Assembly: GCF_000969985.1 (NCBI RefSeq)
Contig: NZ_CP009526.1
Coordinates: 2,914,001-2,978,000, forward strand
Direction: 5' to 3'
Source: Methanosarcina barkeri str. Wiesmoor
Lineage (GTDB): Archaea; Halobacteriota; Methanosarcinia; Methanosarcinales; Methanosarcinaceae
DNA: 64,000 nucleotides
Shown here: positions 1 to 64,000 of the stretch, piece after piece
Layout of the letters: every line of letters begins with the position of its first letter
How positions within the stretch are numbered: the first letter of the stretch is position 1
Made by a program: the position numbers and the translations under genes
The notes under the pieces: generated by a model
The model's database searches: none
What the model saw: the letters and a program-made list of their open reading frames with translations, nothing else
What the model was told of the DNA's origin: nothing

Positions 1-1
1 T

Positions 2-466
2 AGAAATTATGTTGTAAAGAACGTAAGATTATATGGAGAATTTCATCGCTATATTCCAGCTCTAGCGCACTGGAAAGGATACACAGTTGGGGAAATTGAA
101 GTCGAACACCACCCTAGAATTCATGGAAAATCAAAGTATGGGGTTGAAAGGTTACTTAAAGGCTTTCTGGACCTGATTACAGTCACATTTTTGAACCTAT
201 ACAAGAAAAGGCCCCTTCATATCTTTGGAGGGATCGGCTTCTTACTAATATTTTCAGCAATAATCATAAACCTGCATCTGGTTTCTCTATGGCTCAGGGG
301 TGTCAGGATCGGAGACAGGCCTCTGCTGATGTTGAGCATATTAATTACGGTTCTTGGAGCTCAATTTATTTCCCTTGGCCTGATAGGAGAACTGATCACA
401 AACTCCAGAAATAACGATGATTATATTATAAAGTACGATAGCTATGAACTGGAAAACAATAGGTAA
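2..466 (+). CDS. Family 2 glycosyltransferase (DPM1/GtrB-like), C-terminal part
   Basis: The reading frame is already open at the first complete codon (base 2), so the N-terminal catalytic GT-A domain lies outside the window. What remains begins with a stretch containing GEFHRYIPALA and HHPRIHGKSKYG, which is typical of dolichol/polyprenol-phosphate hexose synthases after the acceptor site. Two hydrophobic helices follow, as in GtrB-like enzymes with a membrane tail. The expected role is transfer of a nucleotide-sugar hexose to a polyprenol phosphate at the cytoplasmic membrane. The next gene starts inside its 3' end (23-bp overlap), so the two are probably co-transcribed. The family assignment is firm; the sugar is unknown. 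Confidence 0.85.
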   Translation, partial: RNYVVKNVRLYGEFHRYIPALAHWKGYTVGEIEVEHHPRIHGKSKYGVERLLKGFLDLITVTFLNLYKKRPLHIFGGIGFLLIFSAIIINLHLVSLWLRGVRIGDRPLLMLSILITVLGAQFISLGLIGELITNSRNNDDYIIKYDSYELENNR

Positions 467-1337
467 AACTGTAGTCAGTTTAGGGCTAATGTTTTACCTT
501 ATAGCCAAACTTGACCTGGGGACAATCTACCAGACCTTTACCCAGATGAATCTGGAATTTCTTTCTCTCTCATTACCTTTTATTGCTCTGATGTACCTGA
601 TAAAAGCGATAAAATGGCAGTCTCTACTCAATTGTATAAACGTTCAAATCCCTGTAAAAAGGTCACTTGAAATAATTTTAATGGGCAACTTTTATGGCGC
701 TCTTACTCCGGGAAGGGCAGGAGAAGTTTCAAGAGCTTTTTACTTAGATACTGAGAGCTCAAGAAGCATACCAACCGTAGTAATGGACAGAGTCATAGAC
801 ATGGTCTGTCTTCTGGTTTTAAGTGTACTATCTATAGCTTTCTTTTTTAAGGATAAAAATTTAATATATATAATGACGCCGATGATAATGATTTTTATCG
901 CTGGCATTTTCGTTATCACAAATGAAAAGATCGTAACTTTTATTTTTGGGATATTTTCGAAAAGAAGCGAATTTAAAGAAAATTATATTAAAACGATAAA
1001 GCAAATCACTGGAAATAAAAAAGCTATTTTTTCTGTTTCTGCATTAACTCTTGGATATTACTTACTGAATTTATTTGTATACTGGATAGTCATAAAATCC
1101 TTAAATCCCGCATTAAACAGCTTACTTACCTTTTCTCTTCCAATAGTAGTAGTTCTGGGTAATTTTCCAATTTCTATATCAGGGTTTGGAGTTAGAGAGT
1201 TTGTAAGCGTTACAATATTCAAGTTATTGAATGAAAGTTCTGCATATGGGTTTTCCTGCTCTATAGTTCTATATTTCTTGACTACACTATTACCCGCGAT
1301 ATTTGGATTCATGCTTACTCTAAGAAAAAAGCCTTAA
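444..1337 (+). CDS. Flippase-like / LPG synthase transmembrane-domain protein (UPF0104)
   Basis: A 297-residue polytopic membrane protein with about seven to eight hydrophobic segments. It carries the family-typical segment MGNFYGALTPGRAGEVSRAFYL and, later, SGFGVREFVSV. These mark the UPF0104/AglD C-terminal-like family, related to the membrane part of lysylphosphatidylglycerol synthase, whose members are thought to move lipid-linked substrates. The ATG overlaps the end of the glycosyltransferase by 23 bp, suggesting translational coupling and a shared lipid-sugar pathway. The substrate cannot be deduced. Confidence 0.8.
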   Translation: MNWKTIGKTVVSLGLMFYLIAKLDLGTIYQTFTQMNLEFLSLSLPFIALMYLIKAIKWQSLLNCINVQIPVKRSLEIILMGNFYGALTPGRAGEVSRAFYLDTESSRSIPTVVMDRVIDMVCLLVLSVLSIAFFFKDKNLIYIMTPMIMIFIAGIFVITNEKIVTFIFGIFSKRSEFKENYIKTIKQITGNKKAIFSVSALTLGYYLLNLFVYWIVIKSLNPALNSLLTFSLPIVVVLGNFPISISGFGVREFVSVTIFKLLNESSAYGFSCSIVLYFLTTLLPAIFGFMLTLRKKP

Positions 1338-1374
1338 AATTTCAAGGCAAGTCGAATTGTTATAAAAAGGACAT

Positions 1375-1550
1375 TGAGAATGGATATCAAGAAAGGATAT
1401 CAAGAAAGGATCTCGAGAATGGATATTAAGAACGGATATTGAGAACGGATACCGGGAACGGATATTGAGAACGGATATTGAGAAAAGACGTTGAGAAAGG
1501 ATATTGAGAAAAGACATTGGGAAAAGACATTGAAAACGGATATTGAGAAT
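1375..1550. repeat. Degenerate tandem array, GGATATTGAGAAC-like unit
   Basis: About a dozen imperfect copies of a 12-15 bp unit (consensus GGATATTGAGAAC) follow the flippase-like gene. The array has stops in all frames except one spurious minus-strand ORF, so it is not coding. It fills most of the 330 bp before the methyltransferase gene. Confidence 0.8.
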
Positions 1551-1665
1551 TAAGTTAGAGCAGTTGACAATAATTCTAAATAATCGGGTTATTAAGAATA
1601 AAAAGTTAAAACTGAATATTAAAACGAAACAAAATTAAAAACGCATTTTAAACAGGTGGGGCTAA

Positions 1666-2250
1666 ATGGACCAGGACCAGAGTAGAAATTACAAGAAATA
1701 CAACTCTAAAAACCCGCTTATGGGTATAGTGATATCTAATTTCATGAAGAATTTGAAAGAAACCGCAGCCACTTTAGAAAATATAAATAATGTTATTGAT
1801 ATAGGTTGTGGGGAAGGATTTGTCATTAACTGCCTTGATTATCCAAAAATAACAGGTGTTGATATCTCCAAAAATGCTCTGAAAATTGCAAAGGAGAAAA
1901 ATCCAGAATGTAATTTTTGTTCAGGCAGCATATGTGAAATTTCTTTTAAAGAAAACAGTTTCGATCTAGTTATAGCAACTGAAGTACTGGAACACCTCGA
2001 AAAACCGGATTTAGCCCTTCAGGAGATCCGACGAATAACTAAAAATTACTGTATTCTCAGTGTGCCTAACGAACCCTATTTCCGTACAATGAATTTCTTT
2101 CGGGGTAAAAATTTGACACGTTTTGGAAATGATCCTGAACATGTTCAAAACTGGAGTTCAGGAAAGTTTGTGAGTTTAATAGAAACCTATTTTGATGTTC
2201 TGGAAGTTCGAAGGCCGTTTCCCTGGACTATGGTTCTATGCAAAAAATAA
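1666..2250 (+). CDS. Class I SAM-dependent methyltransferase
   Basis: A 194-residue protein with a Rossmann methyltransferase core. Motif I is DIGCGEG (near residue 45), an acidic residue ends beta-2 (GVDIS), and the LVIATEVLEHLEKP stretch is typical of Methyltransf_11 enzymes. It is short for the family but complete in its SAM-binding fold. The ATG follows GGTGGGG. It sits between envelope glycan genes on the same strand, so the acceptor may be a sugar or lipid intermediate; this is inference from context only. Confidence 0.8.
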   Translation: MDQDQSRNYKKYNSKNPLMGIVISNFMKNLKETAATLENINNVIDIGCGEGFVINCLDYPKITGVDISKNALKIAKEKNPECNFCSGSICEISFKENSFDLVIATEVLEHLEKPDLALQEIRRITKNYCILSVPNEPYFRTMNFFRGKNLTRFGNDPEHVQNWSSGKFVSLIETYFDVLEVRRPFPWTMVLCKK

Positions 2251-2344
2251 TTCTTAATATTTACTTTTTATAGCATTTGTATATTATTTGAAATTTATTT
2301 TGAAAAGAGAATAAGAGATATTCAGGAAATCGGGAGACAATTTC

Positions 2345-4564
2345 GTGGAAATAAGAAAAACATCTAACCCGGAAAAAAACAACCCGGAAAAAAACCGAAG
2401 TCTTAAGAATAAACATTTTTACAATTTACGGGAATATTCTCTGGTGGGAATCTCATATACTCTTTTGACAATTATTCTTACTTACCCTGTTTTATTTAAG
2501 ATAAAAACCGATATTCCTGGAACGGGAGCAGATTCGTTTCAATGGATGAGGATTTTATGGTACACAAAAATAGCAATAAAGGAAGCGGATTTAGCGGCTT
2601 TGACGCATGACTCTCTCCTTTTTTACCCGAATGGCATAGAATCAATGCCCTTTTCATCAGCCTTCAATCAAGTGCTATATGTATTGCTGTCTCCCTTTTT
2701 AGAACTGCACGTCATATACACGATACTATGGCTCTTAACTTTTATAATAGGGGCCATTGGTTCATATCTCCTGGTAAAATATCTTACGGATAATAAATAC
2801 GCTGCCTTTATTGCAGGAATTGTATTCGCATTTTCTCCGTACCATTTTTCCAGAGGACTATACTTTTTTGGAGCAGCGACAGTTCAGTGGATACCCTTTT
2901 GTGCGCTGTATCTCATGAAAACAGTTAAAGAAGAAGGGATCAAGAACCCAATCCTTGCAGGAATCTTTTTCATTCTGGTAGCAATGAGCGACCTGCAGTA
3001 CCTGATCTTTATGGGGATCTTTGCAGGGTTAGTGTTTTTATATGATTTTTACCTGACTCTCAGGTCCAGAAAAAACTTTACTCATTCTGTGAAACAAATA
3101 ATTATAAAATACTTCTTTTTTGGCGGTGTTGCTTTTCTCGGAGTACTGCCTTTGACCATTAATGAGATACTTATTGCCATTTCAAATCAAAACTTCTTAA
3201 GGCCAAACACAAATGAAATTCCCAAATTATCAAACGATTTGATGAGTTTTTTCCTGCCTTCTCATTTACATCCATTGCTTGGTCAGTTTACCTTAGACTT
3301 ATATTCGAATATACCAAGCTGGTTTGCTGAACGAGTGAACTTTATAGGATATATTGTTCTCGGGCTTTCAATCCTTGCACTCCTGAAATCAAAGAGAAAG
3401 CCTGACGTAAAGTTCTGGTTAGTATCTACGTTTTTCTTTACAATAATTAGTTTAGGACCCATATTACACTTCAATGGAGCGGTTGCTTTCACGGACTCCG
3501 ACCTGAAAATTCCACTTCCATATCAGATGTTATATAACACGATTCCTTTCCTGAAAAACTGCAGGACAGTTGGCAGGTTTTTTGTTATCGCAACCCTTGG
3601 GTACTCCGTCCTGGCAGGGTACGGTTTTTCGGAATTACTGAAGTATAAACCCGAAAGAAAAAAGCTTATATTTACAATAGTAGGTTTCCTGCTAGTTTTT
3701 GAATACCTATCTATTCCTTATCCGACCACACAGGTAAATGTTCCTGACTTTTACTATAAAATTAGTAACGATAAGGATAACTATGCGATACTCGAAATTC
3801 CGCAAAACTCTAACGCAGGATATATGGATTTTCATTATTTGTACTATCAAACAGTCCACAATAAAGCTCTTGTAGGCGGATATGCAGCAAGATATCCAGC
3901 CAACGTTAGAGATTTCCAAAGGACGACTCCGTTCATTAAAGAATTACAGTATTATTCCCTGGGAACTAAAGATATTTTAAAGGAAGATGTTACTGATATA
4001 GGAACATCTGTCCTGAATGCCAATAATATAAGATATGTTATTGTCCACAAGAATCAATTATCCAGTGAACAACTCGAGTTTGTAACCGATTTACTGAACA
4101 GGACCCTTAAAACTGAACCTGATGTATATGATGAAGACGGGCTTATTGTTTACCGTGTTCCAGATGAAACAATTCAGCCCTTCATGCTTTTAGGTAAGGG
4201 ATGGAACCGCCCGGAGAATTGGGACGGCACAATAACCAGGTGGATATCAAACAGGGCTACGTTATCGGTTTATTCAGGTGTTGCTGAAAATGCAACATTA
4301 AAACTCAGCGCATGCAGCTTACATTCACCAAAGACTCTCGAGGTTTATAATGGCAAAACTCTCCAGAGTAAACAAAATATCAGTACTAATTTAAGCACAG
4401 TAAATATCCCTGTTACCTTAAATCAGGGAAAGAATGTCATTCTTTTAAATGTACCTGAAGGCACCGAAAGACCATGTGACTTTCCGGAGCTAAAGAATAA
4501 TGATACAAGGGAGTTAAGTATAGCAATTCAAAGGGTTCAGTTAATTGATTCGCCTGAAAATTGA
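2345..4564 (+). CDS. Large polytopic membrane protein, YfhO/GT-C-like
   Basis: A 739-residue protein with about eleven to twelve membrane segments in its first 460 residues and a soluble, probably extracytoplasmic C-terminal domain of about 280 residues. Early acidic residues after the first helix (TDIPGTGADSFQW) resemble the catalytic loop of GT-C glycosyltransferases. The organisation matches the YfhO / 6-pyruvoyl-tetrahydropterin-synthase-related membrane family. GTG start, with GGGAG nine bases upstream. It probably transfers sugars from a lipid carrier on the outer face, with the upstream glycosyltransferase making the donor. Exact activity is unknown. Confidence 0.65.
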   Translation: MEIRKTSNPEKNNPEKNRSLKNKHFYNLREYSLVGISYTLLTIILTYPVLFKIKTDIPGTGADSFQWMRILWYTKIAIKEADLAALTHDSLLFYPNGIESMPFSSAFNQVLYVLLSPFLELHVIYTILWLLTFIIGAIGSYLLVKYLTDNKYAAFIAGIVFAFSPYHFSRGLYFFGAATVQWIPFCALYLMKTVKEEGIKNPILAGIFFILVAMSDLQYLIFMGIFAGLVFLYDFYLTLRSRKNFTHSVKQIIIKYFFFGGVAFLGVLPLTINEILIAISNQNFLRPNTNEIPKLSNDLMSFFLPSHLHPLLGQFTLDLYSNIPSWFAERVNFIGYIVLGLSILALLKSKRKPDVKFWLVSTFFFTIISLGPILHFNGAVAFTDSDLKIPLPYQMLYNTIPFLKNCRTVGRFFVIATLGYSVLAGYGFSELLKYKPERKKLIFTIVGFLLVFEYLSIPYPTTQVNVPDFYYKISNDKDNYAILEIPQNSNAGYMDFHYLYYQTVHNKALVGGYAARYPANVRDFQRTTPFIKELQYYSLGTKDILKEDVTDIGTSVLNANNIRYVIVHKNQLSSEQLEFVTDLLNRTLKTEPDVYDEDGLIVYRVPDETIQPFMLLGKGWNRPENWDGTITRWISNRATLSVYSGVAENATLKLSACSLHSPKTLEVYNGKTLQSKQNISTNLSTVNIPVTLNQGKNVILLNVPEGTERPCDFPELKNNDTRELSIAIQRVQLIDSPEN

Positions 4565-4567
4565 TTA

Positions 4568-4625
4568 AAAGCCTATCCGAAAAGTAAATAATACATATTG
4601 AAAAGTCGCAATATAATATAGACGA
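4568..4625. mobile_element. Solo end of a CCTATCCGAAAAGT-type MITE
   Basis: Bases from 4570 (CCTATCCGAAAAGT and the next 35 or so) align with the right end of the complete element at 59104-59236, read in reverse complement. No matching opposite end is visible within 200 bp, so this is a truncated copy. It lies directly behind the stop codon of the YfhO-like gene. Confidence 0.6.
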
Positions 4626-4799
4626 GTGGTCGAGAAATTCAAAAATATTTGGGAGATCGATTACAGTATTTTCCAACCCTGCATTTTTATAAGAATGGGG
4701 AAGCCAGAATTTCTTCCCCTTAACTCAATAAAAATAGTTACTTAAAATCCAGTTTCTAAAAATTTAATTTCTTTTTCTTAATTCATTTTACTCTGTAAC

Positions 4800-5345
4800 T
4801 TATATTGTAATGAAAACCATTGCAGCTACAACTGTGGTCCATTTTCCGTCCTTGTCGCCGTTTGCGGTCTGGCACATATGGAATGTGTCAAAGATATGCC
4901 CGCTTGCCTTGTAGACCTGCTCTCTCTCATGCCAGGCCATTTCTGCGTTAAACTCTATGCCAAGGGTGGTCGCAAGCATTGTTGCCGCCAGGTCTTCAGC
5001 ATATTCTCCTGCAATAATTTCTTCTTCTCCAAAAGAATGATGTTCGGAAATGTACCCGTAGTTGTCTTCATTTACAGGAACCGCAGTTCCTATAGCTGCT
5101 GCCATTAAACGATGAGGCTCGTTAGTATCATTTCTTGCAAGTACACAATGGACAATGGCACCAGGTTTTAACTCTGAAAGTCCTTCTTCTCTGGGTACGA
5201 CTTTGCAATTAGGGGGCAGGATACTCGAAACACTTACAAGATTGAATTTCTCAATTTTTGCAGCCCTTAGCGCAAGTTCAAAGGATGCTAATCGGTCTTT
5301 GTGTACCCCAGTACCCTTTGTCAAAAATGCTTTTCTTGGGATCAT
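4800..5345 (-). CDS. pdaD: Pyruvoyl-dependent arginine decarboxylase
   Basis: A 181-residue proenzyme that decarboxylates arginine to agmatine, the first step of archaeal polyamine synthesis. The self-cleavage site is the Ser-Ser in VSVSSILPPN. Backbone cleavage there makes the pyruvoyl group on the larger chain. Other family signatures are the GAIVHCVLAR strand and the AAAIG and EMAWHERE segments. The ATG at 5345 is preferred because AAGGAG lies six bases upstream. The frame stays open 14 codons further, but those codons are mobile-element sequence (see 5357-5477). It is apparently monocistronic. Confidence 0.93.
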   Translation of the reverse strand: MIPRKAFLTKGTGVHKDRLASFELALRAAKIEKFNLVSVSSILPPNCKVVPREEGLSELKPGAIVHCVLARNDTNEPHRLMAAAIGTAVPVNEDNYGYISEHHSFGEEEIIAGEYAEDLAATMLATTLGIEFNAEMAWHEREQVYKASGHIFDTFHMCQTANGDKDGKWTTVVAAMVFITI

Positions 5346-5356
5346 GTTAACTCCTT

Positions 5357-5477
5357 TAGGACTTACGTAGTTGAACTGAAGAATCAAAACAGCATCAGAC
5401 CGTTAACTGTCTAAAATGTGACTTTAATCCACAGTCTTTGCTGTAATTGATTTTGTTCCTCAAGTGCGTAAGTCCTA
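5357..5477. mobile_element. 121-bp MITE, TAGGACTTACG inverted ends, in the pdaD leader
   Basis: The terminal inverted repeats start TAGGACTTACG at 5357 and end CGTAAGTCCTA at 5477, and they match imperfectly over about 16 bp. The element is flanked by an exact 5-bp direct repeat TCCTT (5352-5356 and 5478-5482), as expected of a target-site duplication. No ORF is inside. On the pdaD strand the duplicated target reads AAGGA, which is the core of the pdaD ribosome-binding site. Confidence 0.8.
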
Positions 5478-5540
5478 TCCTTAAGGGATTTATGTATTTG
5501 CTATGCGGTTTCCATCGTATGAGCAACCTATACACATTCT

Positions 5541-5568
5541 AAAATTTTTGAACTCGTTCAAAAATTTT
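5541..5568 (-). terminator. 12-bp perfect hairpin behind the hydantoinase gene
   Basis: AAAATTTTTGAA and TTCAAAAATTTT form a perfect 12-bp stem with loop CTCG, about 85 bases beyond the stop of the hydantoinase gene that ends at 5654. A transcript-end or RNA-stabilising structure is likely. The stem is AT-rich, so it could also be an operator-like palindrome. Confidence 0.45.
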
Positions 5569-5653
5569 TTAATTGTTGAAAGTTGAACTATTGGGCTGAT
5601 GGTCCCATCTTTCATTTCTGAAACGTACACCAGAGTTATGAACTTTATCCTTT

Positions 5654-7723
5654 TCACTCATTATTTTCAGAGATAGAGAGTTCTCCACAGGAATTACAAT
5701 CCAACGAATGAGCCTGCCTGGTTAGTTCTGTAAAACCCTCATCTTGTTTCTTCTGTCCAGAAAGAGCTTTTTCATAGACATTAGAATTTGCAATCCCTTC
5801 AAAAATAAATCTTGTCTCTATCGGAATTTCACCTGCATGGACTTTTATATCCTTTTTTTGTACATTAACTGTAACCTGGTCAGGGAGAAGTCCGGATTCG
5901 GCCATATAATCAAGAATCAGCTTTCTTCCAAACGCCTCAGCAAACTCCAGGGCTTCACTCCGGATTATGAAATGCCTCCTTCCTACAGGTGTGTACACAA
6001 AGACCCCTTTTGTTTTAAGGTCATACTTGGATTCACTGTAAAGCGTGCGCACTGTAATTTCAATGCGTTTTGTCCCTTTTCCTGCAAGAGCTCCGACAGC
6101 ATTTCCAACCTCTGAGTATTCAGGAGCAAAGACTTCGGCATCTATAAGCTTCTTCAGTTCATCCACATAAGCCCTTACCGGCCCTCCAAGCAGGACAACG
6201 GGGATATCCACTTTAAAACGAGCGAAGAAATTGCCATCAAGCATTTTTTCAATTTCGGTCCTGTCTACTCCTTCCATCAGAAAAGCAATGAGGTCTCGGG
6301 CCATGTTTCTGGCAAAAAGCCGCTTCACATTTAGACAGAACTCAGTCCTGTCAATGCCTATGAAGTTTGCAAGCAGAGTAGCTCCAATTTCCGAAGCTTC
6401 AACATTCCATTCAGTATATTCACCAAGCACATGCAGGGCATCTGTTGGGGTAAAACCTATTACCTGAACAAGCCGCTTCTGAATTAGAGAATCCATTACT
6501 CTCTTTGGAGGAAGGATATTTCTGTCCCAGTAGATATCTTTGAGGGAACGCGGCTCGTCCCGTATAAGGGCAAAGAGCTCTTTTTCTTCCCGGTTCAAAT
6601 TGACAGGTTTCTGCTCTGTCCGTATAAAGAACTTTGTTGCCTGGATATGTTCGTTCAACTTGAGCCGGTCCGGAATCCAGCGCTTTTTCAAAGTGCTCAT
6701 GAAATCAGGATACAGGACTGCTGCCCTGCAGAGAGGAATAACCCGCCTGGGGCCTATGTGTATATTGCCGCTCTGAACCCAGATATGACTGTCCCCACCC
6801 ATAGCCGAAGTCTCCATACGCAGCGCCCTGACTTTTGTTTGCCAGCCACCCACAACTGCTCCTGCTTCACTGAGGTCTGGCAGTCCTTTATGGACCAGGG
6901 AGACGTCCGTGCTTGTTCCTCCAACGTCAATTACAGCGCAGGTCTCGTGCCCGGACAGATAGGAAGCCCCAAGGAGACTTGCTGCGGGACCTGAAAAGAC
7001 CGATTCTATGGGTTTTTTCATAGCCTCCTGCATGCTTACTACAGAGCCGTCGCAGCGGAGCATGGCAATTCTCGGGTTGAGGCCTCTTCTTTCGATCTCA
7101 GTTACTATCGTTTTTAGGAAGCCCTCTGCTACAGGCAGTAGCTGGGCATTGAGGTAGGCAGTAACTCCTCTTTCGTAAGCCCCAAGCGACTGGGCCAGTT
7201 CATGCCCACAGACAACAGGCAGACCTGTCAATTCCTGGATCAGGGTTTTTACACGCAGCTCATGCTCCGGATTTCGCACACTGAAGTAAGAAGAAACTGC
7301 AAAAGCCGAGACTCTGTCTTTTATTTCAAGTACGAATTTTTCCACTGCCGGCAGGTCAAGGGCTGCGACTTCCTCGCCATTACTGTCATGCCCTCCCTTT
7401 ACCATAATCCAGTTTTCAATTCCCGAATCTTCAGGAACATCATAATTTCCGATAAGGATGAGCCCAACAGGGTATCCTGTTCCTTCAAGGATAGTATTGG
7501 TGGCAAGAGTAGTTGAAACCGAAACTACAGTCACGAGTTTCATCTTTTCCGGGTCAAGTCCGTCAATTGATTTCTCTATCCCTTTGATAGGATCAGGATA
7601 GGTTGTGAGAGCCTTGTTTGAGCATACAACTTTTCCATCCGATTTTCTAATTAAAACCGAATCAGTATAAGTTCCGCCTGCATCAATGCCCAGATCATAT
7701 GCCATTTTTGAACTACATTCCAT
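5654..7723 (-). CDS. Hydantoinase/oxoprolinase family protein (HyuA-like), paralogue 1
   Basis: About 690 residues. The N-terminal ASKHA ATP-binding core starts DLGIDAGGTYTDSVLI, the second phosphate loop is AVIDVGGTSTDVSLV, and SGPAAS lies between them. The family (HyuA, 5-oxoprolinase A half) couples ATP hydrolysis to opening of hydantoin or 5-oxoproline rings. No HyuB partner is nearby, so the substrate is open. The frame is open up to 7759, but the ATG at 7723 has GGAG eight bases upstream, and another ATG at 7705 matches the start of the paralogue. Close full-length similarity to the upstream gene shows a tandem duplication. Confidence 0.8.
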   Translation of the reverse strand: MECSSKMAYDLGIDAGGTYTDSVLIRKSDGKVVCSNKALTTYPDPIKGIEKSIDGLDPEKMKLVTVVSVSTTLATNTILEGTGYPVGLILIGNYDVPEDSGIENWIMVKGGHDSNGEEVAALDLPAVEKFVLEIKDRVSAFAVSSYFSVRNPEHELRVKTLIQELTGLPVVCGHELAQSLGAYERGVTAYLNAQLLPVAEGFLKTIVTEIERRGLNPRIAMLRCDGSVVSMQEAMKKPIESVFSGPAASLLGASYLSGHETCAVIDVGGTSTDVSLVHKGLPDLSEAGAVVGGWQTKVRALRMETSAMGGDSHIWVQSGNIHIGPRRVIPLCRAAVLYPDFMSTLKKRWIPDRLKLNEHIQATKFFIRTEQKPVNLNREEKELFALIRDEPRSLKDIYWDRNILPPKRVMDSLIQKRLVQVIGFTPTDALHVLGEYTEWNVEASEIGATLLANFIGIDRTEFCLNVKRLFARNMARDLIAFLMEGVDRTEIEKMLDGNFFARFKVDIPVVLLGGPVRAYVDELKKLIDAEVFAPEYSEVGNAVGALAGKGTKRIEITVRTLYSESKYDLKTKGVFVYTPVGRRHFIIRSEALEFAEAFGRKLILDYMAESGLLPDQVTVNVQKKDIKVHAGEIPIETRFIFEGIANSNVYEKALSGQKKQDEGFTELTRQAHSLDCNSCGELSISENNE

Positions 7724-7856
7724 TTTTATATCTCCACTTTTATTTTCAGACGTTTGCATTAATCTTTCCTTGCCATTTGTAATGCTGTTCCTTTTATGCC
7801 ATATTTAATTACTTGCTGATGTTCTGACTGCAAAATCATGACAGTAAGTCTCATTT

Positions 7857-7995
7857 TGTTTGGTCAGTTCTATCCAGTTAGGTCAACGCCATTCAGTTTG
7901 GTCAAATACCAGTCCGTTTGATCAGTTCCATTCGTCTGGTCAGTTCCATTCGTCTGGTCAACGCCATTCAGTCTGACAAGTACCGTTCAACCCAC
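7857..7995. repeat. Tandem array, CAGTTCCATTCGTCTGGT-like unit
   Basis: About eight degenerate copies of a 15-18 bp unit containing TTTGGTCA or TCTGGTCAGTTCCATTC lie in the 400-bp gap between the two hydantoinase genes. The rest of the gap shows no gene. Confidence 0.75.
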
Positions 7996-8157
7996 CTGAA
8001 ATCCTATTTTCAGAATAAGAAGTTTGTTTCAGATATTATTAAACAAACAGCTATTCAGGAATAGGTGAGAGACTTAAGACCAAACACTGAATTAATCAAT
8101 TACATTATTGCACTATTGAGGGTAAATATAATAAATATTCCGGGAGATTTTCGAAAC

Positions 8158-10080
8158 TCAAACTTTTGGCATTCCAACTCCAACAAAAACAAGCTTTGTC
8201 TCCAGGGGTACTGCTCCTGCTTCACTCAGAGAGATATCTTGTTTACTGACCTCGATCTGGATCTGCCCTTTGTCGAGCCCGGCTTCGGTCATGTATTCTA
8301 TAATTAGTTTTCTTCCCAGAGCATCGGCGTATTCCAGAGCATCTTGATAGCTTCCAAAGGTTTCCCTGCCCTGAGGCGAGAATAAAAGAACGAGCCTTTT
8401 CTTATCTTTTGAGTAGGCGCTTTTGATCAGGATTTCAATTCTTTTTATGCCCTTGCCTACAACAGCTCCGACCGCGTTTCCTACTTCGGCATGCTCCGGA
8501 ATTATGATGTCGGCATCGAGAATTTGTTTCAACTCTCTGGTGTATGCAACTACAGGGCCTCCTATCAGCACCACAGGGAGTTTCATTCTGAACTGTGTAA
8601 ACTTATCGGAAAGCAGGATTTTCTCAATTTCGGAAGACGGCACATCCTTCTGGATAAAAGATATTAGATTTAAGGCCATATTCCTTGCAACGTCCTGTTT
8701 TATCTGTTTGCAGATCTCTATATGGTCGGTCTCGGTATATCGTTCCAGAAGTTTTGCTCCTACTCTTGAGGCTTCTTGATCCCAGGCTGTATATTCTCCG
8801 AGCACATGAAGCGCATCGGTTGGGGTAAAACCTATTGCCTGGATCAGGCGTTTTCTTATGAGCGAATTAAGCAAACCCGAAGAAAGCGTTTTCTGGGTCT
8901 CCCAGAAAATATCATTAAGCGATGCAGGAAAATCTCCTATCCTGTCGAAGAGTTCTGCTTCAAATTTTCCGAGGTCTGAAGGTTCAATGCCTGTCCTTAC
9001 AAAAAACCTGGTAGGTTGCACATTTTCATCAAGGTGCATAGCTCCAGGAATTCTCCCTTTTTTCAGGACTTCAAGAAAACCAGGGTATTTAACCGCTGCA
9101 ACGCAAAGTGGGATAACTCGCCTTGGGCCAATATTTATTTTCATGTTCTTGATCCAGACATGGCTGTCCCCTCCCATTGCTGAGGTTTCCATCCGGATAG
9201 CTTTAACCTTTGTCTGCCAGCCCCCGACTACAGCGCCCTCCTCACAGAGTTCAGGAAGGCCGTTTTCAAGCATGGAAACATCCGTACTTGTCCCGCCTAC
9301 GTCAATAACTGCACAGGTCTCAAGCCCCGAAAGGTGGGATGCTCCTACAAGGCTTGCTGCAGGACCCGAAAAGATAGATTCGATTGGTTTTTCCAGGGCT
9401 TCGTTAATGCCTACGACCGAACCGTCACATTTGAGCATCAGCAGCCTCGAATCCATTCCCCGCCTGGAGATTTCTTCCCTGATTGAGCGAATAAACTGGT
9501 TTGCAATAGGAATCAACTGAGCATTCAGGTAGGCTGTAACTCCTCTCTCGTAGGCTCCAAGGTCAAGGGAAAGTTCGTGTCCGCAGACCACAGGCATCCC
9601 AGTAAGTTCCAGAATGCGGGCTTTGACTGCCAGTTCATGAGCAGGGTTTCGGATACTGAAATAAGAAGAGACTGCAAAGGCTGAAACCTTATCTTTAACC
9701 TTACTGACAAAAGCTTCTACAGCTTCCATATCAAGGGAAACCAGTTCGGCCCCGTGATGATCGTGCCCTCCTTTTATGATAGTATAAAATTCAATATTCG
9801 TTCTTTCCGGAATTTCATAATCTCCTACGAGGATCAAACCTACAGGATAGCCATTTTTTTCAAGGATTGTGTTTGTGGCAAGCGTTGTTGAGACCGAAAC
9901 CATTTTTACGTCTTTTAAATATTTCTCATCTAGTCCGTCTATGGAGTTTTTTATTCCTTTAAGCAGGTCAGGATAGGTGGTAAGCGCCTTGTTCGAATCC
10001 ATCACTTTGCCATCGGAATCCCGAATGATGATCGAATCAGTGTAGGTGCCTCCTGCATCAATACCCATGCTGTATTGTAT
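8158..10080 (-). CDS. Hydantoinase/oxoprolinase family protein (HyuA-like), paralogue 2
   Basis: About 640 residues, the same fold and motifs as the downstream paralogue: GIDAGGTYTDSIII at the N-terminus, AVIDVGGTSTDVSML in the middle, TPTDALHVLGEYT near residue 400. The first ATG (10068) has no useful ribosome site. Four codons upstream an ATA codon (10080) lies seven bases behind a perfect AGGAGG. Translation from it gives xQYSMGIDAGG, which aligns with MAYDLGIDAGG of the paralogue. An AUA start, or a mutated former ATG, is therefore likely; a stop codon lies immediately before it. Whichever start is used, the protein is otherwise intact. The substrate is unknown. Confidence 0.8.
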   Translation of the reverse strand: MQYSMGIDAGGTYTDSIIIRDSDGKVMDSNKALTTYPDLLKGIKNSIDGLDEKYLKDVKMVSVSTTLATNTILEKNGYPVGLILVGDYEIPERTNIEFYTIIKGGHDHHGAELVSLDMEAVEAFVSKVKDKVSAFAVSSYFSIRNPAHELAVKARILELTGMPVVCGHELSLDLGAYERGVTAYLNAQLIPIANQFIRSIREEISRRGMDSRLLMLKCDGSVVGINEALEKPIESIFSGPAASLVGASHLSGLETCAVIDVGGTSTDVSMLENGLPELCEEGAVVGGWQTKVKAIRMETSAMGGDSHVWIKNMKINIGPRRVIPLCVAAVKYPGFLEVLKKGRIPGAMHLDENVQPTRFFVRTGIEPSDLGKFEAELFDRIGDFPASLNDIFWETQKTLSSGLLNSLIRKRLIQAIGFTPTDALHVLGEYTAWDQEASRVGAKLLERYTETDHIEICKQIKQDVARNMALNLISFIQKDVPSSEIEKILLSDKFTQFRMKLPVVLIGGPVVAYTRELKQILDADIIIPEHAEVGNAVGAVVGKGIKRIEILIKSAYSKDKKRLVLLFSPQGRETFGSYQDALEYADALGRKLIIEYMTEAGLDKGQIQIEVSKQDISLSEAGAVPLETKLVFVGVGMPKV

Positions 10081-10612
10081 CTAAATGCCTCCTGTTCATT
10101 TTTTAGAATTGGGGTTCATGAGATAATTCATACAGTTATAATTACCGGACATATATTATATTTAAAAGTATTTTATTCATGTGCATTATAAACTATTAGA
10201 AAAATTTAGTAGTTTTTGACAGATATAAAGGAAAAAATCTAAAATTGTTTAATGTAAGTAACATGATCGATTGTTATGGATTATAATTCGAGAAATAAGT
10301 TGTGAGATTAACGCCAAATTTAATAAAAATATTTTAATATATGTCTATACTTAATTATCTAGTCTATTAAGAAATTCAAAGTTAGTTTTTGAATCCTAAT
10401 TCTGGAATAATTATCTAATACTTATGAGCAAAATAACTCAGGAATGCTTACGAGTTTGGAAATAGAAGTTGGTTTTGGAGTGGGCTCATACTTTTGATAG
10501 AATTCTGAACTAAAAAGTGCTTTATCGTTCGACATCTAATAAGTAGAAGAATCGAATCTAATAGAAAAATAGAATCAAACAGAAATCGTAATTTTAGGAG
10601 TTGGTAAACTTT
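10081..10612. other. Intergenic region, divergent promoters
   Basis: About 530 AT-rich bases between the minus-strand hydantoinase and the plus-strand HTH gene. Several TTTAAAA and ATATAT tracts could serve as TATA boxes for both directions. No coding frame or repeat was recognised. Confidence 0.5.
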
Positions 10613-11002
10613 ATGGGAGAGCAAAATGATGAGATGTATTTTACAGAGTTGCAAGCTTGCAAACTGGATTTTTTAGAATGGACACCTGAGAAGGGAGTGA
10701 ATGTTAGTGAAACGTCAAAAAAATTTGCAAGGGAATTTCTGAATTTATCAGGTACAGAGGACTACAGCGAGACCAAAAAATTAAATGGGGCTAAAAAGAC
10801 ATTCAATGAAATAGCTTCATTACTGATTCAGTGTAAGGCAGGGGATGACGAAAAAATCCCTAGAGCAACCATAGATGAGATAGCAGAACGGAGTGGAACT
10901 ACAGATCGTAGAGTTTATACAGTACTTGAAGCATTAGGAATTGAGGGATGGAAGCCGTCAAAGGGTCATGAAGAAAGAACCAGTGCATCGATTCTCAAAT
11001 AA
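10613..11002 (+). CDS. Small winged-helix-like protein, function unknown
   Basis: 129 residues from the ATG at 10613 (TAGGAG lies about twelve bases upstream; an in-frame TTG at 10601 touches that site and is unlikely). The last 45 residues, from RATIDEIAERSGTTDRRVYTVLEALGIEGW, look like a helix-turn-helix that reads DNA or RNA. The N-terminal half has no recognised domain. The gene stands alone, facing away from the hydantoinases. A regulatory role is inferred from the HTH only. Confidence 0.6.
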   Translation: MGEQNDEMYFTELQACKLDFLEWTPEKGVNVSETSKKFAREFLNLSGTEDYSETKKLNGAKKTFNEIASLLIQCKAGDDEKIPRATIDEIAERSGTTDRRVYTVLEALGIEGWKPSKGHEERTSASILK

Positions 11003-11123
11003 GTACATAATAAGAAAATAATTACGGCTTACGACTCAAATATTATTTATAAGTCAGATGGAATTCTTTAACACAGAAAACACAGCCGATCGCAGAGTGA
11101 TTCTATCTGTATATTACAACCAC

Positions 11124-11198
11124 GGAAAACACGGAAAGCACGGAAGAATCACACTTTTACTACTTATTTCCTTATTTTCCGTGCTTTCAGTGGTTTTC
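11124..11198. repeat. 22-bp imperfect inverted repeat with CACGGAAA motifs
   Basis: GGAAAACACGGAAAGCACGG (from 11124) pairs with CCGTGCTTTCAGTGGTTTTC (to 11198) around a 31-base loop. The left arm itself contains three short direct repeats ACACGGAAA. It could fold as a long RNA hairpin behind the HTH gene, or be another degenerate mobile element. Confidence 0.55.
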
Positions 11199-11234
11199 AA
11201 AAAATTCATTCTTGGCATACTTTGGAAGCAATGA

Positions 11235-11344
11235 ACTAGTGTCAAGAAAATTTAGTTATTGGTCATTTAAAGTTTAGAATCATTGTGTACTGACAAGAAG
11301 CTACTAAAGATTATGCTCAATAATTAAGTTGTCATGATACTAGT
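11235..11344. mobile_element. 110-bp MITE, ACTAGTGTCA ends (copy A)
   Basis: The ends are ACTAGTGTCA and TGATACTAGT, inverted repeats matching at 9 of 10 positions. The interior aligns with the reverse complement of 30786-30895: shared blocks include AATTTAGTTATTG, AATCATTGT and GATTATGCTCAA. There is no ORF inside, so it is a non-autonomous element. Confidence 0.75.
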
Positions 11345-11591
11345 GATAAGCTTTAAAGGCTGTGAAAAAATAGTACTGAATCTCAAATTGTGAAGTAAAA
11401 CTCTAAAAATTTTTAAAAATATTAAAGAGTTAATTTTTAAGTTTTTTCTTCAGATCTAATTATCATGATTAAAGATAGATATTTTATAGAAACCGTTATA
11501 TTAAAGTATATCTTTAAACATAATTCTAAGAATACCTTAAGGCTTAAAAGGAATTTTCTGAAATCTTTACAAACCGACTGAGCTGGTGAGT

Positions 11592-11780
11592 ATGACACTT
11601 ACGGAAATTTTCAACCAGCTAAAAGAGCTTGAGATAAAATTTAATGAGATCAAGTATCCGCCTGAAGCTGCTTTTCAGCCGTCCTTTTCTTCTAAAATCC
11701 GAAAAGCTGAACAGGATAGTTTGATCCGTCGACTGCCTGCGTTTGAGCTTGATGAACTTTTCGAGAAGGTAGAGGAATGA
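11592..11780 (+). CDS. Putative antitoxin of a RelE/ParE-type pair
   Basis: 62 residues from the ATG at 11592 (GGTG five bases upstream; an in-frame GTG at 11586 is less likely). It is a small, charged, mostly helical protein without a recognised DNA-binding motif. Its stop overlaps the ATG of the next gene as ATGA, the usual arrangement in type II toxin-antitoxin operons. The role rests on that coupling and on the nature of the partner. Members of such antitoxin families bind and neutralise the toxin through their C-terminal helix. Confidence 0.6.
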   Translation: MTLTEIFNQLKELEIKFNEIKYPPEAAFQPSFSSKIRKAEQDSLIRRLPAFELDELFEKVEE

Positions 11781-12058
11781 CATACAAAGTAGCCCCTCAC
11801 CCATCAGTCTGCAAAAACCTTAAAAATTTATATAGGTTTGACAGGCCAGGTTATGATTATGTGAAACATCGCCTCCGACTTCTGGCTTACAGGCCGGAAA
11901 TGGGCATTCCCTTTGAAGCCGAGTTTGAAGATAAATGGAGAATTCATATCGGACCCTTTGTGCTGGTCTATACTTTTGACCGTGATACAAATATCCTTAC
12001 CATGCTAGTTTTTGAGCATTACATGCGGGCATATAACATGCACATTGCTTATGCGTAA
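11777..12058 (+). CDS. RelE/ParE-family toxin
   Basis: 93 residues with the compact RelE/ParE layout: N-terminal helices (HPSVCKNLKNLYRF, DYVKHRLRLLAYRPEMG) and then a beta-sheet (FEDKWRIHIGPFVLVYTFDRDTNILTM). The Arg in KWRIHIG and the YTF strand correspond to conserved positions of the family. Toxins of this type cut ribosome-bound mRNA (RelE) or poison gyrase (ParE); the sequence alone does not decide which. The ATG overlaps the antitoxin stop by four bases. Confidence 0.75.
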   Translation: MTYKVAPHPSVCKNLKNLYRFDRPGYDYVKHRLRLLAYRPEMGIPFEAEFEDKWRIHIGPFVLVYTFDRDTNILTMLVFEHYMRAYNMHIAYA

Positions 12059-12238
12059 ATCGAGGTGAGGATAGTAAAGATAGCCTTCGTGAGTACTGTT
12101 TTTGGTCAAGCGCTATTTTTTGGTCAACTTTTTTTTGAAAAAACGGTTGTGATATGCATCACTTGTACTATTTGCCAAGCTTTTTTTGAAAAATAGCTTG
12201 TGAGAATAATTTAATTGTTAAATGCAGTATCAGGATAT

Positions 12239-13195
12239 ATGCAAGCAATTGAGGTATCTCATCTAATCAAGAAATTTGGTTCTCTTACTGCACTCAATGA
12301 CATTAGTTTCTCAGTTGGTGAAGGAGAAACATTTGGTTTTTTGGGTCCCAATGGGGCTGGCAAGACCACTACCATTCGTATTTTGACTGGAGTTTCGAGA
12401 CCAACATCTGGAACAGCAACTATTTTTGGCCATGATATTGAGCATGACACTATTGCCGCGCGGCAGTCAATGGGTATAGTGTCCGAGAATTCAAACGTTT
12501 ATGATGACCTTACAGCATGGCAGAACATGATGTTTTCTGCCGAACTTTATCATGTGGGACGGAAGGAAAGAGAAAAAAAGGCAAATGAACTGCTCAAAAA
12601 GTTTGAATTATACGAACGTCGAAACGATAAAGCCCACGGTTTTTCAAAAGGGATGAAACGGCGTCTGACGCTTGCAATGGGCCTGGTTAATAGCCCGCGT
12701 TTGTTGTTCCTGGATGAACCAACCTCGGGGCTCGATGTACAGAGCAATCTTATTATTCGGGAAGTGGTTGACGATCTAGTTCTTGAGGGTGTCACGGTTT
12801 TTTTAACTACACACAACATTGAGGAGGCAAATGTTATGTGTGACCGGGTAGCGATTATCAATAAAGGGTATATCGTTGCAATTGATGCTCCTGAGTCCTT
12901 GAAAAAGACTATGCAGAGTGTGCAGTCGATAGAGGTCTCTTTTGATCATAATTCGGCAGATCGTCTTGACGAGCTTAGCCGTCTTTCAATGGTAAACGGA
13001 GTACAAAAAGCAGGTGATAAGTTTAAGCTATATACTGAAGATCCCTCTGAGGTTATCAATGCCGTAATGGCTTATGCTCACACGCATAACCTTAAAGTTG
13101 TCAGTATCACAACTCTTGGCCCAAGTCTGGAAGATGTATTTATACGGTTGACAGGTCTAAAGCGAACAGGTGATAAAATCCATGCCATTGACTGA
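12239..13195 (+). CDS. ABC-2 type transporter, ATP-binding protein
   Basis: 318 residues. Walker A is GPNGAGKTTT, the signature is FSKGMKRRL (variant of LSGGQ), Walker B is LLFLDEPTSGLD, and the switch His is in LTTHNIEEA. The C-terminal 90 residues are the usual extension of drug- or ion-exporting ABC-2 ATPases. The ATG at 12239 has AGGA directly upstream; the longer TTG-initiated frame from 12215 lacks a good site. It forms an exporter with the following permease, whose start overlaps its end. Confidence 0.9.
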   Translation: MQAIEVSHLIKKFGSLTALNDISFSVGEGETFGFLGPNGAGKTTTIRILTGVSRPTSGTATIFGHDIEHDTIAARQSMGIVSENSNVYDDLTAWQNMMFSAELYHVGRKEREKKANELLKKFELYERRNDKAHGFSKGMKRRLTLAMGLVNSPRLLFLDEPTSGLDVQSNLIIREVVDDLVLEGVTVFLTTHNIEEANVMCDRVAIINKGYIVAIDAPESLKKTMQSVQSIEVSFDHNSADRLDELSRLSMVNGVQKAGDKFKLYTEDPSEVINAVMAYAHTHNLKVVSITTLGPSLEDVFIRLTGLKRTGDKIHAID

Positions 13196-13949
13196 TAATA
13201 AAGGATTGGCAAAGCGTCTTTCCTATGAGATCTCAGCTGCGTGGGCGATTGCCAAAAAGGACATGCGGATTTACTACTTCAAGCCTAATATCATAGTCTC
13301 CGGCATTTTCTTCCCGCTTTTTATGTTCCTGGCCTTTGCTATTGGAAAAAACGCACCTCCAGGTACCCTAATTCCCGGGTTGATCTCGATTACCCTCCTT
13401 TTTTCAGCCTCTTCAATAGAGCCGGTCTCGATACCTATTGAAAGACGGGTAAAGACCTTTGAACGTCTACTTTCAGCACCTATTTCATTTTATTCACTGG
13501 TGTCAGGCGAGAGCATGAGTGGTTTTCTTTATAGTCTCGGTATTGCATGTTTCCCACTTGCCATTGGTGTTATTATATTCGGTACGCCTATCATGAACGT
13601 ACCGGTCCTTATTATTTCCATGATACTTACAGCGTTCTGTTTTGCGACGCTCGGGACATTATTTGCCGCATATCCCACTGAGAATGTGGGAGAGGTTATG
13701 TCGATGCTCAACACGGTCAGACTACCACTTATTTTTATTTCCGGAGTTTTTATTCCTATATCGACCATGCCCAGAATCGGCCAGCAGATTGCACTGGTAT
13801 CGCCTCTTACCTATGGAAATGATATGATTGAGTATGCGTATACCGGTAAATCGTTATTTCCACCACTACTGGATATTCTGGCACTCATAATATTCATCCT
13901 GATCTTTCAGGTAACGGCAAACTACCTTTACAAGAAGTTCAATGAATGA
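13182..13949 (+). CDS. ABC-2 type transporter, permease
   Basis: About 255 residues with six membrane helices and the ABC-2 membrane family pattern, including FISGVFIPISTMP before the last helices and a terminal NYLYKKF tail. The ATG at 13182 lies nine bases after GGTG and 14 bp inside the ATPase gene; GTG 13170 is an alternative. With the ATPase it makes a homodimeric-type exporter for an unknown substrate. Confidence 0.88.
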   Translation: MPLTDNKGLAKRLSYEISAAWAIAKKDMRIYYFKPNIIVSGIFFPLFMFLAFAIGKNAPPGTLIPGLISITLLFSASSIEPVSIPIERRVKTFERLLSAPISFYSLVSGESMSGFLYSLGIACFPLAIGVIIFGTPIMNVPVLIISMILTAFCFATLGTLFAAYPTENVGEVMSMLNTVRLPLIFISGVFIPISTMPRIGQQIALVSPLTYGNDMIEYAYTGKSLFPPLLDILALIIFILIFQVTANYLYKKFNE

Positions 13950-14009
13950 AAAGGACAAATCAGGTCTGGATTAAAGGAAGTAATTAAGAAAACGCAAAAA
14001 CAGTAAAAA

Positions 14010-14167
14010 AACAATGAAAGAACAATGAAAGAACAATAAAAGAACAATAAAAGAACAACAAAAGAACAATAAAAGAACAATAAAAGAACAATAAAAGACA
14101 ATAAAAGAACAATAAAAGAACAATAAAAGAACAATAAAAGAACAATAAAAGAACAATAAAAGACAAT
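14010..14167. repeat. Tandem array of AACAATAAAAG (11 bp), about 14 copies
   Basis: About fourteen near-identical 11-bp units follow the ABC permease; one unit near 14100 has lost a base. Minus-strand ORFs across it (Phe/Leu/Ser/Cys-rich) are only the translation of the repeat. It is the most regular array in the window. Confidence 0.9.
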
Positions 14168-14203
14168 TGAATTGAAAACTCATTATATTCTGAGGAAACC
14201 GAA

Positions 14204-14941
14204 ATGAGGAAAAACGATAGGATCAGTGCCTGTGGCAGGACTATAGATTACGAGATTGTATACAGTAAAAAGCGAAAAAGAGCAGCTATTTTAGTCCGCC
14301 CAGACATGAAAGTCGAGTTTCGGGCGCCTCAGGGTCTGAGTGCGGATACTATTCGGGGAATGGTTGAAGGAAAAGCTCGATGGATATTTAAGAAGCTTGA
14401 ATGGTTCGAGGCAAACAAACTGCCTGATCAAAAAAAGCAGTATTGTGAAGGGGAAATTTATCTTTATCTGGGCAGATACTATCCTCTGAGAATCATATTC
14501 GTGAATAACGTTAAAAAACCCCAGGCTTTTTTCAAGGATTCCGAACTCACGGTTGAGATTTCTGAGAATACTTCTGAAGATCAGCTTCCCTTTCTGGTGA
14601 AAGAATCAGTCTGGAACTTTTATAGCAAACGTGCCGAAGAGGAAGTTGCAAAGCTTCTGAATATTTACTCAAAAAAGCTAGGGGTAGCCACTCCGATTTT
14701 TAAGGTAAAGCACCAGAAAAAGCGCTGGGGGAGCTGTTCTGCAAAGAATGTATTGAGGATAAATTTCCAGCTTATAATGGCCCCGTCAAAGCAGCTTGAG
14801 TACGTAGTGGTGCACGAACTCTGCCACGTAAAAGAGAAAAATCATTCTGCAAGGTTCTGGAAACTTGTCCGAGAACTCATGCCTGATTATGAAGAATACA
14901 AGAATAGCCTGAAAAAAGACGGCTGGAAATATGTGCTTTGA
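14204..14941 (+). CDS. YgjP/SprT-like (M48-related, DUF45) metallopeptidase
   Basis: 245 residues of the YgjP-like DUF45 family. The zinc site is VVHELCHVKEKNHSARFW (His204, Glu205, His208, third ligand His214). It is preceded by the family block KHQKKRWGSCSAKN. The N-terminal 100 residues form the family's basic beta-rich part. Soluble, no signal peptide. GAGG lies eight bases before the ATG. Proteins of this family are often linked to restriction systems or act as stand-alone peptidases; here no such partner is adjacent. Confidence 0.85.
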   Translation: MRKNDRISACGRTIDYEIVYSKKRKRAAILVRPDMKVEFRAPQGLSADTIRGMVEGKARWIFKKLEWFEANKLPDQKKQYCEGEIYLYLGRYYPLRIIFVNNVKKPQAFFKDSELTVEISENTSEDQLPFLVKESVWNFYSKRAEEEVAKLLNIYSKKLGVATPIFKVKHQKKRWGSCSAKNVLRINFQLIMAPSKQLEYVVVHELCHVKEKNHSARFWKLVRELMPDYEEYKNSLKKDGWKYVL

Positions 14942-15222
14942 GATTATATATTCAAAAGGTGACCATAAGTACAGATATCTGAGAAGGTGCGCTTCAAAAC
15001 AGATTAAGTATTTTGACAGACTCTCTAACCTTGTCCTTTACAGATGTCCATTCTCTATACATACCACCTTTTATTTTTTTATTTTATTTTTTATAGCTCC
15101 CTTAATGTTATTTTTAGGCTTGCCTGTTACATTGCTTTGAATTCGTCTCATTCTCTATAAAAATTATAACTTTTCAATCTCAAAATAATTAAATATTGTT
15201 AAGTCTGTAGTATTAAAGAATT

Positions 15223-15744
15223 ATGAAGAATCAAAGCAAGAATTCCAAAAAGTATGCACTATTCTTTTTTATTGGGATTTTTACTTTTTACCTGAGTGGT
15301 TATATATTCAGAGGAATACATCCTCCAAAATCAATTTATTTAATGTTTCTGGTTTATTGGACCCTTTTTGTAACCGGAATACTGGTTTTTAGGGATTATT
15401 CTCCTGGTTTTATTCTTAAGGGGTTTGCCATATCTTTTGGAGCTCTCTTTTTGATCTCTGCAGGATTTTTTGCTCTTGGAGCTTATAACCATATGAATTC
15501 AGCGGAATACTGGATAGAAACCGAAAAACTGGAAACTATACCCGAGGAATTTGCTATTGTCACTGAAAATGAAATCGAAAAGTATCCGGCTTTAAGGAGA
15601 GCACTCAAGACTACAGGAGAGAGTTTTACAGTTGATTCTGCTGAATGGAAACAGGTAGAAGAATTTCTTCGTTTAAAAGGGTCAAATGTAATTAAAGTGG
15701 ATAACGATTACTATCAGGTACGCCTGTCAATGTCTGTTGCTTGA
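15223..15744 (+). CDS. Hypothetical membrane protein
   Basis: 173 residues. Four hydrophobic segments lie in the first 100 residues (for example YALFFFIGIFTFYLSGYIF), then a soluble, acidic C-terminal tail of about 70 residues beginning WIETEKLETIPEEF. I do not recognise the family. The ORF has Methanosarcina-like codon use and an ATG start without an obvious ribosome site, so it may be leaderless. It is flanked by a 280-base gap with no other gene. Confidence 0.5.
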   Translation: MKNQSKNSKKYALFFFIGIFTFYLSGYIFRGIHPPKSIYLMFLVYWTLFVTGILVFRDYSPGFILKGFAISFGALFLISAGFFALGAYNHMNSAEYWIETEKLETIPEEFAIVTENEIEKYPALRRALKTTGESFTVDSAEWKQVEEFLRLKGSNVIKVDNDYYQVRLSMSVA

Positions 15745-15963
15745 GTAACTGAAGGTATGATTTTATTTAGGGCAAGCACTCCGATAGAAATTTCCAGCAG
15801 AGTGATTATTTTTAAGAACTACTCTTAAGGCCACTGGAAAATTTATAAAGATGATTCTTTCGTACCCTTTATTTTCTTATCACAGATTGACAGGAGAAAA
15901 TAACAAATAGACAAGAGACATATTCCGTTATTGAAGTTCGATTTTTTAAAGAGGTATGGCTTT

Positions 15964-16305
15964 ATGCAAGCCGAAGAAGAAGACACAGAGGATTTCTTGA
16001 TTGATATTCTTGATTCAATCGAGAAAATCGAGAGTTTTATTGAAGGATTTGGGTTTGAGGACTTTTCCACAGACAATAAAACCATATATGCAGTAATTCT
16101 GGCTCTTGAGATTATTGGGGAAGCCACGAAAAGTTTGCCGGATTCTCTAAAAATGGAGCACCCAGAAATTCCATGGAGAGAAATGTCCGGATTGCGCGAC
16201 AAAATGGTTCATGGTGATTTTGGCCTTGATCTTGAAGCCATCTGGGACATAGCAGTGGAGGACATTTCAACCTTAAAACCTTTGATTATTAAAATTTTAA
16301 GTTAA
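15964..16305 (+). CDS. HepT-like protein (DUF86), orphan
   Basis: 113 residues from the ATG at 15964 (GAGG eight bases upstream; an in-frame TTG at 15931 has no site). It matches the DUF86/HepT HEPN ribonuclease family: an all-helical protein with AVILALEIIGEATKSLP and IPWREMSGLRDKMVHGDFG. The catalytic R-x4-H is present (RDKMVH). The Tyr two residues after the His, which MntA antitoxins AMPylate in HepT/MntA pairs, is Asp here. No MntA-type nucleotidyltransferase lies on either side. Confidence 0.8.
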   Translation: MQAEEEDTEDFLIDILDSIEKIESFIEGFGFEDFSTDNKTIYAVILALEIIGEATKSLPDSLKMEHPEIPWREMSGLRDKMVHGDFGLDLEAIWDIAVEDISTLKPLIIKILS

Positions 16306-17177
16306 AAGCGATTTATCTCCGATTTTTAACTTTAATTTTACATTAGTTTCTGAAAGCAGCACACCATATACGGATATTGCTCCTGAAGATTACACTGTAT
16401 CCGAAAAACGTAAATTTGAAGCTGACGTCGTGAGCTGCCATAAATTTGAGATTTTATTGAAAGCTTCCACCTTAACACCAGAACCACTTTACACAGGTTT
16501 ATTTTTTACATAATTTGACTATCCTTAGCCAATCTGCGATTAAATCTTTAAGTTTATATATTATGAAGTACTCTAGGCTATTGGGCATCTGGGAAGGTCA
16601 TAAGAGACCTTTTAACTCTTTTTAATAACCCCCCATACCCCCCAACTCCCCAATAACCGGATGCCCAATCCCCATTAATGTTATATTCAACTTTTTTTAA
16701 TATTATTTGTCCAGAATGCAACTTTCTTTCTCGTATTGTTAGAACATCTTTCGTTTTCTTCGCCATAGGATTTCACATAGATTTCAGATTCGGTCCGAAT
16801 GGAGTGCTCAGAAAGATAATTAAGGTTTACAAACCGCTCTTATGAACTGTCTGATATATTCTTCTGTGTAAGGATCTAACTCCCATTGACGCGGTATTTG
16901 ACACCGTCTTGCAATCGCATTACATTTTGGGTTTTTAGTCCCTCAGCCGATCCCTGATCTGACATGCAGATTTGAGCCCTGCAGAGAAATACAGTTTCAT
17001 GAGAATGAAAAATAGATGTACTCTTAGATGTGCTCTTGAAAACTGGTTGTAAAAAACTGGTTGCAATCTTCATTAATAAAATTAATATGTAATTAATGTG
17101 TAATTAATGTGTAATATAATCTTTACAATTTTCTGTAATATTCTTTTAATTTTGAGTAATGTGGGGGAAAGAATAAC
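16306..17177. other. Intergenic region with a 90-base-loop inverted repeat and a start-less reading frame
   Basis: 870 bases without a confirmed gene. A plus-strand frame 16301-16513 is open without a start and has protein-like codon use (possible gene remnant). ATTGGGCATCTGG (16580) and CCGGATGCCCAAT (ending about 16671) are inverted repeats around a stretch with a CCCCCC tract and an internal AAGGTC/GACCTT hairpin. This could be a small RNA or a mobile-element remnant. The last 150 bases are AT-rich and may hold the promoter of the protease gene. Confidence 0.4.
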
Positions 17178-17981
17178 TTGCTGGATAGCGAAGTAAGAAA
17201 TCTCAGACATCCTGCCGAAATACCTCTTTTTGTTATCTGTCTGCTGATCAGTCTTTTTATTTATGTCACACTAATGACAGTTCCGCTTCTATATCCTGAA
17301 GAACTCGGGACTGAATATATAATGGTAGTTCCGGCAGCCATTGCTTTTCTCTCATTTGTTTCCGGACAGACCTACGGAGGAATGATGGCAAACGCGATCA
17401 AGCTTTCAGAAAAGCAGTTTCCTGAACTCTATGAAATCATAAAACGCCTTTCTTATGAACTGAACTTCAAAGAAGTTCCGGATGTCTTTTTAATCCAGGA
17501 AGGCGGGCTGATAAATGCGTTTGCTACCCGGCTTTACTTTCGAAAAAATTATGTAGTTTTTTACGCAGATATAGTTGAGGTTGCATATCGGGAAGGAGAC
17601 TTTGATTCACTTGAGTTCATCGTTGCTCACGAATTGGCCCACATAAAGGCAGGCCACGTGACCCTTCTCTACAATCTTGCTATCTTCCCAATTGCTTTTG
17701 TACCTGTCCTCAAGAACTTTTTATGGACTGCCTTGAGCCGGGCAAGGGAATATACTTCGGACAGAATTGCAATCAGGCTTGTTCCTTCAGGCGAAAAAGG
17801 ACTCATAGTTCTTTCAGCAGGTGAACACCTTTACAAGGTTGTTGATTATGATGAATACCTCGAAGCCACAATAAGTCCTGAAGGTTTCTGGGTCTGGTCT
17901 ACCAATCTGTTTTCAACACATCCTACATTGCTCAGAAGGATCAGAGCCATAAACGAAGATAGACCGGGAAAGATTTTCTAA
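17178..17981 (+). CDS. M48 family membrane metalloprotease (HtpX-like)
   Basis: 267 residues. Two N-terminal membrane helices (FVICLLISLFIYVTLM and MVVPAAIAFLSFV), then the zinc site HELAHIKAGH (His151, Glu152, His155). The third ligand is the Glu of SRAREYTSDR near residue 189, and a C-terminal HPTLLRRI motif is typical of HtpX/Ste24-like peptidases. It probably degrades misfolded membrane proteins. The only start that keeps both helices is TTG at 17178, with GGGGG ten bases upstream and a stop in frame just before. Confidence 0.87.
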   Translation: MLDSEVRNLRHPAEIPLFVICLLISLFIYVTLMTVPLLYPEELGTEYIMVVPAAIAFLSFVSGQTYGGMMANAIKLSEKQFPELYEIIKRLSYELNFKEVPDVFLIQEGGLINAFATRLYFRKNYVVFYADIVEVAYREGDFDSLEFIVAHELAHIKAGHVTLLYNLAIFPIAFVPVLKNFLWTALSRAREYTSDRIAIRLVPSGEKGLIVLSAGEHLYKVVDYDEYLEATISPEGFWVWSTNLFSTHPTLLRRIRAINEDRPGKIF

Positions 17982-18051
17982 AGATAAATTTTAAAAATCT
18001 GTTGGAATAAAGCTGGAAAGTTTTGTATATTCTCAGATAAAGAGATACAAG

Positions 18052-18112
18052 ACTTAAGATTCTTGTAAAACTTAAGATTCTTGTAAAACTAAAGATTCTT
18101 GTAAAACTTAAG
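18052..18112. repeat. Tandem repeat, CTTAAGATTCTTGTAAAA, 3.5 copies
   Basis: Three and a half 18-bp copies lie behind the M48 protease gene. The rest of the 385-base gap holds ATATA-rich sequence (18200-18340) that probably includes the promoter of the next gene. Confidence 0.85.
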
Positions 18113-18366
18113 AGTGGGGTGTGGGGAGAATTTAGAGATGTCAGCAGTTATCGAAATTGCAGGAAAAATTAACCACTCAACGAAAAAACGAGTGAAAATA
18201 AAAATATAAAAATAAGTAATGAGATTAATAAATATATGCACAGATATACAAATATACGGATATGTGTCAGTAAGTAAATATATACAGATATATAAATAGG
18301 TAAATATATAAATTTTTCTAAAAATTATAAATAACTTTATGTTATAATTCGACCAATACCTTCAAA

Positions 18367-19677
18367 ATGGCATATTTACTTGAGATTGCAATCGTCCTCG
18401 TTTTGATCGCACTCAATGGCATGTTTGCCATGTCAGAATTTGCCCTTGTATCTGCCAAAAAAACCCGCTTGAAACAACGGGAGGAAGAAGGAGATAAGCG
18501 GGCAACCGTTGCGCTTAAGCTTGCTAATGACCCGACTCCATTTCTCTCGACAGTTCAGATAGGAATTACTCTTGTGGGGATATTTGCGGGTGCTTTCAGC
18601 GGAGCTACGATATCAGAGGAGTTTGCAACTTACCTTGGAAAATTTCCTGCCCTTTCTCCATATAGCAGTGCGATAAGCATTACTCTTGTAGTACTCTTAA
18701 TTACCTACCTGACCTTAATTTTCGGAGAACTTGTCCCAAAAAGGCTTGCACTCAATGATGCAGAATCAATTGCTTCCAGCATCGCAAAACCTATGTTTTA
18801 TCTTTCTACTATTGCAAGGCCGCTTGTGGTTATTCTCAGTAGTTCTACCGAAGCTGTGCTCAGGATCATGAGAGTCAGGAAGACTGTTGAACCTCCGGTA
18901 ACAGAAGAAGAAATCAAGATTATGTTTGAAGAAGGAGCTAGGGCTGGAGTGTTTGAGAAAGCCGAATTAAACATGATCGAAGGTGTGCTTGAGATCGGCG
19001 ACCGCCGCGTTGATTCCCTTATGACGCATCGCACTGACCTTATTGCGCTTGACCTTGAAGACCCGACGGATGAAAATCTGCAGAAGATGATCGAAAGCGA
19101 TCGATCCAATTTTCCGGCATATGAGGGAGATTTGAATAATATTGTCGGGATGGTATCCGTAAAAAAAGTCCTTGAAAAGTCTGTGGAAAGTGGTACTATT
19201 AATCTCAAAGCACTTGCTACAAAACCGCTTTTTGTACCTGAGAGTGCCTCAGTCCTGAAGCTTCTCGAAGCATTCAAGGAAACCGGAGTACATATTGCCC
19301 TTATAACTGACGAATACGGGAGTATCCAGGGTGTAATAACCCTTCATGACATCCTTGAAGCAATTGTGGGTGAGATTCGTTCCCTTGGCGAGCCAGTGGA
19401 AGCACAGGTTAGTGTTCGGGACGATGGTTCCTGGTTGATTGATGGGGATACTTCCATTGAGAAGCTTAAAGATGTTCTGTCTGTTGATTCCTTTCCAGGG
19501 GAGGAACTTGGGTACTATCGTACCACAGCAGGACTGATCATTTTTATCCTGCAGCGAATTCCGGTAACTGGAGACCATATCGTTCTAGGAAGATTGAGGT
19601 ACGAGGTTGTGGATATGGATGGAAATCGAATAGATAAAGTAATGGTGACGCAGGCTTCTCCGATTTCCCAGGATTGA
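18367..19677 (+). CDS. CNNM/CorC-type transporter (DUF21-CBS-CorC_HlyC)
   Basis: 436 residues in three parts. The DUF21 membrane domain (residues 1-190; MFAMSEFALVSAKKTRLKQ, ITYLTLIFGELVPKRLAL) is followed by a CBS pair (about 205-330; DSLMTHRTDLIALD, HIALITDEYGSIQGVITLHD). The C-terminal CorC_HlyC domain starts about residue 345. Often annotated as hemolysin, but the family consists of Mg2+/Co2+-responsive transporters in the cytoplasmic membrane. The ATG lacks a clear ribosome site and may be leaderless. Single gene. Confidence 0.92.
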   Translation: MAYLLEIAIVLVLIALNGMFAMSEFALVSAKKTRLKQREEEGDKRATVALKLANDPTPFLSTVQIGITLVGIFAGAFSGATISEEFATYLGKFPALSPYSSAISITLVVLLITYLTLIFGELVPKRLALNDAESIASSIAKPMFYLSTIARPLVVILSSSTEAVLRIMRVRKTVEPPVTEEEIKIMFEEGARAGVFEKAELNMIEGVLEIGDRRVDSLMTHRTDLIALDLEDPTDENLQKMIESDRSNFPAYEGDLNNIVGMVSVKKVLEKSVESGTINLKALATKPLFVPESASVLKLLEAFKETGVHIALITDEYGSIQGVITLHDILEAIVGEIRSLGEPVEAQVSVRDDGSWLIDGDTSIEKLKDVLSVDSFPGEELGYYRTTAGLIIFILQRIPVTGDHIVLGRLRYEVVDMDGNRIDKVMVTQASPISQD

Positions 19678-19926
19678 ATTCCTGTTTATAGGGTCTATAA
19701 AATGTGGCTTAAATAATAACAAGGCTTAAACATCATAATAACGAAAAGCTAAAACATTATGTAAATTAAAAAAGGAGAATTAAAGAGAATTTCGATAAAT
19801 CATAATGATATATCGGGAAATGAATGAGTTACCAAGATAAAGTACTCGAAATTCTCCTCTTGTTTTTATCAAGCCTGATCAATGACAGGGCTTTTAAAAT
19901 AAAAGGTTTGTTTACTGCAGACGGTC

Positions 19927-20760
19927 TTAGTTTCCTGCACAATCTTGGTCGCAGATTACTATGCAGTCGTCAGGGAAGTCTCTTGCGAAATCATCATCGT
20001 TACAGTTCTCAGTACAGTTGTCACAGCATTCTTCTTTGCAATCCTGGCCACAAACATCTGCACATTCGTCACAGCAGTTTCCTGCGCATTCTGATCCGTT
20101 ACAGTTCTCAGTACAGTTGTCACAGCATTCTCCTTTGCAATCCTGGCCGCAAACATCTGCACATTCGTCACAGCAGTTTCCTGCGCATTCTGACTCATTA
20201 CAGTTTTCAGCACAGTTGTCACAGCATTCTCCTTTGCAATCCTGGCTACAAACATCTGCACATTCGTCACAGCAATTTCCTGCGCATTCTGACCCATTAC
20301 AGTTCTCAGTACAGTTGTCACAGCATTCTCCTTTGCAATCCTGGCTACAAACATCTGCACATTCGTCACAGCAATTTCCTGCGCATTCTGACCCATTACA
20401 GTTCTCAGTACAGTTGTCACAGCATTCTCCTTTGCAATCCTGGCCACAAACATCTGCACATTCGTCACAGCAGTTTCCTGCGCATTCTGACCCATTACAG
20501 TTCTCAGTACAGTTGTCACAGCATTCTCCTTTGCAATCCTGGCCACAAACATCTGCACACTCATCATAGCAGCTTCCTTCACACTCGGCGTTGTCGCCGT
20601 TGCTATAGGATGAGATATATGTATAACTATAGTCAATAGATTCGGCAGTAGATTCCTTGGCTGGACATGCCGAAGCTGAAGAAATCCCTAATATCAATAA
20701 CATTAATATAATAGAAACAGATGCCGTAATTTTCCATATTGACTTTCTGTTAAAATTCAT
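19927..20760 (-). CDS. Secreted Cys-rich protein of 33-residue tandem repeats
   Basis: 277 residues. A clear signal peptide (ITASVSIILMLLILGISSASA) is followed by about 35 linker residues and then by five full and one partial copy of a 33-residue unit with ten cysteines (C-DEC-ADVC-GQDC-KGECC-DNC-TENC pattern). The repeat is 99 bp at DNA level and the copies are nearly identical, so it expanded recently. The units are acidic, rich in Asn and Gly. No known domain; disulfide-bonded surface protein or metal-binding protein are both possible. AGGAGG sits seven bases before the ATG. The overlapping long plus-strand ORFs are mirror images of the repeat. Confidence 0.85.
   Translation of the reverse strand: MNFNRKSIWKITASVSIILMLLILGISSASACPAKESTAESIDYSYTYISSYSNGDNAECEGSCYDECADVCGQDCKGECCDNCTENCNGSECAGNCCDECADVCGQDCKGECCDNCTENCNGSECAGNCCDECADVCSQDCKGECCDNCTENCNGSECAGNCCDECADVCSQDCKGECCDNCAENCNESECAGNCCDECADVCGQDCKGECCDNCTENCNGSECAGNCCDECADVCGQDCKEECCDNCTENCNDDDFARDFPDDCIVICDQDCAGN
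19990..20580. repeat. 99-bp tandem repeats encoding the Cys-rich units
   Basis: Period 99 bp, for example CACATTCGTCACAGC at 20061 and again at 20160. Differences between copies are few and mostly single bases (GGCCAC/GGCTAC, GATCC/GACCC), consistent with recent unequal recombination. Confidence 0.9.
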
Positions 20761-21473
20761 TTTTTTCCTCCTGATATACTTCTATTTGTTGAGAATATCC
20801 GTAACATGGACTGACTGGATAAACTAATATATAAGCTTACTTTATTTTATGTACTGTTATAAAGCTCAAAAATGGAATTTAAAACTTTATAATGCTTTAT
20901 TTTATATCCTGAAAGATGATACTATTATAATTTGTATGTAACTACACCTCTCGTTAGTTAAAAACCAAATGAAGGTCTTTTCGGAAAGTTATATCTCCTA
21001 AAAAGTTAATGTAGTTATTTATATTCAAAAAAGCCTGCTGGATTGTATTTTTTTTCACATATCTGCTTTATTAAAGTCCTATTTTTCTTTAAAATCTCTG
21101 ATTTTATTTTTTTAATTAAAATATGAACTAATAGATATTATGTAGGTCACTATATTATTTAATCTGCATATTTTACCCTATGGAAGTGGAAAGTAAATCC
21201 TGTGTCGCGCTATTTAGTAACAACTTTAAATTTTATAGTTATACAGAAGGATATTTAACGATAGATTATGCCTGTATACTTAATATATAATAAATAAATA
21301 GACACATTTTAATAAAAATCGTTATCACTAATTTCATAATAGAGACAGAGATTATAAATATTAATCAATATCGTAAAAGAGGAAGGAAAAGTTACAATAA
21401 AAAATGTCTATACATTTACAGTACTATAATTTCCCTCTCACTCCCTTACTTTCTAAACCTTTTATTTTGATTT
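20761..21473. other. AT-rich intergenic region
   Basis: About 710 bases upstream of the Cys-rich gene and downstream of the hydrolase gene, both on the minus strand. TATATA-like boxes near 20825-20845 (read leftward) are promoter candidates for the Cys-rich gene. No coding frame or repeat was found. Confidence 0.5.
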
Positions 21474-22974
21474 TTATTGTGTATGTTCCGAGATCCAGTT
21501 TCCTATAATTTCCAGAGCAGCCGGAGAAATTGTCTCTTCTATTTTTGAGTACTCTGATGGAGACCCCGTTTTAGCGGTCTGGAATAAATGGTTGAGACCT
21601 GGCAGTTCTTTAACTGTATAGTCTTTATTGCCTCCGGCCTTGAGAGCCTCATCTATAGCCTCGAGGTTTTCTTCAGGCGGGACCTGCAGGTCTTTTTCGC
21701 CAGCTATGGCGAGGACCGGACATTTTACTTTCATTAAGGTTGGCCTGGGATCATATGTAAGGAAAAAGCGCATCCATGGCAAGGTGAGTGATGTTACTTG
21801 AGCATCGATAACAGCCTCGGAATGGTCTGAACTTTCTATTTTCTGCTCGCTTGTATTCGCCATCTCGGCCCTTAGAATCTCACGAAGCTTTTCCTCAGCT
21901 GCTGTATTATTCTGTTCTTCTTTTACCACAGAATACATTTTTCTCAACAGGACTTCGTTATGCGCGATAGTTTCATTGTCAACCCCTTCTGCCCTGTAAA
22001 TCAGGTCACTCTGGAGGTACGAAATCTCTTCTCCGGTAATTCCTTGACCAGCCATGAGTACAATGAATGCAACATCCGGAGACTTTACTGCTACCATAGG
22101 GGCAATTATCCCTCCCTCGCTATGCCCAATAAGTCCGATTCGACTTGAATCGATCTCCTTGCGGTTTTTAAGGTATTCAACTCCTGTGAGTACATCTCCA
22201 GCAAAGTCCTCAGTTGTAGCCTGTGACACGTTTCCGGTCGAACCTCCAACACCTCGATCATCTACCCGAAGCACGGCAATTCCCTGGCGCGTCAGATAGT
22301 CTGAAAGTACAAGGAACGGGCGATGCCCTGCAATTTCCTCATTCCGATTTTGCTGGCCTGAACCCGTTATGAGTATGGCTGCCGGGAAAGGCCCCTCTGA
22401 CCGTGGAAGAGTTAACGTTCCTGCCAGCTTCACTCCTGCTTCTTTATTTTCATAAACAACTTCTTCTTCGGTATACGGATAAGGCTTTACAGGATCTTGT
22501 TCCCGGTGCATTTCAGGAACTTTCTCGACCCTTTCAAGCACAAGTGGAAACGCTGATCCTGCCTGCTTCCATTCTCCTTCTATGGTTTTGTTATTCTCCT
22601 TATATGTCCCTTCAAAACTTCCCTTTATGGATTTTACTCCAAGGTTCAGGTTACTATCTTTATAACTAACACTTTCAACAGGTATACCGCTTACTCCCTG
22701 ATCAGGGGTGTCCATGCTAGCATTGACAGACCCATCAGGATTAGTAGAAATATTGAACACAATCCTTAACTCCAATCCACCTGGGACTGTTAAATTTCCC
22801 ATCCAGATGCCCTCTATGTCCTTGAGATCTCCAGAACTCTCATTTTTCGAGTCATTTTTCGAGTCATTTAGTTGTGAAACTCTCTTGTTGTGACCCATCT
22901 GACTGCGAAGCACATCCGAGGCTCGCTATGGTAATGCTCAATAAAACAACATAAATTACAATTTTATATTTCAT
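21474..22974 (-). pseudogene. Alpha/beta hydrolase lipoprotein, frameshifted after the signal peptide
   Basis: The long frame (22913-21474, 479 residues) is a BAAT/peptidase S9-like hydrolase. It has an N-terminal beta-rich domain (about 20-150), then the hydrolase core with ITGSGQQNR, the nucleophile elbow GLIGHSEGG, the acid in AIAGEKDLQVPP and the base His in LPGLNHLF. The natural start seems to be the ATG at 22974, which begins a lipoprotein signal ending LGCASQ (Cys codon 22914-22912). That frame runs into a stop at 22864 and is one base out of register with the hydrolase. Either a frameshift has silenced secretion or a sequencing error is present. If intact, the enzyme would be an outer-face lipoprotein. 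Confidence 0.7.
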
Positions 22975-23486
22975 GATAACCTCTTTCTCTTATAGTTTTC
23001 ATTTTACTTTTTATATTTATTTCTCCCCAGATTTATTTTTGAACATCTGGTCTCATAATTTTTCAACTTTTTTACCTAGATAAAATCCCATATATTAGAA
23101 CCCATACAATCTAATTTTATTCACGGAGAAGAGTAGCTGATCTGATAATCTTCGCCGGCTATGTTCTCGATGAAATGATGGCGTTATTCCTGCCTCGATT
23201 ATGGCGGAAGGAAAAGCATGTTAAAAAATAAATGAAAACTTATCTTCTGAGAATCAAAATTCTCAACCGATATAGATCGAAAAGGAAAACTTATTCGGGA
23301 AAAAATGAATTAAGTGGTTAAAAAGGAAAACTTATTCGAGAAAAAATGAAGTTAAATGGTCAAAAAGGAAAAACAGGTTTTAGACGATGAATATGGTTTT
23401 TGGGAATTTTTACCACATTATTTTTATTTTTGGTATGTTGTCTGATGTACTTGATGCCTTTTCCGCAAAATCAAAATTGAACTGGC
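22975..23486. other. Intergenic region with a short direct repeat
   Basis: About 510 bases between the hydrolase and the operon end at 23487. A 50-bp imperfect duplication (AAAAGGAAAACTTATTCG, twice between 23278 and 23370) is present. A plus-strand ORF starting at 23387 runs into the antisense of the neighbouring gene and is not considered real. Confidence 0.5.
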
Positions 23487-24905
23487 TCATTTCGCTGCAT
23501 TCACATTACTTTCGTTTTCTAGAGCCTCATTTTCTACATTTTTGTTTTCCAGAATTCCATATCCATTACTTTCATTCTCTGGAATCCCATTCTCCAAGTT
23601 TTTATTTTCCGAAGTTACATTCTCTGCACTTTCATTCCCTGCAGTACCATTGCCCACACCTGCATTGCCCACACTTGCATTGCCCACACCTGCATTGCCA
23701 ACTTCACTGCTGTTATTGGTTTCTTTAATCAGGTCCTGTAGTTCTAGAGAATCATTCTCAGCCTTGTCTTCCAGATTAACTGAAGACAGGTTAGGTGAAC
23801 CGCCACCACGAGATTTAGATGTCGGTAATTGCGGATTTGACGTATTTTTATCCCTCAGATACTGTACTCGAGAGTTTATATCTCCCCGGATTTCTAGCTG
23901 GATCCGGAAAGGAGGAAAATTCGTGTCATTGTTTTTTGAGATATTAAATGAAAGAAATGTTGGCTCCAAACCTGCTTTTGATAGGATAAAGAACCCTGCT
24001 ATCAAAAACAGGAAAAAACAACAAGCATATTCTGCAATTTTTTTCTTTTTCCAGGTTTTATTCTTTTTCGAAGGCTCTTCCGGACTTTTTGGAAAATCGA
24101 CACCTGACATGTCATCAAGATTAAAAACATCCTTGTATTCTTTTAGGCCTTTCTTTTGAACTCGTCCTATCGTTTCATCCATTTCCAAGTTTGCCTTTTT
24201 ATCATGCGCTGCAGAAGCCAGGATTTTTCCGCCTTCGAATGTAAAATCAGGGTCAAGTTCTCCAGGGCCAGCCGAGATATTAGTCTGCGAAGGATAAAGG
24301 GACAGGGAAAGGCTGAAGCCCGGGAAGAAAATGGATTTTAACTTAAAAATCAAACCGGTAAGCAGGAAAATCCCATTTGAGAGGTTTGGGATCCAGACTG
24401 AAATCTCCTCCCTTGAGATAACCTTTTTCTCCAGACAATCTGGAAGATTTCCAGCGCTTTTCGGAGGAAAAAAGGAGAAAATATCTTCCTCTTTCCACAA
24501 CCCAATTACTTGATACCGAATTGATTGCAGTCCTTCTGTTCGGTTTTTTGCATCCGCGTAAAATCTATTAATCCAGCCTGGGGATTCGGTGACAGCTTCT
24601 TTGGGAAAGCACTCTATAAATACGGCTCTTTCTTCTCTTCCTTTCCGGATTTTTACAAGGAGGCTGCACCCGAGAAGAAGCTCGCTTTCCCGGACTTCTA
24701 CGTAAAGGGCACTTCTTTTAATGTCAAGCTGTTTTGCAAGTTCTGAATGTTCCCAGACTTCCTTAAATCTTCCACTACCCTGCAGTAGCCTCCCGCTTGA
24801 GCTGTAAACTGCAAAGTCGGAATGAGAATCCTCAAATTCAGAAGCCGAATCCTCATATTCAGAAGCCGAATCCTCATATTCAGAAGCCGAATTTTGCAAT
24901 TTCAC
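23487..24905 (-). CDS. Single-pass membrane protein, last gene of the FtsZ-like operon
   Basis: 472 residues from GTG 24905 (or TTG 24899, nine bases after GGAG; the frame is open to 24986 inside the GTPase gene). It starts with three SASEYED repeats. A soluble region of about 290 residues of unknown fold contains one hydrophobic stretch (FLLTGLIFKLKSIFFPGFS). Then come a basic stop and a membrane helix (ACCFFLFLIAGFFIL) and a 140-residue Asn/Glu/Gly-rich tail with about a dozen N-glycosylation sequons and degenerate GVGNA-type repeats. The layout suggests cytoplasmic N-terminus and glycosylated exterior tail. No homologue recognised. It overlaps the GTPase gene by about 25 bp. Confidence 0.7.
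   Translation of the reverse strand: MKLQNSASEYEDSASEYEDSASEFEDSHSDFAVYSSSGRLLQGSGRFKEVWEHSELAKQLDIKRSALYVEVRESELLLGCSLLVKIRKGREERAVFIECFPKEAVTESPGWINRFYADAKNRTEGLQSIRYQVIGLWKEEDIFSFFPPKSAGNLPDCLEKKVISREEISVWIPNLSNGIFLLTGLIFKLKSIFFPGFSLSLSLYPSQTNISAGPGELDPDFTFEGGKILASAAHDKKANLEMDETIGRVQKKGLKEYKDVFNLDDMSGVDFPKSPEEPSKKNKTWKKKKIAEYACCFFLFLIAGFFILSKAGLEPTFLSFNISKNNDTNFPPFRIQLEIRGDINSRVQYLRDKNTSNPQLPTSKSRGGGSPNLSSVNLEDKAENDSLELQDLIKETNNSSEVGNAGVGNASVGNAGVGNGTAGNESAENVTSENKNLENGIPENESNGYGILENKNVENEALENESNVNAAK
24836..24896. repeat. Three 21-bp direct repeats encoding SASEYED
   Basis: TCCTCATATTCAGAAGCCGAA occurs three times in tandem at the junction between the GTPase gene and the next gene. It covers the last few codons of one frame and the first codons of the other, so copy-number change would affect the start of the last operon gene. 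Confidence 0.85.
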
Positions 24906-26418
24906 CCACTCCCCAGGGAAAAATCTGGGTGATTCCCTGTTGCTCCTCAGGCAAGCCCTTTGAAGCTTGGGAAGAAAGGGTTGCATCCACGCTCACGGTA
25001 TAGAAATAAATGGGGACTCTTTTTGCAAGATTCTGGATTTCCCGGAATGTGTAAATTCTGTCAAGGAAGCTATAGATCTCGGCCTCAATCTCCCTGGCTT
25101 TTTCGGAATTGTCCGGAATTTCGGAAAGGTCTTTTAACTTATCCGTTTTAGTCAGCACAAGAGCATAGGACTTATCAGGCCCAAGCTGATCCATGAGTCG
25201 GAAATAATGCCCAAAAAGGGTTGTCAATTCTTTTCGGCCTTCTCCGTGATAATCCAGGATGTAATCCCCATCTACCAGAAAAATAACCTTCCCCGCAGTT
25301 TTCATTTTTTTATAGATGCAGGCCAGAATAAGATTATGAAATTGATCCCCGACTTCCTTTGAATATTTGTTTTTCAGCAGCTTAAGAAAACTTAGAGTAC
25401 CTATCTGCCTATGAAGGGCTTCCACACTGAATTTAGATAGTTTTTCATTCCCAGATAGTTTTTCATTTCCAGATAGCTTTTCACTAAGGCTGCGGAGCGC
25501 TCGAGAGTACTTTTTCGGTTCCAGATCTTCGGTATACTCTCCACCATAGTCAATAAAAGTAAACTCTACTGGAAGTAAGCCATTCTTTTTTCCGTTAAGT
25601 TCATAAATTGCCAGGTCTGTACGGTCTGTACTTTTTGGAGTTATTCCGCTCTCAAGTCCGGAAAGCATAGATTCAATCCTTAGTTTTTTTTCGCTTTTCG
25701 TAGAGAGCTGCCAGACTTTTTCCTCTTCTCTATCGGAAGACAAAATAATTTCCCTGTGGGTTCCTTCATAAAAGTCCACAAAATGGCTATATAAGGCAAG
25801 CAGCAAAAGAGTCTTGCCTGAGCGCGAGGGTCCATAAACAAAGACCTCAGAAGCCTGAATGCCCCGAACGAAAGTTGTTGACATCAGAAGGAAAAAAACC
25901 GCCAGAAAAGCTATTCCAAGATTTTTCAGTTCTTCGGACTCAATTTCAAAAATCTGCCTTATCCCCTCGATTGAAAATGGGTACACGAACTCGAGAAGCC
26001 TTATAAGAAGGTAATAGCTGAGAACAAGAAAGAAAAATCGAGACCCTGACCTGGCATATCTGGCAAGTGAACTGAACTGGTTTCTGGAAAGGACCTGCAA
26101 AGCTAGCAGGCTTCCTGCAAGAAACCCCAGAACAAAGCCGTTTGTGCTTAAAAAATCATGCTGAGATAGAAGGTGGAGTACAGGCAAAAAGCCTGCAAAC
26201 AAAAAAAGGCTTCCTCTCCTCGACTGCTCGTGCAGAGCTAGTCCAAAAGCGTTTGCAATCAGGAAGGCCGGGAAAAAACTCAGCCAGAAAATTCCAGGCC
26301 CTGAAATACTCGGAACTTCAATCCGTCCTCCATAAGTTATGAGAAGAAAGGATAAAAGCAGGATAAAACCTGCTGCAGGCAGTTCAGAGAGTAATTTCCA
26401 GTTTCCTTGAATCCTCAT
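24880..26418 (-). CDS. Membrane-anchored GTPase of the FtsZ-like system
   Basis: 512 residues. About six hydrophobic helices in residues 15-185, then a G domain: P-loop GPSRSGKT (196-203), FIDYGGEY (about 289-295, DxGG type G3) and LTKTDK (about 422-427, TKxD type G4). The G4 motif points to GTP rather than ATP. A repeated KLSGNE segment (about 314-326) is an in-frame 18-bp duplication. It overlaps the tubulin-like gene by 35 bp upstream and the next gene by about 25 bp, so all are surely one transcript. It matches the distinct GTPase that accompanies the FtsZ-like protein in predicted membrane-remodelling loci (Makarova and Koonin). Confidence 0.75.
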   Translation of the reverse strand: MRIQGNWKLLSELPAAGFILLLSFLLITYGGRIEVPSISGPGIFWLSFFPAFLIANAFGLALHEQSRRGSLFLFAGFLPVLHLLSQHDFLSTNGFVLGFLAGSLLALQVLSRNQFSSLARYARSGSRFFFLVLSYYLLIRLLEFVYPFSIEGIRQIFEIESEELKNLGIAFLAVFFLLMSTTFVRGIQASEVFVYGPSRSGKTLLLLALYSHFVDFYEGTHREIILSSDREEEKVWQLSTKSEKKLRIESMLSGLESGITPKSTDRTDLAIYELNGKKNGLLPVEFTFIDYGGEYTEDLEPKKYSRALRSLSEKLSGNEKLSGNEKLSKFSVEALHRQIGTLSFLKLLKNKYSKEVGDQFHNLILACIYKKMKTAGKVIFLVDGDYILDYHGEGRKELTTLFGHYFRLMDQLGPDKSYALVLTKTDKLKDLSEIPDNSEKAREIEAEIYSFLDRIYTFREIQNLAKRVPIYFYTVSVDATLSSQASKGLPEEQQGITQIFPWGVGEIAKFGF

Positions 26419-29400
26419 GATTCAATGCCTCTTTTATACTTTTTTCTTCGTATAGCCTGTTGATCCTTTCTCTAACATTTCCCCCTCTATTTTCCAGATT
26501 TGCCAGTTCTCCAGCCTCTCTAAGGTCCAGAAGTGCTTTTCGAGTAATGTATTTCCCTTCCTGGAGTTTCAGCACATGGTGAAGTACATTATCCTTATTG
26601 TTTTCATAGACTTCCCAGAAGCCGCCTCCAGCGGTCAGAGGAGAGATATTATCCAGAAAACCGGATGCAGAGAAGAAGGTGAGGGCAATATCCCATGGCC
26701 CTGTATGGTTGTGAGTTGCAAGTTTGGCATCATTGATGTTCTTTAAGGCAAGAGTCCCATTTATTTCATCTTTGATTGCATCGGCTATGCGTTCGCTTGT
26801 GAGCTGGCTTGAGATGTAGGATGACCTTGAGGAAACAACAAGAGCCGCTTTTCCGAAGTTCCAGCGTTCAGTCGTGCTGATAGGGATCATCAGGTTATGA
26901 ACCCCGAGTTTATAGCTTTCAATCAGGTTCTTGTACGTGACCAGAATTTCCTCAATGAGTTTGTCAAGTTCGCATTTTCCACTATCATCCCAGTCAAGGT
27001 CAGTCATGTCGGAACTTGCATCAATCAGGGAGAGGATCTTCGGATTTATATCCCCAAACTTGGTCATATAGAGACTGATTGAGGTCTTGCCCCCAAGCCC
27101 GTGGAGGTTATTCATCCTGGTAACCTCCTCATAAAATTGTCCGTAATACCTGTTCAGGTCTCTCCGGTTTGCAAGAGTTTCTTCGGTCAGGGTTTCGACT
27201 TTTTCAATTAGGGCTGAAAGGGCATGTTTTTCCTGAAGGCTTTTTCCAAGCTCCAGTAATTCCGCTTCGACCCGACTAAATTTTCCGGAATAGTCTTCCT
27301 TTTGCAGGTTTTTTTCGGTCAGGATTTCTCTAAAAACGCTTCTCAGTTTGGGCCGGTCTCTGGACTTGAAACCCTGTTCAATTTCCTCAAGCTCAAAATC
27401 CTGAAGTTCCATCCCGGAAAACAGAGATTCGAGCACTTTACTCTTAAGTTCCTCAGATTTTCTGTTCAGGCGTTCGCTCAAAAAGCGCTCAGGAACCGAG
27501 AGTTCGAAGGGGCTGCTTATCTGGAGATACTCCCTTCCAGTACTCTTGATATATTCCTCTTTGTTTCGTTTCTTTGCTTCATAGTTCCTGAGGGACTTGG
27601 TCTTGTTTCCCTTTATTGCTACGAGGACTTTTTCTTTTATTCCGGCAGTTTCGAGCCGGTTGATTTTGTAGTCATAGAAATAATATAGTGCAATTGCTTC
27701 AAGAAGACTTCCTAGCTCTGTTAAATTCAGGTCAAGATCCCTGGAAAGCGTTTCAAGCTCTCTCTGAAGGTCAGGGACCCCGGCCAGGAGAAGCCAGCTG
27801 TCCTTATCCCCGCTTTTTATATTTCCTTCATTGAGATTGCAAAGAAACGCATCAATTTTTGTTTTCAGGTCATATTCGTGCTCCTGAAGTACCTTCAATT
27901 TCTCTTTCTGGTTGAAATATTCCTCAAGCTCCAGGTCGTTGTCGTTTAAGGCTTTGTCAACAGCTTTTTCAACCTGAATGTGAAGTTCATTAAGTAAATC
28001 CCGCTCATCCTGTCTCCTCTGGAGTTCGGCTTCTACTTCCAGAGTCTCTTCTTTTAAGCTTTTAGCTTTTGCATTCAACCTGTCCATAAAGGAAACAAGG
28101 TCCTGTTTTCCTTTCAGGACATTTATAAGCACGGACTCGACAGTTTCTTCTTCAATCCCTGCAGTCCGTTTAAATAGCCTTGCAGTTTCTTCTATGCCTG
28201 AGAGAGCTTCGGGAATCAATCTAAAGAGCACTTTGTCATTTTCATCTTTTAGCTCATCTTCCTTTACACTGAGAGTGAAGGTTTTTACCTTAGAAAGAAA
28301 ACTCAGCATATCTTCGTAGTTATTTATTTTTTCGATACTGGTTTCAGCCGAAATGTTATTCTGGATAAAGAATTCAACCGCGCCCGGGCTCTGGTAGTTG
28401 AGAAGTTTTTCAATCTCGTTTTTCCAGACTTTTTCAACGTTTCCGTACTCCTTTTTGATATATTCGGAGTCCGCCCGCGTAGGAGGCATTTCCCTGAATA
28501 GGTCCTGGCTATCAAGCAGGGCTTTTACGCTTCTGTTAATTTCTTTTCGTGTTGCAGTAATCGCTTCGAGTTCCAGGATAACTTCTTCATACTGTTTTTT
28601 CAGGGCCTTTAGTTCGTCCACAGGGTATTCGATTACGTGGGCATCTGCAAAAACAAATGAGGAGTAAAGGCGTTTTGAGTCGCTCAGGTTGATGTCTCCT
28701 TTTTTAATGTGGAAGAAGTTCGTCAGTATGTGAGGGAACATGGAATCGAATTCGTGCACTTCTACCTTTGCCTCTTCCCCTTTTTTATATCCTGTAGGCC
28801 CAAGCGAGGTCAGGATTATGTGATTGAAAAGCCTCTCGTTCAGGTTAAGGTATTCAAGTTCGGTAAGGGCGATTGCAGCGTTTAACTGTTCTTTTTCGCC
28901 TTCTTTTGTTGTTGGAATTACCGCAAAGAGCCAGATCTGGCTGCTCTCTCCTTTAAGTGCCCTTATATACCTGGCAAGGTCAATGAACATCCCTGACCCT
29001 GTACCTCCCCCAAGCCCGACAATAAGGGCTGTGGTTCCTTTACTGGGAAAGGTAGGAAAACCACTTGCCTGCCCCTGGCTCAGGACTTTATAGAAAATAG
29101 CCTTTGAAATAGCCCTTCTCCGGTGTACGCCTCCGCCAAAGTCATCGATTAAAAAAGGGTCAATAGCTCTCAGTTCCTCAAAACTGAGCCCAAAGTCTCC
29201 TGAATCGTTCATCCACCAGGTTTTGACAAGTGGCTCAGACTTCCGGTCTTTTATTTTTTCTGCAACTTCCTGACTTGCCAGATCTGAAGTCTGGGTTATG
29301 TTTGCCAGGGAAGGCAGATAATAGTATTTGTATTCGATATTTCCCCCTGCTCCCATTTCCTGAATTCTGGATTTAACCTGTCTTCTGTACCATTCGTCAT

Positions 29401-29584
29401 CAGCCCTTTCGTTGGCATCCGTATCCATTGTATAAACCCTGAGCCTTTTTCCGGGCACAAGGTAGCTGTCGAGTATCCAGTCATGCCTGCAGATCTCTTC
29501 ACACAGACGTTTTCCACAGCCTCCAAGCCCCACAATCGTCAGGTCCATGGGAAGCTGCAGTGAAATATTTCCCCCTCTGTTCAT
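26384..29584 (-). CDS. Large FtsZ/tubulin-like GTPase (Tubulin_2 / FtsZl type)
   Basis: 1066 residues. The first 330 form a tubulin-superfamily domain: N-terminal loop GLGGCGK (19-25), MDTDAN (53-58), FGGGVHRRR (149-157), the tubulin signature GLGGGTGSG (190-198) and an NAAIALTELEYL helix (about 235-246) equivalent to the nucleotide-contacting helix. The middle 550 residues are charged and helical with several coiled coils, followed by a C-terminal globular part (WNFGKAALVVSSRSSY). It is much longer than FtsZ and is not a cell-division FtsZ. The ATG overlaps the upstream stop (ATGA) with GGAGG upstream. It is expected to form GTP-dependent filaments at the membrane together with its operon partners. 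Confidence 0.82.
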   Translation of the reverse strand: MNRGGNISLQLPMDLTIVGLGGCGKRLCEEICRHDWILDSYLVPGKRLRVYTMDTDANERADDEWYRRQVKSRIQEMGAGGNIEYKYYYLPSLANITQTSDLASQEVAEKIKDRKSEPLVKTWWMNDSGDFGLSFEELRAIDPFLIDDFGGGVHRRRAISKAIFYKVLSQGQASGFPTFPSKGTTALIVGLGGGTGSGMFIDLARYIRALKGESSQIWLFAVIPTTKEGEKEQLNAAIALTELEYLNLNERLFNHIILTSLGPTGYKKGEEAKVEVHEFDSMFPHILTNFFHIKKGDINLSDSKRLYSSFVFADAHVIEYPVDELKALKKQYEEVILELEAITATRKEINRSVKALLDSQDLFREMPPTRADSEYIKKEYGNVEKVWKNEIEKLLNYQSPGAVEFFIQNNISAETSIEKINNYEDMLSFLSKVKTFTLSVKEDELKDENDKVLFRLIPEALSGIEETARLFKRTAGIEEETVESVLINVLKGKQDLVSFMDRLNAKAKSLKEETLEVEAELQRRQDERDLLNELHIQVEKAVDKALNDNDLELEEYFNQKEKLKVLQEHEYDLKTKIDAFLCNLNEGNIKSGDKDSWLLLAGVPDLQRELETLSRDLDLNLTELGSLLEAIALYYFYDYKINRLETAGIKEKVLVAIKGNKTKSLRNYEAKKRNKEEYIKSTGREYLQISSPFELSVPERFLSERLNRKSEELKSKVLESLFSGMELQDFELEEIEQGFKSRDRPKLRSVFREILTEKNLQKEDYSGKFSRVEAELLELGKSLQEKHALSALIEKVETLTEETLANRRDLNRYYGQFYEEVTRMNNLHGLGGKTSISLYMTKFGDINPKILSLIDASSDMTDLDWDDSGKCELDKLIEEILVTYKNLIESYKLGVHNLMIPISTTERWNFGKAALVVSSRSSYISSQLTSERIADAIKDEINGTLALKNINDAKLATHNHTGPWDIALTFFSASGFLDNISPLTAGGGFWEVYENNKDNVLHHVLKLQEGKYITRKALLDLREAGELANLENRGGNVRERINRLYEEKSIKEALNHEDSRKLEITL

Positions 29585-30465
29585 TCTTCTTCCTCCGAAT
29601 TTTTAAGTCTTACCCCGATTACAAATCCAAGCAGTGCAGTAACCAAGAACCCCAGGGCATACTTCCATTTCATGCTCGACGCGTCTGCTTTTTCCTGGAG
29701 CAGATAGTCTGCAAGTTCGTTCGATTCGTTGTGCAGCCCAAGGTCAAAGAAGGCCTGCAGCTTCATACCCAGGACAGGATCGGAAAATCCGTTCAATTTT
29801 TCCTTAAACTGTTGACTTTCTTCTTCGGTAGCAAGACTATCGGTCTTCTTTTCAATCAAATAATCTGCAAGCTTGTTTGCCTCAGTGACAAGCCCGCGGT
29901 CAAACATATCCTGAAGGTACATGCTTAAAAACGGGTCTTCGATTTGTGTTGCCTTTTTTTCGAAAGAATCAATGTCAGTAACTTCAATCGTGAACGTGCT
30001 TGTATCGCTTCCCTGAATGGCATTTCCTTTTTCATCGGTAGGCTTGATCCGATAATAGGCATACCCTGTCCTTTTAGGGTCGTACTTTACCAGTGTAAGT
30101 TTCTCATACTGCTGGACCTCAGTGACACCAGGCACCTGGCCGTATAGCTGGACAACGATTTTTTCCTTGTTATCTTTGACCGGAAGCTCAAAGTGGCTCT
30201 CATTGCTTTGAAGGTTCAGCTTCGTAAAATTATAGATTGGATTGTCGTCATATTTCTCCAGATCCGTATCAAAATACAGATAATCCGCAGCACTGGGAAT
30301 GCCGCTTATCGTCAAAACGCAGCTTATCACCTGCTTTTCCTTAACCTCAGCCGGATGGTCTCCTTCCACGGTAACTTCAACTGCTGATACAGGCACTGTA
30401 AGCCATAAGAAAAAGAAACATAGTAAACATAGCGTAAGCGCACAGGCCGTGCGGCCTTTTCTCAT
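29581..30465 (-). CDS. Secreted, C-terminally anchored protein, first gene of the FtsZ-like operon
   Basis: 294 residues. Signal peptide (residues 1-28, ending VPVSA), an exterior beta-rich domain of about 140 residues that looks Ig-like, then two copies of a helical 35-residue repeat (DPFLSMYLQDMFDRGL, ADYLIEKKTD and DPVLGMKLQAFFDLGL, ADYLLQEKAD). A membrane helix (YALGFLVTALLGFVIGV) and a short charged cytoplasmic tail (KNSEEEE) follow. GGGGG lies eight bases before the ATG. It shares the ATGA junction with the tubulin-like gene, so it is the probable exterior sensor or anchor of the system. No known family recognised. Confidence 0.75.
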   Translation of the reverse strand: MRKGRTACALTLCLLCFFFLWLTVPVSAVEVTVEGDHPAEVKEKQVISCVLTISGIPSAADYLYFDTDLEKYDDNPIYNFTKLNLQSNESHFELPVKDNKEKIVVQLYGQVPGVTEVQQYEKLTLVKYDPKRTGYAYYRIKPTDEKGNAIQGSDTSTFTIEVTDIDSFEKKATQIEDPFLSMYLQDMFDRGLVTEANKLADYLIEKKTDSLATEEESQQFKEKLNGFSDPVLGMKLQAFFDLGLHNESNELADYLLQEKADASSMKWKYALGFLVTALLGFVIGVRLKNSEEEE

Positions 30466-30640
30466 ACCTCATACCCCCTGTAAAAATGAGAATAATACGT
30501 TCTAATAACCCCACCTAATCTCTGCATATGTCAATAAATACTTATTTTTTGAATATTTTTGCAATGAAGGGTTAATAAAATCTTTATTTTGTAAATAAAT
30601 CCACAGGGTTGTCTAATTAATTAAAACGTGGTTTCTATCC
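30466..30640 (-). promoter_or_regulatory. Likely promoter region of the FtsZ-like operon
   Basis: Directly upstream of the first operon gene, read leftward. The AT-rich stretch around 30525-30560 (AAATAAGTATTTATTG on the minus strand) is the best TATA-box candidate, about 70-90 bases before the start codon. No operator-like palindrome was seen. Confidence 0.35.
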
Positions 30641-30785
30641 CAATTCCAAGTAACAACCGGTTTTTCTATTGTGAAAACAGTTCTTGAAAACCATTAGTTC
30701 TCCAAAAAGTTCTCCGAAAAGTTCTCCAAAAAAAATGAGTTTTAGAATGAGCGGCCTGGAATGAGTGAACTGATATCTTACCTAT

Positions 30786-30895
30786 CTAGTGTCTTAGCAA
30801 TTTAATTGTTGAGCATAATCTCGATAGCCTCTCATCAGAATACAATGATTTTGAGCTCATCAGATTATCAATAACTAAATTTTTATGACACTAAT
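30786..30895. mobile_element. 110-bp MITE, TAGTGTC ends (copy B)
   Basis: Same length as 11235-11344 and similar to its reverse complement along the whole element (GATTATGCTCAA, AATCATTGTA, TTTAGTTATTG blocks). The ends CTAGTGTC and GACACTAAT are inverted repeats. The copy is more degenerate than copy A. Confidence 0.7.
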
Positions 30896-31424
30896 CCCGT
30901 ATACATAAAAATAGAATAAATCAGAAGAAATAAACCAGAAGAAATAAACCCGGTTGTAGAGACCCTTAATTTACGGTAGATGATATGGAAAAGATTAGCT
31001 CCTTGATATTTGGCCCTGAAAATGGTTCGCTTACTCTTTAAAACCCCTTGTAACCAAACCGTTTCCAGGATGTAACCCTCTTTAGTTTCCTGGGGAACAA
31101 TTTGTTCTTATACTCTCTTTAATCTTTCCCATACCTTTTCGTATTTTTCGTCTTACTCAGCATTCTTTGTTTTCGGTCCTCACGTTCAGGCATTTCGGAG
31201 AGGCTGCAGATCTTGCAGATCCTGCAGTTCTATTAAAACCTGCAAACACTTCTTAATACTCTCAGACATAAATAGTTATTTGTTAAGGAAGTAAGAAAAC
31301 TAAAAGAAGTATATAATTCGTATTAGGGTGACATAGGGTAGTGATATATTTAGAACTTTAATTTACATTACTGTTAAATAATATATTACTTTATATCCCC
31401 CTTGAAATTCCCTAACTAAGCTTG
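30896..31424. other. Intergenic stretch without recognised gene
   Basis: Between MITE copy B and the 24-bp array. A CTTGCAGATCCTGCAG direct/inverted motif near 31210 and an AT-rich end are all that is visible; no coding frame stands out. Confidence 0.4.
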
Positions 31425-31520
31425 CCAACTAAGCTTGATCTATAAAATCCAACTAAGTTTGATCTATAAAATCCAACTAAGTTTGATCTATAAAATCCAA
31501 CTAAGTTTGATCTATAAAAT
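31425..31520. repeat. Four 24-bp tandem repeats, CCAACTAAGTTTGATCTATAA
   Basis: Unit CCAACTAAGTTTGATCTATA plus AAAT, four copies, the first slightly diverged (AAGCTTG). It lies about 90 bases beyond the stop codon of the PAS protein. Confidence 0.92.
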
Positions 31521-31610
31521 AGAATTCCGGAAATAATTATAATCACTTAAATTCCGGCACCCTTAAAGCCTGAAGATTGCCTCTTATCTTTCCTGATTTC
31601 AATCTACAGG

Positions 31611-32486
31611 TCAGGCTCTTTTTACATTTCGAGTTATATCTTCTATAATGCCCTGGAAATGAGTAACTTCTCCTTCCTCGTTGCGCTGGATAAAGGTTTT
31701 TTCTTCAATCCAGCGGACGTCGGCAGTCTGAGTAAGAATTCGGTACTGGCGATTGAACTCCTTTCCTCCTTCTTCACAGTTTTCTTCAAGCTCAAGTTCC
31801 ACAAGGAGCAGGTCTTCGGGATGAATAATCTTCCCATAAAGGATTTTTCCGGAAATGAAATCCTCGGGAGCATACCCGAACTGCCTGACATTCTCAGACA
31901 CGTATAGCGTGGGCCAGTATTTTTCAGCTTTCCAGAGAAACACTACCATCGAGCTATTGTTAATTACGGTTTCAAGGACTTTTTGCCGCTCAAGGAGAGC
32001 TTTTTGTTTTTCCATGAGGGCTTTCTGGCTTTGAAGAGCATCCTTCAGAACCTTTTCATTTTTAATCTCCTGAGTAACATCCCTAACTATTCCCTGGAAA
32101 TTTGCTACATTTCCGGTCTCATCACGCTGGATAAAGGTCTTTTCTTCTACCCATCGGACTTCCCCATTACCGGTAAGAACCCTGTACCGCTGTACAAAGC
32201 TGTCATTTCCAGCCTCGCAACATCGGGTAAGTTCTTTTCTAACTCTGTCTATATCCTCAGAATGGACTATGTCTGCATACATTATCCTTCCTGTAAGGAA
32301 ATCTTCTGCGCTGTATTCAAGCTGGGTTACGTTTTCCGAAACGTACATGGCAGGCCATTTTTTATCCGGAACCCAGAGAAAAGCCATAACCGGACTGTTA
32401 TTAATTACTTTTTCCAGAACTTGCTGTCTTTCCAGTGCTTCACCAAGAATCAGTTCGTCGCTTTCAGCCAGTTGATTGAATCCCAT
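31611..32486 (-). CDS. Tandem PAS-domain protein without output domain
   Basis: 291 residues made of two similar PAS_3/PAC units (about 23-145 and 168-288), each with YVSENV-QFGYAPEDF-type and YRILT...VRWIEEKTFIQR segments, joined by a short coiled coil (QSQKALMEKQKALLERQK). The two halves are clearly duplicates. There is no histidine kinase, GGDEF or HTH part, so it must signal through a partner, or is a remnant of a larger sensor kinase; Methanosarcina has many PAS kinases. GAGAGG lies nine bases before the ATG. Confidence 0.85.
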   Translation of the reverse strand: MGFNQLAESDELILGEALERQQVLEKVINNSPVMAFLWVPDKKWPAMYVSENVTQLEYSAEDFLTGRIMYADIVHSEDIDRVRKELTRCCEAGNDSFVQRYRVLTGNGEVRWVEEKTFIQRDETGNVANFQGIVRDVTQEIKNEKVLKDALQSQKALMEKQKALLERQKVLETVINNSSMVVFLWKAEKYWPTLYVSENVRQFGYAPEDFISGKILYGKIIHPEDLLLVELELEENCEEGGKEFNRQYRILTQTADVRWIEEKTFIQRNEEGEVTHFQGIIEDITRNVKRA

Positions 32487-32584
32487 AAGCCGCTACCTCT
32501 CCAATAACCATTCCAGATCCAAAATCCTTTAACCGCCTCAGGTAATATACGCTTTTTAAATCCTTAAGCAATATATAATATATT

Positions 32585-33055
32585 TTGACATCTTATAAAT
32601 CATGTCTTTCTGCACACAGGAGGAATGTTCTGAGTTCCAGACTACCAGCAGTAAATGAAAAAGAGACCTGGACAAAGGAAAAGTTCGGAAAGAAAACATC
32701 TGACATTATACAGCAGACCAGGGAAGAATATGGGAGATACTTCGGGATCTGTGGTTCATACCATAACCTTAAAGCCTGTATCTGCAAAAACTGCCCTTCT
32801 TATTCCGGCGGTGCGGGGATGTTTTGCTCCAGGGACAGGGGCAAACATCCGGAACAAGGACGAAAACAGGGCTGCCTCTGTGAAACCTGCGAACTTTTCA
32901 GGAAATTCCGACTTGAAGGAGAATACTTCTGCCTGAATGCCGAAAAACCGGAACTGTCCGAAGAAAAGCTTGAGTTTCTCCTGAAAAACTGCAAAAAAGT
33001 TCCTGAATCCAGCGGGAAGACCAGGTTCTGTGTAGTGGGAGAATTAAAAAAGTAA
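32585..33055 (+). CDS. Cys-rich DUF2769-like protein
   Basis: About 130-156 residues. The core has the DUF2769 pattern: C-x-C-KNCPSY, MFCSRDRGKH, GCLCETCELF, EYFCL, ending KTRFC, i.e. paired cysteines that could hold a metal cluster or zinc. The start is uncertain: TTG 32585 has no ribosome site. A strong AGGAGG at about 32620 precedes an ATG that reads only two codons in another frame before TGA; the DUF2769 frame continues beyond it. Possible cause: a lost start, a CTG start, or a coupling mini-ORF. Confidence 0.65.
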   Translation: MTSYKSCLSAHRRNVLSSRLPAVNEKETWTKEKFGKKTSDIIQQTREEYGRYFGICGSYHNLKACICKNCPSYSGGAGMFCSRDRGKHPEQGRKQGCLCETCELFRKFRLEGEYFCLNAEKPELSEEKLEFLLKNCKKVPESSGKTRFCVVGELKK

Positions 33056-33061
33056 GTGACG

Positions 33062-33119
33062 AATTCAAAGTAAATGGATTCAAAGTAAATGGATTCAAAG
33101 TAAATGGATTCAAAGTATA
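33062..33119. repeat. Four 15-bp tandem repeats, AAAGTAAATGGATTC
   Basis: Four near-perfect copies directly behind the DUF2769-like gene. The rest of the gap to 33557 (about 440 bases) shows no convincing gene. Confidence 0.9.
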
Positions 33120-33556
33120 TTCACAGCATTTGGGATTTTTATTTGGAAAATCGTAGTCGTTTTCTAACCTGAACCCTATCATAGAAATTTCGACAAACAG
33201 CCTTTGTATTTTCATGTTGTTTCCAGTTCTATGCAGCTTTTCATCCCTGGTTGCAATACCCCTCTGGCGGAGTTAATCTGGTCTGACTTTTTTGCTTGCA
33301 AAAGCTGCCTTCCTTCCGGGAATCTCGCAGGTTTATTATTTCTCCAAAACAGACAGCTGGTGCGTTCCGGAAAAATACGAAGGCACTATTGCTCACCTGA
33401 TAAAATTGACTAAAATTCCGTCTGTAAACGATGTGTCACAGGTTTTTGAACAAGTCCAGTAGAACTTATATGCAAATTGGGTAATAATCCAATGGTGCAA
33501 TTGTTTCAATTGCATTCCGATATATCATAAATTTCAACATGATAGGAGGAGGCACC

Positions 33557-34195
33557 TTGAAAATATCAGTTGTGGAAAACGATAAACAGGAAGCGAGTTC
33601 AATATTCGAACCAGGATTCATTGCAGTATATGAGGAAGACGGCGGGGAATGGAAAGTTCTGACCCGTTTTGAAAATCAAGTTTGCAACGCGAAAGGTATG
33701 GCTGCGGTACGCACATCTGTAGCGGATACAATAAAACAGCTTGGGGACGTAAAAGTAATTGTTGCAAGTGAAATCCCAGGGATAGCGTCCGGGACTTTTC
33801 AAGCAGCGAGTTTTGACATATTCCTTGTGGAAGGTAACGTACTGGATCTTCTTGATTCAATCAAAAAAGAAATGCTTGAAACAATTGAGGAGCGTCAGAA
33901 AGAACCGCCCAAATTTGACATCACGCAGTTTCTGGAATCCGGTGTGAATAAAGGTGATTTTTCGATAAATATAGAGGACATCATGTTTAAAAATCCGGAT
34001 TTGACTTCAAAGAAAATTCTGATCCCCTATCTGAAAAATGGGGAATTTAACAGACTGGATGTTATTTGCAGCCATATTCCAAAGTGGTTTGTCACAAATT
34101 TAAGTGCTATGGGGTTTGAATATGAAATCGTGAATGATTTACCGAATAGAAAAACCGTTAGAGTAGTACGTAGTCAAACTCCTCCATCGAAATAA
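33557..34195 (+). CDS. AnfO-like protein (Fe-only nitrogenase accessory family)
   Basis: 212 residues from TTG 33557, chosen because AGGAGG lies seven bases upstream; the ATG at 33539 lies before that site. The N-terminus MKISVVENDKQEASSIFEPGFIAVYEEDG, written here only in part (VVENDK, FEPGFIAVYE), and DVKVIVASEIPGI, FDIFLVEGN follow the AnfO family. AnfO is encoded with the iron-only nitrogenase and is linked to its maturation or in vivo activity. No nif, vnf or anf gene is in the window, so it is an orphan here; it may act on a nitrogenase elsewhere or have another cofactor role. Confidence 0.7.
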   Translation: MKISVVENDKQEASSIFEPGFIAVYEEDGGEWKVLTRFENQVCNAKGMAAVRTSVADTIKQLGDVKVIVASEIPGIASGTFQAASFDIFLVEGNVLDLLDSIKKEMLETIEERQKEPPKFDITQFLESGVNKGDFSINIEDIMFKNPDLTSKKILIPYLKNGEFNRLDVICSHIPKWFVTNLSAMGFEYEIVNDLPNRKTVRVVRSQTPPSK

Positions 34196-34264
34196 AGGCC
34201 ACACCTTTATAGAGAGGTCAAAATATAGGTAAACCTTATTATCATTTAAGGAAAGTAATAATTA

Positions 34265-34750
34265 ATGGACGGAAGGGGAGCAGAAAGAGGACCTCTGCAA
34301 CTGGACATAGGCATAGTTGTATCAGGGCTTGGAGGAAACTCCAATCAGGAAAGGAATCAATTCAATGGACTCGTTTCCTTTTTTGGTGTTGATTTTGGGC
34401 TATATATAGGACCATCATATAATCCGTTTCGGACTATAGGACCAAGTATCGGCATCGGTGTGGTCATAGGGTCTAATGGTTTTCTAGCTGCAAAATTAGG
34501 CATCCATTTTAGAAGAGCATTCGGTTTAGCTATGCTGTTTCCTATAGTTCCTATTTATGGTGTTACTGGAGCAAGCTTTTTAGCTGCACTGCCTGTTTCA
34601 GAAGGAGCTAAAGCCGTAGCAACTATTCCTTTACTGTTAGTGCCAGCAGCATTTGTATATCAGGGAAATCTCAAAGAATTACATAGACACGGAACCGAAA
34701 CTATAAAGAAATTGAGATCACATTTTCCAGGAAAAAATATTAATTCGTAA
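34265..34750 (+). CDS. Hypothetical Gly-rich membrane protein
   Basis: 161 residues. Two hydrophobic regions (GPSIGIGVVIGSNGFLAA and LAMLFPIVPIYGVTGASFLAAL, the second written partly) and a third near AVATIPLLLVPAAFVY, with a basic C-terminal tail. I do not recognise it. It follows the AnfO-like gene by 70 bases on the same strand and may share its transcript. Confidence 0.45.
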   Translation: MDGRGAERGPLQLDIGIVVSGLGGNSNQERNQFNGLVSFFGVDFGLYIGPSYNPFRTIGPSIGIGVVIGSNGFLAAKLGIHFRRAFGLAMLFPIVPIYGVTGASFLAALPVSEGAKAVATIPLLLVPAAFVYQGNLKELHRHGTETIKKLRSHFPGKNINS

Positions 34751-35241
34751 AATTAAACCTGAATCCATTAAATCGGAATCTCGGAATTTATTAAACCTGG
34801 ATCTGTTAAACCTGGATCTAAAACTAACGCCTTTGAAGCTTTCTCAATTCCTATCATTAGAAATCTTCTCACTTTTCCAGGTGCTGCCTCTTTAGAAAGC
34901 TTCTGGAAATCACAAACTTGGTGATTAAGGTATTACCCTGAACAGAGCGAAGATCTCTATTGTTGCATTAAACTAGTTATCTTTCCAGGATATTAACCAT
35001 ACTTTACTGCACTATGTCAATCCTCTTCACAATTATATTAATATTTGATGGATACATTTGCTGGATACGGCTGTTGGATGTATAATATTTAAAAATCTGC
35101 CTGTAATAGTATATTAGAGGATGGGGAAAGGATATTTTGAGGTACAGGATACAGGGAACAGACAGGAAACAGGCTTCTGAGCCACGTAAACGGTTTGACT
35201 TCATAGCGGCAATTTGACTTGTGATTACTGAAAACTTTCAG
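34751..35241. other. Intergenic region
   Basis: About 490 bases with a short AACCTGGATCTGTT direct repeat near 34790-34815 and no convincing gene; small minus-strand ORFs here are Tyr/Leu-rich and run into the repeats. Confidence 0.4.
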
Positions 35242-35357
35242 GAGCCAAATTAGCCTATAATAACAGACCTTGAAGGCAGAGAGCCAAATTAGCCTATAAT
35301 AACAGACCTTAAAGACAGAGAGCCAAATTAGCCTGTAATAACAGACCTTGAAGACAG
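35242..35357. repeat. Three 39-bp tandem repeats before the PrsW gene
   Basis: Unit starting GAGCCAAATTAGCCTATAAT, three copies with 2-3 differences each, ending about 55 bases before the PrsW start codon, so it lies in or near its promoter or leader. Confidence 0.92.
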
Positions 35358-35410
35358 TCAAGGATCTGGACTTAGTGGAATAAGATTAACGAATTAAACA
35401 GGAGGATACT

Positions 35411-36265
35411 ATGGACAGCACGACGGAAGTTCAGCCGCCTGTGCCGGTGGTCCGACGGAATGAATGGTTAAAAGTTCTAACCACAGCAGTAGTCTTCTAC
35501 ATTCTCTTACTGGTGGCCTTGCTGCTGACGAAGAACTCAAACCTTTTTCCAACCCTGGCAATGGTCGGCAGCTTTATGGTCCCTGTCGCTTATGTAGCTT
35601 TCATATACGAGCGCAGGCACCTCAGCCGTCTGACAATGCCAACGGTCTCCCTGGCTTTTATATATGGAGGGCTGCTGGGTATCATTGCTGCTGCTCTTCT
35701 AGAGCCATTTTTTATCAATCAGCTAGATCTGAGGGCAATTTTAAGAATAGGATTTATCGAAGAGTTTGCTAAAATCCTGGGAGTGCTGGTGATTGCACGC
35801 CGCAGACGGCACGATTCGGAAATGGACGGATTGATTCTGGGTGCGGCAGCAGGAATGGGATTTGCAGCCCTGGAAAGTAACGGTTACGCCTTTACGGCTC
35901 TCCTGGAAAGTCATGGGAGCATTTCGGCAACAGTGGAAGTGACCTTAATCCGCGGTCTGCTTGCTCCGCTGGGACATGGCACCTGGACCGCTATTTTAGC
36001 CAGTGTACTATTCCGAGAAAGCAAGAAGTGTAACTTCCGCGTTAACTGGCATGTAATTAATGCTTATCTGCTCGTTTCCATTCTACATGCAATGTGGGAC
36101 GGGCTGCCCCTGGTAGTTTCTTCTATCTTTGGCCAGGGCTTAGGCGTGTTAATTGCTTGGGGTGCGATTGGTGCTGTTGGATTGTTTATCCTCTGGATAC
36201 GCTGGCAAGAAGCAGTCAGGTTACAAATGGTTTCGCCGTCAGAAATTGAGGAAACATGTATCTAA
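35411..36265 (+). CDS. PrsW-type intramembrane metalloprotease
   Basis: 284 residues with about eight membrane helices. Family motifs are FIEEFAK (paired glutamates, about 115-121), GAAAGMGFAALE, the GHGTW His and the HAMWDGLP His/Asp near the C-terminus, which form the presumed metal site inside the membrane. PrsW-like enzymes cut membrane-anchored regulators; no anti-sigma-type substrate exists in archaea, so the target is unknown. AGGAGG lies seven bases before the ATG. Base composition is more GC-rich than the neighbours. Confidence 0.85.
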   Translation: MDSTTEVQPPVPVVRRNEWLKVLTTAVVFYILLLVALLLTKNSNLFPTLAMVGSFMVPVAYVAFIYERRHLSRLTMPTVSLAFIYGGLLGIIAAALLEPFFINQLDLRAILRIGFIEEFAKILGVLVIARRRRHDSEMDGLILGAAAGMGFAALESNGYAFTALLESHGSISATVEVTLIRGLLAPLGHGTWTAILASVLFRESKKCNFRVNWHVINAYLLVSILHAMWDGLPLVVSSIFGQGLGVLIAWGAIGAVGLFILWIRWQEAVRLQMVSPSEIEETCI

Positions 36266-36292
36266 AAAGAAGACTACGTGTAACCTCACACC

Positions 36293-36310
36293 CAAACTGA
36301 TGTAAGTTTG
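36293..36310 (+). terminator. Hairpin behind the PrsW gene
   Basis: CAAACT-GATGTA-AGTTTG forms a 6-bp stem about 30 bases after the stop. Weak, without a strong T run. Confidence 0.25.
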
Positions 36311-36372
36311 AGTGAACTTTGGGACACAGAAAAGCGTTAAGTGGAGCATGAGGTGATCAATTGACAACTTAA

Positions 36373-36614
36373 GGTATTGACAAAAAAGCAATTATTGGCG
36401 TGATAGGCCTTGGGATCATGGGAAGTTCTTTTGCTTCGAACTTTCTATCACGAGGCTTACAATGTTCACGTATATAACAGGACTAAGGAAAAAGCTCAGC
36501 TACTTGTCGAAAAAGGCGCCGTTTTCCATTCTACGCCACAGGAGTTAGCTTCAGTAGCAGAGATTATTATGACCTGACTGATGAAGTTGCCGTTGACAGT
36601 GTAGCTTTTGGAAA
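36373..36614 (+). pseudogene. Broken 3-hydroxyisobutyrate / 6-phosphogluconate dehydrogenase-like gene
   Basis: The conceptual translation begins GVIGLGIMGSSFASNFLSRG, the NAD(P)-binding GxGxxG start of the beta-hydroxyacid dehydrogenase family. After a one-base frameshift it continues AYNVHVYNRTKEKAQLLVEKGA and HSTPQELASVAEIIMT, and after another shift DLTDEVAVDSVAFG. Only about 80 of roughly 290 residues remain. At least two frameshifts and a C-terminal deletion make it a relic. Confidence 0.8.
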
Positions 36615-36675
36615 AATATTTCTTGTGCATCGAAAAAACCTCTTTTTAAGTATCATTCATTATGATGAGTAATTT

Positions 36676-36891
36676 CTATTTGCTCTTTTTCCAGATAAGT
36701 TTCAGGATCAGAAACAGACTTTTTACAGGTTTTTTTGCTTCCAGAGGATTTGATGCAACCCATATGTAAAATTCGGTATTTTCGAACCCTGCTTTTAAAT
36801 ATGGAATTATTATATCCACCAGATCCTGTCTTGTATTCTGACTTTGACAGTATTTACTAATTGTTACTGAAATGCTGATTTCGTTCTTCAA
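36676..36891 (-). pseudogene. Fragment of a MEDS (DcmR sensory) domain gene
   Basis: 71 residues. YLKAGFENTEFYIWVASNP resembles the conserved centre of the MEDS domain of methanogen and methylotroph sensors. The expected remaining domain and any kinase part are missing, so this is a truncated remnant. It is the first of several minus-strand remnants before the nitroreductase. Confidence 0.5.
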
Positions 36892-36906
36892 TGAATGGAA
36901 TATTTC

Positions 36907-37260
36907 TCAATAGAATCCTTTTTTCCTGTATGTTATCAACGCATCCTCAAGTGTCAAATCCCTGTTTGATTTCAGGCAGAAAAATCCTTCTCTTCCATCA
37001 ATTTCTCTTCCATTAATTTCTCTTCCATTAATTAGTGAAGCTTTCAGGAGTTCTATAGCTTTCTCGTCACTAAGCTCTTCTAGCTTAGTTCTAAAAGAGT
37101 AATCAATCTCAATCAACTCATTATTTACTCTGAATTTCTAAGGAAACCTTTTGTTGTTTATGACAGTTTTCTGAATCTCTTTTGCTTCCTGTAATTTCTT
37201 CATAACAGCTCTTGATTTTGCTTCTAGCTGTTTTTTCTGTAGAGACTCAGAGAAATAAAA
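36907..37260 (-). pseudogene. Remnant of an unknown coiled-coil protein
   Basis: A frame at 36907-37116 encodes 69 residues with an INGRE-type internal repeat (INGREINGREIDGRE). Just upstream, a second minus-strand frame without start (about 37140-37260) encodes a coiled coil (QKKQLEAKSRAVMKKLQEAK). Neither is recognisable and neither is a full gene. They may be two pieces of one decayed gene. Confidence 0.3.
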
Positions 37261-37360
37261 GTACTTAATACTAATTCATTGGTCATCGGTTAAGGATTCA
37301 TTTCCTTCTCATGTTACTCTTTTTGAATCAAGTTCTTTCATTTTTTACTCAAACCATTCA

Positions 37361-37398
37361 TTTTTCTCAGTATTTTTCTCAGTATTTTTTTCAGTATT
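37361..37398. repeat. Short 15-bp repeat, TCTCAGTATTTTT
   Basis: Three copies in the gap between remnants and the nitroreductase gene. A plus-strand ORF over this region has no support. Confidence 0.6.
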
Positions 37399-37657
37399 AT
37401 TTAAGTAGATGCTACTACTTATTATTTCTAGGAACGGGAACGTATTCTCATAACTGTATTAACCAACCCAAGTATATACACCACCACACCCGTTCCGAAA
37501 AACGGTTTTCATCGTCACCTGGTATCAAACTCACCGGGTATCAAACTGCGTTTCATACTTTCAAAAAAAGGCAAGTTAGTGAACCACATTGGGCAGACTC
37601 TATATATATTGTAAACTCAAATAGTGGAAAATTGTTATCATGCCCTTATTTCGGAGG

Positions 37658-38266
37658 TTAATTTATCCATTTTAATATGACATCAGCATTACGAGCAGGT
37701 GCTTTAAGGTTCTGCTTTGCCGGGTATCCAAAGATCAGCGGTGCGATAAGCTTATGACCTTCTGGCACTTCGACCTCCTTCAGGAATTCCATATCGTAAC
37801 CCAAACCTTCTGCAAGGCCTATCCAGCAGCTACCGATTCCTAAAGATCGGGCTGCAAGCATCATATTCTCAGCGGCTAGAGCACAGTCATGCTCATTGAT
37901 AACATTGGGGGACGCAAACACTAAAATGAGAACAGGCGCTCCATAGAAGATTCGAGTTGCCGGTTTAGATAAATATTGCACAAATCTTACCAGATCTGGG
38001 TTTTCGGTATCTTTGTATGCAGCAAGGAAAGCTTTCTTAGCACGGTCATCATATTTCTCGATGAGCTGTTTATTTTTTATGACCACAAACCGCCATGGCT
38101 GCTTATTCACGGCTGTGGGGGCATATGTTCCCGCTCTTATAATCTCTTTGATTATTTCGTCGGAAACATCTTTATCAGAAAAATTGCGCACAGATCGGCG
38201 CTGGTAAATATTGTCTAACACGGCATTTGAAATCTTTTCTCCGATACTTGTGATATTGTCAGTCAA
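37658..38266 (-). CDS. Nitroreductase family protein
   Basis: 202 residues, FMN-dependent nitroreductase fold. The FMN-binding RRSVRNF near residue 23, the TAVNKQPWRFVVI segment, and ENMMLAARSLGIGSCWIG are all typical, as is the C-terminal GYPAKQ. It reduces nitro compounds, quinones or flavins with NAD(P)H. The start is TTG at 38266 with GGTGAG just upstream. Single gene with no functional partner beside it. Confidence 0.9.
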   Translation of the reverse strand: MTDNITSIGEKISNAVLDNIYQRRSVRNFSDKDVSDEIIKEIIRAGTYAPTAVNKQPWRFVVIKNKQLIEKYDDRAKKAFLAAYKDTENPDLVRFVQYLSKPATRIFYGAPVLILVFASPNVINEHDCALAAENMMLAARSLGIGSCWIGLAEGLGYDMEFLKEVEVPEGHKLIAPLIFGYPAKQNLKAPARNADVILKWIN

Positions 38267-38399
38267 GAACTCACCATTAATAGAATAAAGAGAGAATCTA
38301 TTTAATTGCTATCTCATATTGAGAAACAATGCTTACCGGAAAGAGTCTAAGAAAAAAGTAAAAAAGTTGAAAAAATAGTAAAATCGAATTTTGTAAACT

Positions 38400-38689
38400 A
38401 TTCTTCGAGCCGATTCCAAAACTTCATTTAATCTAATTATTGCTGCTATCATTACAACTCCTAAATATAATGTCCCTTTAATTTCAGATCTTGAAAATAC
38501 TTACTTGCACGACTTTATCCAACTAACGAGCCTTTCTACTATGCTTTTCTTTTTGTATTCTCCCTTATCAACCTTTATTGGTCTTTTTCTCTTCTTTTTC
38601 TTCCTATTTATTTTATTTACTGGTATATTCGTATTATAGCAACCGGTAAAACGGATATCTAGCAAAATTTTCCCTGATAAAGTCCTCAC
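38400..38689 (-). pseudogene. C-terminal relic of an IS5-like transposase
   Basis: RPIKVDKGEYKKKSIVERLVSWIKSCK matches the end of the DDE domain of IS5-type transposases (only RPIKVDKGEYKKKS and VERLVSWIKSC given as key parts). An in-frame TAA follows, after which the family's tail still reads (VFSRSEIKGTLYLGVVMIAAI). The N-terminal two thirds are missing. Dead element. Confidence 0.75.
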
Positions 38690-38920
38690 TTAATTAAATA
38701 ATAAAAATGTAGCTATTCAGGAACCTTAAAATGAGTTAATTGATATCGATTTAGGCCTATAAGATCTATACAATTATAGATTTGTAGCAAAAATAAAAAC
38801 GATATTAAGTAGTATCATTTACAAAATTTAATTAAATATATTGTACATAGCAAATCATATAAATTGGGATTCTTGATATTGATTATGGATAGCTGAATAG
38901 TTGCCAAAAAATTTCTGTAT

Positions 38921-39695
38921 TCACGTAAAATTCTTGACAACTGTTCTTTTTGTTCTATGATAATGCCTTACATACAAGATACTTAGCGCAGGCATTAACA
39001 GGAAGAGTCCCATTAATCTTATGTTTGAGATTATCTCAGACCAGAAAAATTGAATCATAAGCTCATCGATCAATCCCAGCTTCATCTTAACCGTCTGCAC
39101 GATTACCGGAATAGCAACACAAAGGAGTGGTAATAAAGCGATTAGTTTCATCTCTTTTGTGATCTTTGTCCTGTCATAATCTATTGAAGGCAATAAGTAA
39201 ATGAGCAAACTGATCGGAAAAATGATAATGTAGGCTGTAAATTGAGGCAACTGGTTGTACGGAAAACCCATGTAGAATATTTTATTAGTTGTAGGGTAGA
39301 TTGCAGTTTCCGCTAGTCTCTGAATTGGAAGCAGCAAGGCATAAACCAACGAAATGAGATTCATAGATCATAAATTTAGTATATCCAAACACAACTACCA
39401 TAGTTTGATACACAGCGGCGATTAGAAAAGGTATGCAGCACAAAACCTTTCTAACATCCCTCCTGCTCTGAACAATATTCTGTCCAATAGAGACTAAGGG
39501 TACAAAAAATAGAACAAACATTCCTAGTGTTATCACCAAGGCGACTATGTCTAGACCAAAGGTAATTCCTGTCCCTATCGATATGCCCAATGTCAAAACA
39601 AAAATAGCAAGCCATATATGTTGCAGAATGAAAAGAAGAGCCTCTAAAGGCATCTTCTTCTTAACTTTTAAAATTAAATGGCTGATAAAATCCAC
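38921..39695 (-). pseudogene. Polytopic membrane protein split in two frames
   Basis: Two minus-strand frames, 39695-39285 (136 residues, about three helices) and 39364-38921 (147 residues, about four helices), overlap by 80 bp. Together they would give one seven-helix protein if a frameshift near 39370 is corrected. The tail of the first frame (ASNSETSGNC) is not hydrophobic, while the second frame at the same place is (LISLVYALLLP). Two separate small proteins are the alternative. Family not recognised. Confidence 0.5.
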
Positions 39696-39902
39696 TTAGG
39701 TCACCATTTGCTTTTGATCTATAGTAATATTTAATCCACTAGTTAATCCACTTCTCACGATTTTTGTAATTGTATGTATAATTTACTTATTATCAATCGT
39801 CTTTTTTTGAATCTAACACATACAGGAAAAAATAGTAGTAAAAAAAGGATGCCTTTAAAGGCATCTTCTTAAACATAAACACGATTTCAGATTATGTCAA
39901 CC

Positions 39903-41012
39903 TTACATGATATAATCATACAGTCCATGGTTATATTTTGCAGTCTGTCGGACACACTGGGCAGTATAGTATGCCACATAAATATCTGTATCAAATGTCT
40001 GAGGATTATTATTTATTTTATCCCAAATATAATCAAAATACTGAGCACTAAAATCAGCGTTATCTTTAGTTGCCTGTTCTGGATCAGTCACAGTAATAGC
40101 TCGAGTATTGCTACTGACATACTCACCAAACTCATAAGTAGAGCCAGTATTCCACTCATCACAGATATAACCTTCATACAAATCATGATTATTACTGTTG
40201 AACAGATTATCCAAGAAATTCCCAATCTGATCAACTGCTCCAGATGAATGGAACGGATTGCCAGTATCCGACAAATAGTGACTGGCAAGTCCAAAATCGT
40301 GATGTGCATCAGCCATAAGTCCATTAGCAACCCAGATTTGCGCAGTACCTGCAAAACCGTCACATCTACCTGGTGCACCTCCTATATTCCAATCAGCATC
40401 CCAGTAATGATTATAGTACCTATATAACGGAAGCTCAAAGCCATCATCGTCTGGGTCGTCAGCTGCACTGCTAGCATAATTTCTATAGGCAGACCCGTCA
40501 CAAGCATAATAAGCAAAATCTGGATGATTATCGGTTGCCCACTTTATCCCAACAACTGAATGTTCCCTTAAAGCCTCTTCTTCAATCATTGGACCTAACT
40601 CACTCATGAAAGCATAGTCGTCCTTTGTGATCTGATCCGGATACCTACCCCATATGTCTTGAAGTCCAGCTTTATACCTCTTTTTCTCCTTCTTAGAAAC
40701 ATCGAAATTATCAATATATGTCATTTTAATGGCTTGACTTTCAGGATCAGTAGCAGCAAAAGCAAGTCCTCTAAATGGCATACATTTAACTACATCCGGT
40801 AAAGAAGCCTGAAGTGCCAAGTAATCCGCAACTTTCTGCATTCCTTTTTCACCTATCTTAGCCTCCAAAGCTTCTATCTTTAACTGAGCAGCATCTTCAA
40901 CTTGGATGGTTTGCTGTTTTTCGGTCGAAGCCATTGCTGATGGCATCAACATTATACCAACCATCAACATTGTTAAAACAATCATGCCTGTTCCAATTTT
41001 ATTACGCTTCAT
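39903..41012 (-). CDS. Secreted zinc-dependent phospholipase C / S1-P1 nuclease-like protein
   Basis: 369 residues. Signal peptide (MIVLTMLMVGIMLMPSAMA). The catalytic region has EEEALREHSVVG, then GLASHYLSDTGNPFHSSGA and NHDLYEGYI, which give the His/Asp zinc ligands of the alpha-toxin / S1-P1 fold. Such enzymes cleave phosphodiesters in phospholipids or nucleic acids; archaeal homologues may act on foreign lipids. GGAG lies eight bases before the ATG. Single gene. Confidence 0.8.
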   Translation of the reverse strand: MKRNKIGTGMIVLTMLMVGIMLMPSAMASTEKQQTIQVEDAAQLKIEALEAKIGEKGMQKVADYLALQASLPDVVKCMPFRGLAFAATDPESQAIKMTYIDNFDVSKKEKKRYKAGLQDIWGRYPDQITKDDYAFMSELGPMIEEEALREHSVVGIKWATDNHPDFAYYACDGSAYRNYASSAADDPDDDGFELPLYRYYNHYWDADWNIGGAPGRCDGFAGTAQIWVANGLMADAHHDFGLASHYLSDTGNPFHSSGAVDQIGNFLDNLFNSNNHDLYEGYICDEWNTGSTYEFGEYVSSNTRAITVTDPEQATKDNADFSAQYFDYIWDKINNNPQTFDTDIYVAYYTAQCVRQTAKYNHGLYDYIM

Positions 41013-41796
41013 GTTTTCACTCCGAAGTTATTTTCCCCTAGGAGGCAGAATCAGGCAAGCTTAAATATATGCAAAGCTAACTGGTAACCGCCTCTATGGC
41101 ATCTGTTATGGAGTTCGTGTGAACCTGGAAAGTGCAGTTGAACTCCATAAACTACTTTTTATTAATTTGTTATAAATTTATGGGGTAAAGTATGAAATTA
41201 TTCCATTCTCATATTATTTTGAATTAAAAAATTCTCTTTAATCTTTGATTGTTCGAGAGTCTATACAGAAAAAATATATAGGATGTAATGCCCCAACTCA
41301 GATTCAAAGATATATATAAAAAACAATATATGTAATCATAAATTCATCCATGTCTATGTTTAATCTAATTTATATTAAATATAGGCAGAAACTTCAAAAA
41401 ATCATAATTTATGGTTTTGAGGACTTTTGTTTTAGTCCTTGAAAATCATGCTGGCATTTCTCTTTAGTATCGAGAAAGTCTTTGTTTTTCCTATATACAA
41501 GCTTTCTCAATGTATACATTGAAAAAGCCCAATCTTTCTCTTTTATATTTCTTATGCGGCCCGCAAATTAAATATACTCACTGAATATCTTAAGTACTTT
41601 ATAATCAATTAATCAATAATGCAATAGCGCTTTTGTCATGAGCATCTGAATTTTTGCATATATTGACAAGCGGGTTAAAAATCTGCTCATCCCCCAAATT
41701 AGCGGTATCTTTCGTTTTCTCATTCTACAGGAGAGAGAAAATGAATCATTTTTTCTCTCTTCCTATAATTACGCTTTTGTCAGGCTCGCCGGTTTT
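41013..41796. other. Intergenic region with a perfect 16-bp palindrome
   Basis: About 780 bases. TCAATGTATACATTGA at 41507-41522 is a perfect palindrome suited to a dimeric regulator, but the nearest gene starts are more than 400 bases away. No coding frame is convincing; a plus-strand ORF at 41654 overlaps the TPR gene antisense. Confidence 0.4.
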
Positions 41797-42993
41797 TTAC
41801 TCTTTCTTTGCTCGTAAGTTCTTCCTGCTAATTTTTCCTCTTTTCTCTTTTTCCTGACCCAGACTTTTTTTTATTATCTCGCTTGTTGGCTTTTTTCTTG
41901 TCCACACACTTCGCTTCACTTTTGGCTTATCTTCTTCCATTCTTTCTTCATCTTCATCAAGGGTTATTCCGAGCTTGGAATTTACGGAAGCCAAGGCTTT
42001 TCTAGCCTCGATATTGTCTGGATCTATCCGAAGGGCTCTTTCAAGAGCTCCGAGAGCTTCTCCATTTTTATCCAGGCTGGAAAAGGCCATACCTTTGCAG
42101 TACCAGGCGTCGGAAGAATCAGGCTTGATTGAAATCGCTTTACTGCAGGCTGCAATAGCTCTTTTGAATTTGCCGAGTTTGAGGTGGATAAGGCCTTTCC
42201 CTATCCAGTTCTTTGCATTATCAGGGTTTATTTTGAGAGCAGCGTCATAAGCTATCATGGCTTCCACGGGTCTGTCCAGGCTGTAGAGAGCAAAGCCTTT
42301 ACCCACCAGGACTCTTGCAAGGTTCGGGTTAAGCTTAAGTGCAGCGTCATAGGCTTCTATAGCTTCTTCATATCGGCCCAGATCCGCAAGCACAGAACCT
42401 TTTGAGTGCCAGGCTCCTCCAAGCTTCGGATTTGATGAAAGGGCTTTTTCAGAGTCCCCTAGGGCTTTTTCGTGTTGCTTCAGCCTGCAAAGTACTGAAG
42501 TTTTGAGATTCCAGGCTTTATCGCTATCAGGTTTTATTTCAAGCAACCTGTCAAAAGCCTGTAACGCGTCTCCTTCCCTGTTGAGTTGCAGGAGCACAAA
42601 ACCTTTTTCGTAAAGGTAGTGAGGGTTTTCAGGCTCGATTTCAAGGGCCTTTTTAATTGCCTTTAGGGAGTCACTGTACTTTCTGTGCTTTAGAAACACT
42701 GCTGCTTTGCCAGCCCAGGCTGCAGAATCCTCCGGGTTTTTCTCAAGGGCCTTTTCGTGTGCTGCAAGGGCTTTATTCAGGCGGTCATAGGCTGTCTCAG
42801 TGACTTTATCGGTTCTGCCTGTTCTCTTGCCTGTTTTGCCTGCTCCTTTGCCTGTTCCACCTGTTCCCTTGCCTTTTCCTCCTTTTCTGCCACTTTTACT
42901 TGTTTTGCCTGTCCCATCTGTTTTGTCTGTCTTGTTTGTCCTACCTGGTTTTCCTGTTCGTCCGCTTCTAGTTTTTTTAAAATCGTTTGCCAT
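41797..42993 (-). CDS. TPR-repeat protein with Gly/Lys/Thr-rich N-terminus
   Basis: 398 residues. Residues 1-65 are a low-complexity GTGK/GRT-rich basic segment. Residues 70-345 hold about eight TPR units of 34 residues (AWAGKAAVFLKHRKYSDSL, AWHSKGSVLADLGRYEEAI and similar), and the C-terminal 55 residues are basic. A protein-interaction scaffold of unknown partner; Methanosarcina has many. The basic ends could bind nucleic acid. No signal peptide. Confidence 0.88.
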   Translation of the reverse strand: MANDFKKTRSGRTGKPGRTNKTDKTDGTGKTSKSGRKGGKGKGTGGTGKGAGKTGKRTGRTDKVTETAYDRLNKALAAHEKALEKNPEDSAAWAGKAAVFLKHRKYSDSLKAIKKALEIEPENPHYLYEKGFVLLQLNREGDALQAFDRLLEIKPDSDKAWNLKTSVLCRLKQHEKALGDSEKALSSNPKLGGAWHSKGSVLADLGRYEEAIEAYDAALKLNPNLARVLVGKGFALYSLDRPVEAMIAYDAALKINPDNAKNWIGKGLIHLKLGKFKRAIAACSKAISIKPDSSDAWYCKGMAFSSLDKNGEALGALERALRIDPDNIEARKALASVNSKLGITLDEDEERMEEDKPKVKRSVWTRKKPTSEIIKKSLGQEKEKRGKISRKNLRAKKE

Positions 42994-43432
42994 AATATCA
43001 GTTCCATGTGATTCGGTTTAGAATGATTATTCTTTGCAAAGAGAGTTCGGTACACACCCCAACTTCCCGGATAGGTGGTAGATTTTCCGGGAAATTTTAT
43101 TTCAAACTCCATTCTCTTATTTCAATCTGATCCTGTTATATTTTAAGTTCAAGGTACTGGATTAAGGTTCTGGACTGTTTTACAGAAAGGAAGAACTCGC
43201 CCTTGAGTGCAAATTTATCTATTCATATCTTTTTTATTTAAATGGCGTTCATTATAATAAGATACTTGTCAACAGGGTAGTTATTATAAAGATAAACGTA
43301 TGAATATACCGAGTACCTAGACACAGAAAAAGTGAATTGTGACTCGATAGAACAGGCCAGTAAAGCTATTTTGTAGATTTACAAAAACTATTACTTTACT
43401 TTATATGTCATAATCTCAAATAATCTATTTAA
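42994..43432. other. Divergent intergenic region
   Basis: 440 bases between the minus-strand TPR gene and the plus-strand methyltransferase. AT-rich boxes near 43380-43430 probably serve the methyltransferase gene, whose ATG follows CTATTTAA directly (possible leaderless transcript). Confidence 0.4.
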
Positions 43433-44278
43433 ATGCCCCACAATCTTTTCTCCCTCTTCTCTCAACCTTTAAAACCTCCTCTTTTCGAACCCGGTGAGCC
43501 TCGTTTCTGGGACGACCCACACATCTCGAAAAGTATGCTCGAAGCCCACCTTAACCAAACCCATGACGGAGCTAGCCGAAGAAATGCTGAGATCGAAAAA
43601 ACAATCCGCCACCTAATAACCTCAGGATTCCTGAAAACCGGAGACCAGGTACTTGATCTTGGCTGCGGGCCAGGACTGTACAGCAGCAAGCTATGTTTTG
43701 AAGGCATGAAAGTAACCGGCATCGACCTTTCCAGAAGGTCTATAGACTATGCGCGGGCTCAGGCTGAAAGAGATGGGCAGAATATCGATTATATCTATAC
43801 AGACTTTTTCAATATCGATTATAAAGAGACTTTTGATGCCGTTCTTCAGGTCTATGGGGAAATCTGTACCTTTTCCGACGAAAAACGTGACCTGCTCCTG
43901 AACCTTGTTCATAGGGCACTTAAAGACAACGGAATTTTCATCTTTGACGTGTCCACTAGAGAGCTACGCATGCGGGAAGGACTCAAAAACAGGTGGTATT
44001 TCTCTGAAGGTGGGTTCTGGAGACCGGGAAAGCATCTTGTGCTGGAAGAAGGATTTGATTATCCGGAAAATGATACCTGGCTAAATCAGTATATAATAGT
44101 GGATGAAGATGGGACTGTAAAGGTTTACAGGCTATGGCTGCATGACTATTCCTTTGAAACTATAAGTCAGACTCTTGAAAATAATGGGTTTAGAGTTGAA
44201 AAGGCATGGAACAATCTCTCAGGAGAGCTATACCAGAAAGGCGGGGACTGGATAGCGATAGCTGCAAAGAAAGTATAG
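43433..44278 (+). CDS. Class I SAM-dependent methyltransferase
   Basis: 281 residues. Motif I LDLGCGPGLYSSKL (near residue 69), acid loop GIDLSRRSIDYA, and motif FDAVLQVYGEICTF followed by GIFIFDVS. The N-terminal 50 residues form a cap typical of small-molecule methyltransferases. No ribosome site precedes the ATG, so a leaderless mRNA is plausible. Substrate unknown; single gene. Confidence 0.85.
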   Translation: MPHNLFSLFSQPLKPPLFEPGEPRFWDDPHISKSMLEAHLNQTHDGASRRNAEIEKTIRHLITSGFLKTGDQVLDLGCGPGLYSSKLCFEGMKVTGIDLSRRSIDYARAQAERDGQNIDYIYTDFFNIDYKETFDAVLQVYGEICTFSDEKRDLLLNLVHRALKDNGIFIFDVSTRELRMREGLKNRWYFSEGGFWRPGKHLVLEEGFDYPENDTWLNQYIIVDEDGTVKVYRLWLHDYSFETISQTLENNGFRVEKAWNNLSGELYQKGGDWIAIAAKKV

Positions 44279-44590
44279 ACGAATATGGAGAAGCATGCAG
44301 ATATAAGCAAAGATAGTTATAAGCAAAGATAGCTATTGAGCAGGAAAATTGAGAAAATTAAAAAATGTTGAACTGCTTGAAATAGAGTAACACCCAAATA
44401 GCTCTTTTTGAAAATGCATAAAGATTACCCCTTTCCACCTGTATAAATTCTATATATTATTAATCTGTATAAAAGAGGGTTCCAGTGGGCTGAAGTAAAA
44501 TTTTTATCATTACAATTGAATACGCAAAAAAATTTGCAGGAACGGATAAGGCTCATGCTGTGCTAGAAGTTTTCCATCTGACAGGCAGCT

Positions 44591-44670
44591 CACTTTCCGC
44601 AGTAAATTTTCGTAAATTCATATTTTTACTGCTAGCGATTTTCAATCAAATGTAGATTTATTGGACTTTT
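44591..44670 (+). repeat. 80-bp perfect direct repeat, copy 1
   Basis: Bases 44591-44670 recur without a mismatch at 44818-44897, 227 bp downstream. A start-less frame leads into copy 1 (KKFAGTDKAHAVLEVFHLTG) and ends in it at a stop, as if a decayed gene's 3' end had been duplicated. Confidence 0.9.
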
Positions 44671-44817
44671 TTTCTTTCAATAACTCCTCAGGCATTTTAT
44701 TGGCAAAATTGACAAGTTTTTTCAATGATTATAAGTACATTATTTTATTGGCAAAATCGGGAAATTCTTTCAATGATTATGAGTACGATATTTTAGTTTT
44801 ACTTTTTGCATTTATCC

Positions 44818-44897
44818 CACTTTCCGCAGTAAATTTTCGTAAATTCATATTTTTACTGCTAGCGATTTTCAATCAAATGTAGATTTATTGGACTTTT
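44818..44897 (+). repeat. 80-bp perfect direct repeat, copy 2
   Basis: Identical to 44591-44670. Between the copies lies another, imperfect 47-bp tandem duplication starting ATTTTATTGGCAAAAT (about 44695-44792). The perfect identity implies a recent duplication. Confidence 0.9.
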
Positions 44898-45014
44898 ATG
44901 CAGTAGGTAAAAGCAACGATGTGGTGTATTTAGAGACCAAAAAAGATATCATTCAATTTTTCACCAAATACCATTAAAAATCCAAATTATTTACTCTGTT
45001 CCAAAAACGCTATC

Positions 45015-45251
45015 ATGAAAAATATTGATTTTCAAAAAAATACTGCGGAATGTAGGGGCAGGATTTTTGACCCGATAATTCAGTCCACAATTGACGAGAT
45101 GAGAAGGATAAAGCCCGATTATGATGTACCCATGCACTTTACGGGCTGGAAAAACATAAACCGGTTTGCCATAAATAGGTTTGCAGAAGCAATGCCAGAA
45201 CAATTCCTGCTCAATGCGGTCGACACAACTTATGTATTTAATGGAAATTAA
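45015..45251 (+). pseudogene. C-terminal fragment of an MBL-fold metallohydrolase
   Basis: 78 residues. IIQSTIDEMRRIKPDYDVPMHFTGW and MPEQFLLNAVDTTYVF correspond to the end of the metallo-beta-lactamase-fold family related to the dihydropterin ribofuranosylaminobenzene-phosphate synthase group (key parts TIDEMRRIKPDY, PMHFTGW). The metal-binding HxHxDH part is missing. An INRFAINRFAEAM segment is a small in-frame duplication. Truncated relic. Confidence 0.7.
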
Positions 45252-45321
45252 CAGAATCCCTTAGTAGTAGGCATTTTAATTTGAGGACTTGAGTACACAA
45301 ATATTATCCTTTTAACAAATT

Positions 45322-45663
45322 TTAATATCCCTTTAACATAGCCATAAAAATCACAATTACCATACATGCGAAAGAAAAGGCAAGCATAAAGATTGCCTTT
45401 TTCTGTTCTTTTTCTTGTTCTCTGGATAGTTGATCTGGCACTCCTTTTATATACAGCACAAAAATTAATGGCACTAAGACTGATTCTATCCAGAAGAAAT
45501 ACTTAACGTCTTCATAAGATGTCATCCCAGTCATGATCAATAAGATTTGTGTAATTATAAGCCATATTAGAACAATATAAGTTTTGAGAATAGTCCTTTT
45601 ATTTAAAGAAAGAAATTTGGAATTATTTTTATTAAATTGAATATTAGTTTTAGAATCTGTCAA
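45322..45663 (-). CDS. Hypothetical small membrane protein
   Basis: 113 residues with three hydrophobic segments (TYIVLIWLIITQILLIM, FFWIESVLVPLIFVLYI, AIFMLAFSFACMVIVIFMAM) and a charged loop EQEKEQKK. No recognised family. It is preceded by AT-rich sequence; no ribosome site is obvious. Confidence 0.45.
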   Translation of the reverse strand: MTDSKTNIQFNKNNSKFLSLNKRTILKTYIVLIWLIITQILLIMTGMTSYEDVKYFFWIESVLVPLIFVLYIKGVPDQLSREQEKEQKKAIFMLAFSFACMVIVIFMAMLKGY

Positions 45664-45849
45664 TTGTACAACACCCGTATTTATTAAGAAAATAATGTTT
45701 AAAAATTTTTTTATCTAAGTTCCAAGCATTATTCTTAAGTCCACAGTTTCTATTGGACAGTCTCAACTAAATACTTTAATCAATCAACAATATTGACATG
45801 GAATCATGCTGAACTTTTATAGGAAATACTATTAGCATTTAAGATTCTG

Positions 45850-46026
45850 AGGTTGTTTTCTTTATATTGATTCCAACGGTATATTTTGGACTTTTTCCAG
45901 ATTTGAATTAAGGAAGATCCCTTTTTCTACATTGTATTTTTCGCACAGCCTGCGCAGGCAACCTGAACTTGACAGGCAGAGCATACCTATAATCGTTGAA
46001 CATCTCCAGAAACTTGTCAACGATTA
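45850..46026 (+). pseudogene. Start-less reading frame, unknown gene remnant
   Basis: A plus-strand frame without a start ends in TAA at 46026 and reads FSRFELRKIPFSTLYFSHSL and ELDRQSIPIIVEHLQKLVND. Its composition is protein-like and unlike the surrounding AT-rich DNA. Not identified; low confidence. Confidence 0.3.
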
Positions 46027-46369
46027 ATTTAAATCTCCGATCACGCAATTTTCTGCTAACCGCAGACTATCAAAATTTTATATAAAATTATTTGGAAGCA
46101 GTTTCCTAAAGTAGTTCCTCGGTTTGTGTAAAATAATAATTATTATCTGTAATATAAAGTAGCAAAAAAGATATCAAAAGTATTAAATATTAGTTCGTAG
46201 TATAGTTAAGTGTCTCTACCAAACAGACACGAGTAGCATAACAAAGTGTCTCTCCGAATAGACACGATCTAAATCGCCTCCTAGATTGTTGAAAGCACCT
46301 GTATTTCTTTTTGCCCTCTGTCTGCGAAGTAAAACAGACAGGGGCCAGGGTGCTGAATAGAGAATAAGA

Positions 46370-46680
46370 AATCAAATTAGAGATGTTTTCATTGATTATA
46401 TTTTCAAAAGTCCTCTGAATCCCACATCTGTACAAATTACTGTCAACAAATCCGATGCATTCTCTGCGAATATTGTACTCCAACGTAACTGCATATGTCT
46501 AGCCATTTTTTCAGGATGAGTTGTTGAGTTTCTTACAAGAGAATAAATTCTTCTGCTGACGATTAATGTCAATATTGCTGTCCAGATTAAAGCTTCAATT
46601 ACCTGTACATTCTTTGTTTCAAGAACGTCCAGAGCATATTTGCTTTTCAATTACTTAAAGAAGTCAAAGGAGAATACGGT
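46370..46680 (-). pseudogene. C-terminal relic of an IS4-family transposase
   Basis: The minus-strand frame LKSKYALDVLETKNVQVIEAL and LRWSTIFAENASDLLTVI is the known C-terminal part of Methanosarcina IS4-type transposases (given in part). An in-frame TAA replaces the codon before LKSKY. After DLLTVI a frameshift moves the tail (RTFENIINEN) to another frame. The N-terminal part and element ends were not found. Confidence 0.75.
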
Positions 46681-47014
46681 CTTTGATCCTGGGATCTATT
46701 TTCAGTGTTTTCATCTCAACTGTTTTTTCGGAGTACAAAGCAACGGTTTTAGGTCCTAAAGAAATATAAATTCTTACTGATTACTGGAAAAAGATTAGTG
46801 TTAGGTTGGATTCGAAACCACAAAATCCTTTGATGCCGGACTTTGAATCTGTCGTCTTGACTTGCTGGACAATCAATGCATCTTGACTTATCTGCCTCTA
46901 AACAAAAAGTTGGCAGGTTTAATTTATTGTCAGATTTAATCTATTAATCTTTGCGACAACTTTGTGTTAGCTCATTTCTAGAGTAGCCTATGCACTAATA
47001 TAAGTTTTTAGAAC

Positions 47015-47191
47015 TTATACGATAGTAATTGCCCCATGTACACACACATATAAACATACGCCGCAGTCATTGCATTTATCTTCAAGGACAAATGAAACAT
47101 CATTGTCGTTGATGGAAATTGCACATACAGGGCATTCACCTATACAGCTTCCACAACTAGCACAGGACTCGGGATTAATTTTTGCTACCAT
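47015..47191 (-). CDS. Small 2[4Fe-4S] ferredoxin
   Basis: 58 residues. Two cluster motifs: C10-x2-C13-x2-C16-x3-C20-P and C40-x2-C43-x2-C46-x3-C50, with the second lacking the usual Pro after the last Cys (CVHG). The N-terminus MVAKINPESC is standard for clostridial-type ferredoxins. It carries electrons in methanogenesis or for redox enzymes. GGGAG lies about nine bases before the ATG. Nearest redox partner on the same strand is the EchC-like gene 3.8 kb away. Confidence 0.9.
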   Translation of the reverse strand: MVAKINPESCASCGSCIGECPVCAISINDNDVSFVLEDKCNDCGVCLYVCVHGAITIV

Positions 47192-47442
47192 GGCTTTTTA
47201 CTCCCTACTTTATCAGTATGTTAATTTGATTTACTGAATTTTATATAAAGACAGCTGTTGGTTCTGGTAGTCTTAAGGCTAAATTAAATTTTCAGTAAGT
47301 ACAGATAGGGGGCATCAGGTATTTTCCTATCCGGAAATCCATTTCCTTATTCTGACTTACTAATATTAAAATTTATACATTTTATTAATCTTCGAATATT
47401 CCAATGTAAGTAGGCGAGGAAACTCAGAAATTATAATGAACT

Positions 47443-47805
47443 TTCTAGAAATATAGAATTGATTTTGGAATCGAAGCAATAGTATAATGAATCAGGCTGT
47501 AAGTTACGGGAAAAACAAATAACCTGGGGATCTATTCTGCGATTGAAGACTAGAGAGTTAGCCCGTTACCTAGCGAAAAGACCAAAAATTTAGATTTTGT
47601 TAGTCCTGGTTATTGGGTTCAGAGAGCATATTCTCAAGAGGCGAGACAAAAGATACTCAAGGTTTCATATTCCGATTGGAAAAAGTTAGGGTTTTCGAAG
47701 AGAATTTTACATTACATGAAGCAGAATACTAAAAGTGGTAAGCTTTGTTCCCTAAAGAGCCATGTTTTGGAGAGAGTTCAGGCCCGGAAAAGCTTGGTTT
47801 TATAG
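47443..47805 (+). pseudogene. cas1: Relic of cas1 (CRISPR integrase), C-terminal half
   Basis: The conceptual translation, with two or three frameshifts, reads NQAVSYGKNK, then WGSILRLKTRELARYL, then YWVQRAYSQEARQKILKVSY, SDWKKLGFSKRILHYMKQN and SHVLERVQA. This follows the C-terminal helical domain of archaeal Cas1 (R-x2-TRE, SYSDWKKLGFSKG-LHYMK). Stops at several points and loss of the N-terminal half show decay. No CRISPR repeat, cas2 or other cas gene is within the window. Confidence 0.6.
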
Positions 47806-47933
47806 GAGTAGGTTAAGGTTTAGAGGAGCTAAGTTTTAAGGCCTAAATAGAGAATCAGCAGAAGAACCGGATGAAGGCGAAAAAGAAAAAAGGAGATATA
47901 AAAGGCAAAAAAGCTGCCTTAAAAAGATTATTT

Positions 47934-49565
47934 TCAAGCAATTGCCCTCAACTTTTCTAACCCTTCATCAATCTTATCCTGAGCTTCTTCAATGATCTTT
48001 ATAAGCTCTACACGCTTTGAAATTTCCTTCCCTTCGATACCAGGTATTACCGCTTTTATGGCAGGGCTAACTCCAGATGTGCCCACCTGGAATGTTATGA
48101 TCTGGCCGGGTGCTGAGATGTTGGAGATGATCAGGCCGGACTCCGAGCCGTCCCACAAGTTAGAGGAGGGCAGAGTGTTATGGCTTATGGTAATGCCCGC
48201 TGTCTCTTTGAAGAGATCTGTCTCGTCCCCCATATTCCGGTTGGTTTCAAGGTCCAGATGTCCGTCGGCCTGAAGCAATCCGCACTGATAATGCTTGGTG
48301 GGAGTTCCTCCCTGCCATTCATTGGAACCCAATGTATCACAATGATATACAGCCAGACCGCTGGAAATTATATATTTATCAAGGCTCAACTGAGACCTGT
48401 TTTCAATCAAGAAGAATTCATTGCAGAACTCTTCATCATGGCATTTCCTGCTTTTAAAGATATAGGCAGTATTGTAGTCTCCATGCGCTACCTGGTACTC
48501 GCCAGGTTTGTCCAAGAGAACCACGTTGTCGCACCAGCCCACAAGATAGCGCAAATAGGCACATACCGGGGATGGTGTCCTTCCACTATTGTTATGGTTG
48601 CCAGCGCTCATGAGGCAGTAATACCCGAGACCTGCGCTCTTTTCAAAGTCGCCATCTCTGACGCCGTAGTCATAGATGTCTGGCCAGCGGCAGAGCATAT
48701 GGCCGTTCTCATGGCAGAGTGTGCCTATGCTCAAGTCTTCTTTGCTACGGCCAAGGCTGGAAAGCATATAGAAATGGGTCTTCATGTCGCCGCGAGAGAT
48801 ATCCAGGTAGTAATTATGGGGCCATAACTCTCCTATGTACTGGGTCTGACCTGCATAGAGGAAATTGATAGCATCCACTATTTTCTCACCCCTAGAGTCG
48901 AACTCCTTTAGATTTACGCCGCTGGCTATTGCCAGGTCCAGGGCTTCTTCGACCAGGAGATGGGCGACATAGTATTGCCGGTTCTTGCTCAAGGTTACCG
49001 GCCCGACTACTACATTGGTGTAATTCAGCTTTCCTCCAGACATGAGTTGAAAATACTCTCGGACGGAGCAGAAATTACCGTTTTCGGTGTAATTTTCTCC
49101 GTTGAGCATTCTATCCACATCCTCTCGGATGACAGTGCTTTTGACATCTTTGAACTGGACCAAAATGGTCAATCCTTTAATATCTCCCTCGGATAATCTG
49201 CGACCCTCAAGAAGACCCTTATTAGGCCCGAAGGTCTTGAGAGTAGCCGTGGGCTGGTACGGCTCTGCCGGTGGATTCATCTTGACATACCTGGCCTCGA
49301 ACTTGTCATTTCTTACCTGCTCGGACTCCTTGAGATGCCGCCAAATCTTCTCGGGCGGAGCACGGCTTAAGTCCACCCCGCTGGAGACGAATTCGCCTTT
49401 GATCAGATATGCGTAGCAAAACCGCCCTAAATCGACATCATAAACCACGGTATATCCGTTAAGGTTCTCGTAGCGGGAATAGAATTCATCACCAAAAACT
49501 CTAAGCTTTACATCAGGTCCCTTCTCCTGAGAGAAGGTGAGTATCTCCCCAGTTATTGCACTCAT
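47934..49565 (-). CDS. M6 family metalloprotease domain protein
   Basis: 543 residues. The zinc motif is LCHENGHMLCRWPDIYDYG (HExxH at 287-291 in the longer frame, with the Asp typical of M6, immune-inhibitor-A-like peptidases). It is followed by LMSAGNHNNSGR (Met-turn). The N-terminal 100 residues precede a domain start at LTILVQFKDV, as in other M6 proteins. The C-terminal helix (IKIIEEAQDKIDEGLEKLRA) is a coiled coil. No signal peptide is visible, although the family is normally secreted. ATG 49565 has GGTGG ten bases upstream; TTG 49571 is less likely. Base composition is more GC-rich than the surroundings, suggesting transfer. Confidence 0.82.
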   Translation of the reverse strand: MSAITGEILTFSQEKGPDVKLRVFGDEFYSRYENLNGYTVVYDVDLGRFCYAYLIKGEFVSSGVDLSRAPPEKIWRHLKESEQVRNDKFEARYVKMNPPAEPYQPTATLKTFGPNKGLLEGRRLSEGDIKGLTILVQFKDVKSTVIREDVDRMLNGENYTENGNFCSVREYFQLMSGGKLNYTNVVVGPVTLSKNRQYYVAHLLVEEALDLAIASGVNLKEFDSRGEKIVDAINFLYAGQTQYIGELWPHNYYLDISRGDMKTHFYMLSSLGRSKEDLSIGTLCHENGHMLCRWPDIYDYGVRDGDFEKSAGLGYYCLMSAGNHNNSGRTPSPVCAYLRYLVGWCDNVVLLDKPGEYQVAHGDYNTAYIFKSRKCHDEEFCNEFFLIENRSQLSLDKYIISSGLAVYHCDTLGSNEWQGGTPTKHYQCGLLQADGHLDLETNRNMGDETDLFKETAGITISHNTLPSSNLWDGSESGLIISNISAPGQIITFQVGTSGVSPAIKAVIPGIEGKEISKRVELIKIIEEAQDKIDEGLEKLRAIA

Positions 49566-49759
49566 CTTCAACCATCCACCTAGTATTGGCTTTAAAGCGT
49601 TTTGATAAAATATTCTATAAACTGTTTAACTTTCTCTCACGAGAGCTGATTTTGCTCTGTAGAAATCCCCTGAAATAATGGATTTACATCAATTTGAACT
49701 GAATAACTCGGCGCGTTTTTGTTCATCTATTCCCAGTCTCTTATAGCTGATTACAATAG

Positions 49760-49874
49760 TTTTCTACAGATAGGTTTTCTACAGATAGGTTTTTTACAGA
49801 TAGGTTTTCTACAGATAAGTTTTCTACAGATAGATTTTCTACAGATAGATTTTCTACAGATAGATTTTCTACAA
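49760..49874. repeat. Eight 15-bp tandem repeats, TTTTCTACAGATAGG
   Basis: Eight nearly perfect copies upstream of the M6 protease gene (about 190 bases before its start). A short plus-strand ORF over it (GFLQI repeats) is only the translated repeat. Confidence 0.92.
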
Positions 49875-50357
49875 AGCCGCTTTAACTATGGTTTTTTATT
49901 CCATTGGTTAATATAGAACCAATGTTGGTTTTTCGCTTTTTCGAGTGGGTAATTTCCATTCATCTCCTGAATGTTAAAGTAGCATATATAAAATTTAGAA
50001 ACATTTGTTGTTTACACTCACATCCAGGCTTGATATTTCTCTTTTTGGTCTGTACTTTCTAATAAACAATTTTTTTCAACCCGCACAAAATATTAAATAA
50101 TAGCTATATTTTTATTAAATATATTAATATAAAATAACCTACGAAATTATACTTAGAATCGGTCATTTGTATTGAGAATTCTTTCTTTTATGTTTAATTC
50201 CATTTTTTCAAGAAATCTAAAGCTTTTTTAATAACGTGGAGAGGATGTCTCTATTACGGCGACTGGTGCAACAGAATTTACGAGTTCTTACTCAAGTTTA
50301 GGAGTTACGCAGTTGGCGCTTCGCATATATTTTTTACTAACTCTAAAAGTATCCGAA

Positions 50358-50660
50358 TTAATTTAACGTGCATTGAGAATTCCTTAAATATTCCATCACT
50401 ACCACTCTTTCAATTTTCATAGCACTTTCAAACCATGATATTCCACTTTTGATTCTTTGTAATTCCAGTCTAAGAAAAGCTCTTGATGAGAACATTATAT
50501 GTGCTCTTTGTGACTCTTCCTTTCTTGCCTGTTCCTTTCTTACCTGGCGTTTTTCGACACCACAGAATTACTTTATTCCTCTATGATATTCCTCAATTTT
50601 CCACGACTTCTTTGCCAAATTCCCATGTTTTGATTTATTCATCCCCTGCACATCTGTAAT
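50358..50660 (-). pseudogene. C-terminal relic of a DDE transposase (IS4/IS701 type)
   Basis: The frame reads KKSWKIEEYHRGIK, then an in-frame stop where the family has Gln, then FCGVEKRQVRKEQARKEESQ, RAHIMFSSRAFLRLELQRIK and SGISWFES. This is the C-terminal E motif region of DDE transposases. About 100 codons remain; the N-terminal part is lost. The GTTACGCAGTTGG stretch at 50306 resembles the end of the pdaD-type MITE and might be a terminal remnant. Confidence 0.7.
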
Positions 50661-50756
50661 CTAAGCAGAAAAGCGAAGAATTAAGGGAGAGAGGTAATTC
50701 ATTTGGAATACTCACCGGAATTAGCTGTGGGGGATGTGTATGGCGAAAAGGCATGA

Positions 50757-50882
50757 AAAAATACGAGAGAAAAGGAAACAAGAAAAATTAAAAAAATAAA
50801 AACAATAACAGATGAAACAAAAAATACGAGAGAAAAGGAAACAAGAAAAATCAAAAAAAATAAAAACAATAACAGGTGTAAC
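50757..50882. repeat. Two-copy direct repeat of about 62 bp, A-rich
   Basis: Unit beginning AAAATACGAGAGAAAAGGAA, two copies with few differences, downstream of the EchC-like gene. Short minus-strand ORFs over it are Phe/Leu/Ser-rich translations of the repeat. Confidence 0.9.
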
Positions 50883-51034
50883 AAAAAAACTGAAAAACAA
50901 TAATGGACGAAAAAAGATACAGAAAATCATAAAATGAAGCAGAACCGAATAAATGAAGCAGAACCGAATAAAAGAAAAAACACAAATGGACGGCTCTTAT
51001 ATAACTAAGTCAAAAAGCCTATACCACTTTTGCT

Positions 51035-51526
51035 TCAGCTTGGTGTGTCCAGGGAATCACAAGGTGCCGGGCCCTCATTTCTTTTGAGTTTTACCTCTTT
51101 TCCTTTAATATTCCTTTTCTTCTTATCTTCTAGAATCGGAAGAGCCGCAATGATTCCATCAAGTATGGCTTCAGGTCGTGGGCAGCAGCCTGGAACATAT
51201 ATGTCTACGGGTATAACCTGATCCACTCCGCCTATTACATTATAGCAGCTATGGAAAATCCCACCTGTGGATGCACAGGCGCCAACTGCTATAACAACTT
51301 TTGGATCAGGAATCTGGTTATATATATTTATAAGCACATTAACATTTTTGTAATTCACTGCGCCTGTAACCACCATTATATCTGCTTGCTTAGGGGTACC
51401 GATGTTTAACACACCAAATCTTTCAGCGTCATATAGGGGAGTAAGACAAGCTATTACTTCAATATCACAGCCATTACAACTGTTACAATTCACATGTACA
51501 ATCCATGGAGATTTTGCTAACGACAT
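51035..51526 (-). CDS. EchC-like [NiFe]-hydrogenase small subunit (NuoB family), orphan
   Basis: 163 residues. Proximal-cluster ligands as in NuoB/EchC: NCNSCNGCD (Cys14, Cys17, Cys20), VGACASTGG and VPGCCPRPEA. The close fit to the EchC subunit of the Methanosarcina energy-converting hydrogenase (PLYDAERFGVLNIGTPKQAD) sets it apart from FpoB. The subunit would hold the [4Fe-4S] cluster passing electrons from ferredoxin to the [NiFe] site. No other ech gene is in the window. The C-terminal 30 residues after LPILEDKKK differ from a normal end and may be neutral extension. Ribosome site weak. Confidence 0.8.
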   Translation of the reverse strand: MSLAKSPWIVHVNCNSCNGCDIEVIACLTPLYDAERFGVLNIGTPKQADIMVVTGAVNYKNVNVLINIYNQIPDPKVVIAVGACASTGGIFHSCYNVIGGVDQVIPVDIYVPGCCPRPEAILDGIIAALPILEDKKKRNIKGKEVKLKRNEGPAPCDSLDTPS

Positions 51527-52129
51527 AAATATTTCTCTTTTGTGTTATTTTCATCGGAGCAATAGATAAGATTATTACATTTACCCTGCGTTCCATAGTA
51601 TATTTCTCAGTAGGGATTTTGAAACACATTCAGGTGACCTAAAATCTAATGTAGCTCGATGAAAATTGAATACAATTAAGAATTTATAGAAAATTATTTT
51701 ATATAAAACTAATTATAAAAAGAGTTTCAAACTACTTCTTATGATTAGGAGAGAATTATGATTAAGAGATAATTATCTGAAAATTAAAAAAATCTCCACT
51801 AGTTTGAATCGGTGGCATGATCCCTTTTTTCTTGAACTATATAGTGGGACTAAAAAACCCCAGGGTGAAGTTCTGCTAATATCTAAAAACAACAAAGTTC
51901 CGAAAAACGACACAGCTCCGAAAAAATAAATGACCCTGTCAAGTGTCATAGGTTTATAAAAGAAAGATGAGATAGGTACTTTTCATTTTAATAACTTATT
52001 GATTACTTTTACTTTAATTATTACTCTATTATTCTTGGAAAAATATTTCATCAACCCAGAACTTGACAGAGCCTTCTTATTATATGTATAATTTCAAAAA
52101 AAATAAATTAAATAGATATTTTAAGTATT
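51527..52129. other. Intergenic region
   Basis: 600 AT-rich bases between the EchC-like and AhpD-like genes. CTTATGATTAGGAGAG and ATTATGATTAAGAGAT are short direct repeats near 51740-51770. No gene recognised. Confidence 0.45.
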
Positions 52130-52477
52130 TTATTTCAATAATTTCAGGGCTTCTCGGCAAGCAGCAACAGCCGGAGCTCCTGAGGTGATAAAGATAACTT
52201 CCATGGCTTCCATGATTTCTTCCTTAGTGACTCCATGATTAAGAGCACTTTTCATCTGCGCCACCGTACAGGCCTCACACTGTTTAGATGCCACAACTGC
52301 AAGAGCCATAAGGATTTTTGTTTTTGCAGGCAGAGCTCCATCAGCCAATAATTTTCCATCACAACGTCTGTACTTTGAAAGAAACTCAGGATCAAGTTCC
52401 TCAAGTGTTTCTAAGATCTGAGGTTTAAATCCCATTTTCTTTTCTATACTCTCTGTTACTGTTTTATGGTCTGCCAA
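52130..52477 (-). CDS. Carboxymuconolactone decarboxylase/AhpD-like protein
   Basis: 115 residues, all-helical AhpD fold. The redox motif QCEAC (Cys67, Cys70) followed by His81 in [16 protein letters not shown] matches AhpD-like peroxidase reductases rather than true decarboxylases. It probably helps reduce peroxides or thiols in this strict anaerobe. Start TTG 52477 with AGGTGG five bases upstream. Next to Cys-rich small proteins on the same strand. Confidence 0.87.
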
Positions 52478-52742
52478 TTATGCCACCTACCTTTGGAATA
52501 ATATATAAAATTATATTATATAGAATTATATTAGATATTTCTTTTTATATTTAAAAGTTAACTCTTAAATAAAGAACGATACTACTTAACTTCATAGGTA
52601 AATCTATGATTGAACCCGTTCCAAATTATTTTCAAACCTTATAGATTAGTACTTAGCGGTAAGGAAATAATGCCAATAATATTAAATTGGAACTAAGCCT
52701 TCAGTCTAATGAATAAGCTGTCGGAATTTCAAAACCAGCTTT

Positions 52743-52964
52743 TTAGACGCAGCCTATGTCTCCAATAGTTGCATCAATGCACTCACGACACATCATTCTG
52801 GGAAGATCTTTTTTTAGTGTCAAATGGGGAAGTGGATATCCTCCTTTCATAGGTAACTCTACTTCTTTAATATGATCTATACAGAGACCTTTTCCACAGA
52901 CAATACAAACCCCTACTGCCTCACTTTCTTTGTTTTCTTCAGCGCAATCATAACACTTCAGCAT
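52743..52964 (-). CDS. DUF2180 zinc-ribbon-like protein, paralogue 1
   Basis: 73 residues with CYDC near the start, CIVCGKGLCIDH in the middle and MMCRECI near the end: three Cys pairs plus His, like B-box/DUF2180 zinc-binding proteins found in methanogens. AGGTGAT precedes the ATG. It is closely related to the gene just upstream (12 bases away), with which it surely forms an operon. Molecular role unknown. Confidence 0.8.
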   Translation of the reverse strand: MLKCYDCAEENKESEAVGVCIVCGKGLCIDHIKEVELPMKGGYPLPHLTLKKDLPRMMCRECIDATIGDIGCV

Positions 52965-52975
52965 TCGTTATCACC

Positions 52976-53206
52976 TCAACAAACCTCATTAAATAGGCAG
53001 TTTTCCTTCAGGGCTTCATGGCAAGAATAGCACATAATTCTTTTAATATGCTCAATGTCAGGCTTCAGCTCAATTGGATAACTTCCTTCCCAAACAGGAG
53101 TTTCCTCACGGATAAGATGCTCTTTGCAAACCCCTCTACCACATGCAATACAAATCCCAACGGCGTCTGTATCTTTACCTTCTCTGGCACATTCATAGCA
53201 TTTCAT
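52976..53206 (-). CDS. DUF2180 zinc-ribbon-like protein, paralogue 2
   Basis: 76 residues with the same cysteine layout (CYEC, CIACGRGVCKEH, IMCYSCHEA) as its downstream neighbour, and two additional cysteines in the last ten residues. GGAGG sits six bases before the ATG. Tandem duplication. Its start lies about 110 bases from the desulforedoxin-like gene, so the three may share a promoter. Confidence 0.8.
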   Translation of the reverse strand: MKCYECAREGKDTDAVGICIACGRGVCKEHLIREETPVWEGSYPIELKPDIEHIKRIMCYSCHEALKENCLFNEVC

Positions 53207-53317
53207 AGCTTTCCTCCAGGTAAGAAAATTTGTTTATTTATCTGAAAATTTGATTATAATGGATGAAAGTATAATTTATTAATTAAGCTATATGTTAATC
53301 AAGCTATATGGATGATT

Positions 53318-53446
53318 TTATTCCTCACTAACAAGAGTCATTTCCTGACCACAACAGACAAGAGTTCCTCCACCTACTTCTTCTACTATAACTTCGTTAC
53401 CGCATATCTCACAAATATATCTTTCTCCTTTAGCAGATACACCCAT
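53318..53446 (-). CDS. Desulforedoxin-like mini-protein
   Basis: 42 residues, a single desulforedoxin / desulfoferrodoxin N-terminal domain: ICEICGN (Cys12, Cys15) and LVCCGQEM (Cys31, Cys32) bind one iron as Fe(Cys)4. GGTGA lies before the ATG. Small rubredoxin-like iron proteins donate electrons to superoxide or peroxide reductases. The redox-type neighbours support an oxidative-stress role. Confidence 0.85.
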   Translation of the reverse strand: MGVSAKGERYICEICGNEVIVEEVGGGTLVCCGQEMTLVSEE

Positions 53447-53754
53447 AAACTTTTCACCTTGGTTTTTTTCTAAGTTATTATCTCAAAGCAGTTTAATTAA
53501 ACTTTCCCATTGCTGAAATTATTTAGTTTTTGATAAACAATCAAAAAATTCAAAGCTGATTTTCTGAAAACGTTAATGGAAAAAAATTAAGTTTGTTATG
53601 GGGCGAGATCTTAAAAGACATATGCCTTTATGCACCGTGGAAGAATTATCAAAGAACAAAGCACTAATATCTTTTTATATTTATTTTTAAATATGGAATG
53701 TGCTTATTTTCTGATTTTGTTAAAGACTCACCCCACTAGCTGATAAAAGCCTGC

Positions 53755-53877
53755 TTATCTGCAGGTGTCAAGAAGACCTTTCTTTTTACCTCCCCTTTGT
53801 TCAGAGGGACGTATCGGTTCAACTTTGGCTTCTTCTTCCTCTATTTCTTCCTTCTTTTCTTCTTCATGGTGGGTCAT
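53755..53877 (-). CDS. Small highly charged protein (40 residues)
   Basis: The sequence starts MTHHEEEKKEEIEEEEAKVE, followed by a basic tail with RGGKKKGLLDTC. GGAG sits eight bases before the ATG, and the frame ends cleanly with TAA. The acidic-then-basic layout and the good ribosome site favour a real microprotein. Function unknown; it may belong to the redox cluster downstream (300 bases away). Confidence 0.55.
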   Translation of the reverse strand: MTHHEEEKKEEIEEEEAKVEPIRPSEQRGGKKKGLLDTCR

Positions 53878-54415
53878 AGACTCAACTCCTATATCAGTTA
53901 TACTTTTAGCAATTTTTATAAATTATATAGTTTGATCAAATATCTATCAACCTTCAAAGGGTTTTCAATTTTTATGTTATGTTCAAATTGTTCCTGCCAA
54001 ATTTTCTTAGATATATTGACAGTTTTTTCCCATACCTCCTTCTGACCAATAAAGCATCAATTGAACCAAATTTGAAAATATCTACATGGTCAAGAGATTT
54101 TACTATCCTGGTTTATTATCCTGGGATCGCAAAATTTGAGATTGATTCCACTAGCAATTAACTGATATCAACCAAATTCCTTTCATGTTACAATAAATAA
54201 TTCTCCCAGTAGTTACTCAATTATCCTCTTAATTATTTTAAATTATTTATATGAAAAATTGTTTCTTAACAAAAGACAGTTGAGCATAAAATATTTTAAA
54301 GCCGAAAAATAATTTTATATTAATTAAGTATTGATAATTATCTATAAAATCATTTTTTCCTTGCACAGGTACTACAATAAAACCTACGCATTGAGACATT
54401 TCTAAAACAAATTTT

Positions 54416-54480
54416 AAATAAATGAGAGAGCAGATAAACGAGAGAGAAAATAAATGAGAGAGCAGATAAACGAGAGAGAA
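54416..54480. repeat. Two-copy 32-bp direct repeat, AAATAAATGAGAGAGCAGAT
   Basis: Two exact 32-bp copies, each containing internal GAGAGA motifs. Confidence 0.9.
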
Positions 54481-55170
54481 AACGCTTCAGATTATAGAAT
54501 TAACAGGGCCTTAGATCTTATAGATTGCTTTAACTAAAACAGACTTAGAAATGATTGAAAAATATCAAAGAGGAACATGAAGTGAGAAGGCAGCAAAAAG
54601 AGTAATGTAGGGAGCCCGAGATCACCGCATCCATGAACTGTATCCCCAGTAGCCCTTTAAACAGTATTCTCAAACGCTGTTCAAAGAAGGATAGGTGATT
54701 ACACAGGCAATCATTATGTGGTGTGGTAGATTCTAGTTTACCCTTTTACTTAGCCTTCACAACTCCTGAATATACTAATAATTTAAAATATTTGAAATTA
54801 TTTATAACAAAAATTCTTATCAAAAAAATATTTTTTTCAAGCCAAAGATTTCAATGCAAAAAATTATTATGTATGTATATTTATAAGGAAAATATTTTTG
54901 GTAAAAATAACCTGGTGAATGCCCACTTATTTATGCTCCTATACTGCTAAACCACATGCAAATTATGTTCTTTGATTCCTTTTAAGCACTATAAGCCATC
55001 TATTTGCTTAATAAGAATATTTACAAGTTGCAGATCAAGAATATTTAATTTTCAAAATCGATTTTCTTGAAAATGACAATACTATTATCCTAAATAATCA
55101 AGGTGTGTTGGTATTAAAAGAAGTATAAACATAGTTTATAAACATGATTTAGATGATATCTAAATTAGTC

Positions 55171-55262
55171 AATATCTCTTAATCAGTTAATATATCTTAA
55201 TCAGTTAATATATCTTAATCAGTTAATATATCTTAATCAGTTAATATATCTTAATCAGTTAA
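55171..55262. repeat. Five 18-bp tandem repeats, TATATCTTAATCAGTTAA
   Basis: Five copies, the first diverged. The unit contains TTAATNAGTTAA-like partial palindromes. Confidence 0.93.
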
Positions 55263-55289
55263 AATAATTGCAATTCACAAAAAAGCGCC

Positions 55290-55786
55290 TTGAACAGATT
55301 AGAGAAAACCTGGAAGATTTTAATTCGACCCTGTCCCAAAACCTATTTTATTCTAAATCATCATGAATTTACAGGATTATTTTAGTGATTAAGTATTCAA
55401 TTGATTGCTCCAAATACGAGATTCAAAAAGCAAATTTTAAGTTTTGGGATAGACTCATTCCTTTACTTCATTCTTCAATGCAGTAGCCCAAAAAACATAC
55501 TATCGTTATATTTTTGGATTAGAACGTCTTCCAGGCAATTTTTTACTCACATATTCCACCAGCCACTTTCCCATTTCCCATTTGTGTTGATCCATCCGTT
55601 TTGTCTCACATGGTCTAAATCTATTAGTTTTGATCCGTTTTTTGATTTTCGTGGGGTTAATCTTTAATAGTTTCCAAATTTATTTAAAATAAATTATATG
55701 AAAAATTGATTCTGAACAAATAATATTCCCGTGGAAAATGTTTTTTAGTAAACAATATTTAAATATTAATTATGATTTCTGATACT
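55290..55786. repeat. Duplicated intergenic block, copy 1 (interrupted by a MITE)
   Basis: Similar in order and orientation to 57605-57998: shared blocks ATTAGAGAAA.CCTGGAAGA, CCCAAAAAA.AT, GGATTAGAAC.TCTTCCAGGC, TTTGTGTTGA and TTATTTAAAATAAATT.TATG. Copy 1 is longer because a 130-bp element sits at 55327-55456. On the minus strand both copies keep a short frame starting M(S/D)QHK and containing LPGR.SNPK, which may be a decayed small gene. Confidence 0.75.
55327..55456. mobile_element. 130-bp MITE, GACCCTGTCCCAAAAC ends (copy A)
   Basis: The terminal inverted repeats GACCCTGTCCCAAAAC and GTTTTGGGATAGACTC match at 13 of 16 positions. The flanks carry ATTC on both sides (55323-55326, 55457-55460), a 4-bp target duplication. 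The homologous block at 57605 lacks the element and shows the empty site. Confidence 0.8.
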
Positions 55787-56365
55787 ATCTAAAGAAAATT
55801 AGTTTCAAAATAATATTTATTTTTAGATCAGTATAAAATATTACTTATTTGATAGAAAAGGCCCCAAGGCTACGCCTAAACTTCAAAGTGTTGTATCCTG
55901 AAATAATTTCGTAGATTCAAAAGCATTTGAAATATTAATAGACAATACAACAGCAGGAGACACAAAAAGGTTAAAAAAGCTAAACACTGAGTAAATTCCA
56001 ATTCCGTTTTGGTATGTGAAATAATTAAGTAAAATGAAACAAATTCGAAATTGGAGTAAAATAATAGGTCACCTGTGTACGATACATAACTGCAATAAAA
56101 ATTTAAAAAGCAAAATAATTTTGGGAAAAACACAATGAAAAGGCCTCAAAAAATATTTAAGTTATTCCGGCGCGGGTAGGGCACAAAAACCGATATATTA
56201 GAGAAAGAACATAGTATGTATACAAAAAACTGGATTTGAAGTACATTAAAATTGTTTATGGATATCAATTTTTTCGTGTCCATCCCCCCACAACGAATAA
56301 ATTTAAAAATCTATATATAGATCTATAACTTACATAGTTTACTACATCAGTAAAGGTGGTAATTA
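55787..56365. other. Intergenic region and promoter of the winged-helix operon
   Basis: About 580 bases. The stretch ATAAATTTAAAAATCTATAT at 56296-56315 is a good BRE/TATA candidate about 50-60 bases before the DUF2551 start. A GGCGCGGGTAGGGC segment at 56169 stands out as GC-rich. No gene recognised. Confidence 0.4.
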
Positions 56366-56695
56366 ATGGTATCCATCCGAGCTAAAATTAAATCCAGATT
56401 AGAGAAATTTCTAGAAGTTGATTCCAGTGGATATCGAAGGGCAATCCTGTGTATCTTCATTAAAGTAAAAAAAGCGACTATTGACGAACTACATGAAATG
56501 CTTACAAGTAAGTATAATGTATCTCGAAACACGGTTGCGTCTATGGTAGGATATATCCATTCGAAGCTTGGAATTCTAAGAGCGCATAAAGAATCCTATA
56601 AAACCCCCATGGTTTACCTTTTGAGAGAAGAATATATAGACCTGCTAATGAAAATTATAACTTCGCCTAAAGCACCTGCTGAGTTCAAGGCTTAA
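56366..56695 (+). CDS. DUF2551 winged-helix protein
   Basis: 109 residues. The DUF2551 family of methanogens has a winged helix: KATIDELHEMLTSKYNVSRNTVASMVGYIHSKLGIL, given in part (TIDELHEMLTSKYNVSRNTV), fits a helix-turn-helix with recognition helix RNTVASMVGYI. Probably a transcription regulator. AGGTGG lies before the ATG. It is followed after 35 bases by a second HTH-like gene, so they form an operon. Confidence 0.78.
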   Translation: MVSIRAKIKSRLEKFLEVDSSGYRRAILCIFIKVKKATIDELHEMLTSKYNVSRNTVASMVGYIHSKLGILRAHKESYKTPMVYLLREEYIDLLMKIITSPKAPAEFKA

Positions 56696-56730
56696 GAAGT
56701 TGACTATTATCCCAAAATGTCTGATGGACA

Positions 56731-57132
56731 ATGTCACTCGTTAAAAACGCACCCAGAACGGCAACGACTATTGTCGTAAGATCGGATTCCAATTCTCGAA
56801 TAAGCCATTCAAAGGATCCATATTATACCCTTATGCGACGCATTTTTCAAGAAGATGGCACTGCGGTCAGAGGCCAAAAGTTCCTAACTCTAGTTGAAGA
56901 GCGTCAGGCTGCTGGAAATGCTATCCAGACTGATGAATGGAAAAACCTTCTTGAAGAACTTCAGATAGGGCGTGCCTCATTTTATGCGATGCGCAACAAG
57001 TTGCTTGGAGCAGGATTGATTTCGATAAAAGATAAGGAGTATAGGCTTTCAGGTCAGTTCTCAAAGGATCTTTTAGATATGGCCCGCTGGTGGTGGACCG
57101 CAGTTCTCAATCAGCCTGAGGAGAGCCTTTAA
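56731..57132 (+). CDS. Small winged-helix-like protein
   Basis: 133 residues. A helical core [20 protein letters not shown] and [20 protein letters not shown] reads as a winged helix with a beta-wing. The Trp-rich end is [13 protein letters not shown]. Not assigned to a named family. Co-transcribed with the DUF2551 gene upstream. A DNA-binding role is likely; the regulon is unknown. Confidence 0.65.
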
Positions 57133-57317
57133 AGAAATAATTTCTCTTTTTTCATTTAACATTTAAATATAATTAAATATATAAAAAACAAATTTTAAAT
57201 ATCACTAAGTATTCTCTTGTTTTTCAGTAACTATCCAGGGTGTAGCTGACTTTCCGCAGATGTCCATTCAATTTTCACAACTTTTCTTACTATCGTTTTT
57301 TCTGAAAATTGCTCTGC

Positions 57318-57521
57318 TTATTCAAGCATGTGTTTTTGAAATATTTTACACTTTCTAATTTTCTGCCTTAATTGAAAGCTTCTAACCTCTATTTCCGGAG
57401 GTTTCAGTTGAGAGAATAATTGCAAATTATTGACCAAATGCCCAAAAACGATAGCAGGAAAAATGTTATATTCTTCAAGATATCTGCGGAAGGTTGGAGA
57501 GTTGGTTATTTCCTTACTTAT
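57318..57521 (-). pseudogene. Start-less reading frame, unknown gene remnant
   Basis: A minus-strand frame without start codon ends at TAA 57318 and reads EITNSPTFRRYLEEYNIFPA, LVNNLQLFSQLKPPEIEV and RQKIRKCKIFQKHMLE. Composition is protein-like. Not identified. It lies between the winged-helix operon and the second copy of the duplicated block. Confidence 0.4.
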
Positions 57522-57604
57522 CTAAAGTTCTTCAAAAAAATCCAGTAATCACGTCGTTTCAAGGCATTTTTAGCCAGGCCTACACCTGTAAGAAAAACAC
57601 TTTA

Positions 57605-57998
57605 TAAAAATTAGAGAAAGCCTGGAAGACTTTTTTTCCTGTTACCTATCCCCCGACAAAGTAACCCAAAAAATATTCCCTTAATATATTCTTTGGATTA
57701 GAACATCTTCCAGGCAATTCTTTACTCACATACCATCCAGTCATTTCCCCTTTGTGTTGACTCATTCGTTTTGTCTTAGTGGTATATCCACTCGTTTTTA
57801 TCCGTTCGTTTGGGTTTGTTCTCTTATTCTCGTGGGTTGGCTCTGTTCTCATATTCTCATGGGGTTCCAAGCTATAATTATTCCCAAACTTATTTAAAAT
57901 AAATTGTATGAAAAATTGGTTCCAAGCAAATAATACTCCCGTATAAAATGTTTTTTTAGCAACCAACATTTGAATATTAATTATTATTTTTAGATTCT
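57605..57998. repeat. Duplicated intergenic block, copy 2
   Basis: Partner of 55290-55786, without the MITE. It contains degenerate GAGAATAAGAGAAC repeats on the minus strand that copy 1 lacks. The minus-strand ORF over it (to 58026) is doubtful, but its last 39 residues (from MSQHKGEMTGWYVSKELPGR) are shared with copy 1. Confidence 0.75.
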
Positions 57999-58246
57999 GT
58001 ATTTTTTTCTTCACTGCAAAAAACAAAATTTTTTACTTATGCACAGGTTTTGTATCAAAAACTATGTATAAACGATAGAAGGAAGCTCGGAATATGAAAT
58101 TATAGATTTTATAAAGAAAACTGAAAAGAAGGAAGGAAAAATTGTGTAACGACGTTTTTCGAAGAAAAAGGTTTTTTTGAGGGATAAGCTCCTTCCTGCT
58201 CAGTTGTTACGAATAATGGTGAAATAAAATTATACGAAAAAAACGG

Positions 58247-58390
58247 TCACGAAATAGAAGAAGTGGCCAAGTAGTCAAGCAGATATTGGGTGGCTTCAGC
58301 TTGGGATGTGATCGTCCTTGCAACCTCGGCCCGAAAGTTTCCACATAGTCCCCTGCGAGCCACTGGATCCAGGCAAAAAAGCCAATTTAA
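58247..58390 (-). pseudogene. Frameshifted gene remnant, GC-richer than surroundings
   Basis: Two minus-strand frames join into a protein-like reading: FFAWIQWLAGDYVETF and then RAEVARTITSQAEATQYLLD, YLATSS, stop at 58247, with a one-base shift near 58340. Clearly more GC-rich than the flanks. Not identified. Confidence 0.35.
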
Positions 58391-58522
58391 CCCGGGAACG
58401 CATTAATTCAGACAACATCCTAAGGATGTATAATTACCCATCTCATCCTGCAACATCTTTGTCATAATCTACTAGAAGGCAGGACAGAGCCTTTGCAAAA
58501 AATGTATCAATGTATCAACATA

Positions 58523-58633
58523 TTACTTTTTTTTATTCATTATATATACGATGATATCCAGCAGTTTAAACAGAATGAAAAACACAAACCAGATCATAAA
58601 AGCAAGAATTAAAAATGTCAAAATAATATTCAT
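58523..58633 (-). CDS. Small single-pass membrane peptide (36 residues)
   Basis: MNIILTFLILAFMIWFVFFI followed by LFKLLDIIVYIMNKKK: one long hydrophobic helix (residues 3-33) and a basic tail that would lie in the cytoplasm. GAGG sits eight bases before the ATG and the frame ends cleanly. Probably a real membrane microprotein; no family known. No neighbour suggests a role. Confidence 0.55.
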   Translation of the reverse strand: MNIILTFLILAFMIWFVFFILFKLLDIIVYIMNKKK

Positions 58634-58833
58634 GTGATCGCCTCTTTTATGCATCCATACATATGTAAAAACCTCTTTGAATAAAATTAGACTTGTTATA
58701 AGTTAAAATATATAGTTTGGATCATGAATTATATGTATGTAGCATTTTATTTAAAATTTATTAAATGAATAGATCCATGTGCTAATGTATGATAAAGCAG
58801 TTTACACGCATATAGGCAAAAAAGATCTTGTGA

Positions 58834-58858
58834 GCTGCAGACGAGAACAATCTGCAGC
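58834..58858. terminator. Perfect 8-bp hairpin GCTGCAGA/TCTGCAGC
   Basis: The stem flanks a 9-base loop. It lies in the gap upstream of the minus-strand membrane peptide and downstream of the Roco gene. The GC-rich neighbourhood (58830-58890) contrasts with the AT-rich flanks and could be part of a small RNA. Confidence 0.35.
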
Positions 58859-59103
58859 CCGTAGGAAGTCTGTCCGGGTATCAGTGTATCGATTGAGAAA
58901 GAGGGTACTTTAGAGACGAAGTTTGAAAATAAGAGTTGAGTTGTATTGATCCTGGGATATTTTTTTGAATCGAATCACTTGATACCTCCAAAATATAAAT
59001 AAACCAAGTTTATTATATAGTTTTTGGACATATTCTATATATTTTGATTTTTGCTATTGAGAAATATAATAGCATTGATGCAATAATTGGTATCCTCTTA
59101 TTT

Positions 59104-59236
59104 AGAGCCTATCCGAAAAGTGATTACTTGATACAACTTTTACAAAATGCAATATGAAAAACCGGAACGGATACTCTGATAGTATAGATTTATCGTGGCT
59201 TTTCAACATGCATTACTGACTTTTCGGATAGGTTCT
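59104..59236. mobile_element. 133-bp MITE, AGAGCCTATCCGAAAAGT ends, inside the 3' end of the Roco gene
   Basis: The termini AGAGCCTATCCGAAAAGT and (reverse complement) AGAACCTATCCGAAAAGT match at 17 of 18 positions. An exact 5-bp direct repeat TATTT flanks it (59099-59103 and 59237-59241). No ORF inside. The solo end at 4568 belongs to the same family. Confidence 0.9.
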
Positions 59237-61850
59237 TATTTCCAAGGAATAAATCTGGAACTTGAGGCATTGCAAGCCACGGGGCAAATTTGTTATAAGT
59301 TCTGCCAAGTTTTTGTGCATACTCTATTCCTTTTAGAGTTCCTGTTATCGCTTTATTATAGTTTGAATCAGGGTCACTCAACTTAGTCAATAGTCTATAT
59401 ATCTTATTAAGAGGTTTTTTCAATGTTTCTTTTTCGCTACTGGCACTTACTTCGTCTAAACTATCTTGAATTTTATCCAATTCACTTTCAAGTTTTGGAT
59501 CCAAATTTTCAATTTCCTCTTTTAAGTTATCAAAGTCTGTTTGAATCTGTGGCAAATCTATTTCTAAATTCACATTAACACTTGTTCTAACATCTGTTTT
59601 TTGTTCGACTTTTATTATCGGATTAGTTTCAGATTTCATCATAAAATTTGGGCTTACTACAAAATTCTGCACAATTTGTCTTAAGGGGTCGTTATTTTTA
59701 TATTCATCAAGTCTTTCGTCTATTCTATTGTAACCAGCTAGTAAAGAAGAAACTGATATGGATTTGAAGCTCTCAAGACATTGAAGAGTTTCAACATTGT
59801 TAATTTCAGCATTTAGCAATTTCTCATAGGGAAATCTCCATGGGCAATTTTGTGAACAGTTACAAGGAATTTCTGTACGGACACTTATTTTTTTTATAGA
59901 AGCATTTATCTGATCCAGTTCATTACAGATTGCTCCAAGAGCGCCTCTTTTATTGTTACCTGTTATTTTTATCTCTATTTCTTTTTCATCAGGTTTCATC
60001 TTTATAAGAGCACGCGAATTCTGGAGGTTTAATACCACTCCTTCTCTCCAACATAAAGGCATATCATTTTCTTTTTTCTCTATTTCCTTATGCATGCGAA
60101 CTATAAAGCGGGTGATTATGCTGGAAGGTAAAAAGTAATTATAACAATAATAGAAGTAAAGGTTCTCTTTCTCATTCCACATAAAATCGGGTTCATTTTT
60201 AGGTAAAAGCTCTGCAATAAGATAGCCACTTCTATCTGGAAGTTCATATGCAAGTTCAAATTTGTTCATTAATTCCATAAGTTGAGAGTAAACAGAAGAC
60301 GGATACGTTTCAATGTCCCATATCCGGTTTAATTCACTCTGCATTAGTATACCTTCATTATCAAAGACAAATTTCGTAGACAATATTTTGTAAAATGCAT
60401 TTGTAGCCCATTCAGGTTTTAAAATCACGATATCCTTTAGGGCGATCCTATCTTTAAAATGGAGAGTTACTCCCAAGTCATTCAAATATTCATCTAATAC
60501 AATTATATTCTTGTCATCTAAACCCTTGGATTTACATGTTTCATAAAATTTCTCATAACTAATCCAATTTTTACCAAGCTCTTCTAATTCTTGTCTTACT
60601 TCAAACCATGAGTCCACCCATTTAGTCCTCATCAAAGGTAGACTCCAGGCAGTTTCACAGATAATGTCCGTTAATCCTTTGATTCCTTTACCATCATAAC
60701 TGTCAATCTTTACATAATCGACAATCTGAGGAAACTTAATTCTTAAATCTTTAAGGTTAAGATCATCATTACTTTCATTCATCTTACTCATTACAAGAAT
60801 TATTGGGCTATCTTCTCCAAAGGCTTCAATTGTATGCAACCAGTAATATATATGGTCATAATCTTTTGTTTTTCGTGTGTTCCACACAAGTATATAGACT
60901 GACCGTTTTGTCAGAAAGAACTGATGAGTGGCATGATAGATTTCCTGCCCTCCGAAGTCCCAGATGTTTAGCTTGATCTTACTGTTTCCTGAATCTGGAG
61001 CAGGAATTACCCATTTTGATATGTTTATTCCTTCGGTGATCTTATCTTCCACAAATTTACCAGTAATTAACCTATTAATTAAACATGTTTTTCCAACCTC
61101 TCCATTACCAACCAATATTAGCTTTGCCTCATTATTTTCTGTAGTTTTCGTTTGTTTCAGATAAGTTAAAATTGCATCCATTCCTCTTGAAACGATTTCA
61201 GGTGGAGGTGAGAGTAAAGGGTTATAAGAGATGTCAAGTTGTTTGAGTTTTGTAAGTTCACTAATTTCTGGTGGTAGCTCTTCTAGATTGTTATGGCACA
61301 AAGAAAGTTTCACTAGATTTCTGAGTTTCCCAATTTCTGGTGGTAGTTGAGTCAGCTGATTATTAGAAATATCAAGTTCTTCAAGGTTCTCAAGTTTCCC
61401 AATTTCTGGTGGTAGCTGTGCTAGTTTGTTATGATACAAGGAGAATTTTGTGAGTTTCCCAAGTTCTCCAATCTCAGATGGTAGTAACGTCAACTGATTC
61501 CCAGTTAAGTCAATTTCTGTAAGATTTTTAAGTTTTCTGATTTCTGGTGGCAACTTTATAAGCTGGTTATAGAATAAGTAAAGTTTTGTGAGTTTTCCAA
61601 GTTCTCCAATTTCTGGTGGCAGTAGTGTTAAATGATTCCTAGATAAGTTGAGTTCGTTAAGGTTTTTTAGTTCTTTAATTTTCGGTGTAAGTTCAGTCAG
61701 GTCGTTATCATATAAATCAAGTTCTTTAAGGTTCTCAAGTCTTCCAATTTCTGGTGGTACTTCAGCTAGATTGTAATTATCTAGATAAAGCACTATAAGG
61801 TTTTTTTCATAAGCTTCTTTAATAAGTTTCATCACCTTTTCTCTCGTCAT
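59190..61850 (-). CDS. Roco family LRR-GTPase
   Basis: 886 residues from ATG 61850 (GAGG six bases upstream; TTG 61862 is also in frame). Nine 23-residue leucine-rich repeats (about 22-228, LPPEIG type). A Roc GTPase follows with P-loop GNGEVGKT, DFGGQE and an altered G4 SKMN instead of NKxD. Then come a COR domain (about 430-620), a segment with CNCSQNC (possible metal site), a coiled coil and a 50-residue tail. Roco proteins are dimeric G-proteins, the family of human LRRK2; Methanosarcina barkeri homologues are known. The role in archaea is unknown. The last 14 codons and the stop lie inside a MITE. Confidence 0.93.
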   Translation of the reverse strand: MTREKVMKLIKEAYEKNLIVLYLDNYNLAEVPPEIGRLENLKELDLYDNDLTELTPKIKELKNLNELNLSRNHLTLLPPEIGELGKLTKLYLFYNQLIKLPPEIRKLKNLTEIDLTGNQLTLLPSEIGELGKLTKFSLYHNKLAQLPPEIGKLENLEELDISNNQLTQLPPEIGKLRNLVKLSLCHNNLEELPPEISELTKLKQLDISYNPLLSPPPEIVSRGMDAILTYLKQTKTTENNEAKLILVGNGEVGKTCLINRLITGKFVEDKITEGINISKWVIPAPDSGNSKIKLNIWDFGGQEIYHATHQFFLTKRSVYILVWNTRKTKDYDHIYYWLHTIEAFGEDSPIILVMSKMNESNDDLNLKDLRIKFPQIVDYVKIDSYDGKGIKGLTDIICETAWSLPLMRTKWVDSWFEVRQELEELGKNWISYEKFYETCKSKGLDDKNIIVLDEYLNDLGVTLHFKDRIALKDIVILKPEWATNAFYKILSTKFVFDNEGILMQSELNRIWDIETYPSSVYSQLMELMNKFELAYELPDRSGYLIAELLPKNEPDFMWNEKENLYFYYCYNYFLPSSIITRFIVRMHKEIEKKENDMPLCWREGVVLNLQNSRALIKMKPDEKEIEIKITGNNKRGALGAICNELDQINASIKKISVRTEIPCNCSQNCPWRFPYEKLLNAEINNVETLQCLESFKSISVSSLLAGYNRIDERLDEYKNNDPLRQIVQNFVVSPNFMMKSETNPIIKVEQKTDVRTSVNVNLEIDLPQIQTDFDNLKEEIENLDPKLESELDKIQDSLDEVSASSEKETLKKPLNKIYRLLTKLSDPDSNYNKAITGTLKGIEYAQKLGRTYNKFAPWLAMPQVPDLFLGNKNLSEKSVMHVEKPR

Positions 61851-62413
61851 TATCTGCCTCAACTATAATTAATTAATATTTAGAGAGTTTTCGTATTCTG
61901 TTATAAAATTCTATACTTTTACTCTAAAAACTTATTCATTTTATTCAAATTTTAGATATCATAGACCCCGTTCCATAATTCAAAACTACTTTTCCAAATC
62001 TAGAATCAGAGATGTCAATGAGTTTCGGATCATGGAAAATACTTCTGAGACTTTTATATATTTTGAGGATAAAACATATTTTGGGATAGACTCAATGTTC
62101 ATGTAACCTGCTGCAATCATCCCTGATATCAATGCCAATTCTATTCATAGCGGCTTCAATTTAACCAAATCAAATGTAAAACTAAAAATAAATTCATTGA
62201 TCATCGGTTAAGGAATTTTCTTGCCTGAAAGCTATCGATTTTGCATTAGAAGCCGGCATTAAATTTTGGCCTATTTACATGAAATCGATATCCTGTTCCA
62301 GCTCATAATTTATTAAAATATTTGATAAATGTTGAGGAAATTGACGCAATTTGCCACAATTCCTCACTTAACCGAAGACACATGAAAATAGATTTAATCT
62401 CTAGCCACAGTTT
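61851..62413. other. Intergenic region with a MITE and mobile-element remnants
   Basis: About 560 bases. It contains the 130-bp element at 61964-62093. A TTCATTGATCATCGGTTAAG stretch at 62193 recurs with one difference at 37274 (TTCATTGGTCATCGG), probably the end of another transposable element. A short frame CLKAIDFALEAGIKFWPIYM near 62220-62290 may be a gene remnant. Confidence 0.4.
61964..62093. mobile_element. 130-bp MITE, GACCCCGTTCC...GGGATAGACTC (copy B)
   Basis: Exactly the length of copy A at 55327-55456, with the same right end TTTTGGGATAGACTCA and a diverged left end. The interior is not clearly similar. No obvious target duplication remains. Confidence 0.5.
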
Positions 62414-63043
62414 TTACCGGCGAGAGAGTTTGAGGAATACAAGCACAAGTGCCGAAATTGCAGTTACTAAACTAAAAGCTGGTGCAGACGCTGGTAAAGA
62501 TGAATTTTCTGAAGCTGGCTGCCCAGAAATTGGTTGATTTTCGGATGCAGGTTGCTCAGAAGTAGGAGTTTCGCCTTGGTAGTGTTCGTTGGAGATTGTG
62601 CAGTAGGCAACTGTAAAACCACTGTTTACCAAAATATCTCCTGTATTAAAATCGTTTATCTGATAAACAATGTCAATTGGCATAGAGCCTCCAGCCCACT
62701 TTTCAGTAGGCTTAATTGTCCATTGATAGAGAATACTGGAGTTTTCTTCCATTACATCAGCCCGATATACATTCGTTTTTGAAGTTGAACCATTTATAAT
62801 TTCAAAATAACCTTCTCCGATCTCACTTAACTCTACAGACACCTCTGACTTTTGAGAAACGGTAAGGTTTATACCGACAGTAAAAGGTTCTCCAATCTTT
62901 AGAACCGGCTTTGCAACTTCAGTACCTGGAAGAAGTTTATTATTGTAATATACATCCATTTTGCCATATGGACTATCTGCAGCTACGTTTCCTGTTAATA
63001 AAACTATACAAAATGCTCCAATTAGAATCAGTTTTGCTCTCAT
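62414..63043 (-). CDS. Sarcinarray-family surface protein, paralogue 2
   Basis: 209 residues. Signal peptide (LILIGAFCIVLLTGNVAA), a single beta-rich exterior domain starting YGKMDVYYNNKLLPGTEV, LKIGEPFTVGINLTV, GGSMPIDIVYQI and FTVAYCTISNEHYQGE. A Pro/Ser/Glu linker with repeated QPASEN segments follows, then a C-terminal hydrophobic anchor (AFSLVTAISALVLVFLKLSRR, given in part) resembling archaeosortase sorting tails but starting PAF instead of PGF/PEF. AGGTG lies before the ATG. About half identical to the upstream gene and in the same operon. Confidence 0.8.
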   Translation of the reverse strand: MRAKLILIGAFCIVLLTGNVAADSPYGKMDVYYNNKLLPGTEVAKPVLKIGEPFTVGINLTVSQKSEVSVELSEIGEGYFEIINGSTSKTNVYRADVMEENSSILYQWTIKPTEKWAGGSMPIDIVYQINDFNTGDILVNSGFTVAYCTISNEHYQGETPTSEQPASENQPISGQPASENSSLPASAPAFSLVTAISALVLVFLKLSRR

Positions 63044-63112
63044 ATTTCTGCACCTAATTCTGAGATAAGATTATCGTGTCCTGCTTTCACTATAGAATAG
63101 CTTCAAGTTCAT

Positions 63113-63739
63113 TTACTGTCGAGATAATATGAGGAATACAAGCACAAGTGCCGAAATTGCAGTTACTAAACTAAAAGCTGGTGAAGATGCTGGTGAAGAT
63201 GAATTTTCTGAAGTTGGCTTTTTTGAAGTGGGTTGGTTTTCGGACTCAGACTGCTCAAAAGTAGGAGTTTCGCCTTGGTAATGTTCGTTGGAGATATAGG
63301 GATAAGCTACTGTGAATTCACCTTGAACCAGAGGTTTATCTTCACCGACATTATGTATTTGATACCAAATATTCACAGGCATTGTTCCACCTTCCCATTC
63401 TCCAGTTGGTTTTAGTATCCATTCGTAAGTATATGTTCCAGGATCTAAGGATTCAAAATATAACTTTTTATCAAACTCTGAAGGACCAGTTATAACTTCA
63501 TAAGGTGTTCCCACTCTTAAACTGCAAATTTTTACAAATAATATCGATGTCTGGTTCAATGTTAAATCAATTTTTACTTTAAACGGTTCTCCTATTTTCA
63601 GTGTAGGTTTAACTACTTCTTTTCCCGGTAAAAGCTGATCATTATAGTAAACATCTATAGTACCATATTGAGAACCTGCTGAAACGATATTTGTCAACAA
63701 AAGAAGTACCATTCCAAGTATAAAAATTCTAAATTTCAT
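63113..63739 (-). CDS. Sarcinarray-family surface protein, paralogue 1
   Basis: 208 residues with the same layout as its downstream neighbour: signal peptide (FILGMVLLLLTNIVSAG), YGTIDVYYNDQLLPGKEV, LKIGEPFKVKIDLTL, GGTMPVNIWYQI, AYPYISNEHYQGE, a Ser/Glu linker, and a C-terminal anchor SPAFSLVTAISALVLVF ending LSRQ. These proteins occur in tandem arrays in Methanosarcina and are expected on the cell surface. GGTGA before the ATG lies in the end of the upstream gene (2-base gap), so translation is coupled. Confidence 0.82.
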   Translation of the reverse strand: MKFRIFILGMVLLLLTNIVSAGSQYGTIDVYYNDQLLPGKEVVKPTLKIGEPFKVKIDLTLNQTSILFVKICSLRVGTPYEVITGPSEFDKKLYFESLDPGTYTYEWILKPTGEWEGGTMPVNIWYQIHNVGEDKPLVQGEFTVAYPYISNEHYQGETPTFEQSESENQPTSKKPTSENSSSPASSPAFSLVTAISALVLVFLILSRQ

Positions 63740-63741
63740 GA

Positions 63742-64000
63742 TTATTCACCAAATTGTGCAACAAGAGTTTCATATCCAGCTGATTTTTCAGTAGAACCAC
63801 CTGTTTTATCTCCAACTCCTTTTGGACCAGGCCCAACTATAGTATTAGAGTACACAACAAATTGAAATGTTAGTGGAACGTTATCTCCAATGTATTTTCC
63901 ATTGTGTAAGATTGAATCATCTTTTCTGATGTACATCTGTCCTTTATGCCCAAAGTAAGGTTTAGGAATAACTTCATTATCGTTATCGTTGACTTTAAAT
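63742..64000 (-). CDS. Unknown protein, C-terminal part, first visible gene of the sarcinarray operon
   Basis: The minus-strand frame is open to the window edge, so the N-terminus is outside. The visible 86 residues include KPYFGHKGQMYIRKDD, VPLTFQFVVYSNTIVGPGPK and end ETLVAQFGE. The composition suggests a beta-rich domain; family not recognised. Its stop is two bases from the next start. Confidence 0.6.
   Translation of the reverse strand, partial: FKVNDNDNEVIPKPYFGHKGQMYIRKDDSILHNGKYIGDNVPLTFQFVVYSNTIVGPGPKGVGDKTGGSTEKSAGYETLVAQFGE

Follow-up and report, generated by a model that had tools for sequence, protein, structure and literature searches.

A tubulin-like protein and its membrane partners in an FtsZ-like 1 operon of Methanosarcina barkeri

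What does a methanogen do with a giant tubulin-like protein whose gene overlaps that of a membrane GTPase? The question is raised by four minus-strand genes, P1 to P4, in a stretch of 64,000 nucleotides of Methanosarcina barkeri str. Wiesmoor (contig NZ_CP009526.1; here called the window), which an initial annotation had taken for a new methanogen variant of a membrane-remodelling system that could shape sarcina packets. Our best explanation is that this archaeal FtsZ-like 1 (FtsZl1, Tubulin_2) cassette encodes a membrane-tethered, signal-gated tubulin module with an accessory role in envelope stress or biological conflict, not in basic division or shape, to which we assign a probability of roughly 0.55. 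The function of the operon, polymerisation of P2 included, is one that we infer. New here are the prediction of P2 as a complete tubulin with a putative insertion, the longin-like lead for P4 and the accessory nature of the operon.

An operon of a known family

The ORFs agree with the four overlapping genes as first annotated, except for a corrected start of P4. P1 (29581..30465, 294 aa) encodes a surface protein, P2 (26384..29584, 1066 aa) an FtsZ-like-1/Tubulin_2 protein, P3 (24880..26418, 512 aa) a membrane GTPase, and P4 (ORF 23487..24986, 499 aa; 23487..24905 with its likely start) a putative regulator. P1 overlaps P2 by 4 bp and P2 overlaps P3 by 35 bp. The true start of P4 is most likely the GTG at 24903-24905 (residue 28), since the closest orthologs begin with “MKLQNSAS” there and have the same 26-bp overlap with P3. 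The dN/dS ratios against genome G002 are 0.07 for P2, 0.11 for P3, 0.14 for P1 and 0.40 for P4, the quickest evolving of the four, and indicate real genes under purifying selection.

Gene order is conserved among relatives, one of two outcomes that could have refuted the initial annotation had they gone the other way, and it is well supported that P1 to P4 form a conserved operon that has been gained and lost. The order P1-P2-P3-P4 is retained in Methanosarcina relatives where contigs permit, other methanogens display P1-P2-P3-P4-like, and haloarchaea display P2-P3-P4. Among the inspected archaeal loci with a long-form P2, almost every one has a membrane GTPase gene after P2, and most have a P4-like gene.

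The family itself has been known since 2010, when Makarova and Koonin named FtsZl1, proposed a membrane-remodelling role for its systems, included M. acetivorans in their Figure 1 alignment and described the archaeal, but not the bacterial, GTPases of these systems as membrane-associated (PMC2875224). The initial assignment to this family was correct, while the suggestion of a new methanogen variant is not supported. Shared with FtsZl1 systems are the GGGTGSG tubulin N-domain, the coiled coil, the C-terminal part and an operonic GTPase with a TKxD motif, membrane-bound in archaea. In contrast to these systems, the P1-P4 operon contains no vWA, kinase or OmpA gene, and Pfam finds no VWA domain in its proteins, as had been noted for vWA and OmpA. 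A vWA partner occurs in the majority of FtsZl1 operons, not all (PMC2875224), and is a frequent companion instead of a defining feature. P1-P4 gave no match to NCBIfam, and PDB sequence searches with profiles of P1, P3 and P4 gave no significant match. Two canonical FtsZ genes lie elsewhere in the genome. Literature searches of incomplete coverage returned no FtsZl1 biochemistry.

A tubulin body with a displaced C-terminal domain

P2 matches Pfam Tubulin_2 with an E value of 7.7e-13 (48.9 bits; curated cut-off, 27 bits), which together with the predicted fold bears out its placement as a 1066-residue member of the tubulin superfamily. Its N-terminal GTPase core (residues ~12-320; 28625..29551, minus strand) follows from the order of secondary structure in the AF2 model and from VIA-align comparison to FtsZ and CetZ (Z about 20-22); this match of the N-terminal region to the tubulin fold had been set beforehand as a test of the assignment. 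The nucleotide-binding loop GGGTGSG (residues 192-198; 28991..29011), located by conservation among relatives, is invariant in 27/27 non-redundant archaeal relatives save for T195 (26/27).

In VIA-align the structures nearest to the P2 model are those of CetZ, with CetZ1 matched at Z 21.8 (312/330 residues; model range, 11..998) and MtFtsZ at Z 20.2 (281/305 residues; chain 8-312 matched by model 12..975), and Foldseek matches the model to the tubulin fold at an E value of 8e-6. These comparisons give good support to P2 as a tubulin-family protein whose predicted fold holds the whole FtsZ/CetZ body. Because the N-to-C match at 12..975 spans nearly the whole FtsZ chain, we infer that a mostly helical coiled-coil insertion of ~590 aa (residues ~322-911; 26852..28621, minus strand; AF2 helices at 322-889) lies inside the C-terminal domain, near the position of H9, and displaces it. 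The remainder of that domain (residues ~912-1036; 26477..26851) is delimited by the AF2 model, the structural match and invariance, with W964, D978, N979 and G988 conserved in the 27 archaeal relatives. The displaced domain is a feature of the model, since hhalign comparison of residues 900-1056 with 30 archaeal FtsZs gave an E value of 0.4 and hence no sequence support. As modelled, P2 belongs to a class of ~1050 aa with a tubulin domain followed by an extended coiled coil and a C-terminal part.

Makarova and Koonin could not identify the C-terminal tubulin elements of FtsZl1 (PMC2875224), and phylogenies of tubulins omit the family on account of its seemingly unrelated C-terminal half (PMC9871819). 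The full body with a displaced C-terminal domain is a prediction of the present analysis. P2 resembles CetZ, FtsZ and tubulin in its predicted N-terminal GTPase and C-terminal domains (Z 19-22), but differs in the putative ~590-aa insertion, in an identity of 10-15%, and in a T7 aspartate that is not invariant. The candidate catalytic residue, D302, is present in 15/27 relatives at a site where the alignment is uncertain, and filament-coupled GTP hydrolysis by P2 is therefore only putative.

This aspartate bears on whether P2 polymerises at all. The protein could instead serve a transmembrane complex for transport or signalling, as a coiled-coil scaffold or sensor that depends on nucleotide. 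This reading resembles an alternative raised by a reviewer of the 2010 paper (PMC2875224) and is in keeping with a T7 aspartate that is not clearly conserved, yet accompanied by invariant D978/N979 and W964, and with the receptor kinase neighbour in Halorientalis. We consider this improbable, given the complete tubulin body predicted for P2 and the statement of the 2010 authors that every characterised tubulin-family protein had been shown to form filaments (PMC2875224). Should the insertion model hold, P2 would be a legitimate full tubulin whose polymerisation is testable in Methanosarcina. Genetics is available in this genus.

Membrane partners on both sides of the envelope

It is well supported by sequence that P3 is a multi-pass membrane GTPase, with a predicted N-terminal TM bundle (residues 1-190) and a GTPase domain (residues 191-512) within 24880..26418. 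Alignment of relatives places the P-loop GPSRSGKT at 25810..25833 and the TKxD motif (TKTD) at 25141..25152, in addition to a DxxG motif. The six helices first assigned to it are approximate, as hydropathy counts five TM segments (4-7 in relatives). P3 scores 20 bits against Pfam DO-GTPase2, under the 27-bit cut-off, and 10/14 of its relatives match at an E value of ≤1 (best, 3.8e-5), which suggests kinship with that family.

P4 and P1 display extracellular or glycosylated domains outside the cell, which is well supported. P1 combines a signal peptide, a beta-rich ectodomain that appears Ig-like by inspection, a helical segment duplicated in this clade according to alignment and conservation, and a C-terminal TM anchor; it has no Pfam family. 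ORF and TM analysis thus confirmed an anchored exterior protein. P4 was likewise correctly described as single-pass: its transmembrane helix (residues ~316-337; 23976..24041) in the AF2 model and TM prediction precedes an exterior tail (23490..23975) with 13 N-glycosylation sequons, compared with 4.0 ± 1.7 in shuffled sequences and as many in 0/5000 shuffles. Nearly all P4 orthologs show this enrichment in their tails and none in their cytosolic parts, which supports an inside-N, outside-C topology.

The cytosolic domain of P4, with its candidate longin/roadblock segment at residues ~54-162 (24501..24827; AF2 core pLDDT mostly 75-93), most resembles longin/roadblock/DENN GTPase regulators, with DENND1A, roadblock, Ykt6, MglB, TRAPP and Mon1 as best VIA-align matches. 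We treat this as a weak lead because the scores are low (DENND1A, Z 6.6; roadblock 3kye, Z 6.4; Foldseek, E 0.05 and above), with Z in a range that the tool calls common. The VIA-align and Foldseek lists also contain PAS, CodY and TagF, with longin/roadblock predominating in the former, and another profilin-like fold is possible. P4 shares the b-b-a-b-b-b-a order of DENN, MglB, Ragulator and TRAPP regulators and adjoins a GTPase gene, but differs from them in showing no sequence similarity, in belonging to a protein that has a membrane anchor and a glycosylated tail, and in Z values of <8. More tentatively, the cassette may be a mobile receptor module of methanogens and haloarchaea, outside the Asgard archaea. 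A regulator of longin type, borne by a glycosylated receptor anchored in the membrane, would control a membrane GTPase, and this GTPase would license assembly of a giant tubulin whose C-terminal domain holds a coiled coil of ~590 aa. If true, such a combination outside Asgard archaea would bear on the origin of eukaryote-type GTPase control.

DO-GTPases have been linked with tubulins in conflict systems by Kaur et al. 2020, whose conflict role is itself a prediction (PMC7159879). In the DO-GTPase/GAP1-N2 systems, tubulin is likewise fused to a coiled coil or helical domain, the TRAFAC GTPase may carry TMs, the downstream protein may end in a TM, and an exterior beta-sandwich component occurs. 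However, the operon has no detectable GAP1, vWA or FNIII, P3 falls below the family cut-off, and the tubulin systems were placed in firmicutes and actinobacteria (PMC7159879), unlike this archaeal operon. A GAP1 homologue was rejected for P4 on sequence, with no GAP1 domain in it or 13 relatives, and GAP1-M was absent from the genome (a C. glutamicum control gave a match).

An accessory module and its possible role

P2 is present in 12/31 Methanosarcina genomes, six genomes of the genus retain the syntenic site without the operon, and in one relative the site is reduced to P4 debris. Methanosarcina P2 proteins fall into at least two separate lineages within the genus (2-3 label changes); haloarchaea carry the module as well, and plasmid-borne copies are found in other archaea. 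On these grounds the operon appears to be an accessory, gained-and-lost module instead of basic cell-shape machinery, which tilts the hypothesis away from cell shape and towards a stress or conflict role. Patchy presence, vacant syntenic sites and haloarchaeal and plasmid occurrence also leave sarcina-packet shaping poorly supported.

The same pattern weighs on the broader possibility that P3-anchored P2 filaments bend or organise the membrane while P1 and P4 link to the S-layer or neighbouring cells. Such a machine is what the 2010 paper proposed (PMC2875224), its partners here are all membrane proteins, and the related CetZ, the nearest structural match to P2, controls cell shape in Haloferax (PMC10606840). 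We find it doubtful, as basic shape genes are not usually patchy in one genus, decayed or plasmid-borne.

An anti-virus or self/non-self GTPase-centric system with P2 polymerisation as effector is similarly tentative. Its composition of tubulin, DO-GTPase-like protein and exterior beta-sandwich protein would recall that of Kaur et al. (PMC7159879), and gain and loss, the rapid evolution of P4 and the Hsp70, VWA and caspase-FGE neighbours of relatives are in line with it, but GAP1, the defining partner, and any toxic effector domain are missing from the operon. PADLOC defence models returned a lone chance match to the P-loop (0.047). Phage origin or cargo was rejected, as 50,697 phage records and PHROG yielded no match.

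In our view the operon is more likely to encode a membrane-tethered tubulin module that is gated by receptors and acts in stress or conflict than a shaper of sarcina packets. P1 and P4 would sense an envelope event from outside, the longin/roadblock-like domain of P4 would set the nucleotide state of P3, P3 would recruit P2 or license its assembly on the cytosolic side of the membrane, and the P2 coiled coil would space or cross-link protofilaments. Support comes from the Tubulin_2 match, the predicted fold, the linkage of P2, GTPase and P4, the probable DO-GTPase2 kinship, the outside-only sequons, the P4 matches, the accessory pattern, the neighbours of relatives and the two canonical FtsZ genes elsewhere in the genome; the weak P4 fold, the lack of GAP1 and of a PADLOC or phage link, the sub-threshold P3 score, the T7 aspartate and a displaced C-terminal domain seen in the model but not by profile comparison weaken it.

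Among relatives, the Halorientalis one adjoins a receptor-type protein kinase, a haloarchaeal one adjoins Hsp70 and VWA, and an orphan P2 relative adjoins a caspase-FGE fusion. A shorter archaeal tubulin-like protein also adjoins Hsp70 and VWA.

Gene layout and constraint

The four overlapping minus-strand genes reported at window positions 23487-30465, P1 (29581-30465), P2 (26384-29584), P3 (24880-26418), and P4 (23487-24986), are all present. On sequence comparison they are genuine genes under constraint, with dN/dS values against a relative's genome (G002) of 0.07 for P2, 0.11 for P3, 0.14 for P1, and 0.40 for P4, the last being the fastest changing of the four (0.33 in its cytosolic part, 0.52 in the transmembrane segment plus tail). 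The initial annotation was right on the signal peptide and C-terminal anchor of P1 (294 aa), the 1066-residue length and tubulin likeness of P2, and the single pass of P4, which has one convincing transmembrane segment near residue 326; of its "six-helix membrane GTPase," the GTPase domain of P3 (512 aa) stands, with about five transmembrane segments predicted instead of six. Read as an ATG open reading frame, P4 spans 499 aa. Its start is most likely the GTG at 24903-24905, since the closest orthologs begin "MKLQNSAS" there, with the same 26-bp P3 overlap.

Two tandem repeats were observed. One, of 21 bp (3.2 copies, 24826-24892), crosses the P3 stop codon and encodes SASEYED repeats of the P4 N terminus; the other, of 12 bp (AGTTCTCCAAAA, 3.1 copies, 30696-30732), lies approximately 230 bp upstream of P1 and is a possible regulatory site.

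The tubulin-like P2 and the membrane GTPase P3

Makarova and Koonin described this family in 2010, along with its occurrence in Methanosarcina and its partnership with a membrane GTPase, and were unable to find either T6-H7 or the C-terminal domain in it (PMC2875224). A 2023 tubulin study omitted this family, partly because FtsZ_C is missing (PMC9871819). P2 scores above the cut-off for Pfam Tubulin_2 (7.7e-13) and below it for Pfam Tubulin, and its GGGTGSG loop is essentially invariant in 27 non-redundant archaeal relatives. An AlphaFold2 model of P2 (11 sequences, mean pLDDT 76.8, pTM 0.58) was compared with the PDB, and the top Foldseek matches are CetZ2, CetZ1, and TubZ (E 8e-6 to 5e-4). 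VIA-align gives Z 21.8 with CetZ1 (312/330 residues, model range 11..998) and Z 20.2 with Mycobacterium tuberculosis FtsZ (281/305 residues, chain 8-312, model 12..975), so that almost the entire FtsZ chain is matched, over a model span three times its length. The modeled elements run from the GTPase core strands (residues 14-20, 47-54, 82-89, 184-190, 216-222, and 255-259) through S7 (310-319) to S8-S10 (912-919, 953-958, and 965-974), and a mostly helical coiled-coil insertion of about 590 aa (~322-911) would lie at about the H9 position. New here is the resulting prediction that the tubulin body is complete and its C-terminal domain displaced; this is a predicted result only, because profile comparison alone fails to detect this domain in P2.

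F279/D280, conserved in 25 of the 27 relatives, are consistent with the beginning of H7, where the base is bound. Only 15 of these relatives retain D302, the candidate T7 aspartate, while W964, D978, N979, and G988 are invariant, which suggests that hydrolysis-polymerization coupling may differ from that of FtsZ.

In P3, transmembrane helices precede the motifs GPSRSGKT, DYGG, and TKTD. The protein appears weakly but consistently related to DO-GTPase2, scoring 20 bits (cut-off, 27), with matches at E <= 1 in 10 of 14 relatives (best, 3.8e-5).

The surface proteins P4 and P1

The P4 tail contains 13 sequons, compared with 4.0 +/- 1.7 in shuffles (0/5000 as high), and nearly all orthologous tails are enriched, their cytosolic parts not. 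This tail-only enrichment supports an N-in, C-out topology, a new prediction from comparison, with a probably glycosylated exterior stalk. The predicted model of the cytosolic domain (11 sequences, mean pLDDT 68, core mostly 75-93) has the element order b-b-a-b-b-b-a, then b-a-b-a-b-b, which is of longin type. VIA-align lists DENND1A (Z 6.6, 172 residues), a roadblock domain (6.4), DENND1B (6.3), and Ykt6 (6.1), with further matches to Asgard roadblocks, MglB, TRAPP, and Mon1. As these Z values are middling and Foldseek returned nothing significant for the domain model, the longin/roadblock-like assignment, also new, is a lead, to which the neighboring GTPase gene lends plausibility. One relative's P4 (G015, L039:13030-15495) is 821 aa long, with two tandem N-domain copies. 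P1 has no Pfam family; by inspection, the ectodomain resembles a beta sandwich, and its helical tail segment is duplicated in the window clade.

Gene order, accessory nature, and proposed role

Among the loci read, a P-loop/TKxD gene with 4-7 transmembrane segments follows long-form archaeal P2 nearly without exception, the exceptions being Halorutilus (L108), where the next gene lacks a P-loop, and an orphan second P2 copy in G363 (L183). In most long-form loci, the third gene is P4-like and often begins with a sequence resembling "xxLxIYDSxG." P1 lies upstream of P2 in methanogens; haloarchaeal P2 has different upstream genes, e.g., one for a protein kinase that bears an extracellular binding-protein domain (L104). 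A PEGA protein is encoded downstream of P4 in Methanogenium (L102). Upstream of the orphan copy, which has no GTPase partner, is a caspase and FGE-sulfatase fusion (L183, 2017-3768 and 4302-7589), a domain mix of a type known from predicted conflict systems, and a haloarchaeal 859-aa tubulin-like protein is encoded near divergent Hsp70 and vWA genes (L195:2231-8819). A second archaeal Tubulin_2 class of ~900 aa (L070-L099, family f10 and others) has stronger Pfam scores than P2 and occurs commonly within a single family of the phylum, f10; its neighbors differ between the two examples read (L196 and L197).

P2 is present in 12 of 31 Methanosarcina genomes, the window genome included, which also has two canonical FtsZ genes elsewhere. 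In the window clade, the operon is flanked on one side by a PAS gene and on the other by a regulator gene starting "MHNMEN" (L028 shows both flanks); in six relatives, these two genes lie near each other without operon genes between. At this site, G027 has one or two unrelated genes, its own operon being on another contig, and G021 has P4 fragments only; P4 of G029 is broken by frameshifts. On the P2 tree, the label Methanosarcina requires two to three changes, and window-clade P2 groups with G027 and another genus (100/100 support), apart from other Methanosarcina copies. Copies are also found on the Methanohalobium evestigatum plasmid pMETEV01 and on a Halorubrum plasmid, there adjoining Hsp70 and VWA genes. 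The operon is accessory in Methanosarcina, as this comparison newly demonstrates.

We infer every link between these individually documented parts: the outside domains of P1 and P4 would sense an envelope event, the inside domain of P4 would then act on P3, and P3-GTP would recruit P2 to the membrane, where it would assemble. Although the operon might possibly have a morphological role, an optional stress or conflict response is most likely, given its patchiness, syntenic absence, decay, and plasmid copies, the apparent relationship of P3 to the GTPase type of the predicted conflict systems of Kaur et al. (PMC7159879), and the related archaeal tubulin-like genes that adjoin Hsp70 and VWA genes or a caspase-FGE fusion.

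Elsewhere in the window are an 890-aa ROCO protein with leucine-rich repeats, Roc GTPase, and COR-A/COR-B (59190-61862, minus strand) and an AnfO-like iron-only nitrogenase-associated protein (33539-34195, plus strand; Pfam 6e-61).
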